Positions 1-64,000 of a DNA stretch of 64,000 nucleotides are shown piece after piece. The position numbers and the translations under genes were made by a program. Position 1 is the first letter of the stretch. Each line of letters opens with the position of its first letter. The notes under the pieces are model-generated. The model had not been told where the DNA came from. It did not search any database and worked only from the letters and a program-made list of their open reading frames with translations. Source of the DNA: Sclerodactyla briareus (Eukaryota > Echinodermata > Holothuroidea > Dendrochirotida > Sclerodactylidae); assembly GCA_026419785.1 (NCBI GenBank), contig JAODTK010004510.1, forward strand, positions 115,086 through 179,085. Direction: 5' to 3'.

Positions 1-105
1 AGGGTGAGGCCATTTATGAGGCACTTCCCTTGGGCTCCGACCTAAACGAACAAACCCCCCCCCCCCCCAAGACAAATCTCTCGGTACGCCGGTATGTCGG
101 ACACA
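1..105 (+). repeat. Interspersed repeat R3, copy 1 (cut by window edge)
   Basis: This stretch matches 2,796-2,905 through the same ordered phrases: an AGGGTGA-GCC start, GCACTTCCCTTG, a TCCGACCT word, a long C run, then CAAGACAA and CTCGGTA. The two copies differ by scattered substitutions and by C-run length. No coding potential or terminal structure is visible, so the class is unknown. The element may extend left of the window. Confidence 0.6.
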
Positions 106-634
106 CTTCCCTACGTGCTGAACGCACTTATCAAAGGATTCGATTAGGCACATTGTTACGCGGGCGAGTATTTCGTCTGCTCTCCATCTCTCCTATCAAG
201 TGTAAGTTTAACACGGACCGTCGAGAACGGATATGGTGAATGTTTCTGCCTTTATTCATTATAATAGCGCCATGTCAGTTTTCGACATGTGATTCAACTA
301 TCAATTACTTACTGATGTGAAAGTACACTCAGCCAAGCATCTCATCCACAGTATCAGGGATAGCCGACGATGTACAACTGTGTGCTGAATAAGATCCTCC
401 GAACACGTTGAACTGTCAAGCAGTTGTAGACAGTGCTTGTAATAATAGTAAAAGGATGAAAACGCATATCGTGTAGTGATTCTTTGCCTTTTCTCTGGGG
501 CTCCTCCGCATCAATCATACTTTCCGCCTCTTCCCGCATTTGTGCCTGTGTGGAAGTATTGTGGTATGAACCGGTCAAAATATGAGGAAAACAACTAAAT
601 ACTGTACGTGACGATTGGACAATGCCACGGCGTG
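106..634. other. Intergenic/intronic stretch, nothing recognised
   Basis: Only short chance frames are present on both strands. I see no splice-bounded exon, RNA gene or repeat match to the rest of the window. Confidence 0.5.
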
Positions 635-900
635 GGTTTATCTCTGCCAGAGAACGAAGCTCATGAACAAACCACGACTAAGGCATTAATTCTGAAATCA
701 AAGTTATGCGGAACAAAATTTGAGACTGTCCAGAACTTCAAATACCTGGGTTCCGTCAAATCAGGAGAAGGCTCGTGAGCTAGCTGAGAGATTGGAGAAG
801 GTGGGATGGGGGGGGGGGATTCTCAGACATCCAGAGCAGCCAAAGCAGGACTACAGAACTATCTGAAAAACAGGACTGGGTAGGAGACTACTTCTGCTTC
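635..900 (+). pseudogene. LINE reverse-transcriptase C-terminal relic
   Basis: The frame from 635 to 778 is open for 47 codons. It contains 'ETVQNFKYLGSV' (roughly 722-757), the characteristic FxYLGS block after the palm domain in many non-LTR retrotransposon reverse transcriptases. A TGA stop follows at 776. After a short G-rich interruption, another frame (roughly 820-880) reads like the downstream 'AAKAGLQNYL' helix and an LL-rich patch, again as expected for this part of the protein. The catalytic YADD region would lie upstream and is not present. This is a short, 5'-truncated, decayed fragment. Clade (RTE, CR1 or Jockey) cannot be decided from so little. Confidence 0.55.
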
Positions 901-1155
901 ATGGAAGCAATTGCGCGCAGAGGGCCAGCCGAATCCGCTTACCGCTTCCAATCATGCAGCCGGCCTCCCCGAGTGGATACGGATCACCGCCCAGTCCGCC
1001 CAACACGTTTCCTGTAAAACTGCCCCTATTATGAGCTACGATGGTGGCCTGCCAGCCGGCCTCAAAGAGGCATTGTCGTCTGACGGAGTAGTGAGAAAGC
1101 GGAGCTGACGTTTTTCATTACGTCACGATGAAATACGATTCGAGAATCGATACGG

Positions 1156-1668
1156 TATTTGCTATCGTCACAATGATATTTGATTTGATTTAATTTAATT
1201 TCTACCGCGTTCAGGAAGACAACTAAGGCTCATCTAAAAACCCTAGCCGTATTGATCGTGGATGAGAGCACCGGCGATAACTTCTCGACCATAGTGCCCA
1301 GATGATAACGAGGCAGGGGGTGTGTTTTTTTTTTTTTTTTCTTTTTTCTTTTTTTTTTTTTTCTTTTTTTTTTGTTTAACCAATCCCCAACCTGCTCCCG
1401 GCGGACCGCCATTTTAAGCCCCTTCCGGAGGCCTTCAGTGAACTCCAGACCCGACATTTTTCAGAATTCTGGACTTATGGCAAATATCCCATAACAAACC
1501 CCAATAACCCCAGAAAACCCACTGCATCACAGCGGAAACATGAAGTAGTGAAGACCAAGACCTCGCCCACAGCAACTGCAAGTGCAGCCACCCAGGGAAA
1601 ATCGTCCGGTGACTGCTGGAACCCGGGAATATTTGTGGTTGAAAGTGTCACGATCCCACTCCACTTCA
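1156..1668 (-). repeat. tRNA-derived SINE, ~0.5 kb, copy 1 (minus strand)
   Basis: On the minus strand this begins with a tRNA-like head (a CCCGGGTTCC box-B-like word near 1,620-1,632). It runs through a ~450-bp body and ends in an A-rich tail of ATCAAATC/TTAAATT units (1,160-1,200 on the plus strand). The same head, body and tail order recurs at 46,682-47,180 on the minus strand, with matching body words such as CTACCG-GTTCAGGA and GATGAGAGCACC-GGCGA. A T-rich run at 1,325-1,374 interrupts the body. Confidence 0.55.
1325..1374 (+). repeat. Poly-T rich simple repeat
   Basis: About 50 bases of T interrupted by single C and G bases. A lysine-rich minus-strand frame here is a product of the run and not a gene. 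Confidence 0.9.
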
Positions 1669-2036
1669 CGAGATTCTTTCTTCCAAATATCTCGGGGTGA
1701 AATTATCCGGAAAACCGCGAGACGATTCTTGTCATGAATTTATGTAAATATGTATGTTTAGCGTCGAATTCCGTGGTAGTCCAGCTTCAAATAGGCCCGA
1801 TTAGTGGTGGCACGACGTCCAGGACCTTGCTAAAATCTAATATGGCCAGGTCTGTCGTTGAACAGTCCGTTATAGTGGATCAACTAGAGCTAGCTACATC
1901 ATGGAACTAGGTACTAAAAAATTGGGTCTCACACAAGCGGCCTTTCCCTAAACACATGCTGGGCATCGGACAGTATGTTATGTTGCTTCAGTTGTTTCAT
2001 TAGCTGACTGTCAATAACGTGTTCCGAAACTCACGA
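1669..2036. other. No feature recognised
   Basis: No coding, RNA or repeat signal seen on either strand. Confidence 0.4.
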
Positions 2037-2330
2037 GGAGGCGGATTAGCTCATCGGTAGAGGTTCAGGAGAGACGTAGAAACCGATAGACAAGGCATGA
2101 GTCCTCGAATGTTCACGCTACCCACGTGTAAAAGTGGGTACATGCGAGGTGACGGAAATGGGAGCCGCTGCGTTGAATGTCGAGGTCTAGTAGTCGGTGA
2201 GCATACGCGACATGATAGGTTACAACGACATGGAGATTGCGTCCCTATTGTGTAAAAGTGATGCCTTGGTACAAGGCTATAAACCCGAATCTTAATCTCG
2301 CCTCGCCAACTGGTACATGTGCACCTGTTT
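2037..2330 (+). repeat. tRNA-derived SINE (plus strand)
   Basis: The head reads GGCGGATTAGCTCATCGGTAG (from about 2,040), a good polymerase III box A of a tRNA-like promoter. A degenerate box B, TCCTCGAATGTTC, follows about 60 bases later at 2,102-2,114. The cloverleaf cannot fold into a functional tRNA because the anticodon region is not conserved. The body runs to roughly 2,330 without a clear terminal tail. It is not the same family as the 0.5-kb minus-strand SINEs. Confidence 0.5.
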
Positions 2331-2353
2331 GTTGACGATGGTCTCTTTGTGCA

Positions 2354-2376
2354 TGACGATACTCTTTTGTATCGTC
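2354..2376. other. Short perfect hairpin
   Basis: GACGATAC and GTATCGTC form an 8-bp stem around a TCTTTT loop, just after the SINE body. It may be the SINE 3' end structure or chance. Confidence 0.45.
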
Positions 2377-2795
2377 AAATTACTTTCTGAAGGATCTTTC
2401 GAAATTGCAGGAGGACTTGGACCGCTGATTTCGCCAGAGATTGGTGCGTGAGTTTCAATCCCCCTATACTGCTATATGTCACACTATTAGGGCCTACTAA
2501 GCTACGACGATCAAATACAAGCGACAAAGAATCACCCACGGTATGCTTGATTGGGCGAACCTCGACTTAGTTATAGCCCACCCTTATCTCGGTGTAGGGG
2601 CCTCCCCACGTGGGGGTCGGAACCCTCCCCCACCCCACCAACCACCCCCCTCTTGACCTGCAAGTGATCAATAAATTTTCAACACAAAAACAGACAGACA
2701 GATTTTGGCAGTTCAGTAGAGGTTTGCAGCTGTTACTTAGCCATAATGCACAGCAGTGTCTGGAGGCCGATAATTTGTACTTATTCGCCGATAGG
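2377..2795. other. No gene recognised
   Basis: Contains C-rich runs near 2,600-2,650 and overlapping chance frames on both strands, but no exon or known repeat. Confidence 0.4.
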
Positions 2796-2905
2796 AGGGT
2801 GATGCCAAATATGATGGGGGCACTTCCCTTGAGATCCGACCTCGAATCCCCTCCCCCCCCCCCCCCCCCCAAGACAATTCTCGGTAGGCGCCTGTCTCGG
2901 TGTCA
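2796..2905 (+). repeat. Interspersed repeat R3, copy 2
   Basis: Second copy of the repeat at the left edge of the window, with the same order of anchor words and an even longer C run (about 2,849-2,870). Frames on both strands crossing it are glycine- or proline-run artefacts. Confidence 0.6.
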
Positions 2906-5135
2906 ATTTTAGAATCTTGTGTTGGCTTCGACAACACACGTTGATAACACAGCCGCTAAAGTCAACGAGTCGTTGAATTTCTCCAGGAAAATTTTTCACA
3001 AATGCCCACCCCTCGTCGAAGATTCGGCCTCTGGAAATTCATGTGAGACACCAACTTGAATATGCTTCTCAAGTGTGGTTCCCTCGTACCATTACTGGGA
3101 AAGGCAACTAGATACATTAATCTCAGAGCTGGCAGATTTGTTACTGTCCGTTTCCAGCGTTACTGCAAGACAATATAACTGGAGTCTCTGGTCATTCCCT
3201 GAATTGGCAGTCTCCTGGCCATTGGCAACTATTCTCCATTTAATACCCATTTGCAGATGGGCGTTTTGAAGAAATAGACGAAGATGAAGAAAAAGTTGGT
3301 CCTGTGGTGGCGAGACATCTGATCAGAAGCTCATTGTTGGTGCCAGCAGTGGTGCCTCCCGCTAGGTCATTGGATATGGCGAGGGTATGAAATGAGTAAT
3401 GACCAACTTATACTGCCACTCCCGCAAACGGAGTCGTATCTACATTCTACAACGGGGCATAGCTGGTTTCAAGTTTAGTAACATTTTAGAATATTGAGCT
3501 GCATGTAGTACGTGACTTCGTATTCGTTGCCTAGGGTAAAACTTTCTAAGAACTATATTAGGCAAAGCGTATAGAGAATTTTGTTTTTGGATAACCCCCC
3601 CCAACCCAAAAAGATCACTGAAAATAAAATTTTCTAGTCTATACAATCAGTCCAACGAACATTGTGACCCGAGATCGAATGTTACTGTTGCAGAGGCATA
3701 GGCTGGTCCGAGTCTGGAGGCAGAATGTTGAGATTCTAGTTCATCTTTTCTTTTTTCGTTTGACGTGTTTTGAAAACCAATTGCACGCTTTTTTTGCTTC
3801 CGGTAATATTTCCGTTCATCTTGGTGTCGAAATATTAGATGAGGGTTACGGGTTAGAGACATAGAAAATTGTTGGAGGAGGACCGCGATAGCAAGAATAT
3901 TATGATACAGGATGGCCTAGAGTAAAGAATTCAGAGACCGAGGCGAGGCCCCCACATGAAGAAGGAAGATGATTCCGCTGATCGACTTTAGGCTGCTGTC
4001 TTTATGCTGCCTTCAGCCATGGCCCGAGAGTATACTTATCTACGGGAGTATAGGCACCTCTGGCATGATTACAGGGGAATGCCTTCAATCTGTTTATACT
4101 CATGGGCGTCAATCCTGGTGGAGGGGCGTGGGACGCGCCCCCCACTTTCCGAAGAGGGAAAACAACAATATCAATCCCCCAGTTCTTTTTTTTTTACGTA
4201 TGAGGGACCTAAGGTCGCATGCCTTTAGCTCTGGGTTTTGTGATAATGTCCATGTGGGCGCGGAAAATTAAAGCAATAGCAAGATGAGGGCCATTGCTAG
4301 ATCTTAGTGCCCATTTTCCATCGAATGCCCGAAGTTAAAAAAAATTTGTTTAATCCTTCACTGATCTCTGAAACTGGGCATATGAAATAGGCATAGCTAG
4401 GCCATCGCATGATCAACTATTTACACAGGCCTGAACCCACTTTGACCATCACACAGCATTCTAGTTGAAAATGCAAAGGACTCCCCACATGCACAATTAG
4501 CCGGCCAATTGACTCGCGCGCTAACATTACTCCCTTCGAGAACTGCTGAGCCCGAGGATTTCGCCAGATAACCCCCACTAGAACTTTCAAGCTGACATTC
4601 ACACATGTCATGGCATTTCCAATTCACTGTAGGCCTACCTTTAGTCCTGACCGCTTAGAATTTTCGCTATGGTCGCTGTGTTTGCAATGGCAAAAAAATC
4701 GCCCGCTTCGCAGGGTTCCAGGATCCCGGTTTGCGTTCAGTGCTGTACATTCTAACCTAACGATGCAGGTAGGTTAACGGTCAAGAAGGAGCAACGGAAG
4801 TGCGCACAGAGTTTCTTACCAAAAGATTACGTCTCCGGCCATTTTATCCTTCTTCGCGGACCACAGGGCGCATGCACACATGCGCACAGGCACCTCCAAT
4901 TGGGACAACATGGCCAAATGAGCATAGAAGAGAGTTAAAACCGCAACTGCGCGCGGAGCGCTCGCTAAAAGTTGACCCTTTTGACATTTCAATCGAAAAG
5001 TCAGGCAATCTTCGGGAGTTATTTTCACCTGAACTGATTTTTTATCACGTCCCTTGCTACATTTATGGCGTTAACTGGCCGAATCTTCGATGGCTAGTTT
5101 TTAAGGGGTTTCCACCCGAACGCTGTGCCTGCCTT
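2906..5135. other. 2.2 kb without a recognisable gene
   Basis: Only frames shorter than about 120 codons, none resembling a known domain. A GC-rich stretch near 4,100-4,150 (GGGACGCGCCCCCCACTTTCC) resembles text common in invertebrate repeats, but no second copy occurs in this window. Confidence 0.4.
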
Positions 5136-5139
5136 AGTG

Positions 5140-5600
5140 TTGTGACGTGCACTGACACCTAACTTTCAACAAGTCCGGTTCGCACCCAGGAATTGACTGA
5201 ATACTTCCATTTTAATTTGTCAATAGAGTACTAGACCTACATGCATAACTGTCCACAGTCACGTAGGTGGTAGACTTACGCCCGTCGCCTCAATCTCCGT
5301 CCCTGCCAAAACAACAATGTTCACACATTTTGAGCATTCCATCGAAATTCAGGCCATATTGAACTTAGAGTAGCCTTTACGTTTTGAATTTTGAATCAGG
5401 TCTTTTTCGCAACGACGCAATTTGTGGCTTCCCTACCGCATTTCGTGCCGCCACCGTGAACCCTCATTGTGATAGTATTTGCACCTTGAACCCCAACTTC
5501 CACAAGTGGTCGCACCCCTAATATAAATTTCAAAAACATCAAAACCCGCCAAGGTGGTAGACCTACCCCCGTCGCCTCAATTCCTTCCCCTCAAGATAGC
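5140..5600 (+). repeat. Diverged ~300-bp tandem duplication
   Basis: The phrase GGTGGTAGACxTACxCCCGTCGCCTCAAT occurs near 5,268 and again near 5,554. It is preceded in both by CxACAAGT and GCACCC words. This implies an old tandem duplication with a unit of roughly 290-320 bp. No function is visible. Confidence 0.5.
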
Positions 5601-7324
5601 GATTTTGTATGTTTATTTGTTTTTTTTATTCAACCTTACTGGTCCCCCTCAGGAAATCGACAACGTCCAATGAAGGACAACACCCTGCTGATTAAGTCAG
5701 TCTTATGCAAACGATAGGGATTGCAAGATAACCCCCTTTCATTGATAATTGAAACAACCCAATGTACATTTCGGGCATTTTTGTTGAGACATCATATGTC
5801 TGAACCCTGTACTACTGTCCATGAAACACTTGCGGGCGTAGCGCGCGAAAAGTATTCAAATGGAGCAGCAAGGCAGAATCCACTCACTTGGTCATTTAGG
5901 TCATATGCATTTGTTCAAAGCACGGTGACTGCTTAATTGCGGACAAATACCGTTGTCAGCGAAATAGCAGTCGGGCTCAAATATGGGGAGGGACAAAATG
6001 CATTGCGTTTCCCCAACCAAAATATTGGGGGGAAAACCGTCCCTCCGCCCCCACCCAACCCCCTCCATGATCGCCGCCCTTGTATGAGACCCAACGATGT
6101 CTCAGTTGTGCCGGGCGTTTACCCAGGCTTCACATTTCCGTCCTAGATGGTACAAACAACACCACATACCCCCCCATTCTGTTTACTTTCAACACAACCT
6201 GGAGTTCTTATTAAGAAGGTATCAATTATTTTCCTGAAATTGCCCGGTCCTAGTTCTGCCCGATAATTCATGTGGAAAAGGAGACCTAGTAGCGTAACCC
6301 CTCAATCCCGGCAACCGAGCATTGCATCATCAAGTGAGATCGCATGGAAACTTGAATATCATGCTACCATATCGGCGCGGCGGGGGCGAAGAAAGGAGGG
6401 TGGAGCGAAACTGAACTGTACCTCAGTAAACATATTACTGAGTGGCAACTGTCCACTGCTGGCACATTTTCATTGAATGCCACCAATATGTGACAAAATA
6501 GTGTTTTTTTTTCATAGAAACTGTAGGCCTGCAATGAACTTCCATGAATTAGGCACTTTTCGAGATTTGGATAATTTTATTTGGCAGTTGTGCGCCAAGG
6601 GGGCCGGGGGGGGGTGCACGTTCCCTCGAACTGTTCCCGCGTGTCCCCCCCTCCCCCAAATGAGATCTGTGATCTTCGAAAAAATCTGTGTAGTCAGTAT
6701 CGACTAGTCAGTTGTAATATAGACCTGTTAATTGGTTGTTTTTATGACAAGAAAGGCGGTTATTGTGCAAAATTGCCTCGAATGTACTGGAAAGTGTATA
6801 ATTCGTGTTTCGCGGAAGTTCGCGCGGCGCGTGGTACTATGATGGAATTGTTCCATTCCACTCCCCGTCTCCCGACTTTCTTTTCTGCAAGCTCGATGGG
6901 AAATTTTCGCCTCATTGCCCCCCTAGCTCATAACGTATCGTGAGTTGACAAAACAACACATTCTCATGACCCTTGAAAACTATAATCAACCACTTTTGGA
7001 TTACTAAAAACCCTAATAATCCTCTTGTCCATCCCTTCCTCTCTCAACACGCGCAATTTTGAACTGGAAAGGCTAGGCTATCAGACTGCTTGGATTTTCA
7101 ACGCGTGTTTTCTTTTCTCCGGGGAGCTTACTACTTCTCAGAGTTTCCCTGCTCTCTACAGCTCTATGGCATGACGTTTATATCATGGTTGGGACAGTTG
7201 AGCTAAAGCTGAAGTCGGGGCAACGATAGGACTGGGTCCGACAAAAATGTTTTAATTTTCCACCTGTTACAAAATTGGTGATCATATAGAATGCCCATGT
7301 TCGAAGCATGATACATGCAGCCTA
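5601..7324. other. No gene recognised
   Basis: Scattered C/G homopolymers (for example 6,600-6,655) and chance frames only. Confidence 0.4.
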
Positions 7325-7450
7325 AAACGCCCGAAAAAAGCCATTTCCGGCATCTGGGGGCTTGCACAATTAACAATTTCGATGGACGCTCCGCGCTAAC
7401 TCATGATGGCGCTCCGCTTGGATGTATTTCTGTGCCCATCTTAACGCATG
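7325..7450 (-). repeat. Short interspersed repeat, copy 1
   Basis: Shares GCCATTTCCGG-ATCTGGG and a following GGCGCTC-GCTT-GATGT pattern with 8,165-8,310. Orientation is arbitrary. Class unknown. Confidence 0.45.
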
Positions 7451-8164
7451 TGTCTGTGCCACCCTATCCCCCCCAGGACAAAAGTTGGTGACGGGGCCCA
7501 CTGTTCTTTGATAATATGAATAGTCCCACCATTTTCCATTACCATGGTGATAACTTAACAAAAAACATTATGGCCGTGCGCCACACCATCATCGCTGTAA
7601 AAATAGGCCAGGGAAGACCGGAAAAGTCACATGTCTCGTGAATCTAGGAGCCCTCCATTCTTGACGTTCCCGTGTACGCTACGCGTCAACAGATGCTGTG
7701 CTTCCCCGCTTTAGACTGTACCGAACTTGCGGCCGACCCTATAGAATATGCCAGCCACCCTGGCTCCCCCTCAGTGCACCCGCTGAAAAAGAATCGCTGG
7801 CTCCGCGGCTCGGCTACCACTGGATTCAACTTCGATACCGAAAGTGCCGTGTCTAGCAATCGTCTTGCCTCTCGAAATTGTCTTAACGATCTGTTTCAAG
7901 CGATAGTGGTCTTACTTCTCCGTTTCCATAACTGGGCAAATTCATCCTCTTCCACAGTACAACGGATACATTATTCGCATATTGGCACTCTGCCGGTCAC
8001 ATGTCTATGGCTAAAATGAAGCATGCGGGGTACTTGGTTATTTTTTTGGTTTGTAATCACTTGCTGACATTTCCTTTCACACAAAAATATGTTGGAGTCC
8101 GTAGACTGCGTGGCAACTCTTCAACATTTTCCTTTCACTAAAAAAAACTGAGCATTCAGCAGGT
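7451..8164. other. No feature recognised
   Basis: A 115-codon plus-strand frame at 7,672-8,019 shows no domain, repeat or splice context and is probably chance. Confidence 0.35.
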
Positions 8165-8310
8165 TCAGACGTTTGCAATTAAGCCCAGCAAGCGCCATTT
8201 CCGGTGATCTGGGAGGTATAACACAGTGGCCAAATGTCCCCGCTACGATACGCGCCAACACAAGGGTGGCGCTCAGCTTAGATGTTGAATCGCAGTCCAC
8301 TAGCCCCACT
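8165..8310 (-). repeat. Short interspersed repeat, copy 2
   Basis: Diverged partner of 7,325-7,450, with the same GCGCCATTTCCGG and GGTGGCGCTCAGCTTAGATGT words. Confidence 0.45.
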
Positions 8311-10619
8311 AACTTTTCGAAGGCGGCTTGACGGTCCTGGACGGAGGCATGGGCGAATAAACCTGTGAAAGTATTTCAATCTAGTTAGTCTGCCGCATAT
8401 AGGATTCGGGTCGTACTATGCTATGCAATTGCTCAATGCCTCACTTTGTTGTGATGCGTCAGAAGCTCGAAATTGTGGATCAAGGGGGGAAATTCATGCC
8501 ATTATGCACGGGGAGCGCAATGTTTTCCCGCCCAGTCACACATTGATTCTTACTGTGACGCTCACAGACGACCGGCCTTGTCCACTATGTTAACAATGTC
8601 TCACAATATAGGGGGGAAATTTCAGAATATGTATTCCCATCAAAAATGGTGAGGTAATGCTCCCACGCGTCACCTCCCTAGAATCGCCAGCTCAGCTCAT
8701 GGGACTCGAGGTGCACATTTTGCTGTTTGGACATGGGGCTCCACAAAGGCATCGGAGACAATTTTCTGTCCCGGGAAGAACTAGCATGCTAATGCAGACG
8801 ATATGAGGGAGCGTTCCTAAAAGGGCTATCGCTATGGCGTATGTACCAATGGTCGAATATTACCAACCTATACTAATATATACTATATTTGTTAAGGCAA
8901 CTCACCGATTGGTTAAAGACACATCCTCAATCCTCATCCTGCACATAGAGTGAATGGACTGAATACGAGGTGAACAAATTCATCAGGCTAGGGGAGAACA
9001 GGTAAGCGCACGAGACGCGCCCGACGCGTAATGATTAGCCAACAAACAATGACAAATGAAATGGCGCCACCCCTTGGTGTGTAAACAATAACAAATCCAG
9101 ATATCACCTGCGTGAGGCTGAGGATAAATCCAGAGAAAACAAATAAACAACAAAGGACAGGACTCACCGCGCGATACTACACAGGCACTGGCACTAGCCT
9201 CGACTCGTTTGCTGAATTGAAAGAGTGTATGTTAAAGTTTGCCACAGAGAAATTGCGTGTAAGATGCAGGATTGATGTGTTCTGCATAATTCTGTCACAA
9301 TGCGGTGGGGGGACTATTACATCTGTTCGGATCATCGCAATTTGGACTCGGACGAAACGCAGAACAGTCGAACAAACACTGTTGTCTCAGGCCAGAATCG
9401 GTGGGCGTTCAGCCTTTGAACCATGGACGCTATCTGTGGAGTGTTCCGCAGCGAGAGCTGAGATGAAATATTCTGGGTACGGTCAGGCCAGGGCTAGGGT
9501 CGATGGGAGCACGCTGTCAAACTAGGGCCTAGTTCCAAGCAGTTGATAGGTTAGCGCTGGAGTACATCATATGCATCGTTCTGTAAGTAGAAGCTGCAGC
9601 CTCATCACTTTCGTTTGGGTTTAAGAAGAACATTTGTATACCCTATCTTGAACTAAAGAAACAAGTGAGAAGAAAATTTTTCGTGGAAAAAACTTGATAG
9701 GCTAGGTTAGTGTAGTCGCTAACTACCGAGATGAGTATGTTCCGTTTCCCTGTGATGTAGGGTACCAGAATACACACAGTCGCGGGTCAGCGACAGGTTA
9801 GTGTACTACAATTACAAAATTAGCATAGCCTAGGCTAGGCCATAGTAAGTTTGTACTTTAGTTTAACAGTCATCGGAGAATATAACTTAGAATCGAGTGT
9901 GTTCTAGCCCGTATCAAACTGTGGGTTACCAGTACTCTGACCACCCCGAACTGTTTGGCATTGTGATTAATGGAAAAGACCAAAAGATCTGTGTCTGCTT
10001 TCAAGTATTGGGAACAGTTCTAGCCTACAACCAAATTATGGGGATATATAGGCCTATCATCGTTTTTTTTCATTATATTCTATGTTGAATTAAAGAAGCA
10101 TTGTCATCGTCTAGTTTGATTTCGAGTAGTTTCATAAATAATCAAAATTTGTAATATTTAATTTCAATTTCCCATATTTTTTTTCAGTCCTTGCCAAGCA
10201 GAGGAATCTAGGCTATCATGACAGCGTGTGCACTGGTGTTGTGCTTATATGGCTAATTCCATTAAATTAGGGGGCCAAGTGGCTAAATGACCCACTGTGA
10301 TGCCCTTTATGAGGTTTGGCCTATTGACCAATTCCCAGAAATGGAACAAGTATTCAGAGAAGATTAAAGAAAACTAATTGAAAACATTATGAGGTTGATG
10401 TATGACAATTTATAATAGATGGGTTTCCCCTAAATAAAGTAGAAAACCCCTAATTTAAATTCCAATTTATGAGGGACCTTGGAGTTGTATCCAATTATCT
10501 AATGCAAAATAGTTACCTGTTTGTCATGCTAGAATGAAGAATCATACAAGAAAAGTCCTTACTTGGAAAGGAAATAAGTCAACAATAGATGAAAACTGAT
10601 TGGCATTGGTAATGTCTTT
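8311..10619. other. 2.3 kb without a recognisable gene
   Basis: A 137-codon plus-strand frame at 9,112-9,525 opens with RINPEKT, which is reminiscent of a LINE phrase, but nothing downstream supports it. The words AGGCTAGG and TAGGCTAGGTTAG recur between 9,690 and 9,850. Confidence 0.35.
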
Positions 10620-12150
10620 GTCATAGGTGGCCCCCATAATTTAGGAATAGACCCATATATGTATGTCTGATAACTCGGACCCCACTGAATGGATGAAGCT
10701 CTATTGGTGGGGGGGGATCCCCATGTGAAGTGCATGAACCCTATTATTTTGGGGTCAGGTCAGAGGGTTCAAGTCTGATAAAACTTGTGAACCCGTAAGG
10801 TCCAGACGTGGTTGGTTTTAGCTTGCGCCGAGCTTTAGTTCCTGTATTAAAGCCTGCGTTCACAACCGGGGCCTAGCTGTTTTTAGGCTAGAGCTAACAG
10901 CACTAATCAGCCAATTTCTGTTCCAACTTCTGGTCTCTGACGAGCTTGTATCTCATTCAATATACCCAAGACCATAGTGTAGTTAAGAAATGGTTGGACT
11001 CATTAATTCCCCCTATTTGGTCTCTGGCAATGAAAATTACCCCAAATATTTAGCCCAAACGCCCACTCAGGAAGTCAATAAGAGGTCTCTCACCTGTTGT
11101 TGGTATTTACCAGCATTGTTTCCACTCCACCCGAAATGGAAATCTGTTGCTCAACTGCCCATTCGGAAAATTTCGGGAAAAATGAAATTCTCTCCCAGTG
11201 TGTTGATTTTCCGGAGGTTGTGAGTATAATCGGGAATTCCGGAAAACTGAGCCCATTAGGGAATCTGGGTTTTTTCAATTTCAGAGAGAATGATTTTGAT
11301 ATGTGGAGCACAGTTAACCAATGTTTAACTACAAGCATGTTTCAAAAACAGACAGGCTGGGAAAAAACAGGTTGTGATTCCCCAATCATTAGGTCAAAAT
11401 TAGCTTGAGGATCACATTATGCGAATGAAAGTTTTAAAACATTGCAATGGAATTGGAAATGTTCTTGAATGAAGTTTCGAAAGTTAAAGAGGGCTGTGTA
11501 TCGAGAGAGAAGTTGGAAGGCCTGAGGTGACGGATTCGTCACCTTCAATGTGAAAGTGGTGCTATAGTAAACTTTCTTCTGATACTTGACTAGGTTGTCT
11601 GATCATTTTGAAGTTTGGTTTTTGTAGCTTTCTTCTGGGGATTACCGTACCCTTTTGTTTTTTGGTATGGGCCATTACTTGGTGTTCCCCATGATAGTGC
11701 AGGAATCCTATCGTTTCTGGTCCATGGGGGGGGGGGGGGTGGGGGGGGGGGGGGGGGGTTTAGAGGTCATTTGAGGTCATCAAGTAACAGTCCTGGGAAC
11801 CTTGTGAACCGATAAGCAACAGTTGGTCTAATTGGTAAACTTGGTGTGTAGCTTTCTTCTGGGGATTACAACCCTATTGATAGGTCGGGGTTGATTTTTG
11901 GTCAAAATAGCACATTGCTGTAACATGATATCTCGACCCCACCTGGATGGATGAAGCTCTACTTGGTAGTGTGTTCCCCATAATCCTATTATTGCTTTGG
12001 GATCAGGTCAGAGATCATCTGAGGTCCCTAGAGTTCAAAGTCTGAACCTTGAAATTTAGTGTGTAACTTCTATGAAGAGTCCATGAACCCTATGTTGGTT
12101 GGCAAAATGGGAAATTAGTCAGACCGTAACGTTGCCCATAACGAGCTGAT
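10620..12150 (+). repeat. Repeat R5: diverged repeated modules
   Basis: Three diverged modules share 'GTAGCTTTCTTCTGGGGATTA', 'CTCG-ACCCCACxTGxATGGATGAAGCTCTA', 'GTTCCCCAT' and 'GGGGTCAGGTCAGAG'. They lie near 10,670-10,800, 11,620-11,830 and 11,850-12,130. An internal G run lies at 11,727-11,758. No coding potential. Probably part of a large non-coding repeat similar in style to R1/R2, but it shares no termini with them. Confidence 0.55.
11727..11758 (+). repeat. G homopolymer tract
   Basis: About 32 bases of G broken by a single T. Potential G-quadruplex, and a likely site of sequencing length error. Confidence 0.9.
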
Positions 12151-12231
12151 ACAATCTCTATTTTTCCTTGTGTCTGGCTATAGGTTTGTCAGAAGAGTCA
12201 AGGAATCACTAGTCCTTTTGGCTTCCTGGTT

Positions 12232-14420
12232 GTCTCGTCCTGAAACTTTTGTTCAAGGAGAGCCATATGGTCAGCTTTGTTGTGTGTGTGTGTCTGTCTG
12301 CCTGTCTGTCCCGTCCGTCCGTCATGTGTTGTTCATATCTCCTTAACAGTGAAAAGCCATCATGGACCTTTTTGTGGAGTTTAGCGGTGAAGAGTTGCCG
12401 CTGTGCTTCCACTTTCGTCCCGAAAGACCATACTCATTTGGCCATGACTTGCATATTTCATGGCAACTGGCCCGGGCGCTTGTGTACACAGATATCCTTG
12501 ATCGTAGATGCCATTGGTGATGCCGTTCGGCTATATACAACTCTGAGAGTACACAAATTCATTATATCTGTCCTGGTATATGCTGAATTAGGTAGTCTGA
12601 TTTGCATAATTCCTGTGATATTTCTGAATTTGTTTGATTTTGACGAAACTTGGTGGAGCTGGATTATCTATAGTCCCATGAAGTTTACAGTAGGGACAAG
12701 GGTCCCAGAGGTCATTTATGTTACTAAATTTGCATTTAGCTAGTCTGATTTGCCTACTTTATGCATATTTTAAAGTTGGTTGAGATCCTCCTGAAACTTG
12801 GTGCATAAGTGACGGCTGGAAGGTTCACCATTGTGATGTTATTGTTGACGCTGCATGTTTGTGACCTCGGACCTCATTTGACCTCTGTCGAGGGTCATGG
12901 TAGTTAGGTTGAAGTCTTAATATGTGCTTATTTAGAGTTCCGGGCAAAAAATAGAACTGGTTATTTTAGGGTATGTGATAGACCTTTGTTGCCTTTATAG
13001 GAACAAACTCCCCGCTTCGATGACACTACTTTGGTGTTACAAGGGGTCAAAGTTTAATTTAATAGCTTTTTTCGCAATAAATTGGGCGTGTTCATTTGGA
13101 ATCCAATATGCTCTTAGGAGTGGATGCATCACATGGAGCGTACCAATTTTTTTATCAAAACCGACTTTCATTGCAAAGGATCTCAAGGTCACGTAGGGGT
13201 CAAAACTGATTTTAGTACTTTTTGGACATAGCACCGGGCATGTTCATCAAAATGCCAAATGCTCCTAGGAGTTGATGTATCGCATGGAGAATTACAATTT
13301 ACATAAACTGCCATGTCAATTAAAGTCTTCAAGGTCCACTTAGGGTCAAAACACCTGGTTTTCTGGCCATATCGGAAAATTGAATATCTTGAAGCTGGAG
13401 GTTCACTTTTGTCATGTAATTGTTGACCTGCCTGTGTACCTCTGACCTCAATTTGACCTCTGTCAGGTGGTCTGTGGTTAAAGGTTGAGTCTGAATAAAT
13501 GTGCTCATTTAAGGAGTTACGGGCAAAAAAAATACAACTGGTTATTTAAGGTATGTGATAGACCTTTGTGTGCTTTATGGAGACACCAACTCCCGCTTCG
13601 ATCGGACGCAATCTTTGGTAGTTACAAGGGGTCCAAGTTAAATTTTAAGCTTTTTCGCAATAAATTGGCGTGTTCATTGGAATGCAATATGCTTCTAGGA
13701 GTTGGATGCATCACATGAGAGTAACAATTTTTGTTAAAACTCCATGGCATTGAAGTCCATTAGGGTCACATAGGGTCAAAACTGATTTTTGTTTCGCCTG
13801 AACTTTGTTCAAGGAGATTCATAGTGATCACTTTGTCAAGTTACAACCTGCAGTATGCTTCTGGTGTGTGGATAGCAGGGGGGTGGGGGAGTAACTCCCT
13901 TGGAGGGCTGTTAATTAAATGGATTCTCATGGGTAGCACTGAGATAATCAGACACACTTTATTGATAGGACCAGTTTTTTCACTATGAGCTGTGGTCTAA
14001 CCTTATTCGCCAAAATGTTAACATTGAATCAGGTCACTAGGGTTTTGCATTGTGGGTAAATTGCTTGATTCATGCCGATGTTCAAGTTTGTTGAATTCAC
14101 ATGAGATATATTGAGTGTGGGTCACAATTGGTCCCGAGATAAGTGAAGTGAGAAAGGGTCACAGAAAATGTTATTGTCTAATTGCATAATTTGGAATCTT
14201 AGTCCACATTTCCACAAAACTTTGTATGGGAAAATTGTCATTAATCAGTCCTTACGGATTTGAATGGGTCACTGATTAGTAGGGTTTTCCTGTCACATGC
14301 TATGCTCAGAACCTTGACGCAACTCATTAAATGCCTCTTAATTGTTTGCATGGTGAACCCTAAATAGATTAAAACACTGATCGCGTAACCAGGCGAGACA
14401 CTGGGGGCAGTCGCCTTGTT
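12232..14420 (+). mobile_element. R1 non-autonomous element, copy A (~2.2 kb)
   Basis: The 5' end is a hairpin beginning GTCTCGTCCTGAAAC (12,232-12,263), followed by a TGTG/GTCTGTCC/CCGTCC microsatellite. The head then carries the conserved words ATATCTCC-GAAC, GGGACCTTTTTGTGGAG and TTTTGACGAAACTTGGTGGA. From about 12,800 to 13,790 lie about 1.6 satellite monomers of the type seen at 51,388-57,905. An internal hairpin-like copy of the 5' end lies at 13,791-13,820. The 3' tail (ACACTGATCGCGTAACC) ends in an AGGCGAGAC...TCGCCT hairpin at 14,391-14,416. No ORF is plausible, so any transposase must be supplied in trans. Confidence 0.7.
12280..12323 (+). repeat. TG / GTCTGTCC microsatellite in R1 head
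   Basis: A (TG)n run grades into CTGTCTGCCTGTC and CCGTCCGTC units directly after the 5' hairpin. The same position carries a comparable run in every R1 copy. Confidence 0.85.
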
Positions 14421-14454
14421 TTCAAATATTTTCTAAATGCAATATATTGTTTTT
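14417..14454 (+). repeat. R1 array spacer (first junction)
   Basis: The TTTTCAAATATTT-CTAA-TGCAAT-ATAT spacer between copies A and C recurs between C and D (15,361-15,394). This indicates that element plus spacer were copied together. Confidence 0.65.
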
Positions 14455-15364
14455 GTCTCTCCTGAATTATGTTAAGGGAGAGACATAGTGGTCACTTTGT
14501 TTTGTGGTGTGTGTGTCGTCTGTCTTGTCTGTCTGTTCTGTCCGTATGTGGGCAGTTCGCTATCTCCTGAACCGTGAAAGCCATCATTCTGGGACCTTTT
14601 TGTGGGTGTGCGATGAAGAGTTGCCCTCCCCCCCGATGAGCGTCCACTTTCCGTCCCGAAAGACCATACTCATTTGCGTAATTTGCATATTTACGAAAAT
14701 TTCCCGGAGCTTGTGTACAAGATATCTCCTTGATCCGGTCGAGGCATTGGGCTACCGATTCGGAGTATTAACAACTATGAGAGTACACAAAGTTGATTAG
14801 ATTCCTGCTTATATATTGCTAATTAAGTAGTCTAATTCGCATAAGTTCTGCGTTTTTTTCTGAGTTTGGTTGGATTTGACGGACTTGGTGACGATGGTTC
14901 ATCTATAGTCCCAATAATTTGCAGTAGGGACAAGGGTCCCAGAGGTCATTCAATTTACTACTAATTTTCATATTTACTTATCGATTTGCTAATTTATGCA
15001 TTTTTAAATTGGGTTAATCACCTCATGAAACTTGGTGAATATTGTGAAGGCTGAAGGTCACCAGTGGACTTTAATTGTTGACGTGGCATGTTGTGACCTC
15101 TGCCTCAATTTGACCTCTTTCAGGTGGCCATGTGGTTAGAGGTCAAATCTTAGTCACATTTTCCACAAAACTTATATGGTATATCATGTCATAATCATCC
15201 GTACGCTTTGAATTGGTCACTGATTAGTAGGGTTTTTCTGTCAATGCTAATGCCAGAATCTTAAAGCACCTCATAAATACTTTGTAATTGTGCATGGTGA
15301 CTATAACTAGATGAAAAACACTGATCGCGTACCAGTCGAGACCACTGGGGCGGTCCTCCTGTTT
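14455..15364 (+). mobile_element. R1 element, copy C (~0.9 kb, internally deleted)
   Basis: 5' hairpin GTCTCTCC...GGGAGAGAC at 14,455-14,484, then the standard R1 head. The satellite is reduced to a fragment near 15,050-15,140 (GTGACCTCTGCCTCAATTTGACCTC). The copy then jumps straight to the tail (TCACTGATTAGTAGGG...) and a 3' hairpin at 15,334-15,360. About 35 bp of spacer separate it from copy A, and a near-identical spacer separates it from copy D. It is therefore the middle unit of a head-to-tail array. Confidence 0.7.
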
Positions 15365-15394
15365 TCAAATATTTCTAACTGCAATGATATTTTT

Positions 15395-16814
15395 GTCTCG
15401 CCTGAACTTGTTCCAGGAGAGACATAGTGGGTGTCACTTTGTGTGGTTGTGTGTGTCCGCCTGTCTGTCTGTCTGCTTTCCTATGTGCATTTTTCGATAT
15501 CTCCTGAACTCGGTGAAATCCATCATGCGGGAACCTTTTTGTGGAGGTGTGCGCATGAAGATTGCCGATGGTGGTCCTCCACTTCCATCCCTACAGACAT
15601 ACTCATTTGCAAAATTACGCATATTTAAGCGAAAATGGCCCGGGAGCTTTGTGTACACGATATCTCCTTGATCGGAGTGCATTTGTGATACCGTTCGGAG
15701 TATATAACACTATGAAGAGTACCCGAATTGATTAATTCCCTGTCATGATTATGCTAATTAAGTATCTAATTTGCATAATTCTGCGATATTTTTGAAGTTT
15801 GTTGGATTTCACGAAATCGGTGTAGATGGTGTATCTATAGTCCCAATGAATTTTACAGTAAGGACGAGGGCCCCAGAGATCATTTAATGTTACTCATCCC
15901 CTTCACCTAGTCCCCATTTGCTAATTTATGCATATTTTAAATTTGTTTGAATCCTCCTTGAAACTTGGGTGGAGAGAGTAACTTGAATCCTCTATTTAAC
16001 AACAGTGTCAAAGTCACCGAAGGTCAATTTAATGTGACTAATTTGCATAAATTACACATTTTTTGAATTTTGTTAATGGCCAGTACATTAAATGAAATGC
16101 AGTTTAGTGTGCTCGTAGAGATTTGTCATGGTAATTTTTGGGTTCATAATCAAACAACATCTAAAGCCAAGGTGAAAAGGGTCACAGGTCAAGTTTTAAG
16201 AAAATTTGCTTATTTTAGGAGTTTACAGGCCAAAGAGATAAAAATGTCTATTTTTTTGGATAGTGATAGTTTCTCTTGTCGGACTCCATAGACAAACCGA
16301 CTCCCCCTATGGAATCTTATGGGTGAAACACTGAGGATATACCGACAAACTTGAGTAGATTAGGACTATCTCCCCTATGAGCCTGTGGGTCCTTACCTTA
16401 GTCTCGCCACAAGTTTTAACATTGAATCAGTCCTAGGGGGTTAAGGCAGTGTGTATAAATTGCTTGATCATGCCGAATGTTGATTGGAATGTTTGTTGAG
16501 TTCCATTGAAATGTATTAATTTGTTTCACAATGTCCTGATATAATTAAGTGAGAACATGGGATCACCAGAAAGTTGAATTATTGTCTCTTTGCATAATTT
16601 AGGCACTCGTAGTCAGCATTTCCACAAAACTTATATGAGACATGTCAATAAGCTTCCTTACGGATTTGAAATTGGTCACTGATTATAGGGCGTTTCGGTC
16701 CAATGCTAACAACAGAACCTTGAACACTCATTAAATGCCTTGTAATTGTTTGCATGGTGACTATAGTGAAACACTGATCTCTAACCAGGCGAACACTGGG
16801 GCGGTCGCCTTGTT
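15395..16814 (+). mobile_element. R1 element, copy D (~1.4 kb, no satellite monomer)
   Basis: 5' hairpin GTCTCGCCTGAAC...GGAGAGAC at 15,395-15,423. Head as in copies A and C, then a different middle module (GCTCGTAGAGATTTGTCATGG ... CAAGTTTTAAGAAAAT) that is also present in copy E at 34,600-34,700. The tail carries AACATTGAATCAG, GGTCACTGATTA and CACTGATCTCTAACC. The 3' hairpin is at 16,787-16,810. Sequence after it differs from the A/C and C/D spacers, so the array ends here. Confidence 0.7.
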
Positions 16815-17571
16815 CACCACAGCGAATAATAAAAGCCTCAATTTCTCTAGAATGCCCTGGCAAATATTCCAAAATAAATCCCAGCACTTTTTGTAGCTTG
16901 TTTCATTTGGGCCATGGATTGCTCAGCATCAAAATTTAGAAAAGAAAAGAAAAATTAAACCCATCCAGTGTAAAATATATATTTAATGAAATGGCACTTT
17001 GATTCAAGAAGGCAATAACTTCCTAGGTATGAACGTTTTGCACTAGAAATGCTCAACTGTACTTGAAGAAACGCCTACGTTCTACTGTACATTGTATCAA
17101 ATTTCTATTGCAACTTGGTCTGCATTCAAATGAGACAACGTCGCCCACTAATTGCAGAGAAGAGGGGATATACTTTGCGGTTCACCACCCGCCAATTCTA
17201 TTTTCTCTGGAAGTCGCCCACGTGGGTCTTTGCCTCCACACTTCTTGGCATCACTGTTGGGCATTGATAATACGCTATCTAGGGGAGTGTTTGTGTCTAC
17301 ACAACATAAAAACACTATGTCCCCCTTGATTTTTAAACTGTAATAGATGGCAGATACCTTCTAAGAGTGATCTTGTCCCATAAAAAAACGCATGTCTGTT
17401 TTTGTTCTTTGGAGCTGTGAGTAAATTGTCTACATACCAGTCAGGGTTTCTTTGTCAGCTGCCTGTAAGTGCAGTGCAATCCTGAATTTTTTGGACAGTG
17501 TGAGGTCAAATTTGGTCTTGAAGGCAGTCTACAATTTTCTCCTCTCTCTGTACTCTCCCTAATTATTCCCC
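16815..17571. other. No feature recognised
   Basis: Non-repetitive by eye. Chance frames only, including one of 88 codons at 17,063. Confidence 0.4.
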
Positions 17572-17624
17572 GCAACACTTAAGTGTTTGGGGATATAATG
17601 GTTTTGGCCGTGTGCCCGCCATCT

Positions 17625-17642
17625 CCGCCGCCGCCGCCGCCG
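17625..17642 (+). repeat. CCG trinucleotide run
   Basis: Six consecutive CCG units in the R2 head. Equivalent GC-rich runs occur in R2 copies b, d, e and f. Confidence 0.9.
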
Positions 17643-18384
17643 CGTAAACTCTAGCGTAGCGCTCTCATTCTTTAACACTTTATCCGATGACCCAAAACTT
17701 GGTACACAAGTCCGTATGAGTAAAATCTCGGATAAGTTCGAAATGGGCTTATCGTATATTTTGTTGTCCCTCGATTTGCAGGTTTTCGCAAACTTTTCAA
17801 GTTCGGGGCGATTCAACACGAAACGTGGTGGTTGTGGGGTAGTTGTTGACCGAAAAACATGGCGACAATTTCAAGGTCATCCGAGTCAAGTTTGCATTTC
17901 GTTGGCCAGTAGCCTAATTATAGCATAATGAATGTGATCTTTCAAACTTCATTGGATTTTTCATGACACTTGTGAATATGTTCCAACTATCATTGCCGAT
18001 GACTTTTCCTAATGTTGGTCCGAGGTAACTGGAGGTCATCTTGCATGACTTATTTACATAATAGTTGGCCCAATTAGCATTAGGCAAATTTATAACTTTG
18101 TTGGATTTCACCACGAAAACTTGTGATCTCAGGACTTCTAACAGTCCGCGTAAATTTTATTCATTGTGTTGATATCACTGCAGGTTAGTGTGTTTCATTT
18201 ACATATTTGTTAGCATATGAGGAATATTATGCAATTATTTTCTTCACTTTTAGGGATTTTGACGAAACGTGTGAATAGGACCAACTACCAGTCCTGATGA
18301 AATTTATCAATAGCATCGAGATCACTGAGGGTAAATTTGTGACTAATTTGTCATATTATTGTCCTGATCAGTCGAAATGATGAG

Positions 18385-19225
18385 CTTAATACTGTTTCAC
18401 ATAACATTGGTACATGTTCATTGGGATGCAATGTGCTTCTAGGAGTGGATCATCACATGGAGTGTAATCATGTCACAAAACTGGCAGTCATTGAAGGTCA
18501 TTAAGGTCACTTAGGGGTCAAAAACTGATTTTAGTACTTTTTATGCAATAGCCTGACCTCTACAATTTTGACCTCTGTCGGGTGGTCATGTGGTTAAAGG
18601 TCTAATCTTGATAAATGTGAATTATTTGAGGAGTTACGGGCAAAAAAAATAGAATGTTTATTTTTGGATATGTGATAGCGCTTGGTGTGCTTTATGGAGG
18701 AAATACTTCCCGCTTCGATCGGACCTTACTATATGGTGTTACAAGGGGTCAAAGTTCAATTGATACCTTTTTCGGGGCAATACATTGGACATGTTCATTG
18801 AATGCAATATGCTTCTAGGATGGATCATCCCATGGTGTAACAATTTTTATAAACCCCGCCATGTCATTGAAGGTCATCAAAGGTTCACTCGGGGTCAAAA
18901 ACTGCTTTAGTACTTTTTCCGGTAAGGGTAATAGCACTGAGTGTGTGCATCAGAATGCAAAATGTCCTAGGAGTGGATGGATCACATGGAGAGTAAACAA
19001 TTTCATAATAACCGTCATATCATTAAAGGTCATTCGAGGTCACTTAGGGGTCGTTCAAAAACTTGTGTTGTGGCATTAATTGGAGAATTGAATATCTGCG
19101 AAGGCTGGAGGGTCACCCATGTGATATAATTGTGGACCTACATGTGTGTGAACCCCTGAACATGAATTTGACCTCTGTCGGGTGGTCATGTGGTTAAGGT
19201 TCTCTAATACTTGAATAAAGTGTTA
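18385..19225 (+). repeat. Satellite monomers inside R2 copy a
   Basis: About 1.3 monomers with the diagnostic phrases GTTCATTGGGATGCAATGTGC, TTCTAGGAGTGGATCATCACA, GGTCACTTAGGGGTCAAAAAC and GACCTCTGTCGGGTGGTCATG. All are the same and in the same order as in the array at 51,388-57,905. Confidence 0.8.
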
Positions 19226-19435
19226 TTTAAAAGACGCACCTGCCGGGGCTTAGGGTGCCTCATTACAATTAAAAAGTGCATTCTGGATGACCCATTTACC
19301 GTACACAGTTGTCGCTTCACAAGCTATAAATGTCTTCTTTCACGAATATTGTCCGGTTTTTGTTCACCCAATTCTGAATAAAGAGATGCGGGGATATATA
19401 GTTATGGCGGTTACCCGCCCGACTTTTCTAGTTTT

Positions 19436-22292
19436 ACTACAGAGGGCACTGGGAAGGGGCACAGGTCCTCACCCAAGGGGGTTGTCTACTCTAATAACAG
19501 AAGACATGTTATAAGAGATGCAGGTTTTCCAGCAACCTAGCAGCAACATTTTCTAGACATTGGGAATGGTGGAGTGGATGTTTTGAAAAAAAAATTTGAG
19601 GAATTTGAGGAATTGATATTCAACAAACCTACAGTCAGAGCTAAAAATCATTTCCACACCCATTTTTGGACATTTATAAGCCTGAATAAAATGTTTATTG
19701 GGAAGGCCTGATGACGGATCATTACTGTACAGGCTGATTTATGGCACCTGGCAGTATTGCAGCAGTCACCGATGTACAGCACTGAACAGCAGATGGGGAT
19801 ACACAAAGCTGGTAAATTCTACTGGATTTTAAATATAGAAATCACTTGGCAGTGTGTGATATAGACAAAGCATGCAGCTGATCAAACAATGAGCAACTGC
19901 AGTGAACACTGAACAAAGAGTTCAAGCATTGTTATAAAGATATAATTGATATTCAATATTCATGTAGTTTTACCTCACATTTGCTTGTGGAAGAATAGCA
20001 GTGCGGTATCAGTGACTCTTTTAATACATGCAGACAGTCCGATGTCCAACCCATAATTCACTGGATACCGTTTCCTAGGTGCCTGTACTTGCAGTCACAA
20101 TGGGCGAAGGAAGGTTCTGGTCTGCAATGCATGGTTCCGACTATAATTTGCAGTGCATTGGTTTCCGGGGTTCGTTTCAGGACATTTGCGATATTATATT
20201 TATCACATATTCCAATGACAATGAGTAGCTGTGAAGCAGTAAACGATGGGCATGACCTTCACTACTCCAGGTTTGAGGAAAGAAGTCAGATCCTGGAGTT
20301 CTCTCAGAACCTGGAGTTCACTGATTGACGTTTCGGTGGGGCTGTAAAATAGCGGCACCATGAGCAGGTTGGGAATGGTTATAGCCCTTGATTTGATATT
20401 ATTATGAGCACTAACACTAGTTAGAAGAAGAAAAGAGGAGTTATCGCAATATCATTGGTGCTCCTCTATGATCAATACCAGATGGTTCTTGATGACGCCT
20501 ACAGGGCTCTTCCTGGACCCAAATCACTCCTTTACCAGTACCAGTTTAGCTCAATAAACTCGCTAAACATTTATCGTTGGATCAAGCAACCAACCTCAGT
20601 AACAAAGCCCATGGTGTACTTTGCCCTGGAGGGATGATGGGGGGGGGGAGGGTGGAGGGGGGGGGGAGGGTGAAAATGTGGGCAAAAGCTCATGGAAAAT
20701 GTTTGTGAAATAGAACAGAATGGGCAGAATCAGATATACCCAAAAATCAGGGAGGATCACCAGAAAGAGAAAGAAAGGAAAGAGTACCAGGATGGTAACG
20801 GGGTGTGTAATGAAATTCTGCAATATTCACTGGAATTGATTAACAAAATTTGTTTACAGGCATTATAGGACCAACACTACAAATTTATGTCATGTGACTG
20901 TATTATTATGACGTTGGGGAAAAAAAAAAAACACGTGGGGGTGGGTTGTGCAGTGGATCTTCACATTGTTCATCCATGGGGCTGCCTCAACTCCACAACT
21001 TCCATGCATTGGTTTGCTGCATGTCAGGGAATCATTGGGCCATATAGGGCTGCCTACCTAGGGAGGTAGTCTGCTGGTGGAAGTGTGCGGAAGAATTGCA
21101 TTTATCATTCTTACATATATTATAATTAATTTTCTTTCCTGACACCTTCAGGATTATAGCAACAATTGCTATAGTCAATCATCTTACACCAGTTATTATA
21201 ATATTATTGAGGCATTGCTAGATCTCATTGTTTCGCATGGACCGGGTTTATGTACTGCCCGAGTTTAGGTTAGCTAAAGTACCTCACGATACGTCGTTGT
21301 AGTATTATCCTGGGAGCGCTGTGCTGGTAAAATGGCAGGCATTCCTGAAGATCATGCCTGCCTGGTCTTGCTGGCAGTCACTATAGACAGATCACTGAGG
21401 CGTGGAGGCTATGCATTGTGGCGTATGTCCTAATAATCATGCTGATATCACTCTTAGCTTGAATGAACTAACAGTGTAACTTGTGTAACACTTGTACCGC
21501 ACACATGAGAAGAATCTTTGCTGAGCTGTACAGTACATGGTCCTCGAATGGTGTTAGAGCTGCCATTTCTCCTCCTTTCCCCAAAACAAAACCCCTTTCC
21601 CCCCCTCACATCGTTGAATCCATTTCTATTGGTTAATACATCAATCTGACATTACTATAACATTTTAAACCTCACAAGCATCCGTATTGAACTAAGATTG
21701 AGTATCTTGGCTTGAGATTCGGTTGGAAAGTCTCCCCCTAAATTTTCACCATCCCGCTCGTGCCTAACAACTAGAGGATAAGTCTGGTAGAATAAAACTA
21801 CTGCGATGGGGTGGTCAACCCGGATTTTGTGTAATTTTTCAGATTTCGGAGTCTGGTGCCGGGACACTATATGGGTTTAATAGTTACATCACAGATTCTC
21901 AAACCGTTTCAGTTTGAGATTGATTTTGTTGGTTATTTGACAAAACTTGGTGGATTTGGACACCTTTTGGCCCCAAAAAAATCAGGTGGTTCTGTCAGTA
22001 CTATTGAGTGATTTTTCGAAGTTTAGTTGGATTTGAACGAAAATGTGGGTATTTAGGCACTTGTCAAATTGCATATGCACCCCTATACATTGACAGGATG
22101 AGTTATTGTTTTGACGGTGAATCATCATAATTTCTTAACATTGACTCACCCATAAGCCACTTATATGCCTTACAATTCCTTTGAAATGACCCACTAATAC
22201 ATAATATTTCGTAATGTCACTCATTAGATTTCAGCATGAAATGGTGCTACAGGTAATTTAGGTACTAGTCTGATTTCATAATTTATACTGAG
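19436..22292. other. 2.9 kb without a recognisable gene
   Basis: Mostly unique-looking AT-rich DNA. G runs lie at 20,641-20,690 (minus-strand proline frame) and an A run near 20,920. No exon with good splice sites and domain similarity was found. Text near 21,930-21,960 (GACAAAACTTGGTGGATTTGGACA) is R1/R2-like debris. Confidence 0.4.
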
Positions 22293-22620
22293 TGTTGGCA
22301 CAATTGGTGAGCGTCGGCCTTCCACCCGGGAGTACCAGTTTGATTCCGCCGTGTCATACCCATACTTTAAATGGCCTTTGCCTTCTCGCTGGGTGCCCGC
22401 ACAATGGATTGGAGCAGGGACAAATGAGGGGTAGGCAAATTGCCGTCTGCATGAGATTACCCCCCCCCCATTAAGGTAACCGCCAAAGAGGCATTGCCTT
22501 ATTCCCTGTACCAGGTGAAGGATTCGCACTGACATTTGGTGTAGTATCCGGTCTGCACCCTTGCTGGGCCTTGAATAGGATCTTCCTCTGCCTCGTCACG
22601 TATACCTTTTTTTTTTTTAT
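22293..22620 (+). repeat. tRNA-derived SINE (plus strand)
   Basis: TTGGCACAATTGGTGAGCG at 22,295-22,313 is a box A and CCAGTTTGATTCC at about 22,335-22,348 a box B, with normal tRNA spacing. A ~270-bp body follows and ends in a T run (22,609-22,619) that could serve as a polymerase III terminator. The head resembles a tRNA but lacks the 3' acceptor half. Confidence 0.6.
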
Positions 22621-23280
22621 ATACTTGGAGGCTTAAGTAGCAGTTTTCACTATGTGAAATACTGCATTTGAGAATAGTTTTAATTATTTAAGAATTCGCA
22701 AGGGGAGAGTAATCTTTGGACGGCGCTCCCAGAATCATAGATCCGGCCCTGGTAGGTGTTGATCTAGGGTCTTCAAAAATCCACAGTACAGTACTTAACC
22801 TACAATATGCCAATTTCTATGGGGAGGGCGGATCACTGTACTAAAAAAAAGAACAAGTCGCTTTGGTTGTGATTGTCTATGGTGCTATCATACCAGTACT
22901 GTGGCATGTCACTATTTTGGACCCCACAGTCCCCCCAATTGTGCCTGCCGGTAGAATTTACAACCTATTGTGTAATTCAGCACTCCTCACCACTCGCTGT
23001 GTGATGATAGCTACCCCACACCATGTGCTACCTTGTCTTTTGACTACATAGGGCCTACTTGCTATGGCCCATGACCATCCTAGTCATCACAGATAGTACC
23101 ACCAAGGAGACATGCTCTAACTCTCTATAGGAAAGAGCTTTCGCCAAAGTGAAGAGATTGCGACCAATCAGCATGAATTACAGACGCACTACTTTCAAGG
23201 CCAACAGAGAAAGTAAATGTGCTCCCCCCCCCCCCCTTCCATAATAACTCTTTGTCCGACCCAACTTCAGTTTCAATACT
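22621..23280. other. No feature recognised
   Basis: Chance frames only. A C run lies at 23,223-23,236. Confidence 0.4.
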
Positions 23281-23622
23281 TCAGCTTCCTAATACCAGTT
23301 GTGTCAATTGACCCAGATCAATAAAATCTAACATCTTGGATGAAGATTGCGTGGGTCTCGGTATGATATAAATAGGACATTCCATGAGTATCAGGTTTGC
23401 TGTCCAGCTTTTTATAATCAGATTGGACACCTGTCCGGAACATTTCACAGTTGCTTCATTGTCCCTCAGCTGGCAGTCGCCCATATAAAGGGAATCTGTT
23501 CTAAGGCAACTCCAAGCTATTGGGCCAAAGATATCATTGAAGAAGGTTTGACAGAGCACGTGCAACCCTTCTGAAAAAAGATCTTGGCATACTGCAAGAT
23601 TCATTGTCCTTTGTTTGACCAT
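23281..23622 (-). CDS. Unassigned 113-codon open frame
   Basis: A minus-strand frame that opens MVKQRTMNLAVCQDLF and has no recognisable domain. A second minus-strand frame (23,717-23,965, 82 codons, rich in K, Q and L) lies just upstream of it, and both sit within 750 bp 5' of exon 1 of the plus-strand VAC8-like gene. The DNA here is not repetitive in this window. The frames could be a divergent transcript, but length alone does not exceed chance expectation, and no splice sites or codon signature decide it. Confidence 0.15.
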   Translation of the reverse strand: MVKQRTMNLAVCQDLFSEGLHVLCQTFFNDIFGPIAWSCLRTDSLYMGDCQLRDNEATVKCSGQVSNLIIKSWTANLILMECPIYIIPRPTQSSSKMLDFIDLGQLTQLVLGS

Positions 23623-23997
23623 TCCTGCTTATTGCTTCTTGCTGGGTTGCTCAGGTGAGAACACAATTAACGTTCAATTTTAACGGAACATAATGCATGT
23701 AACTTGCGGACATAGATCAAGAGGTGAAATTAGGTTCCCCGCAGATCAATAAACCTGTTGGAGTTGCTAGAGTGCCAAGTTTTCCAGCATGGGAGACAGG
23801 CTGTATAAGGTCTGAGTGCAAGAGCTCTCTGATGAGGGCAAACTGAGCTTTCCGAGTGTTTTTAGCATTTTGGATTACCTTTACCAATTCTTGTTTTCTC
23901 ACAGACCATTCGAAACATTGGCATTTCTGCAGAACACTGTACATGATCGACACCCTTAGTGCCATCCTCTGAAGACTGGGAGAAGTGGCCTGTTGCC

Positions 23998-24146
23998 ATG
24001 GATACCATACTTGATTATTGTTTCTCCTACTGCTGCCTGTGCTGCGGCTGCTACATGGCCAGACCCTACGACGACGATGCTACGAACCGCTGCTGCAAGA
24101 CGAAGAGAGGGCGGCAGTCAACGAACTCCTCACATACCTCACAGAG
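23998..24146 (+). CDS. VAC8-like armadillo protein, exon 1
   Basis: ATG at 23,998 opens MDTILDYCFSYCCLCCGCYM, followed by ARPYDDDA in the same frame. The downstream part (from about 24,075) reads CYEPLLQDEERAAVNELLTYLTE one frame over and ends at a GT donor (24,147). The second block aligns with the DNEREAV-LLLGYLED leader of VAC8. Yeast VAC8 is a vacuolar-membrane scaffold of ARM repeats with an acylated Cys-rich N-terminus. Here the CCLCCGC cluster (residues 12-18) could be palmitoylated, but there is no glycine at position 2, so no myristoylation from this start. About one missing base near 24,070-24,080 must be assumed. Alternatives are a decayed copy or a start in an earlier exon. Confidence 0.6.
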
Positions 24147-24440
24147 GTAATTGCCCTTTTTCTCTCCCCTCATCTATCTCAAACTGTGAATTCCTCTGTT
24201 CCATTGTAAGTTCGTTCTTCACAACCCATGATTATGTAGCTGTTCCATTTGTAATATGGCAAGGACATCCACAAGTACGCAAAAGCAACAACCTATTTGA
24301 ATGTGGCAAAGGTAGCTGAGCGCAGAAAATAATTTGCGAGAAATTACTCCTGTTCTACGCAACTCTTCTTTCTGACAATATCTACGAAACGCAAAATCTG
24401 TCTGTCCATCACCAAAATTACCAGAGTTAACCATATCACA
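24147..24440 (+). other. Start of intron 1, nothing further recognised
   Basis: Follows the GTAATT donor. No other exon signal seen. Confidence 0.35.
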
Positions 24441-24449
24441 AGGTTCTGT

Positions 24450-24640
24450 TTTAGTGAATGACTCTTCAAATCAAAGCACTTCTTATGGGCATGTTTTGCA
24501 AGCTGGCTGATAATAGATTGGTTACCTAAAGAGTAACCAACGAATGATTCTATGTGTTTTCCAGTTCTTCTTTAAGTGTATGACTCATCGATCGTCCTTA
24601 GGAGACACGTCTCATATGCTAGCTGATATTAGATTGTTGA
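24450..24640 (+). repeat. Diverged ~120-bp tandem duplication in intron 1
   Basis: TGAATGACTCTTC ... GCTGGCTGATAATAGATTG (to about 24,520) is echoed by TGTATGACTCATC ... GCTAGCTGATATTAGATTG (to about 24,638). Confidence 0.4.
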
Positions 24641-24654
24641 AGTGTTCCGTGACA

Positions 24655-25225
24655 TTATGGTTGGGGGCTGTGGTCTGCTGTCGTCTCCACTGCCGGCGCC
24701 GTCTCCACTGTTGGAAACTTTAGGTGTCAGCGTAGTAACTCTTTAATACTATCCGATTGATCTGAAACTGGTATCAGGTCCACCCAGTGAATCTTGAGTT
24801 CGAAAGTTGAGGCATCACTGTTGTCCGCTGCCTCTATTTGCAGGTATACTCGATAAACAGAGTAGTCTGATTTACACAAAGCTTGGTGGATTGGAAGAGA
24901 GTGTCAATTTTGGATGGATTTAAACGAAAAACTGGGGAATGTGGAATGTTGTTAATTCCAAACAACATGAAGGTCTTTCCAATGCCATAGGTCAAATTTG
25001 CAAAATTAGGCGAGGTTCATAACTTTTCGACATAAAACCAAAGCTCGCACAATGTCGACTACAGTTGGATCTGAAACAACAGGTAGGCATTTCAAAGTCA
25101 CCAGAGGTGAAAAAAATTGGGGGGGGGGGGGGAAGATGATGTGCCTTTTCAAATGGGTCCTTAAGGGTCATTCTGCGGGAGAAACACATCAGCGGTTTAT
25201 CTGCCTGCACATATCAGTAGTCAGA
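24655..25225 (+). mobile_element. R2 repeat, copy b
   Basis: Head with ACATTATGGTTGGGGGCTGTGG and CCACTGCCGGCGCCGTC. Then GGAAACTTTAGGTGTCAGCG, AACTCTTTAATACTATCCGAT, GAGTTCGAAAGTTGAGGCATCACTG and TCTATTTGCAGG, all in R2 order. The tail GCGGTTTATCTGCCTGCACA is at about 25,193-25,213. A G run interrupts it at 25,117-25,132. Non-coding. Confidence 0.6.
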
Positions 25226-25684
25226 CCCATGGTTGGGTTTAGCAAAAACTCTAGTTTCGCTCAATTCCAAGGTTTCCAGAGTTGGACAGTAGACAATGAC
25301 TGGCCAACAGAAAACATTTGGGATTAAATAACGAGAACAACGTTGGCAATTGTAAGAAGCAGCTCAAAAGGCCGGATCAGCCTAATAAATAAAATATCAA
25401 TGGCATGATGATGCACCCAATATGGACATGGTCACATGGGGTCATGGTCTATGATGAATCAACATGTGTGCACTTCCTCTGAATGGTCGGTCACAAAGCC
25501 AACTCGGGGGTGTGTCATTTTGCATGGATCATGTCGAAAATAATAGAAAAAGCTGGCCTACCTACAGGTACATACAAGTGGGTCATTTTCAAGGAATTGT
25601 AAGTCTTTAACCTGGGATGACGGAGGGGTACATGGATGCACGATATAAATATGAGCAATAAACAAAATTCTGCAATCCCAAGCT
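25226..25684. other. Intronic, no feature recognised
   Basis: No repeat or exon signal stands out. Confidence 0.35.
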
Positions 25685-25860
25685 TATCCGTTATGGCGAT
25701 ACAGGATTCTGATTGGCTAATCCTAATCTTGTGGCCAAACAGTCAAGACTTTGAATGTAGCTTAATAACGAACTCGGCTGCGCCTGTCCGTTATTTAGCT
25801 AAATTCAGAGTCTGACTGTTCTTTCACCAGTGAAAGTCTCCCAGTTGCAGTTTTTCTTAT
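25685..25860 (+). mobile_element. Foldback-like repeat R4, short copy
   Basis: CAGTCAAGACTTTGAATGTAGC (25,740-25,761) is the inverted partner of GCTAAATTCAGAGTCTGACTG (25,798-25,818), with ACTCGGCTGCGCCTGTCCG in the loop. Flanking words ACAGGATTCTGATTGGCTAATCC and AAGTCTCCCAGTTGCAGTTT recur in the long copy at 31,731-32,425. Confidence 0.6.
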
Positions 25861-26669
25861 GAAAAAAAAATGTGCGTAAATAAAAAGATGAAGGAATGAA
25901 AAATGATGTGTAAAAAGTGAGTTTTGGTGGTAGGGGTGCTTCTGAGCTCAAGACTACTGGGCACCCCTCCCCCCTCCTTCTGTGGGGAGTCTTGAACCAA
26001 TCAAGACTCTAGTTCCCTTCCAATCTACACATCTATCTGGAGATGTTCAATCCCCTCCTTTCTGCCATTGCTAAGACCAAGAAAAAAAATTCACAGAATA
26101 TTCTCTCTCTTTCCCTGACTGCAATTAATTGACATACATAAAAGCTGAATGCTCACTCAATTAGGCTACAAGCCAAACCATCTGCTAGAATTTCCTTGTG
26201 GAAGGTGCAAGAACGCATTCATTTCGTGATGTGAATTTTTCTAATCCGCAATATACATCTCCAATCATTCCAGTTCCCATGTGCCGAGAATGGAACCCAT
26301 ACAGGCCCGTGTTGTGCAGGGTGGATGAATTTGATCAAGCACAGTAGTGGTCGAGAAATTGCCCATCAACAAGGCACACGAGTGCTCATTCACTGCTCAA
26401 GGACTCGCTTTGAATGTTGAACCTTACAAGAAAATTATGGAACCTGAGGGTAGGGGCTTGCAAATATCATGTAACTACTCAACACATGTGACAATGATCA
26501 CATTTACATGTGTTTGTTTTAATGTATCCATTCGTACAGTGTTGGTATGCGTTGTTTGCAAGCATTCAAAATATGCGGCATTTAAAATATGTAAGGATTT
26601 GATTTTAATCTCAGTGCTCAGTGAGATTTGAGACGGCACACCTACCCAGGAGGTTAACATTCTGATACC
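25861..26669. other. Intronic, no feature recognised
   Basis: Homopolymers and chance frames only. Confidence 0.35.
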
Positions 26670-27338
26670 TTGTAGACCGACGGTCGGCCAACCTGTGGGT
26701 CGTGAAGGAATTTTGGATGGTAAAAAACTGCAGGAGATTTCATTTCCCCAAGTTTGGTTCTTGCTTGTTGGCCGAGCCCGTAATTTCCTTTACTCCTTCA
26801 AACTTTGAACTTCTTATTTCTGCTTGCCACTTGGCCACACAGAATTCCTTTTACTTCTTTTCCTTTAACTTTAAAACTTTTTATTCTGCTGGCCACACAA
26901 AATTTCCTTCACTCCTTTAACTTTACGTCCCCATCCAGGGAACTAACAGTGAACCCCGGTCCAAGGTCTAACCACTTTCCCAGATTCAACTTAAATTTGA
27001 AATTACAATTAGCAATTTTACATATAACTTGGGAGTGAGATGTTGTTGTTTTCGCCACACGGGCGGCGATCATGTGGGGCAGGCATGGCATGGGGACAGT
27101 CCGCAATCATTTTTGTGAGGGGACATGATGGAAAATCACACAATTTTAAACAAATAGCAAAATTGGGGATGAGTTCTGTGTCAAATTCTATTCGGGAAGT
27201 GCCGTTTCCTGCACTCGAGGGGGGGTGGAAAAACCCAAAATCTATTATGAAAGTAACAGGGTAACAAGGGTCGCGATAGCAAGCTTTTTACCATTTTTGG
27301 TCACCGTAACAAAAAGGTTGCTGACCACTGTTGTAGAC
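26670..27338 (+). mobile_element. Non-autonomous hAT transposon (MITE) with 8-bp target duplication
   Basis: The element occupies 26,678-27,330 (653 bp). Its left end CGACGGTCGGCCAACCTG and right end AAGGTTGCTGACCACTG are imperfect terminal inverted repeats matching the hAT/Charlie-type CAGTGGTCGGCAACCT pattern. Both ends are flanked by the identical octamer TTGTAGAC (26,670-26,677 and 27,331-27,338), the size of target duplication that hAT transposases make. The interior has no transposase. It sits in intron 1 of the VAC8-like gene. The perfect duplication suggests fairly recent insertion. Confidence 0.88.
26765..26925 (+). repeat. Threefold ~60-bp minisatellite inside the hAT element
   Basis: TTGGCC(A/G)-CxCxxAATTTCCTTTACTCCTT-AACTTT is repeated about three times with divergence (starts near 26,768, 26,830 and 26,890). 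Confidence 0.55.
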
Positions 27339-28030
27339 CATCAGCTGAGTGGGTGCATTCAAAGGTCATTCATGGTTTCCATTTATTATCTTCCACATAC
27401 TCCACCCAGCGCATGCATACCAATTATCATTTGTCTGGGGGGGAGGTTGGGTCGGGGACCGCATCTCAATTCATATCCTCACCCTCCTAATGGCAAATTA
27501 TGTAAATTAGCGGCCCATAGGACATATATACTGTTGCAAAATTTGATGAGAAGAACAGCGTGAAATGTCTACCGAATAGTTACAAAAAAAGTGTCTTTGT
27601 GTTTAAAAATTTATTGGTCACAGGGTCAAAGTAGAAGCGTGATGTTCTGCCCCCCCCCCCCTCCTGCTTTATGGTACTGCTCCATGTACCCATGTCCCCA
27701 AATATTTTTCGAAAGCCCAGTTTTGTGGGTTTTAAAACTGATATCTGGTTGGAAACCCAGAAATGCCTTCTGCATATGAGTAGGGGTCTTTCCAGCCGAA
27801 CACTTCTGTTACTGTTCATATCTTTAAATCTCCCAATTCATGCTCAACCATTATCGAGATTAGCGCAATATACCGTCTCAGCACTGATGTGCATAAATTC
27901 AGACATTAAACGGGATAATGATGAAGCTATGGTGATGTGTAGTATAGATAGGAGTAGTAGCAAGAGTCATTATTCTCTGTGCACGGGGTGCTTCATTTGA
28001 GGGGCAACTATGAGCTCCCGCCCCCAACCC
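27339..28030. other. Intronic, no gene recognised
   Basis: A C run at 27,651-27,662 and chance frames. Confidence 0.35.
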
Positions 28031-28098
28031 GTCGCCCCCCCTCCCCGTTCGCCCCCCCTCCCCGTCGCCCCCCCTCCCCGTCGCCCCCCCTCCCCATC
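28031..28098 (+). repeat. 16-17-bp C-rich minisatellite
   Basis: About four units of GTCGCCCCCCCTCCCC. The glycine/arginine- and proline-rich frames across it are artefacts of the repeat. Confidence 0.9.
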
Positions 28099-29274
28099 TC
28101 CTCTGTCCCCCACCTGACAACCCCACCTGACAACCCTTCTCTCAAAGACACAATCATGTTGTAGCGGAGAATACTCAGCCTATTGATTATCCCAGGCCTG
28201 CAGGCAAGCAAATTCAGTCTCATGCACTATTTTGAAACATGAAAATTATTATGGTGTGAGACTTGACACAACGCCTCGCTGAAGGGAGATGGCTAATTGG
28301 ATTCTGCTAGCGGGCCTGATACTTAGAGGAATTCAACTTCACAAGTTTCGGCTGAAATGATGGTATGGCTTGAAATAAAGATGCATAAGATGCTTGCAGT
28401 GTCTCAACTTGAGGAAATATGTGGACTAAAATCAGATCCAGTGAATCTACTCTACATTCAGCTATAATCAAATTTTGATAGCTGAATTCCAGGAATTTAA
28501 ATTGCTCAAGGTCGGTCACGGGGAGAGACTTGTGGATTTAGGGGGAGAAGGGGGTGGCCAACTCAACTCGCTCTTGATTTGGCCATAAGTTGTTAGAAAT
28601 TTGACAAGAGGTGGAATGGTGTTCAGGTGCGTTCCGATGCACGCGGGCGGGGGGCGATTGGAAGACTCGTTCCATGAACGCGGGCGGGCGTTTTCTCGAG
28701 TCACGCACCTTCTCACTTTAGTTGTATATGCACTATATAACAACAGATGTAGCCGACTATATATTGTTGTTGTTGTTATTATATATTATTTATCAAACAC
28801 CGGACGCATACTATTTTTTAAAACTAAAAACCGTGTTTCAGTTTCTGAAAAACCAGTGTTTAAAATGTCAACGATTACGGCCCACTATAAACTTCACAAT
28901 TGACAGGTTTTGGAGATTTAATTAGCAAAATCTTGACATATCAATGGTTTAAACATGTAAAATGGTTCAATAGGTGGTCTGGCCATTAAAAAAATAGAGA
29001 CATCTGTATAGAATCCAAGGCCCTAGTGTTGAAACAGTTTGAATGTTGTTTGGACATTATTTGAACATAAAATTATCCTCTACTCTCCATTACGGGCTTA
29101 CCAAAGCCGGTAGACGGCGGGAAAATCCCCGGAAATCGATTAAAAATACCACGGGACACGCGGGGCGGTGCGAAAACAAAAATTTGCACATGACGATTCG
29201 AAAAACGGCCCGACCGCCTGCCCGCCTGCCTGCCCGCCTGCCTGCCCCCCGAATGCCTTGGATTATATTCTAGT
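28099..29274. other. Intronic, no gene recognised
   Basis: A duplicated CACCTGACAACCC (28,110-28,135) and a GCCTGCCC-type run (29,215-29,247). No exon seen. Confidence 0.35.
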
Positions 29275-29984
29275 TTATCCATCCATTAGCCATCCATCCG
29301 TGTGTCAACAATTGCCGTTTTGGCCCCCAAGCACTCATTCTTGGATGGATGTCAACCAAACTTGGACATATGTTGATTGTCCATGGAACAGTTGACTGCA
29401 TGTTTGAAACTCTTTATCCGACTGCATTCTGAACTTGGTACACATGTCTCCATAGTGGAAATCTCGATTAGTTCGAAGGGGGCATCACTGCTGTCTGCTG
29501 CCCTCTGTTTTGCAGGATTTACATGAAATACAGAGTTATCTGATTACAGAAAAAATGGTGGGTGGGGACAAAAAGTTGGTTCCCAAAAACAAAATTTATT
29601 GTTAAAGCTCTTAGCAGATTATGCAAACCGTATGTGCGAAGGATGTAGTTTGGCTGTAGGACCTGTATTGACAGGCGATGTACGATTATTTTCAGCTTGA
29701 AATATGCTCTTATGTGGTCTAATTTGCATAATTTAGCAAATTTCCAGTTTGTCAGATTTCCCGAACTTGTGATGTGGTCTTCCATGGTTCCTGAGAAATT
29801 TAAAAGTGAAGTCGGGGTCAATGGGAGATCAATTGATATGGTCTAATTTGCATATTTTATGCAATTTGTGAAAGTTTGTTGAGATTTCCACAAAACTTGG
29901 TAATGTGATCCACCTTTGATCCAGATCATTTTGAGGTACAGCTGGGGTCAGTAGAGGATGATGTAGGTGCCTAATTGCAGAATT

Positions 29985-30368
29985 AATTCTAATTTCAAAC
30001 TGTTAAGAATTCCGCCAAATTCAGTAGGTATGGTCCGTTAAAATTTTCTGGAATCTGATGTGTTGATGTTCAAGATTTTGAACTCCATCATATAACAGCT
30101 TCTGTTGGAATAAAGCAATGGGAGCGAGTAAACCGTAGCTCCTGGACCATTTTGCTGCCCTGTTATAGTCATGATACATGGCCTTAATTTGCATAATTTA
30201 TTCCATTTTTCAACTTGTGTAAGAATTTCGCAAAACTCGGTAGGTATGGTTCGTTAAAATTTTGAATCTGATGTACTTTGTGTTGATTGAATTTGATTTG
30301 AATCCATCATTATATAGCATTCTTTACGACATAAGCACTGAGGAACGAGTAAACCATTAGCTCCTGTG
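29985..30368 (+). repeat. ~195-bp tandem duplication within R2 copy c
   Basis: AAGAATTxCGCxAAAxTC-GTAGGTATGGT, CGTTAAAATTTT, AATCTGATGT and GAGTAAACC-TAGCTCCTG each occur twice in order, near 30,005-30,150 and 30,220-30,365. Confidence 0.65.
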
Positions 30369-30967
30369 ACAAGTGTGATGTTTTGTTATAAGCGCCCACA
30401 GCAACCCTCTCTTATCCCAACCAATTTGAGTAAGCTATGCAAAAATACGGTAAAATTTTCTTTCTCTCTTTCTTGCCTGGGGACTGGGGACGAATGTGGA
30501 GGTTTAATAAAGATATATTTAGGACATCCATGTCGCTGCGTGGAGGGTAGTTTGTTGGTGTGTGGGGGGAGGGTGTGGGCTGCCTGGCGGGGGGGGGGCA
30601 TGTTCTCTGGCTACTGGGAAAATAAAAGGCAATGAATTAACTAAAGGAAATGGATTTAAAAGGCAAAGAAGCCCGGGCTGCTAAGGGGATTTAGCAACAT
30701 TTCAAGTTGAGATTGGGTCAAAGAAGTGAGTGGGGATGTATGGAGAAAGAGGGGGGGGGGGGCAGGAAGAAGAAGAAAAAAGCAATTAAGGGACTTTTGT
30801 AATAAGAGTCAAAAACCTTATCGCGTCAGTTATTTTAGGAACTTTTGGAATCTTGTGTTTTATGTGAAAATAGTGGTTGTTCGTTTGCCTGCGATGGTCT
30901 ACATGAACTAGTTGGTTGTGTGGAGTGGAGTAGTGTAGGAATAATAGAAACCACTGATCGCGCAAAC

Positions 30968-30992
30968 AGGCGACCGCTTTTGGCGATCGCCT
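30968..30992 (+). repeat. Isolated R1-type 3' hairpin
   Basis: AGGCGA and TCGCCT flank a GC-rich loop, preceded by CCACTGATCGCGCAAAC as in R1 3' ends. No R1 5' hairpin was found upstream within the region. Confidence 0.6.
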
Positions 30993-31175
30993 TGGCTAAC
31001 TTTGTGTATATAACCTAAAACAACAGGTAGGGTATTTCAGAGTACACAAGAGGTCAAATGGCACGTATGTAATATCTTTTCATCTGAACTATGAAGTCCA
31101 TGAAGGCTTGTAGCAGGGATAAAGCACAGTGGCGGTGTACCGCCTGCACATGTCTGGTTCTTTGACTGATGTTTG

Positions 31176-31730
31176 ATCAAACTTGGACACAATGTTTATT
31201 GACTGCTAAGACATGTTTTGCCATCTGAAGGATCAAGGTCAAAGGTCATACAAGGGGTCAATAGGCAAGCGCTTTTTTTTTTTATACCTTTTAAAACTGC
31301 CTTGTGGCCTAATGATCTTGAACATTTACTGAAACCCATATATGTAGGCTACAGTCATCTTGGTACATTTGTTTGCAGTTCGAGCTACGCAACATTAGTG
31401 CTCTAGTTCTCCGCAAGTTGACTTTTGAACAATTGACGTTTTTTGGATGTGTGAGGTTCTTGGTTTGAACAGTATTAACGATTAAATCCATTAGCATTCT
31501 GCCTGGGGTTTATGACGTAACAGTTAGCCTGATGATATAGTGTGCGTGTGGTCACTATAGCGTAGTGCAGTTCGTGGCAGTTTTATCGTTGGCATTGGGT
31601 AGCCATGAAGGCTCCTACGCATGGACTAGCACCTTGTTAGCTGCATGTTAATTTCAATTTGCCATGGTGAAGGATAGATGGTCTACAGGCCCCTAACCAT
31701 TCATTATCATTCTACAACCCCAAAGCCATG
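31176..31730. other. R7-like debris then no feature
   Basis: AAACTTGGACACAATGTTTAT and GATCAAGGTCAAAGGTCATAC (31,180-31,260) match the R7 text near 63,750-63,820. Beyond about 31,280 nothing is recognised. Confidence 0.4.
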
Positions 31731-32425
31731 GTTATTGCAAAACAGGATTCTGGATTGGTTAATCCCAATCACGTAGCGGACTACTATTTTTGCAATAACA
31801 GTCAGCTGTTAGAGTAACACAAACAATCGAATACTTGCTCGCTTTGCTGCCTTTAAGTAAACGCATACTTTTTGTTGAACGCGAATGTAAGGAAGTTTGG
31901 AAGTTTATGTTTAAACGCGCAGATCCGGCTTTCAGCATACGCGCTCTTCAGAGGGCCGTCTGACTCAACGGAATACACCGAGCTAAACGACGCGTCGCTC
32001 GTTGCACTTGGAGAACGCCATTTTCAACACGCGCAGAACCCTCCGTTTTGGCACGCGTGGTTGGGTATTGCGTCTCCCCGTAACATACAGCACGCACTGC
32101 ACAATCTTTGTGTATGTACGCAATGCAATTTACTCGATTGTAAACCAACGCAATAGTTAACCCTTCTACTTATTCCGTTTAGAGATACAAAGATTATAGA
32201 TCCTAGCGATATAGATATCTCTAATCGCCTGGGTAATTCGTAATTGCCGGGTCGTAGAATAGAGAATCAACTACAGCAGGTCGACCTTTTCTGGTTCCTA
32301 AACAGTCCTCGACTCTGAATTTTCTTATACGACGCGGCTGCGCCTCGTCCCCTTGTTATTTACCTAAATTCAGAGTAGAGACTGTTTATTCAACCATTAA
32401 AAGTCTCCGCAGTTGCAGTTTATTC
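31731..32425 (+). mobile_element. Foldback-like repeat R4, long copy with two hairpins
   Basis: Left part: GTTATTGCAAAA (31,731-31,742) and its perfect inverse TTTTGCAATAAC (31,788-31,799) bracket CAGGATTCTGGATTGGTTAATCC. Right part: AAACAGTCCTCGACTCTGAATT (32,299-32,321) and AAATTCAGAGTAGAGACTGTTT (32,366-32,387) are inverted partners around the GCGGCTGCGCCTCGTCC loop. Both parts match the short copy at 25,685-25,860, but here about 470 bp of extra, uncharacterised DNA separates them. Confidence 0.6.
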
Positions 32426-33290
32426 CCTTAATTATTTGTTCATTAACACTTTCTGCTGATTAGCAATGAGCTCTTCATCATGATATGTGTCACCTTGGGC
32501 GTGGGTATGACTGGGTGCAAACTAGACATTCCAACATTTATAGCTTGACTTTTAAACAATGGAAGGCAATGATGGGTGTAGATATCGAAAGAACCAAATC
32601 ACTTTTGAAACAATGGAAGGCATGATGGTTAGTAGGGATTTATATATCAAAAGAACAACATCTATGACCAAATATTACACGGGGAAGGTTTATTTCAAAT
32701 GCTGGGCTACGTTCCTTAATTCACGTATGCAGCAATTTGGACTTCCATTGATCCTTGAAAGCATTGGCAATGTGTTTTCGTCGGGAACCACCCAGCACAA
32801 TGTCCTGCCACTTTCCATCCAACCCTCGTAAGGCTAAGATGTGGATGCCGTATGCAGCAAGACACCATAGAAGGCAGATTTATGCGCGCGTAATGAGCAT
32901 AAAACGTGCCTAAATGAGCTTGCAGTTTGGTTTTGCAGAGATGAAGACAATCTCCCTAACGAAAAAACAAAAAAATCCCCAAATAAGATGGACAAACCCT
33001 GGTCGGCAAAATTTCCTGTGTATATACGGGATGTCAGCAATTTATGCACAAATATGGCTAATTGATTCTTGGAATATCTTCCTCATAAAGCAATTTAATG
33101 TCCTTATCCATTAGGCCTTTTAAATTATATACATTTAATATTCTTTCCAAACCATCCCCCCCCCCCAGCAAAATTCTTTCACATTCATCACCGCACACCA
33201 CCTCCGCATCTATGGAATCCTATCTTTGGCTGTATGAATCAGTTGGGAGAGCCATCAATTGACATTTCTGTTCCCTCGTCTTTCTGTCAG
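32426..33290. other. End of intron 1
   Basis: No gene seen. A C run (33,157-33,167) and a pyrimidine-rich tract (TTCCCTCGTCTTTCTGTCAG) lead into the exon 2 acceptor at 33,289-33,290. Confidence 0.45.
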
Positions 33291-33412
33291 AACATGAGAA
33301 GAAACCAGTCCTGACAAAGCAGAGGTTAAAGTCCCTCTGTGTCCTGACGTATTCAGAGAACGCGGACCTCCACGATCGGCTGCGCTCTGTCTGGCAGAGA
33401 TCAGCGAAAGAC
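33291..33412 (+). CDS. VAC8-like armadillo protein, exon 2
   Basis: Bounded by a TTTCTGTCAG acceptor and a GTAAGT donor (33,413). It encodes HEKKPVLTKQRLKSLCVLTY SENADLH, then, one frame over, RSAALCLAEISER. This aligns with the first ARM repeat of VAC8 (...LKALTTLVYSDNLNLQ, RSAALAFAEITEK), with the LK, YS and RSAAL-AEI positions all kept. One base is missing between CTCCAC and GATCGG (about 33,372), and the junction with exon 1 does not close perfectly in phase. The family's ARM repeats form a superhelix for protein binding. About 120 bp per exon fits one repeat per exon. Confidence 0.72.
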
Positions 33413-33888
33413 GTAAGTACTGACTATCTTTTCCGGACTATGGGTTTTGATCATCGAAGATGCGAGGATCAGTTGATACTGATGGAGTATTGCCTCCTCT
33501 CTCGAGATTATTCAACGGTCTAGTCTGACTGTGGATGATTCATGTTCACTGCTGGACTGCTATTTTACATCCCTATTTATGCGAGTGAAGGTCTATTTCA
33601 ACATACCCCTGTACCCTTCAAACCGCACCCCCCCCCCCAATATGCTACCCACACTGGGTACTTTCACATAGTTGATTCTGAGGTATGAGAGGTAAGGGGG
33701 GGGGGGTGGGGGGGCGGGAGGTGGGACAGGGTTTGTGATGAAGTGGAGAGTGCTGAGCATTGTGCTTCGTAAAGGATGTATAGCATGTAATGTACAGCGA
33801 GGAGCAGTCAGGCCCGGGTCAAAATGGAGTACAATTATTCTGAATATTTTGTTACATCATACCGGGTTTTTCACATCATGGACCACTA
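33413..33888. other. Intron 2, first part
   Basis: C and G homopolymers at 33,628-33,638 and 33,697-33,720. No exon. Confidence 0.4.
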
Positions 33889-35295
33889 TTTTTGTCTCGC
33901 CTGAACTTGTGCAAGGAAGCGACTAGTGGTCACTTTGTTGGTGTCTGTCTCTGTTTCCGTCTGTCTGTCGTCGTTGTCTGTCACGTATGGGCGGTTAGAT
34001 ATCTCCTGAACCATGGAGGCCATCATGCTGGGACCTTTTTGTGGAGGTGCGCGTGTGAAGAGTTGCTGATGTGGGTCCACTTTCGTTCCAAACGACACTA
34101 CTTCATTGCTAAATTTGCATTATTTAAGAAAATTGGCCCGGAAGCTTGTGTACAAGATATCTCTTGATCGGTAGTGCCATGGTATTGCCGTTCGGGGTAT
34201 ATAACAACTAGTGTACACAAACTGATTGATTCCTGGCATTATATAGGCTAATTAAGTAGTCTAATTTGCATAATTTCTGCGATATCTTTGAAGTTCGTTT
34301 GGATTTTGATGAAACTTGGTGGAGATGGTTCATCTATAGTCCCAATAAATTTTACAGTAGGGATGAGGTCACCGAAGGTCATTTAATGTTACTTAATTTG
34401 CATTTACCTAGTCTAATTTGGACATAATTCATGCAGATTTTAAGTTGGTTGAATCCTCATGAAACTTGGTGAGATGGTATGCCTTTGATCCTGATATAAA
34501 ATTGAACAACAGGCAAAAGGTATTTATGTGAAAATTTCATGAATTACGCAATTTTTCGAAGTTTTGTTAAATGGCCAATTACAATTGGAAAGAGTGCAGT
34601 CAGGGTGTTCGTAGAGATTTGTCATGGTAATTTTTGGGTTCAGTGGATCAACAAATCTAAAGACAGCAGGTCAAGGTCAAGTTTTAAGAAAATGTGCTTA
34701 CCTTAGGAGTTACAGCCAAGAAATGAAAACTGTCAATTTGGGGTGTATGTGATAGAGCGGTCTGTGGCTCATAGACGAAACAACTCCTTGCTTCGATATG
34801 ACACCTGGCTCTTCAAGTTAAAAGGTGGCCAAAAGGTTGATTTGAATACCTTTCGGGCGATAGCATAGGCGTGGTATCTGATTACATATGCTTTTGGGGC
34901 TTGGTGCAGTCACATCGAGGCAAGCATTTTTCATAAAAACCGTCATGTCATCAAAGGTCATTTAAGGGCACTCATGGACCAAGAACGGCCCAATAATATT
35001 TCCTGCAACAGCTTCTAGTGACTGTGTGTGATATGCTGGAATTTGGGGACATGAGATTATCGAGGCGTAACATTTTTCATATAAAAATGTAATGTCATTA
35101 AAGGTCATCAAGGTCACTTATGGACCACAATAATGCCAAATAATAACATTCCCTGCAATAGCCTCCAAAGACTGTATGTGATATGGCTGATGTTTCGAGC
35201 CAAGTTGCTCATTTATGATGGGAATATTTCATGAAACTGTTATGTTATCAAAGGGCATTCAATTATCCAAATCTTAATTGTGAGAAGTATTGAAA
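33889..35295 (+). mobile_element. R1 element, copy E, 3' end missing
   Basis: 5' hairpin GTCTCGCCTGAAC...CAAGGAAGCGAC at 33,894-33,923, a GTCTGTC-rich microsatellite, the full R1 head, and the middle module shared with copy D. It ends in two or three diverged 150-bp sub-repeats (CATGTCATCAAAGGTCATTTAAG, ATGTCATTAAAGGTCATCAAGG) related to the satellite. No 3' hairpin follows. Confidence 0.65.
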
Positions 35296-35725
35296 TTAGT
35301 AAAACAGCCCCAACAAAACTCCATACATTATTGATTATTATTATTCCCCTCTTGGCTACCCATTAGGAAATGGTATAGTCTAGCTCAGCATCACTATCAA
35401 TATAGCAGATCTATCTATTTGAATTTTTACTCATTTCAATTTTCAACCCCTCAGGTATGGTATTTCCATTCATCTTAACTAGAAAAAAATATACAGAATT
35501 GATCAGTAGAACAACCTGATTTCTGTTTGAGTGCCAGGCGTACCATGCCATCACCGGGCTGCACACTATGGCTACATCCATTGGGGGGGGGGGGGGGGGG
35601 GTGTCCCCTGGAGTCGCTGCCGATGCAGAGGGTTGCGGCAAATTCGGAGGGGGCGCCCATGCTCGGTAGCGAATAATACAAACAGTTTTCTTCCACTCTC
35701 ACCTTTTTCCCCCCCTCTCACTCAG
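35296..35725. other. Intron 2, last part
   Basis: Includes a G run at 35,583-35,601 and a polypyrimidine tract directly before the exon 3 acceptor. Confidence 0.45.
35583..35601 (+). repeat. G homopolymer tract
   Basis: About 18-19 consecutive G bases, 125 bp upstream of exon 3. Confidence 0.9.
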
Positions 35726-35844
35726 TTATGCATCGCTAACTACCGAGATGATGGAGCCAGTGATAGTCCTTCTAGAGTCTGAGGATGTCGAGACACAGAA
35801 GGCTGCATCACTAGCCGTCAGCAACTTTGCTCTCGTCGGCCCTG
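35726..35844 (+). CDS. VAC8-like armadillo protein, exon 3
   Basis: Bounded by CTCTCACTCAG and a GTAAGG donor (35,845). It encodes YASLTTEMMEPVIVLLESED VETQKAASLAVSNFALVGP without internal interruption, aligning with VAC8 ([33 protein letters not shown]). The EPxxxLL, SxD and QxAAxxAxxN(F/L)A signatures of an ARM repeat are all present. The phase with exon 2 is off by about one base. This is the cleanest exon of the gene in the window and the best single piece of evidence for its identity. Confidence 0.78.
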
Positions 35845-36051
35845 GTAAGGTCCCCTTCTCCCCATCTTGGAAATTTGTGGCCTAATTATTAGCTGTGGCC
35901 AGTTATCCATTAGTGTACGTCCTCCCACCTTGCTCAAATCCCTGCATTGGCTCCCAACCGAGGCTCTTGGTTCTTTTTAAGGTAGGCCATTTGTTTAAGG
36001 TGTAATAAATAGCCACCATTTCCTTCATCATGGATTGATAACCTAATGTGA
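35845..36051. other. Start of intron 3
   Basis: Nothing beyond the donor recognised. Confidence 0.35.
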
Positions 36052-37505
36052 CAGGACTCGAGTCGTGACTCGGACTCTAGTCCAGACTCGAGTCCCCATT
36101 TTCAAGGGACCTAGGACTAGAGGTCAATGACTCGGGCTCGAGTATGAGTACTGAGTCCGAGTAGTACTCTATTTTTCCAAATACAAAACTTAATTTTACG
36201 ATCGTCCAAGACAACCAAAATAGTACGCACAACCCTCTGACCGGAAAGTAGCGTAGTAAACCTCTACGTGTTCGCACTGCCCGATGTTCTAAATACAGGA
36301 GGGAAATTACAGCATTCTCACACGCTCGCATGTTTTTTACGGTACATTAATCAATTATGAGTTAACAGATACATGCGAACAAAAAGCTATACATTTTCCC
36401 AAAAAGTTACTAGTATACACGAAGAAATTGTTCGCATTGTAAATCAGCATGGAGAATTTTTTTTATAATCCAGTAAAAATTTGCAACGAAATCAAAATAA
36501 ATTTGAATTACCTTCTACAAAACGTTACCGCATTATTCCTGTTTATAAGGATACCTAACACGAACTCAACCACAACCTGGAAAAAACAACACTCAAAATG
36601 TTTTGGGGACGATTTAAAGCCTAACTTTCAATTCACCTGTGCCAGTGTATGTTAGGATATTTTCACCATGTGCTTTTAATTGTTAGCGTAACTGGCAGTG
36701 GGTATTCCACTTTTCCGCGTCCGTGGTATCAGTGTGAATAAATCGACGGCTGTAAAGGTACCAGCAGGCGTTGTAATGTTTGTGATTCGTTGGGGGTACA
36801 ATTAGCTTCGCCCCCGCGAACATTTGCATCAACACATTCGATATCTCTTGCTCGTGTGAGTCACTTCATTTTTATTCATGTGGCATACATAATGAATAGT
36901 GAGATAATGTATGTGACTTAACAAGAATGATGGCGCGGAGAGTTGAGAGATGGGTCCAATGATGGAAGCTGCCATATAAAAAAATGAGATGAATGTGGAA
37001 CAATTTCAATTCTCTATGGCTTTTTCAATGCTAGATACTGTAATGCATGGCGATCTATATTTTACAATTTAATTTTGGATGTTGATATATAATTTTTCTC
37101 CATTGAATGTGGCCTGTACGCTCTAGGGATTCCATCTACAGACAACGTCCCATTGTGTTGTCACCCAAAGTATAGTCAGTATTGCCCTTTTGCATCTGGC
37201 TAATCAGAGTAAAACCTTAGACCTTGACATTTTTCATTGTCAGAGCTAGACTAGAGGCCCAGTCCTCTAAAGTTTTTGTTATTTCATTACACTGTTAATC
37301 AGTAGCCGCTGCCAATTTAAAACACTCTGCCCTGGTAATAGGCAAGCATACAGTCGGTTGTTAGAAGTTAATGCCTTGACTGTGTAAAAAGTACAAGGTC
37401 AAATTTGGCATGAGGACTCGGACTCCGCACTCGGACACGGTGACTCGACTCGGATACTGGTGACTCCGGACTCGTGATGAAGAACTCGGACTCCAGCAAC
37501 TGGTG
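36052..37505. mobile_element. Candidate DNA element with ACTCG-rich ends
   Basis: A cluster of GACTCGAGTC and GACTCGGACTC words (36,055-36,165), several of them self-complementary, is matched 1.3 kb downstream by a second cluster (37,412-37,500: GGACTCGGACTCCGCACTCGG...). Dense short subterminal repeats of this kind are typical of some DNA transposons. No transposase and no certain terminal inverted repeat or target duplication was found, so the class is open. Confidence 0.4.
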
Positions 37506-38639
37506 ACCATGCCAGGTTTCCATGCCCAGGGTGGTAAATCTGCAGGTCCCAAGAGCCTGGGTCGTTTATGGGGATTGGTCATTTGTGATATTTGCCTATA
37601 AGCAGTTCAACAACCTCCCTCTTAATCTTCTAAGTCATCCACTTTGAATCAATTCAAATCCCACTTGAGAATTTCCTTTTGAATGCTTCCTAAATTTTTT
37701 TTTTCCTCTGCGAGGGCTTTGAGCCTGAGAGGGTAAAGCACTATATAAATATGTTGTTGTAGCATTGTGTGTTGTGTATGTGAGTATTTGAAGAGGTGTC
37801 TCTTGGCCAAAGAGCAATGGCATCGCCAAGAGGAGGGCGGGGGAACAGCCCGCAAAGTTGTGTTCCTCCCAGTCCTCCCCCTTTATGGACTTACTGTACC
37901 GTCAGCCCTCCTACCTATAGCCTAATGTTTGCACACTTGCATTGATATTACAGCACACATACGTCAACTTTTCCTTCTCACCTGTCGCTCTTCCTAGAAT
38001 TTGCCCATCTGCAGCTCGAATACAAATTCGAGTTAGAGTAACACAGACTGTATGTTTTCGTACCTGTAGTTGTTCAATGCAATTGCTTGTTCGTGGGTCC
38101 AATTTTTTTCTTTTCAAATAGTTACTCGTATTTGGGCCTGCCCAGTTTGATATAATAACTCCATGAGTACACCTGGGTACAATCAAGTTGTTTTTTTCTT
38201 CCCCTTCTGATCTCAGTAATAACCTTACCCTATTAAAGCCAACTGCAGATGAATTATAAGAGGCTAATAATTAGCTGGAGTAAAACTGATGTGTTCAGTC
38301 CAAACCCAAAGTTCATACCACTTCCGTTGCAGTACAGTTCCTTTGTGTGTGCTTGTGTATTGTGCATGATAGAGAGATCCCATCCTGCCATATTAATTGA
38401 TGTCATACTTGCAACAACCCTGCAAACAATCTTTACTTTCTATTGAAATTCAACAATTATTTTCACGTCCAAAGCATTCAGTCTATGGGAAGAGGATTAC
38501 TGTGAGTGGGTTGGTAGGTTTTGATGGTTACTACTACTTACTTTGGTGAGAGAAAGACAACAGAACCTTCTGGCTAAATGCTTACAAAAATTCAACAAAA
38601 TGAAACAATGAAATATTAGCATCATCTTCCCATCCTTCC
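37506..38639. other. Intron 3, no feature recognised
   Basis: Chance frames only. No match to the missing ARM exon. Confidence 0.4.
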
Positions 38640-38790
38640 CGGTTTGTCAAAGTGTGATGGTCATGCATTATTGGCATTAGGTTCTCCCCATTTCTCTTCA
38701 AAATTGACCAAACTTTGAATGCCAATACTCCACAAGGAAACAATCGATTGAAATGGGTGGTGGGCCTGTAGATACAGTCTTCCTTCTCCG
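38640..38790 (+). repeat. Repeat R6, copy 1
   Basis: GTCATGCATTATTGGCATTAGG, GACCAAACTTTGAATGCCAA and GGGCCTGTAGATACAGT match the second copy at 42,890-43,040 in the same order. Class unknown. Confidence 0.55.
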
Positions 38791-40975
38791 CGTATGCCTC
38801 TGTTGTATCCAAGCCTACAAAGATGTCCTTTCCTTACTCCCCTACCTACACTCCTCCTGCACAACCCGAATGTGAGGCTACACATTTAAATAACTTCACC
38901 CTATTTCGTTCCTTGCATGTTTCATTAATGGGGGTTTTTGGGACGAGCTGACCATTGAGCTGGACAGGACGAAGAAGAAAGAAAATCATGTGATAAATTG
39001 TTATATTGGCACTTAATTTTCCGAGAGTGTGAGCATCAACATTATATATCCTGAATTGGGATTGGGGAGCCGTGCTTGTCCCTTTTGTTATATGGCCTGC
39101 CCCTTTCTACGTGGGACAAAACGGCTGATTTACTCTCCACCTTCCGCCGCAAACCCTACGACTTCGTAAGGTCTCTAGTTAATTAAATTGATTTGCTTGC
39201 TGTATGGGAGCCTCCTCGCAATGCAAGCAATGCATCATTCTGTTACAACTTCCTTTTCTTCCCTCTTATTGATGGAACGTACGGAATCTAAAGCATCTCA
39301 AAGTCCCTCACGTCATCACCACCTGCCCCTTCGTACTTGAAAATGGATTGTTGTGTCGTAAAATTGACATCGCCGTCAATTGCACAACCTTACACAGTTG
39401 TGTGGGGTACTATTTGGTCTGAGGTACATTAGAATCCATTTGAAAAACCGTATTGAAAACGTTCTACGTTTGGCGCAATGCATGGATGCGTTTGAACCTG
39501 CGTATTGCCTGTTTCATGTATGTGTAATGAGCTGCCAAATTCACAAAATGCTGTCCATGTGTAGGAAACAATTGGAGAAGATGTGATTTTTGGTAGCAAT
39601 TCGGGTGTGGCATAGTTTCTTGAAGAGAACAATCCATTGAAAACTGTAACTCGATAAGAGTTACAAGACTTTTAATTGAGTTTGCACACTTTAGAGAACT
39701 CTGTTCATACGATGGGTTGCTGGACACAGGCAGGCCACTTTAGAGTGCAAGTAAATAATGCACAAAGCCCCTATTCATTCTGTTGATTGTGTTTTCCTAC
39801 GAGGTCAGTTGACGCAGTGCGGGCGATTAAAAAACTCTTCCTCTGACCGTCCTCCCAAGGTAGGCAAATCATTGATGAAATTGCACTCTGTGCTCGCAGA
39901 GATTTTGTTTTAGTTACACGCAGTGGTATGCATGTCTCATGGATCCCCCTTGGCTGGGGGTATCTTGCTGTTGTTACATACTTCGCCGTTTTTATTCCTT
40001 ATCTGAGATCGTGGGTTTCTAAGGGTAGACGATAGTCACCCATGGCTAACTGTCGATTGTTCCATACTCTGCCTTTTTATCGACTCCTCGCTCATTGTCG
40101 TAGCCACTGAGCTTAACAATATATAAAGAGAGAATTTGGAAGCTTCACACTGTTACAACATGCTGTATTATACCCCACAACACTGTAAATGTTCTGTTAT
40201 TGTGGGGGGCTCGGCTGTCCCTGCCAGGAATCCCTCCCTCTTGGATGTCGCCAGAATTTAGTTATGTGTTAGAGCAATATGACTCTTTAGTGCTTAGTCA
40301 AAACACATTGATCCCGTACATTTTGTTGGAGTCACTGGAGGTCAATTTTTTTTCTGGCTGTGACGGGGATTCATTCTTACTTCAACGGATTTTGAATGAA
40401 ACTTTGGTGGTGTGAACAAAGGCAGTCCTTTTGTGGGGATATACATTTGGCACCGTTTACCCGACTTGCAACGGGTTCTCAGTCGAGATATGGTTCAATT
40501 TCCACCATGCTTAGGGTGAAGTGTCGGAGCTTTGCTGGCACTTTCCATCTAATGGGACCTAGATACAAAGTTGCAATGCGTGAATTGTTCCAAGAACTTT
40601 TTGCCATTGCTGGAACCTGTTTCAACTGAGTGTTAGGATTACTCAATAGAGCTACAATTTATGAATGACCTTACCATATATCCAAGTTGTCTTCTGTTTT
40701 CAACCCCGACACTGATATTGTTTGGTAATAAATATGGTACATCATCACTGACATGAGTCAATGAGAAATTCATTCTGATTCATTAATACTGACACAGGAC
40801 AAGTTTGAATATGTCCGGCATTGACCTCTGTATAGTAAGGCAATGGGCATTGGATTATTCCCCATACTCGTATGTATGTAATAATTGTTCCAGAAGAGTT
40901 CCACAAGACGTTTTGGACCATCTGTATGTCAAATCCTCAATTCCAAAATTGAGTTTCTGTTCAAACTGAGATTAA
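38791..40975. other. 2.2 kb of intron 3 without recognised features
   Basis: Several frames of 60-90 codons, none resembling an ARM repeat or other domain. Confidence 0.4.
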
Positions 40976-41625
40976 TTATATCCCTGCAACACATTATGGT
41001 TTTGGGTGTGTAGCCGCCGCTGTCCAGGCTCTGCCGACGGAGGAAACTTTTAGGCATTAGCGCAATTAACTCTTCATACGATTGATCTCGGAAACTTGGG
41101 ACACATGTACAATTAACCCAGTGAAATCTCAGATGAGTTCGAAAGAGGGGTCACTGTACTGCTGGGGGCCGCTAATTTGCATAATTTACACAGAATTTTC
41201 AAGTTAGTCGGATTGATTTGAACGAAAACTTGGTGTGGTAGTAGTGGGACGATAGTTTATTCCGGAAAAATGTGTTAGGTCATTTCAAGGTCATCGGAGG
41301 TCAAATTTGCATAATTTAGGCGATTTCCAAACTGTCAGTTTGACGAAACTTGGTGGATGGGGGCTACATTTGTTCCTGACAAAGTTAGTTAACGGTCATT
41401 TCAAGGAGATCGTGAGTGAGTCAAATTAATAATTATGTGAACGTTTTGTTTAACTTCCTAATACAACACCAAAACTTGGTGGATGAAGGTATCTTATTTC
41501 TGACAAAAGGGAGGGTCTTTTGTGGGGTGTCAAGAAGATACTCTTCCCAATGATTTATAAAAAGGGGGAGACATTGGGCGGTTAACCCGCACTACACATG
41601 TCTAGTTTAGCATTTATGCATTGGG
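40976..41625 (+). mobile_element. R2 repeat, copy d
   Basis: A compact copy: TATCCCTGCAACACATTATGG, TTTTGGGTGTGTAGCCGCCGC, GGAAACTTTTAGGCATTAGCG, GAAATCTCAGATGAGTTCGAAA, several GACGAAACTTGGTGGATGGGG modules, and the tail GGCGGTTAACCCGCACTACAC followed by ATGTCTAGTTT. It is a good guide to R2 ends. Confidence 0.65.
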
Positions 41626-41916
41626 TAGTTTCAGGAAATGCAGAAAGCCACTTCCACCCTCATGGGCATATGCACAAAGTTTAGTTGAACTTGATCACAT
41701 CAAGCCTGTCTGACTTAGCTTGAATATGGGCTAATATCAGCCTGAATATCATATATATTTTTTTAATATACAGTATTACTTTCTGCTCATGGCACGTCTT
41801 GATTATAAATTGGAATTAGCCAAAATACTACTTTTTACAAGTTAATACTTAACTGCTCAGAATTGACCCCCCTAGTGATATTAATATCGCGAATAGTGTT
41901 CATGTCTTCCTCATGG

Positions 41917-41936
41917 CGATGACATGCATGTCATCG
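41917..41936. other. Perfect 20-bp palindrome
   Basis: CGATGACATGCATGTCATCG equals its own reverse complement. It may be a foldback point of an unrecognised element or a binding site. No flanking repeat was identified. Confidence 0.7.
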
Positions 41937-41999
41937 GCCATGATGAGTACATGATGGAGTTACAAAAAATCTGAAGAAAAACATGGGTGTCACCAGGGG

Positions 42000-42480
42000 G
42001 GCGTCCACATCAAAGACAGGGTTGTCACCGTTGATCAAGGGTGAAATGATGTGAAAAAGGGGTGATCACCCATGAAAACCCATGCCATGACACCCCTGAC
42101 ATGTTTCGTCAACTAGAGGGTCACAAGTTTGGGGTCCCATGTCTTAGGGACATGGTCAAGGCAGTGTTAAGCAGGGCCAGTAGGGCTTGCCCCACTCAGA
42201 GTTTTTCACCCAGTCAGTGCGTTGTCATGGACCATGTCAAAGTACCTGCCAATTTCAATGAGAAAAAATATGGTTGGAAGGTTGAAGTGACAGGGTTGAC
42301 AGTTATTACTAAACGTGAAATGTGTTCCTGTCAGGCCCTGACCATTTGTCACAGACAATTCCTTGCCCTTGGCATCAACGCACCAAAACCATGCCTGGGA
42401 CATGGGCACAGGTGTCTGACACCCCTATTAGGCCACCCCTGAACAACCATGTCGCCACCATGAACACCCATGTTTTTGGC
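42000..42480. repeat. CATG/ACCC-rich degenerate repeat
   Basis: Variants of ACCCATG, CATGACACCCCTG and GTGTCACC recur throughout, giving a 126-codon plus-strand frame of unlikely composition. It looks like a decayed minisatellite rather than a gene. Confidence 0.4.
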
Positions 42481-42599
42481 CAAGTTTTTTGTTAGGACAA
42501 TCCCACAAGGTTTGAACATGATCAGATCCGATCGCATGTTGATTATAACTTGGTAGAGTTTGTCTGCTAATACTTTCAATGTTAAAGGACACAGGGAGG

Positions 42600-42885
42600 G
42601 AGGGCTAGTGAGATAGATGAAGGTAAACTCCACTCCAACTCCACACGAACATTGAAAATTTTTTGCAGTGATAGCAGTGATGCCTCACTTTCAAACTCAT
42701 CCGAATTTCACTCGGGCGTATATGTGTACCAATTAAGCTCAATCGATTAAGCGTTATTGCACTACCGCCTAAAGTTTCCTGGGCCGGCGGAGCCTGCAGA
42801 TGGCGGCGGCAGGGGTGGTGATATACACCACCCAAACCATAATTTTCCCGGACATTCCAGTGTCGCGGGATAGATATTATCTTTG
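42600..42885 (-). mobile_element. R2 repeat, copy e (minus strand)
   Basis: On the minus strand: ATCCCGCGACACTGGAATGTCC, AAAATTATGGTTTGGGTGG, CCGCCGCCATC, GGAAACTTTAGGCGGTAGTGC, then GTGAAATTCGGATGAGTTTGAAA and GAGGCATCACTGCT. The 3' part is lost. Confidence 0.6.
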
Positions 42886-42889
42886 TCGT

Positions 42890-43040
42890 CAACTGTGTCA
42901 TCATGCAATATTGTGCAGTAGGTTGTCTTCCTAGTTTCTACTGATAATGGACCAAACTTTGAAGGGCAATTCAGTAACTCCACATGGAAAAATTGTATTG
43001 TATGGGGTTCGGACCTGTAGAAATAGTTTTACCATTCCCC
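42890..43040 (+). repeat. Repeat R6, copy 2
   Basis: Partner of 38,640-38,790, abutting the head of R2 copy e. Confidence 0.55.
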
Positions 43041-43189
43041 ATTAAATTATGTTAACATCCATTTCACCCAGAGCCTACAGTTGTCCGTCAAAACTGGTTA
43101 TTTACATTTGCTGTTTCATTTGATAGATAATAGGCTATCCTGTACCTGATTGCTCAAATAATCTTAGTGCGCCGTTGTCGTGTCACACC

Positions 43190-43705
43190 ATACATATCGG
43201 GTGTTTGTCACTCACAGCAGAATAGGGCAGATACTAATGAACATCCTTTGTAGCATCATCAATGTGCATACTACGTCCTAATACTATATGGGAAACTAGA
43301 CCATGTGGGCGGGTAAACTGCCGACGTGTATTCCCCGCAAGAAATGGATTTTGTTTAACTGGTTTGAAGAATGCACATTGGAGTTTATGTCCTTGACCTT
43401 GGAAAATCCCTGTCATGTTTTTCGGGACAACTTTTTGGTCACCACCAACCAAGGTCATGTAAATTGGACCAACTCGTTTTTTCCTCCAAAACCTGCAAAA
43501 ATTAGAGGCCCAGCAAACATGAGTGACGCCACTTTCGAACTCATCCAAGATTTTGCTAGGAAGGGCATGTATACCAGTTTTCAGATCAATCGATGAAGCG
43601 TTAAATAGTTATTGCCACTAATGCCGAAGTTTCCGCCGGCGGCGGTGGTGGCGCTACTTCCTTCCCCCAAAACCCTAATATCCCCCTGAACAATGTTGTA
43701 GGTAC
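43190..43705 (-). mobile_element. R2 repeat, copy f (minus strand)
   Basis: On the minus strand: ACATTGTTCAGGGGGATATTAGG, GTTTTGGGGGAAGG, CCACCGCCGCCGGCGG, AAACTTCGGCATTAGTGGC, ATGAGTTCGAAAGTGGCGTCACT and CTAATTTTTGCAGG. Same orientation as copy e and opposite to a-d and g. Confidence 0.6.
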
Positions 43706-45354
43706 ATACTATCACTAAATTGAACAAGACATACATTGCAGTGAAACTCGACATGCAACCAAGCTGGGATCTTGATATAACAATGCACGTTATTTGCACA
43801 CAACGTCTCATGGCAATTGTGCTCATGGCTGTGGGGTTTGTTCAGCGTTGGGAACGGCATCATCTTTTGTTTGCGTGTGATTGCAGGGTCACAGTTGGCC
43901 TTTTTTTTCGCCTTGTTACGAATCCAACAAAGATCATCGTAGAGAGCAACACCCTACATCCTGATTGGTCTGCTGGGCTCCAGCGAACGTAGAGGTCCAG
44001 TTTTGTAAATGCCTGTGGCTGCATCACCACTCTCGCTACCTCAGTACGTACTGCGGCAAGCCGCTCATCACTATCTAATCGTCCATCAAATCGCCAGTCT
44101 GATCAGTATCGCCGTTGCTTCTGAACCTTTAAAACACAGTCAGAGACTTTTGAAGAGATTAGTTATTTTAATTACTGGTACAGTAGTATATCAGTACTTC
44201 AAGACATGCTATAGACACTACTGCATTTGTTCCTTAGCAGTCTTTGCATCAGCCCGAGCTGTGACATCATCACTGACACATCCAGTGACGTCATCATGAC
44301 TGGAATTCCTCAACGAGGCAACATGCCATGTTTTGGGAGTGTTGGGTGGCACGATTCTGTCACTTCCCCTCCTCCTCACCTAGCTTTTACAAAAATTGCA
44401 TCATGACCATAGTACTTCAACCTAGGAGTGGCTTCTTCTCTGCCGTTTGTTACATCTCCCATAGTGCTCACTCACTCGTTTGAATATTGCCTACCTACCT
44501 GTGTAGCAATTTGGGGATGAATTGTAGAAAACCTGTATGCTGCTATAGTTTTGTGTACGAACTGAGCTTGCTATGCACAGCCTATAAAAGTGTGCAGTGC
44601 TCAGTGAGGAGCTTCACCGATTCGACACCCACGATTCACACTTATGTAGGCTACTCCAATAGAAACCCCCTGCACCCCTCCCCCACTTTGTAATATTGCT
44701 TGTCCGTAGAAACTATAAGACGATTGATAACACTGAAATGGAATGGTGTTTGCAGCCTCCATATTTTGAAAGAAAACTGTGTTTGTGACATAACTCAAGA
44801 CCTACTAGCTGACATCAGGCAATACTTTATTATTTAAATTTGGCTCTACCGTGACATCACCCCCTCATAAAAATTGTTCTTTCCTCCCTTCCTCTCTCCA
44901 TCCTCCTCTCCCTCCCCTCATCCTATCTTCCCAAACTGCAGCATCTTCAGAACTCTGCTTCCAGAGTCGCCACAGAACAAATTAGGACTCCTATTGTTGC
45001 GTCCTGCGACTGTCTTCCTGCATAGTATAGGACCCTCTCGAAGTTATCTGTCCTAGTCTACGATAGCCTACATGGGAGAGCTCCTCCTACCTTTCTAATC
45101 ATACTTTGCTACTTTTCCTACCAGATTCCCTTTGGTCTGAATCCGCGAGCAAACTTAGAATCCCCAGGTGTAAAACACTTCGATGGGTACCAAGATTTTA
45201 TTACAGTGGGTCCGACACCGGGAACTCCCATCCCTGCCGAGATCCGTGGCATTATTGATAATGCTGCTTCAAATCAAAACTTAAAAAACGGTATATTTCA
45301 GGGGTCCTACTCTATGTTTCCACTTCCCAGGGTTCCTTGTTCCCAGGGTTCGAT
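43706..45354. other. Intron 3, no feature recognised
   Basis: Frames of up to 96 codons with no domain. Pyrimidine-rich DNA at 44,880-44,940 ends at an AG, but the following codons do not match an ARM repeat. Confidence 0.4.
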
Positions 45355-45815
45355 GTTTCCCCGTTTTTGTTAGTATTTTGCTGGGGGCAATGCTGGGGTC
45401 CGCTAAGTTTTCAACTTGGTCACCTTTGAAACAAACTGGTGGGTAGTGACTATAGTTGATCCCGTTAAATGTGGATGATAATTTTCAGGTCATCAGAGGC
45501 CAAATTTGCAAAATTTTATGCGATTTTTCCAAACTTTGTCAAACTTGAATACAACTTGGTGGATGGGGGCTACAATTTGTTCCTGAAAGTTAGAAGTATT
45601 TCAAGGCCATCGTGGGAATTTGCATAATTTTTGTGCATATTACCTTCCATGGATTAAAACAGAACTTGGTGGATTAAGCTTTATCTTGGTTTTCTGAACC
45701 AAAATGGAGGTCTCCATGGGGTGTTAGATACTCTTTTCTTCTTTCCCAATATTGCTAAAAAGCGGGTATATACACGTGAGCGGTTCACCTGCCTACACAT
45801 ATCTAGTTAATATTC
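45355..45815 (+). mobile_element. R2 repeat, copy g, 3' portion
   Basis: Contains AACTTGGTGGATGGGGGCTACA and TTTGTTCCTGA as in copy d, and the tail GCGGGTATATACACGTGAGCGG TTCACCTGCC then ACATATCTAGTT (ending near 45,810). The CCG-rich head is missing. Confidence 0.6.
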
Positions 45816-45884
45816 TGGTTTGTGTTCAGCCCACTTGTGCATTTTTGTTATTACTGATGCTATATTGAATTTTCCACTACTACC

Positions 45885-46012
45885 TTCTTCCCCCTCTATA
45901 CCTAAATCCCTTGCCTCCATCCAACGATCCCTCTCTTCCTCCCTTCCCCCCCCTCCCCCCCCCTCTCCATCCTTCTCTGTCTCCCTCTCTCCCGCCCTCT
46001 CTCCTCGGGATT
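45885..46012 (+). repeat. Polypyrimidine tract
   Basis: About 130 bases of C and T with CCCCTCCC and CTCTCCC words. Frames on both strands (proline- or glycine/arginine-rich) are artefacts. Confidence 0.8.
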
Positions 46013-46681
46013 CTGTTGCCAGGTATATTAACAGTATCTATCACTGTTACGCTGCGAAAAGATGTTATACATGTGAGGTTCTCTCTTGGTTTGTCCATGC
46101 ATCTTTGCATACGTCATAGTTTCCTGCCAACATATGACATTTTCCGTGCCACGCCGAACCATTCAGTAGAAAATTAAACAACTGTAACATTTGAGCAATG
46201 TCAACAGGGGAACATGATTGGGCTGACAGAGGTATACAAGGACCTGTCTGGGTGTTTGTTGGCGTGACACGTAGGAGGGGGGGGAAGCATTGATGGAAGA
46301 TAATCACGGTTAACTTGTCATGTCATCCAGTTAATTGCTAGCGGAACTGAAGCGTCATCTGAAGATGCTCGGCATTGGAATGTTCACCACCCTCGATGGT
46401 CCTGTGAGACTTTCTCCAGGTCAATCAATAACAAAAGCCTTCAACAGAAGAAAACACCACTGCCGTGTGGTGCTTGTGATATAGTGACGTAGGTATCACG
46501 GGAGAAAAAAATGTTCCCCCAGGGCTGCACGAAAAAAAATCTGTTGAGGTGCTGCTACTAAACGGGGAAGTGGGATGAGCCCTATTAAGCTGAACCATTG
46601 TGGAATACTCTGTCCAGACGACCCTCTACCATCATTGTCCATCATGACTGCCAGTGTCTGTGCAGACTTCAAACTTACATA
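46013..46681. other. Intron 3, no feature recognised
   Basis: Nothing beyond chance frames. Confidence 0.35.
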
Positions 46682-47180
46682 AGAAGGCTGATTTGATTTG
46701 ATTGATTGCTACGGGTTCAGGAGGAAGCCAAATGGGACACCTCACCATGGACATGACCGAATTTTTGATCGGGATGAGCACCCGGCGACAATCGCCTTCT
46801 CTTCTCGACTTGTGCTCAGATGATATCGCGGAGGAGTTGACACCAATCCCTGCTCCCGGGAACGCAATTTACGTCCCCATCCGACGCGATCAGTGAAATC
46901 CAGGACACTGACCACTTTCTCAGAACTGGAGGAGCGGAGATGTTCGACGCGACTGACTCCAGCCGACCGACGAGACCTATGCAAGTGCCCCCGAAAAACC
47001 CCCGAAATTACCACGCCCACGATCAAAACAGACAGGGGAACAGGAACCTAAGACCAGGAACACGCCAGTCGAACTTCAAATACAGCCACCTAGATAAAAA
47101 CGCCGGTGCTGTGATCGGATGGAATTCGAAACCGGGACCTGTTGCATGCAGAACGACACTGATACCGCTTTTCTATTCTT
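46682..47180 (-). repeat. tRNA-derived SINE, ~0.5 kb, copy 2 (minus strand)
   Basis: Minus-strand head GCGGTATCAGTGTCGTTCTGC with box B GGTTTCGAATTCC (47,121-47,133 on the plus strand), a ~420-bp body, and an ATCAATCAAATCAAATC tail at 46,684-46,698. It matches 1,156-1,668 throughout. Minus- and plus-strand frames of 91-94 codons in the body are shared composition and not evidence of a protein. Confidence 0.65.
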
Positions 47181-49010
47181 CCTGCTCCCCATCAGGTGTC
47201 AGTGCCTCACCGTAACTGTGTCGTAAGAGAGACTCGTTTGGGGGGCGGGGGGGGATTGAGGTTGGGACCCATAAGACGTGCGCCTCTTCATGCATCATCC
47301 TCCATATGGCAAATAATAAGGCATTAATGGGCTTCAAGGTATGCGTTCGCATTATTTGTGAACAAAAGCTGTAACCAAGTTATACTCAGCCAGCAGTGAA
47401 TAAAGTGTTTGTTTGTTTGAAATTTATGCGTCATGGGGGGTGTGCGGACCCCCCAAAACCTCGCCTCTGCAAATTACACTGGGGCCTGCATTCCTCCACC
47501 TTATTTACCCATTCTGACCTCCATTATGGACTCCATCTTGATCTTCATAGGCTCTCCCCTTGAAGGGAGCGTTGTATATACTGTACTAACTGTAGAGTAA
47601 CCTTCCAGTAGCCTACAGGTGTAGCTTGCTTTACACCCTGTTCATTCGAATAACGACCATGCTCTTATATAATCAATTGAGCAGTAAGGTTGAAGGTCAA
47701 ATACAGGGCATATAAAGCGTCTTGAGATTTTGTCAGTTTTCACTGGTTTCAGACAATTTTGTAAGCGATCCGGGTTTTCTTCACCATCTCAGTGAAAATA
47801 AGATGTTAGATAAGAGACCCCATATAAAACTGTGTCAGCCGAGGTTGCAGCTGTTGGTGCATACAGTAACATCAGGGTCACTGAAGGTCAGAGTATAATA
47901 TCGGTAAATACTTTAAGACCATGTCGATTAAAAGCACCATGACTCATTGTACTATACTATACTCATATAATGATTAAAGGATTGTTGTGTGTTGAAAAAT
48001 TCTGAAACATCTTTCATTTCTATTATATCTACTCAACAGCGGATCTTTGATCCCAGCCTTGGATTCTACTGATATGAGCTTTGTGTAAATTGATGAATCT
48101 TGGATAAAGGACTATGAAAAGGCGAAATTTGAGCATGATCGATGCACCAGAGCCTGTTTAATTCCTAATGTAATACCTGGTCTTCTCGTGGCAGATTACT
48201 CGAGATCCGTATGTCCTCGGAGAGCTGACCAAGCAGTTGTTGCCTATCGACATTACTGCGTTGTCTCTATCCCCTCCAAGGAAGCGTTTTCACGGGCGAT
48301 GCCCGACCGCCGACGAGGAGAAAGAACCCTCAAGCTTAATCTGACAACAGTCATGATTAATTACAGCTGTCCTGCCCAGCCGCTTAGCATTGGCATATCG
48401 CGTTAATTTGTTTATTTCGACCTGAATTCTCTGCCCCAAATGTAAGGAACTGGAGATACTTTAAAGGCCTCATCCTGGCAGCTGGTTGCATAATTATGTG
48501 AAGGCATTGAGATCTTTTTATCATTCCATCGTAGAGAATTCAAGTCTTTAGTTGTGGCACAGATTGGCCAGATTTTTACCAGCGAAAATCTATACTGATA
48601 AAATCTATCTGCCAAGGTGCGTTCAATCCTCACCATCAGCATATGTAATGCGCAAGTGATATCCTGGTCAGCTGCTTGCTATCTCTCCAGTTCCGTGGTC
48701 AGTTGACCCACGGCTAGCAGGTCAGAACGTGGGGTCGAGGAGTGCGTTTTTTAAACTGTAGGTTTGTGTCCTGTGCAGGCCACGTGTTCAGTTCCATCTT
48801 TGGGGCTGATTCTGAGCTCCTCTTGGGTCCGCCTGGTGGGCAGTTCTAAGCTGGGATGTGGGGTGGGGTCGAGGAGGGAAAATTCTCGGAGAGAAAGGGG
48901 TTTCAGTCATCTAAATATCTGGGACACCGCTGTTCCTGCGCAAACAATATCTTCGCGATCAAGCCGTTTTAACCGTGGAATCGCAGAGTTACAGTAGTAA
49001 AGAAGAGAAG
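47181..49010. other. Intron 3, no gene recognised
   Basis: No ARM-like exon. CCAGTGTAATTT-type and GGGGGG runs only. Text at 47,870-47,890 (ATCAGGGTCACTGAAGGTCA) is repeat-like. Confidence 0.4.
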
Positions 49011-49014
49011 TAAA

Positions 49015-49690
49015 GTAGCCTAATTTTCCCAGGTTTTTTTCGGCGGCCGTGGTGACGTTCACGATGAAGGGGGGGGGTGGGAGGGTGTGGGAGATGGCCA
49101 AACCAATCCATAAACGGTCCATTTGTACCGTTTTCTGGCATTCTTTGGTCATGAACATGCCATTTTACGGGGGCTATTCCAAGGTGTCCTTAAACTTTCT
49201 TTCAATTTATCAAGGGATCCCAACAATTTTTGTGCGACTAGTTAGTCCTGAACAACAAGGTGGTTCATTTTCAAAAGTCAGGAGGGAAATGGACTTGGCT
49301 GTGAATTGTGCGTTCTCTTAAAGGAGGTTCAACAAAGTAATTTCTGAATGTGGCGATATACCACATCGGCAGTTGATCCGTAAATACACATTTTCCAAGG
49401 GGGGTGTGAACTTTGGGGCCCGACAAGATGTTCTGTCTGAGACCCAACTTTTTGATTGACTATTTTGTAATTTTTCCCAGGTTTTTCGGCGACCGTGTTT
49501 TTATAACGTTCACGATGGAAGGGGGGGGGTGGGGGGGGATGAGGGCGGGGGGGGAGGGGGGGAGAGGGGGTAAGTGGCCAATCCATGTACAAGGTCATTT
49601 GTTACAGGTTTTTATGGCATTCTTTGTACACGGAGACATCCATAGTTCGGGGGGGGGCGGGGTTATTCAAGGTTCCTTAAAAATCGGGCT
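49015..49690 (+). repeat. Direct duplication with G-rich core, just 5' of exon 4
   Basis: The block CCCAGGTTTTT-CGGC-CCGTG, ACGTTCACGATG-AAGGGGGG, GGCCAA-CCAAT, GGTCATTTGT/GGTCCATTTGT, GGCATTCTTTG and TTCAAGGT-TCCTTAAA occurs at 49,028-49,195 and again at 49,475-49,682. The two copies differ greatly in length of their G runs. The function is unknown, and it could be a repeat pair or a local tandem duplication. Confidence 0.65.
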
Positions 49691-49830
49691 TTGAGCTGCT
49701 CAGAGACCCGGGACTTTTTGCCGTACGGGACCAAACTTTTCAATATCTCAGGGGGTGCACACACCCCAAACCTCCTATGTACGCCCCGTGACTGTCCCCC
49801 GTGTTAAAAGGTGCTTGTGTTCACCTCCAG

Positions 49831-49951
49831 ATGTCAACAAGGCCAAGGATAGTCTCATGTGGGGGCGGTGCCGCCTCTCATCAAGCTAGCCAGGGAGAGT
49901 GACATCGGTACAGAGGACGACACGGGGCGCTGCTCAACCTCACACATCTAG
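49831..49951 (+). CDS. VAC8-like armadillo protein, later ARM-repeat exon
   Basis: Bounded by a TTCACCTCCAG acceptor and a GTGAGT donor (49,952). The pieces read VNKAK, then (I)VSCGAVPPLIKLARESDI, then VQRTT, then GALLNLTHL. This is the order of VAC8 (DNKHKIATSGALIPLTKLAK, ...IRVQRNATGALLNMTHS). Three to four single-base extras, mostly in G runs, have to be assumed within 121 bp. The implied exon is again one ARM repeat long. The repeat expected between exon 3 and this one (the VEMGGLEPLINQMM...VQCNAVGCITNLA region of VAC8) is not present in a recognisable form. Confidence 0.7.
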
Positions 49952-50836
49952 GTGAGTATGGTATATTGATGATCTCTTAAAGCTGTCATGGATCAAAATT
50001 CTAACTTGAAACGAATAACGATAACGTGAACTGGAGTTGACTCCCGTTAGAGGGTAATGAATTCCTATACCAGAATAGCTGCCACCACCACTGATATAAT
50101 ATATCATGTGATTGTCTGGACTGGACAGTAATTTTCACTATTAGGTAAAATATTTGACGTTTTATGTTTCTACAGAGCAAAAATTTGATCCTACTGACAA
50201 ATGTCTTTTTATTTACCTGGTAAACTTTCATGCTTGAGGTTATCAAACTGTTGATGAAGGCTTTACCAGAACTGGCAATCGATTCGCATAGTACAAATCG
50301 GAGCTCAAAATTAGACTGTGCGCAAAGGCACAAGACGACAACCAAAAAATACTGCGCCAGAAAGCTGTAGTTGGAGACATGTCTGGCCACTAAAAAGAGT
50401 GCTGGAGGGTATTTCAAATAGTGTGCAGTTTTGCGGCTTTTTTTTTGCGGAATGTGTTCAAGAAGCCTTGAGCAACGTGCCGACAGGCCGCACAGTGTGA
50501 ATATTGATGTGATGTTCATTCCCACACCCCCCGTAAAAGGGTCACTTACCAAACTTTGCGAAACCGACAAACATAAAGCAATTTCGCAGGGAATTAGTGT
50601 ATGCAAAATTAGTCAGCACATGAGTTGTTAGCCCTAAGACACAATTAACACATGACTGGACTGGCATATGTGTGCCGTTCTACGCTCTATAGCTCTGATA
50701 CATGGCTCTGCCACCTGTACAAACTCAGTGTTGTGCTTTGTGGAAGACACGGACACATTTAACTAATAAAAAAATTTGTTTGCTGAAAACTGCTAAAACT
50801 CTCATGAAAACACCACATCAGTAACAATCCATTTTT
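49952..50836. other. Intron, with an unassigned minus-strand frame
   Basis: The frame at 50,001-50,606 (minus, 201 codons) is the longest outside the G/T tract. It is hydrophobic in patches and matches no domain I recognise. Given the number of frames in 64 kb, one of this length is not improbable by chance. A polymerase-independent short hairpin or repeat was not seen. Confidence 0.3.
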
Positions 50837-50870
50837 GTCTCGCCTGAATTGTGTACAAGGCGAGAGAGAC
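50837..50870 (+). repeat. R1 5' terminal hairpin, copy B
   Basis: GTCTCGCCT and AGGCGAGAGAGAC pair around a GAATTGTGTACA loop. The equivalent hairpins in copies A, C, D and E start at 12,232, 14,455, 15,395 and 33,894. Confidence 0.7.
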
Positions 50871-51387
50871 ATAGTGGTCACTTTGTTGTATGTGCGTCTG
50901 TCTGTCGTCTGTCTGTCAGTCCGTCCGGCCGTCCGTCTGTCTGTATGTCGGTGCCGATCTGTATGTCCGAGTGCGGTAAGAATATCTCCTGAACAGTGGG
51001 AAGCCATCACGCTGGGACCTCTTGTGGAGGTGCGCGGTGAAGAGTGCCGATGTGCATCACTTTTCGTCCCAAAAAGACCATTTCATTGCTAAATCTGCAT
51101 ATTTAATGGAATTGTGCCGAAAGCTTGTGTACAAGATAATCTCTGATCGGTAGATGCTTTGGTGATGACGTTTCAGGGGATATAACAACTATGAAGAGTA
51201 CACGAATTAGATCAGATTCATGGCATGATATATATGCTAAGTAAGTAAGTCAATTGCATAATTTCTGCGATATTTTCCGAATTTGTTGGATTTTGACGAA
51301 ACTTGGTGGAGATGGTTTATCTATGGTCCCAATGAATTGGAAATGGGTAGGGACGAGGGCCCCAGAGTCATTTAATGTGACTAATCT

Positions 51388-54300
51388 GTCATTCAAGGTC
51401 ACTTAGGGGTCAAAAAACTGTTTTCTGCCATAATCAGAGAGGGAATCCGTGAAGGCTGAAGGTTCACCATTGTGTCATAATTGTTGACCTGCATGTGTGT
51501 GATCATTGACCCTCAATTTGACCTCTGTCGGCGTGGTCATGTGTTAAGGTTGCGTCTTGATAAATGTGCTTATTATTTAAGAGGTACAGGCAAAAAAATG
51601 ACAATGGTTATTTTGGATGTGATAGACCTTTTGTGTTAAAGGGTGAGTCGTGAATAAATGTGCTTTATTTAAAGGAGGTATGGGTAAGGCAAAAAAATGA
51701 TAGAAACTGGTATGATTTTGGAGGTATGTGATAGACCTTTGGTGCTTCATGGAGGAGGAAACCAAAATCAAGCTTCGATTCGGAACGCATTAATTTGGTA
51801 ATTACAAGAGGTCAAAGTTTAAGTTAATAGCTTTATCGCAATATCATTAGGCGTGTTCATTGGAAGCAATATGAGTCTAGGAGGGATTGCATCACATGGA
51901 GAGGAACAATTTTATAAAAACAGCATGTCATTGAATCGTCATGACAAAGCACGTAGGCCCCTAGGGGTCAAAACTGTTTAGTACTTTTTGGCAATATGCA
52001 ATGGGCAGTCATCAGAAATGCAAAATGCTCCAGGAGTGGACCTGTATCACATGGAGAGTTACAATTTTCATTTAAAAAATCTGCCATGTCATTCAAGGTG
52101 CATTCAAGGTCAATTAGGTGTCAAAAACTGTTTCTGGCCATAATCAGAGAATTGAATATCTGTGAAGGCTGGAAGGTCACCAGTGTGATATAATGTTGAC
52201 ATGCATTGGGGGACTCTGATTCCTCAATTGACCTCGGTCGGGTGGTCAAGTGGTAAAAGGTTCATGTGCTTGAATAAATGTGCTTATTACAGGAGTTACG
52301 GGCAAAAAAAAGAACTGGTTATTTTTGGAGAGTGATAGACCTTTGTGGCTTCATGGAGGGGAAGGGAAACCAACTCCCGCTTCGATCGACACTTACTTTG
52401 GTAGTTACAAGGGGTCAAAAGTTTAATTTAATAGCTTTTCGCAGACAAATAACATTGGGCGTGTCATTGGAATGCCATATGTTTCTAGAAAGTTTTAGGG
52501 GTGAATGCATCACATGGAGAGAGTAACAATTTTTATAAAACCGCCCTGTTCATTGAAGGTCATCAAATTCACGTAGGGAGTAAAAAAACTGGATATTTCG
52601 TACTTTTTGGCAATAGCACTGGGGAATGTTCATCAGAATGCAAAAGCTCCTAGGAGTGCTGTATCCAAATGGAGAGTTACAATTTGTCATTAAAACTGCC
52701 ATTCATTAAAGGGCGAGTCAAGGTCACTTAGGGGTTGAAAAACTGATTTTGGGCTATAATCAGAGAATTGAATATCTGTGAGGTGGAAGTTCACCATGGG
52801 AATAATTTTGGACCTGCATGTGTTGCCTCTGACCTCAATTTGACCTTCTTGTCCAGGTGGTCAGTGGGGGTTAAAGGTTGCGTCTTGAATAAATGTGCTA
52901 TCAAGGAGTACGGGCAAAAAAATAGAAATGGTGATGTTGGAATGATGACCTTTGTGTGCTCATCGGATGAAAACCAAAACTCCCGCTCTTTGGATTTCGA
53001 GACACTTACTTTGGTAATTACAAGGGGTCCAAGTGTAATTAATAGATTTGTTCGCAAAGAACATTGGGCGTGTTCATTGGAATGCAATATTCTAGGAGTG
53101 GACCTGACGTCACAGGAGAGGAACAATTGAGTTCTTATTAAGAACCGCGGTCAGTGACGGTCATCAAAGGTCACGTAGGGGTAAAAAACTGATTTTAGTA
53201 CTTTTTGGCCAATGCTTACTGGGTATGTATCAGAATGCAAAATGCTCCTAGGGTGGATGTATCACATGGAGAGTCTAAAATTTCATAAAAACTGCCATGT
53301 ATTCAAGTCATTCAAGGGCACAAGGGGTCAAACAATGGTTTTGGACCTAATTCAGAGAATTGAATACTGTGAAGGCTGGAAGGTCACCATTGTGATATAA
53401 TTGGACCTGCATGTGTGTGGACCTCTGACCTCCAATTTGACCTCTGTTCGGTGGTGGTCTGTGGTTAAAGGTTGAGTCTTGAAGAAATGTGCGTATTAGG
53501 GAAGTTGACGGGCAAAAAAAATTAGAAATGGTTTTTTTGGAGATGTGATAGACCGTTGTGTGCTTCATTGATGATAACCAACTCCCGCTGTTTCGATCGG
53601 ACACTTACTTTGGTTAATTACAAGGGTCAAAGTGAATTTAATAGCTTTTGTCGCAATAAACATTGGGCGTGTTCATTGGAAGCAATATGCTTGTAGGAGG
53701 GTGACGTGCACATGGAAAGTAAACAATTTTTATAAAAACGCCCATGTCATTGAAGGTCATTCAAAGTCACGTAGGGGTAAAATTGATTAGTTACTTTTTG
53801 GCCATACGACTGGGCATGTTCATCAGAATGCAAATGCTCCTAGGAGTTGATGTATCGCATGGAGAGGTACATTTTCATAAAAACTGCCATGTCATTTCAA
53901 GGTTCATTCAAGGTCAATTAGGGGTGCAAAATAATGTTTTCGGGCTAAATCAGAGAATTGAATATCTGTGAGGCTGGAACGGTTCACCATTGTGATATTA
54001 ATGTTGACCTGCATGTGTGTGACCATTGACCTCAAGTTGACCGATGTCGGGTGGTCATGGGGTTAAAGGTTGAGTCTGAATAAATGGCTGATTTAAGGAG
54101 TAAGGGCAAAAAAAGAAGAAAACTGTTATTTTTGGCTATGTGATATACCTTTGTGTGCGTCAGGGAGGAAACAACTCCCAGCTGCGATTCGGACAATTAC
54201 TTGTGGTAGGTAACAAGGGTAAAGTTAATTTAATAGCTTTTCGCAATATACATTGGGCGGTCATTGGAGGCATATGATTCTAGGAGTGGATGCATCACAT

Positions 54301-57300
54301 GGAGAGTAACATTTTTATAAAAACCGCCATGTCATTGAAGGTCTTCAAGGTCACGTAGGGTTAAAAAAATGATTAGTAATTTTTGGCAATAGCACTGGGC
54401 ATGTTTCATCAGAATGCAAAATGATCCCTAGGAGTGGAGCTACATGGAAGAGGTTAACAATTTCAATAAAAAACGCCATGTCATTAAAGGTCATCAAGGT
54501 CACTTAGGGGTCAAACACTGTTCTTTGGCTATAATCAGGAGAAATGATATTCGTGAAGGCGGGAAGGTTAACTATTGTCATATAATTGTGACCTGCATGT
54601 GTGGACCTCTGACCTCAATTTGACTCTGTCAGGTGGTATGTGGTTTAAAGGTGAGTCTTGAATAAAATGTGCTTATTCAAGGAATTACAGGCAAAAATAA
54701 AAAAAACTGGTTATTTTTGGATGTGATGACCTTTGTGGCTTATTGATGAAACCAACTGCCCGCTTCGACCCGGACATACTTTGGTAATTACAAGGGGTCA
54801 ACGTTTAATAATGCTTTTTCGCAATAACATGGGCGGGTTCATTGGAATGCAATATGCTCTAGGAGTGGATGCGTCACATGGAGAGTAACAATTTTTATAA
54901 AAACCCCAGGTCATTGAAGGTCATCAAAGGTCACGTATGGTAAAAAACTTGAGGTTTTAGTACATTTTTGGCAATAGCATGGGTATGTTCATCAGAATGC
55001 AAAATGCTCCTAGGCTAGGAGTGGATGTATCACATGGAGAGTTAAAATTTCATAAAAACTGCCATGTCATTCAAGTAATTCAGGTCACTCAGGGGTCAAA
55101 AAAAACTGTTTATGGTGCAGAAATTTCAGAGAATGAATATCTGTGAGGCTGGAAGGTTTCACATTGTGAATATTGTTGACCTGCAATGGTGTGACCCTCG
55201 ACCTCCATTTGACCTCTTGTCGGTGTGTTCATGGTGTTAAAGGTGAGTCTTGAATAAAAGTCTATTTAGGGAGTTACGGGCCCAAAAAAATAGAAACTGG
55301 TTTTTTTTGGATATTGTGTAGACCTTTGTGGGCTTCATTGATGAAACCACCTCCGCTCGATCGGACACTTACTTTGGTAATTAAAGGGGTCAAAGTTAAT
55401 CTTAGAGGCTTTTTCCAAAACATTGGCTGTTCAGTGGAAGCATATGCTTTCTAGGAGGGATGGTGTCACAGGGAGTTTAACAATTTTTTTTATAAAAACC
55501 GCCACGTCAATGAAGGTCATCAAGGGTCAGTAGGGTAAAAAACGATTTTGTACTTTTTGGCAATAGCATACTGGGGATGTTGTCAATCAGAATGCAAAAA
55601 AGGCTCCAGGAGGGGATGGTTAACATGGAGAGTTACAATTTTCATGAAACCCGCATGTCATTAAAGGTCATACAAGGTTACTTAGGGGTCCAAAAATGTT
55701 TTTGGCAATAATCAGAGAATTGAATATCTGTGAAGGCTGGAAGGTTCCACACATTGTGAATTAATGTTGACCTGCAGTGGGTGCACCTCTGACCTCAATT
55801 TGACCTCTGTCGGGTGGTCATGTGGTTTAAAAGGTTGAGTCTTGAAAAAGGCTTATTTAGGAGGTACAGGCAAAAAAATATAGAAACTGGTTATTGTGGA
55901 TATGTGATTTAGAGCTTGGTGTGCTTAATGGAGGGAACCAACTCCCGCCCTTCGATCGGACGCATACTTTGGTAAAACAAGGGGTCAAAGTTTAATTTTA
56001 ATTAGCTTTTTTTCGCAATAAATTGGCGATGGTCATTGGAATGCAATAGCTTCTAGGAGTGGATGCCATCACATGGAGAGTAAACAATTTTTATAAAAAC
56101 CGCCAGTATGAAGGTCATCCAAGGTCACTGTAGGGGGGTCAAAAAACTGATTTAGTACTTGTGGCACTAGCACTGGGCATGTTCATCAGAATGCAAAATG
56201 CTCCTAGGGTGGATGTATCACATGGAGAGGTACAAGTTCATAAAAACTGCCATGTCATCAAGGTCATTCAAGGTCACTCAGAGGTCAAAACGTTTTCTGG
56301 CCATAATCAGAGAATGATATATCTGGAAGGTGGAAGGTTCACCATGGTGAATCATGGACCTGCATGTGTGTGACCATTGACCTCATTTGCACCTCTGTGG
56401 GTGGTTATGGGGTTTAAGGTTGAGTCTGAATAAATGTGCTATTTAATGGGAGTGACGAGCAAAAGAAAATAGAAACTGGTTATTTTTGGATATGTTGAAT
56501 AGCCTTTGGGTGCTTTATGGTGGGAACCAACTCCCGCTTCGATCGGACCATATTGGTAAATACAAGGGGTCAAAGTTTAATTTAATAGCTTTTTCGCAAT
56601 AACATGGGCGTGTTCATTGGAATGCAATCTGCTTAAGAGTGGATGTATCAACAGGAAGTAACAATTTTTAAAAAACCGCCATGTCAATTACGGTCATCCA
56701 GGTCCAGTTAGGGGTCAAAAACCCTGATTTTAGTACTTTGGCAATGCAATGGCATGTTCATCAGAATGCAAATGCTCCTAGGAGGGGATCTATCACATGG
56801 AGAGTGACAATTTTCATAACATAAACCGCCATGTCATTTCAAGGCATTAAGGTCACTCAGAGGTTCAAAACACTGTTTTCTGGCCAAATCGGAGAATTGA
56901 CTATCTGTGAAGGCTGAAGGTTCACCATTGTGATTAATGTTGACCGCTGTGTTGGACCTCTGCCATCAATTTGACCTCTGTCGGGTGGTCCTGTGGTTAA
57001 AGGTTGAGTCTTAATAAATGTGATTATTTAAGGAGTTACGAGCAAAGAATAAATAGAAAACTGGTTTTTTGGGATATGTGATAGACATTCGTGTGCTTCA
57101 TGGAGGTAGGAGGAAACCAACTCCCGCTGCGATTGGACGCCTACTTTGGTAATTACAAGGGTCAAAGTTTAATTTGAAAGCCTTTGCGCAATAAAATTGG
57201 GGCGTGTCATTGGAATGCAATATGCTTCTAGGAGTGGATGCATCAAATGGAGAATAACCATTTTATAAAAACACGCCATGTCAGTTGAAGGTGTTCAAAG

Positions 57301-57905
57301 GTCACGTAGGGGTTCAAAAACTGATTTTAGTAATTTTTGGCAATAGCACGGGGCATGTCCATCATAATGCAAAATGCTCTAGGAGTGGATGTATCACATG
57401 GGAGTTACAATTTCATAAAAAACTGCCAGTAGTACGGTCATTTAAAGGCACTTAGGGGGCAAAAACTGTTGCTGGACATATTAAGAGAATTGGAATATCT
57501 GTGAAGGCTTGGAAGTTCACCATGTGATATAATGGTTGACCTGAATGTGGGTGACCTATGACCCAATTGACCTCGCGGGGTGGTCATGTGGTTAAAGTTG
57601 AGTCTGAATAAATGGTGCTTATTTAAGGGGAGGTACGGGCAAAAAAAAAATAGGGAAATGGTTATTTTTGGAATATGTGATAGACCTTTGTGTGCTTAAT
57701 GGAGAAACAAACTCCCGGTTCGATCGGGCACACTTACTTTGGTAGTTAAAAAGTGTAAAAGTTTTAATGAAAGTTTTTCGCAATAACTTGGGCGTGTCAT
57801 TGGATGCAATATGCTTCTGAGTGGATGCATCAACTGGATTTAACAATTTTTATTAAAAAACCACAGTCATTGGAGGTCATCAAAGGTCACGTAGGGTTCA
57901 AAATC
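51388..57905 (+). repeat. Tandem satellite array, ~590-bp monomer, about 11 units
   Basis: The landmark GGGCATGTTCATCAGAATGC recurs near 51,990, 52,620, 53,215, 53,808, 54,398, 54,978, 55,575, 56,178, 56,753 and 57,353, a spacing of 575-630 bp. Each monomer has two related ~150-bp sub-repeats (one with GGAATGCAATATGCTTCTAGG, one with AGAATGCAAAATGCTCCTAGG). A ~280-bp unique part follows (GAATTGAATATCTGTGAAGGC ... AACTCCCGCTTCGATCGGACA). Units differ by many one-base indels. The array carries no durable open frame. Confidence 0.92.
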
Positions 57906-57911
57906 TGTTTC

Positions 57912-57946
57912 GTTTCGCCTGAACTTTGTTTTCCCAAAGATGAGAC
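57912..57946 (+). repeat. Internal copy of the R1 5' hairpin
   Basis: CGTTTCGCCTGAACTTTGTT...GATGAGAC followed by ATATTGGTCACTTTGTC, at the 3' edge of the satellite array. Copy A has the same thing in the same place (13,791-13,820). Confidence 0.65.
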
Positions 57947-57989
57947 ATATTGGTCACTTTGTCGTACACCTGAGAAGCTCCGGTGTGTG

Positions 57990-59815
57990 AGATAGCTAGG
58001 GGGGGGGGTGGGGAGGTGCGTTTGTTTGAGACTTTTTGCTATGGGGTGATGTGGTTTGTGTGACATTGGGTGATTTGCCAGGGGTTGGTGGATGATGCTG
58101 TGGTTTTGGGCTGGACCATGGTTTTGTTTGGGGTTTGGGGTGGGGGTGGGTTGGTGATGGACAGCTGGTTTGGATGATGATTGTTTGAGGTGGGTTGTTG
58201 GTGTTTGTTTGATGACACTGAGGAATTTATGGTGGAAATATCTATTTATTTATAGGAGGGGTTGGACATACTGACATTTCTGAGGGACAAGGTGGCGTGA
58301 GGTGGTTTTTGATGGTTGTGTGATTTGGTCTTGTGATTGAGGGGTGATCGGTTGGTTTGGTGTATTTGTGGTGGAAGGTGAGGGTGATGTGGTGACTGTG
58401 TGGGATGTTTGGTGGGGAGTGTGGTGACTGGGGGTGTTGACTGGATTGAGGGGGGACACGGTGAGGTTTGGAAATTGGTTGTTTGACACTGGGGGGTGAG
58501 TTTTTGGGTGACACTATTTGGACAGTGACTGGTGTGAGGGTTGTTGGTGATGATGTTGATTTGGTTGAGGTGACGGGGTCGGGGGGGTGAGGTGAGGGGT
58601 GATGATGACGGGTGAGGTGACACTGAGGAGGGGTTGGTTTTTTGTGGGTGATGGGGAACATGAGGCATGGACAGGGGGTTGTTGACATTTGAGCCGTGAC
58701 GGTGGGGGTGTAAATTGGGGTGGGTGACACGGGTGGGTGACACCCCCTCGGTTGTTGCCACTGTGATGGGTTGGGTGGACACGGGGTGTGATGACACTGG
58801 AGGTGGTGTGGTAGGTTGGTGATGACACTTGGGGGTGGGTTGACACGGTTGCGGGGGCTTTTTGTGGTGACCTGGCGGTTGAGACACTTTGATTGCACCC
58901 ATGCTGAGGAAGGTGTTTGTACACTGAGGGTGGAGGTGGTTTGATTTTGACTGGGGTGTGGGTTGGGGGGTTTGACATTGAGGATTATAGATTTTTGAGG
59001 GGGGTGGAGGGGGGGGTTGGTGGGGTTTGGGTGTTGGGGTTGGTTTTTGAGGGTGATTGAGGATGCGTGTGTGACACTGAGGTGGTTTGTTGATTGGTTG
59101 ACTGTGACATGGACATGATTGGAGAGTGATGTGACTGGTTGATGGTGCTGTTGATCAGCTGAGGGAGGCGGGGGGGTTTGACTGTGAGGTGGTGAGGGTT
59201 TGACAGGTTGAGGTGAGGGGTTTTTTGATGGGTTGACCTTGTTGAGGGGGTGTGGTTTGGGGGTTGGGGGTGACATGATTGGTGAAAGGGGGTGACTGAC
59301 CCAAGTGTGGGTGTGGGGTGACAACCTGCGGTGGGATTTGGTTTGCACACTGGGACACCTGGGGTGGTTTGGTGAGGTGACATCTTTTTGATGTTGGAGG
59401 GTTGGTGTATGGGTGGGGGTGTTTTTTGTGGGTGGGGGGTTTTTTGGGTGTTGAGAGGTTTGTAACTGGTGGGGGTTGGTTGTGAGGTGGCAGTTGTTGG
59501 GTGTTGATTATTTTTGATGTGACACTTTTGGGGGGGTGATGGGGGTGACACTGAGGATTCTGGGGTGTTTGAACTGGTGATTGTTTTTGGGGTGGGTGAC
59601 ATGTATGGTTGGGGGGGTGACTGGTTGAGGAGGTGGGGGTGATGTGGTAGGGTGCCACTCTGGGCGTTGGTGAGGTGCGGTGGGGGTGACGGCTTGACAC
59701 CTGCGGATATATACAGAGGTTGGTTGAGGTTTGATGAGGTGTTTTGATTCTGGACACTGAGGATTATTGGTGGGTGGTTTGTGCTTGACACTGAGGATGA
59801 GGATATACAGACAAA
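57990..59815 (+). repeat. G/T-rich tract with strong strand asymmetry
   Basis: About 1.8 kb made largely of GGGGTGG, GGTTGG, GGTGTG and GTGACACTGAGG words. The GTGACACTGAGGA motif recurs near 58,214, 58,618, 59,070, 59,547, 59,755 and 59,788. It behaves like a degenerate minisatellite. Copy D has a single CACTGAGGATATACCGAC at the equivalent site (16,330), so this is probably an expansion of that point. All three minus-strand frames stay open for long distances because the C/A-rich strand lacks stop codons, giving 368-, 295-, 218- and 200-codon frames. Confidence 0.8.
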
Positions 59816-60305
59816 AATTATTAGATAAGACCAGTTTTCATATGAGCTGCGTGTTTTACTTAGTCTCGCCACAAAAATGTTAACATTGAAATCAGGCGTC
59901 CAATAGGGGTCCTATGCACGTTAGGTTGTGTAATAAATGGCTTTCATTCAAGCCAATGTTCAAGTTTTGGTGAATTCCAAGTGAACTGTCATTAAGTGTG
60001 GTTCCCAGTGCACAGTGCGTCCTTGAGATAAGTGACACTGATAAGTGGGCAACCAGACAGAAAGTTGATTATTGTCCTATTTGATATTTAGGCAAATCTT
60101 TCAGTCACATTTCCACAAAACTTATATGGTAGGCATGTCAATAATCAAGTCCTTGTGATTTGAAATTGGTCACGATTAGTAGGGGGTTGGTTCTGGTCAA
60201 AGTGTGCTAATACCAGAATCTTAACGCAACTCATTAAATGCCTCTTGTATCCTTTGTAATTGTTAGAATGGTGATAATAGAATGAAAACATGATCGCCGG
60301 AAACC

Positions 60306-60335
60306 AGGCGGATGCACTGGGGTGCGGTCTCGCCT
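60306..60335 (+). repeat. R1 3' terminal hairpin, copy B
   Basis: AGGCG-GA and GTCTCGCCT flank a CACTGGGG-containing loop. Equivalent hairpins: 14,391-14,416 (A), 15,334-15,360 (C), 16,787-16,810 (D). Confidence 0.65.
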
Positions 60336-60338
60336 TGT

Positions 60339-63300
60339 TCAAGGAAACAGTTAGTAATCTTTTAAAAGCATATATTTGAGTTGAGTATCGTAATTTTGTA
60401 CAAGTGCATCATATATCGTAAATTACAAAAAAAAGTAGCAACTTGAAATTATATTTCCCTTCTGAGGGTGGTCCCTTTTGGCCACCCTCCTCCAGACATC
60501 AATGTAGTATAAGATATTGGGTCTTCTGCAGAGTTATTATCATGCGTCAGGAGAAGTCCTGAAATGCAGTAGTTTGATATTTGAGATATAGCCTCGTTGG
60601 ACGGAGGAGGGAAGGAAACGAAACATTCATCAAAAAACGTGGAGACACACACGACATATTTAATCCATTTTGTGTGTAGGGTGATTGGTTATGAGGTGTC
60701 GTGAATCAATCTTTGTCCTGAGTAGCGCATTATCTACCCACAACTACGAGTCAAGATTTTCCATTCCGACTTGCATTGACCCATCAGTGATTTAGCACTA
60801 AAACTATTATCGTTGTTGTCCACTTCAGCGATCACGAACGAACGTGATCGATAGGATGGTGGTGGGTATGGTTCCGTACAGGGAGTTGCCCTGATAGCCT
60901 TGGCACTGAGAGACGTCTCGAGCATTTGCGTTGCTAGTCCGATTTATAATATCGGGAACTATAACTGGGACTTGCCATGCCGCTTACATTTCCATAATAA
61001 TTCCAATATGTAATACAGACCATTGTCAATTTTTGGTATAATCCTGGAAAAGCATAAATATTCGTATTTGCATGTGAAGTGCTCGATGTATTCGACTCAG
61101 AATCACGTAATTTGTCCTAAGCGCTACACGATGCTACCGTGGGCAGGTTTCCTATCAAGCAGCGGAGTGTGGTCAAGAGATTTCAAGTAGTTTGTGTTAT
61201 TTTGCTTTGGTCAATAATCAACCCCTATTTGAACCCTCCCGAAAATGATATGGCCAGATGAGAATCCAGAGATAGCCAGATAAGGCACAAGCCATATCTG
61301 CCCATATTTTGTAATATACGGGTCATATCAGATTTGGGGGATATAACTGATGAAATTAGACAGTTATACTGGGCAATCCCGTAATCTGGACCCATATGAA
61401 ACTTTTGATTGCTATAGCCAATGGAATAAGGTTTGTTGGGGTCACAGTTTATGTGTACGTGTGGCCAATCTCATACGCGACTGTTAGGCAGAATATCGGT
61501 GCAGGTCTTGAGGCCTCAAAATCTTGCATCAAGTCATTATTTATGGGTAGTTAGCACCTCGACAGCCTCTTCACCTCCCTCTCGTAGTTTAGACAGTTGG
61601 AATCTTCACCTATATTTAGGCAGGTCGTATGCATGAATCTAGTCGAGCTTCCTTGGTCCACTCTATTGGGCTGAAAGTCCGGTCTAACCGCTCTCATCAA
61701 CCTATCTCATATTACACTTTGCCCACCCCCTATTTGTAGCCTATGAAATCCTCAGACTAGTAGCTCGATATATCATACATCCTTCAAAAAACATACCTAG
61801 CTCCGAAACAATCATGGAATAGCAAATCTTACAATCGCTCCACTGCTTGATAAACTAATCATGCAGTAAACCCTGAAATTAAGCTTGATGATTCTCTCGG
61901 ACAAACCACTGTCACCACCCAAGTTTTAGCATTAGAGCACAACACTCACACGGGCAGGCCTCAAACCCTTTCTCTTATTGTAAGGAATCTGTGAATCGGG
62001 ATTGGTATCATGGGTGCGTGGTGATATGGGGGACCCCACCCACCAAAAGTGCAGTTAAGATAATCTACTTCACTATCTCAACGTACCCCATATGTACTTT
62101 GCACCCCACGCCCACGCCATTGAACATCGGGCGATCAGCTAAGGATAAAACTTATCGTTATAGTCAAAAAAGTACGGAAGAAAGATGTTCCTGCAAGTAG
62201 TCCTGCACAAGGATTAAAAAGCAGATGGGTGATTTTTGCGAGGAAAAACGTTGGAATTCGCAGCAAAGATGCTCATGAACTGAAGGTGAAACTGCAAATT
62301 AAGAAGGACGATAGGGGTGACAAGGCCGGACTACGTTTAAAAGATGGTCAGTTTTCATGGCGTGGGGGTGGGGTGAGGTGTTGAAAAGTTACTGCAATTT
62401 GGTAGTATTCGTAACTCACAGATTCACAAACTGGAGTGAGTTTGGGGTGAATTAGAAAGGCTGCAACGCACTGACTTTGACAGTTTACACACCAAAGATA
62501 TTTGTAAAGGCACGATCCTAGACAAGAGACCAAGGGCGCTGTGGGTCCTTGCGCATCATATGTTATTTTACTAAGTTTTGGTGAAGGTATAAGAAGTAGC
62601 CTCTGCTATCCGGGCAAATTGTCAGGGATAATGTAGAGCAACCGAATACAATAGGCATGACTAAGTATTGAAATGGGAACCAATGGAGAGGAGGGGCAGT
62701 CCCATAATCAGGCACTCTATCTTGGGAAAAAAATTGAAGGACTGCCAGAGGGAAGGTGCCCGTGGGAAAAAAACGGAAAAAGCAATAATATTGGAACGGT
62801 TGGTCAATATCATCTCTTTACACATGCGTGGAAATACTCATGTGTCTACAACCTGGCCTACCTGACTATACTCCAACCCAGGGATCCAGGGGTTTAGATT
62901 TCATACCATATTAGCCAGGTAGAAAAAGTAGAACACTTGACAGTTATATTATTACAAACATATGCTCTGTTTCAAGGCCTTCTGCTACTCCTCGAATGAA
63001 TAACCTCAACCACTGCCTGTTCACTCTCTGGCCCGGACACCCATTAGCATTTCTAGGAGCTAGGATCAGCATTATCAGCGTAGTCTTATTTCAGTCATAA
63101 ATTGATTATTTCTTTGCCTCATAAACTACTCAAGGGAGCTCTGTTTAAACCTGACCTTGACCTCATAATAAGGGATTGTACCATGACTCATTTGTAAAAA
63201 CACCATTGACCAAATCCTCCGAACACCCTAACTGCACTACTTTTTACACTGAACCCGGTACCCAAAAAGAGGGCTGCTTCACTAGGCAGGACAACATATC

Positions 63301-63654
63301 AACTTTAGTCCCAATTGCCTTACCTTCCTTTCAGTGTCACAGACAACACACCCAGTATATGCCCACCTGCATGTCTAAATATAGGATCCTTTGCTATAGC
63401 AAGAACTCCAAATCAGCATGAATCTCAAAAGGAATAGCAAAATTAATTGTAATGCATACACTCCAGTGAAACACGATGCGCACACCTAAAAGGTTGCCTA
63501 CCGGGCATCCAGGGCCAATGACATAACGGGTTCACGGTACCAGTCATGGAAACCTGGAAAAGTCATGGAATTTATCAATAAATCCAGGCCTGGATAAGTT
63601 TTGAAATTCAGGGAAAGTGTTAATCTGGAAAAGTCATGGAGTTTTTCATTTAAT
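60339..63654. other. 3.3 kb without recognised features
   Basis: AT-rich, non-repetitive by eye, with frames up to about 80 codons. No further VAC8-like exon was recognised. The remaining exons would be expected beyond the window. Confidence 0.4.
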
Positions 63655-63838
63655 CATCAATTCAATCCATTCCACCATCCATCCATCCATCATCCAGTGT
63701 GTTGCAATTGCCTTTTTGGCCCCCAAACAGGTCATTCTGTGCGTGATTCAACCAAACCTGGACACAATATCCTGACCCATGGGACATGTCTCACTCTTGT
63801 AAGGGTCAAGGTCAAAGGTCCAGTTAAAGGGGCAATAT
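63655..63838 (+). repeat. Repeat R7, copy 2
   Basis: CCATCC units, TTTTTGGCCCCCAAACA, CAACCAAACCTGGACACAATAT and GGGTCAAGGTCAAAGGTCC match 29,278-29,395 and 31,180-31,260. Class unknown. Confidence 0.55.
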
Positions 63839-64000
63839 AGGCCAAATGTAAAAAATTTCAAAATGTATTATCTCCTACGAAATGTTGTGTGGCACAGCGC
63901 TGATGTGTGCACGATTACTGTCTATGAGCCGTAACCTTCGGGTGGCAGAAGTTTTGGTCCATGGTCACCACTTGGGCCGGAGGGCCCAGGGTTATGAAAT

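Follow-up and report, generated by a model that had tools for sequence, protein, structure and literature searches.

In DINE-1 elements, subterminal inverted repeats (subTIRs) go together with a 5' inverted repeat that is in part complementary to the subTIR, a microsatellite rich in GTCY, central repeats and a 3' stem-loop, and the elements are described as inserting at TT (PMC2374699). HINEs are described as having 2–5 T residues at their boundaries and leaving the target site unmodified (PMC4067079), and the same order of parts, with GTCY, GTCC or GTCK microsatellites, is given for the oyster element Cg_HINE in PMC7492417; the HINE definition quoted in the latter paper does not include a hairpin downstream of the 3' subTIR. 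Here we analyse a repeat family, R1, in a 64-kb stretch of DNA from Sclerodactyla briareus (the window), and conclude, with a probability of about 85%, that its members are non-autonomous rolling-circle elements of Helentron type (HINEs). The kind of element is already known, the family itself seems to be new, and neither the family nor its host is named among the literature matches listed.

Results

R1 copies and the recurrence of their ends

The original prediction placed three consecutive head-to-tail copies (A, C and D) at positions 12232–16814, and blast comparison of the copies within the window recovered them there as a same-strand row. In addition, the family reaches beyond this interval to copies E and B and to a diverged 3' end, F, and all copies in the window lie on the + strand:

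12232–14418, + strand: R1 copy A, with 5' hairpin, GTCT/GTCC microsatellite, 5' core, ~1.7 central units, internal 5' end, 3' core and 3' hairpin
14419–14454, + strand: A-C junction filler, separating copies A and C
14455–15361, + strand: R1 copy C, A-like, with ends as in A and D and an internal deletion from the start of a central unit to the 3' core
15362–15394, + strand: C-D junction filler, like the A-C filler
15395–16812, + strand: R1 copy D, with ends as in A and C and a different middle, common to D and E
18395–19229, + strand: ~1.4 units of the R1 590-bp type, not enclosed by recognised R1 ends
30912–30994, + strand: F, 3' end of a diverged relative, in which the lower part of the 3' hairpin stem is retained but the upper stem and loop are changed
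33894–35260 (right limit approximate), + strand: R1 copy E, with 5' end and D-type middle
34914–35185, + strand: 147-bp repeats in copy E
50837–60337, + strand: R1 copy B, 9.5 kb, with both ends and expanded central tandem repeats
52147–57905, + strand: central tandem units in B, 9 full and 1 partial, ~590 bp each, head-to-tail
57912–57962, + strand: internal second 5' end in B, 3' of the tandem units, edit distance 8 of 46
58011–59790, + strand: G/T-rich block in B, with ~20 degenerate GACACTGAGG motifs

When the window was searched with the 46-nt 5' end, seven places were found at an edit distance of 4–8, namely five element starts and two internal sites, while the 44-nt 3' end was found at five places at a distance of 2–11 (A, C, D, B and F). 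Four Markov shuffles, searched on one strand each, gave best distances of 16 and 15 for the 5' and 3' end, respectively, and the next real matches stood at 15. The 44-nt search of the window yielded no 3' end for copy E, and no convincing 5' end for F was found in the window.

Sequence quality of the window

Ten full central units (nine in B, one in A) deviate 13–16% from the consensus, with B7, the seed of that consensus, differing by 7%. Under a linear gap cost the deviations comprise ~5% substitutions, 6% insertions and 4% deletions, with a ts/tv ratio of 0.41 and indels outnumbering substitutions by about 2:1, whereas MAFFT yields more substitutions than indel events and transitions to transversions of 272/512; the choice of gap cost alters the split between indels and substitutions, but neither the flat, star-like pattern nor the absence of a transition bias. 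Mean identities are 0.793 for adjacent units (n = 8), 0.792 for non-adjacent units (n = 28) and 0.772 for A-versus-B comparisons (n = 9), and the dispersed 5' cores exhibit identities of 0.735–0.788 with 61–114 gap columns versus 39–52 substitutions per pair. Old divergence as the source of the ~77% identity between copies is less likely, given indels that equal or exceed substitutions (the part of the argument that depends on gap costs), a low ts/tv ratio, and an identity between adjacent units that does not exceed that between non-adjacent units. To judge from this pattern, the window looks like an unpolished long read, in which case the true R1 copies would be nearly identical and young. 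It follows that base-level claims for single copies, that is, perfect stems, single T counts, missing ORFs or a 'non-coding' label, are weak, and the unpolished appearance likewise affects any other base-level finding in the window.

Element boundaries and subterminal repeats

Similarity among the R1 copies starts at T-run/GTCTCGCCTG and stops at about ...GGTC(TC)GCCTTG/TT, where the slash marks the boundary. In the five aligned starts the flanks are unrelated up to TTTTT/GTCTCGCCTGAACTTTGTTCAAGGAGAGACATAGTGGTCACTTTGT, after which the microsatellite and the common 5' core follow; GTCTC is preceded by TT in all five and by five T residues in four (A has only TT), and these represent four independent flanks since C and D have one in common, their flank being the junction filler. 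The four aligned R1 3' ends have a common 3' core closing with ACTGATCGCG-AACCAGGCGAGACACTGGGGCGGTC(TC)GCCTTG/TT, after which D and B diverge. Similarity stops after CCTTG/TT in all four (C reads CCTG, and A and C have one flank in common), with the exact 3' boundary being uncertain by ~4 nt because D and B both go on TTCA. T flanks are thus present at 5/5 starts and 4/4 R1 3' ends, not all of which are independent, and F is followed by GG rather than TT.

The inverted repeat common to both ends, GTCTCGCCTG and CAGGCGAGAC, comprises 10 bp in the consensus and 11 bp with a flanking T, and corresponds to the subterminal repeat of HINEs, albeit marginally in length, since published values are 11–15 bp (PMC7492417 among the sources). 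At the 5' end GTCTCGCCTG is exact in three of the five starts (D, E and B), and at the 3' end, where the repeat lies ~19 nt inside the element, CAGGCGAGAC is exact in one of four R1 ends (A only). Inverted repeats near both ends with TT on either side are also what a MITE-like cut-and-paste element would exhibit if the GTCTCGCCTG repeats were its TIRs and TT a 2-bp target duplication, and DINE-1 itself was once so classed (PMC2374699). The distance of the 3' repeat from the boundary, the varying T runs (TT in A, five T in the others) and the asymmetry of the ends, with a hairpin at the 3' end, make this reading very unlikely. Conventional TIRs with target duplications of fixed length, the pattern that the original prediction had set against its own assignment, were not found: the 3' repeat is subterminal, and comparison of left and right outer flanks, at A/D and at B, reveals nothing in common beyond TT, which may in principle still represent a 2-bp target duplication.

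Hairpins at both ends

The alignments of the 5' and 3' ends place the hairpins at the element boundaries, as had been anticipated. The claim that both hairpins are built on the same stem holds in part: hairpin sequences are present at both boundaries, but the stems do not match the printed letters exactly, and none of A, C and D has both as printed. Read against the aligned copies, the stems as first printed are an idealised form. Counting both strands, the window contains five occurrences of the exact 9-mer GTCTCGCCT or its counterpart AGGCGAGAC (0.17 expected). The consensus 5' stem pairs GTCTCGCCTGAAC with GTTCAAGGAGAGAC with one mismatch and one bulge, and A, C and D carry a AGGAGAGAC-like right arm in the 5' hairpin; at the 3' hairpin only B (60327) has the complete right arm GTCTCGCCT, while A and D have GTCGCCT.

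Folded as DNA and compared with dinucleotide shuffles, the consensus 5' hairpin reaches −7.4 kcal/mol (z −3.38) and the consensus 3' hairpin −10.4 kcal/mol (z −3.46) with the right arm GTCTCGCCT of B, versus only −5.7 kcal/mol (z −1.23) with the right arm GTCGCCT of A and D. Among single-copy ends, 7/10 rank in the top 0.5% for stability when set against 4000 random 34-mers drawn from the window, that is, three of the five 5' ends and the 3' ends of A, B, D and F; outside are the 5' ends of A (0.070) and E (0.406) and the 3' end of C (0.151). The dinucleotide-shuffle control is weaker, with z ≤ −2 in five of nine R1 ends (the 5' ends of C, D and B and the 3' ends of A and B); z is −3.22, −2.52, −1.65 and 0.59 for the 3' ends of A, B, D and C, respectively, −1.14 for the 5' end of A, and positive for the 5' end of E. 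The relative F closes with ACTGATCGCG-CAAACAGGCGACCGCTTTTGGCGATCGCCTTG, that is, with the lower 3' stem as in R1 and a different upper stem and loop, and its hairpin has a z of −4.75 as a 29-nt piece and of −2.17 as a 37-nt piece with a few more flanking bases. That F still folds with a changed upper stem supports the view that the 3' hairpin is kept.

Hence, R1 possesses both a 5' inverted repeat that partners the 5' subTIR (or a palindromic subTIR) and a palindrome near the 3' end, as do HINEs. The usual HINE arrangement, with a separate hairpin downstream of the 3' subTIR, is not found in R1, where the subterminal repeat itself serves as the left hairpin arm. Hairpins at both ends together with internal tandem repeats would also suit a foldback-type or other unknown element, and PMC7492417 mentions a tandem-repeat-bearing foldback element, Tetris. 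We consider such an origin extremely improbable, as the inverted repeat common to both ends measures only 10 bp, and an inverted-repeat search of the window (seed 14, at least 40 nt) returned two pairs, neither of which has both arms in an R1 copy.

Microsatellite and internal organization

The microsatellite that had been predicted as GTCTGTC next to the 5' hairpin is present in A, C and D as GTCT/GTCC, and by eye it follows the 5' hairpin in all five elements; Tandem Repeats Finder calls it only in B. A GTCY-type microsatellite and central tandem repeats, which are frequent in HINEs, are thus both features of R1. Copy A holds ~1.7 central 590-bp units (12794–13785; one full and one partial), B has a rearranged stretch ahead of its nine full and one partial units, and the middle of D is closer to that of E (identity 0.719) than to that of A (0.537). 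The 1.8-kb G/T-rich block of B contains 20 matches to GACACTGAGG at ≤2 edits, compared with an average of 1.05 in 20 base shuffles. No frame of the consensus central unit is free of stops over 63 codons, and R1 is apparently non-coding, although the absence of ORFs from a single copy is a weak claim.

A second copy of the 46-nt 5' end follows the central units in A (13791–13836; edit distance 4) and in B (57912–57962; edit distance 8). Folded alone, these copies have z values of −1.88 and −1.76, respectively, and that of B does not form the hairpin. Such an internal 5' end could be what remains of two copies joined head-to-tail, the first of them truncated at its 3' end. One may also speculate that GTCTCGCCTG, which opens the element, recurs as the inverted repeat at the 3' end and contributes to both hairpin stems, would alone perform end recognition, and that the internal 5' end, in which it recurs after the tandem units of A and B with one change (GTTTCGCCTG), could launch 3' sub-elements and thereby drive the shuffling of modules and the amplification of units; this is unlikely, since the change is found in each of the two internal copies and the copy in B does not fold as the hairpin.

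Origin of the A-C-D row

The A-C and C-D fillers (~30 nt) are 0.78 identical, whereas random 35-mers of the window (n = 2000) have a mean identity of 0.46 and a single one exceeds 0.70, with this exception (0.805) possibly overlapping the junction itself. The two junctions therefore do not look like independent insertions. The simplest account, and the most likely one, is that two R1 elements inserted ~30 bp apart and that one unequal crossing-over between homologous 5' cores then gave rise to the row, which would explain why both junctions carry the same filler despite the differing middle of D. This account fits at least as well as a rolling-circle concatemer arising from one transposition event, for which the common filler may likewise be adduced, along with the internal second 5' end in A and B, as a truncated inner copy would leave, and the mention in PMC7492417 of tandem Helitrons with 3'-truncated inner copies. 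A ~30-nt filler is, however, not expected from end-to-end copying, and the middle of D resembles that of E rather than that of A, so that we regard a concatemer as possible though doubtful.

Discussion

Class assignment and proposed mechanism

From 5' to 3', R1 consists of the subterminal inverted repeat with its 5' partner repeat, then the microsatellite, the 590-bp central tandem repeats and the 3' hairpin, with T residues flanking the ends. The assignment to Helentron-type, DINE-1-like elements (HINEs) made in the original prediction is thus supported, with the features largely present and in the published order: four of the seven HINE features listed were found (repeat length being marginal), and one usual arrangement, a hairpin downstream of the 3' subTIR, is absent. 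Canonical Helitrons, defined by 5' TC, 3' CTRR, insertion between A and T and a hairpin ~11 bp from the end, were rejected as a candidate class, since the R1 ends read T/GTCTC and CTTG/TT with the hairpin at the very end.

In R1 we observe common ends, both consensus hairpins at the boundaries, T flanks, the microsatellite, central units and several copies. For the enzyme, a single-strand intermediate and a termination role of the 3' hairpin we draw on the published accounts of HINEs and DINE-1 (PMC4067079, PMC2374699, PMC7492417), and by this analogy mobility would depend on Rep/helicase. A Rep/helicase from an autonomous Helentron elsewhere in the genome would recognise GTCTCGCCTG, common to both ends, and nick the 5' end of R1 beside the T run; a single strand would be displaced, stop at the 3' hairpin AACCAGGCGAGAC..GGTC(TC)GCCTTG, and be inserted between T residues without target duplication. 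Comparison of 10 of the 30 listed ORFs (at least 110 aa) with Pfam, a weak test in noisy sequence, revealed no Rep/helicase domain, and the sole match among these ten was sub-threshold (IRF-2BP zinc finger; E 0.0094, 16.6 bits versus a cut-off of 26). The window had no Rfam match at the gathering score, and neither distant blastn against phages nor exact-pattern scans of viral and genome contigs returned relatives of R1, an absence that says little as these collections are non-eukaryotic.

Comparison with known systems

R1 adds to the HINE/Helentron elements a family in which 3' hairpin and subterminal repeat coincide, and the expansion of HINE-borne ~590-bp units inside one copy is of interest for the seeding of satellite DNA by such elements. 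As described in PMC4067079, the HINEs of Metaseiulus and Culex are like R1 in having inverted repeats near both ends, a palindromic 5' repeat, a 3' stem-loop, T strings at the boundaries and tandem repeats, with no coding seen; they differ from R1, whose subterminal repeat forms the left arm of its 3' hairpin, and the repeat of the mite elements lies 38–60 bp from the 3' terminus, compared with ~19 nt, within the hairpin, in R1.

In the account of PMC2374699, DINE-1 (mini-me) of Drosophila likewise has a 5' subTIR and inverted repeat, a 5' block containing a GTCY microsatellite, repeats in its centre, a stem-loop at the 3' end and TT sites. Its hairpin lies a few nucleotides downstream of the subterminal repeat, whereas that of R1 contains the repeat as its left arm, and its subTIR has a different sequence (D. 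melanogaster ATACCCGTTACTC; Table 1 of PMC2374699), with central units of about 50 to 500 bp versus ~590 bp in R1. Finally, Cg_HINE of Crassostrea gigas resembles R1, by description and not by sequence, in its subTIR, inverted repeat, GTCY/GTCC/GTCK microsatellite, tandem units, 3' subTIR, palindrome and oligo-T sites (PMC7492417), with the units surveyed there measuring 100–500 bp compared with the ~590 bp of R1.

Sequence quality and further features of the window

Among the repeat units of R1, a probable family of non-autonomous Helentron (HINE-like) elements, variation is star-like, rich in indels and error-like (12794-13374 and 52147-57484). This pattern suggests that an unpolished long read underlies the window, and equal caution is due for base-level findings elsewhere in it, where the following features are located:

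58011-59790, G/T-rich block within R1 copy B
34914-35185, 147-bp tandem repeat within R1 copy E
45026-45370, ORF resembling, by eye, a reverse transcriptase
17568-19266, R1-type 590-bp units and an adjoining different sequence

The G/T-rich block, around which GC skew reaches ∼0.66 (58001-60000), contains degenerate GACACTGAGG motifs along with numerous G runs, and represents either a badly called stretch or an expanded minisatellite. For the ORF, the visual likeness is to the C-terminal portion of a reverse transcriptase of the non-LTR type; a Pfam search returned no match.

The 147-bp repeat is apparently akin to sub-repeats inside the 590-bp unit, the central tandem repeat of R1. At 17568-19266, the adjoining different sequence bears its own hairpin, CCCCGCAACACTTAAGTGTTTGGGG (z -2.54, folding versus shuffles), and a CCG microsatellite; a candidate 3' hairpin there folds no better than shuffles (z 0.07). 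Perhaps this locus represents a second HINE-like family having its central units in common with R1.
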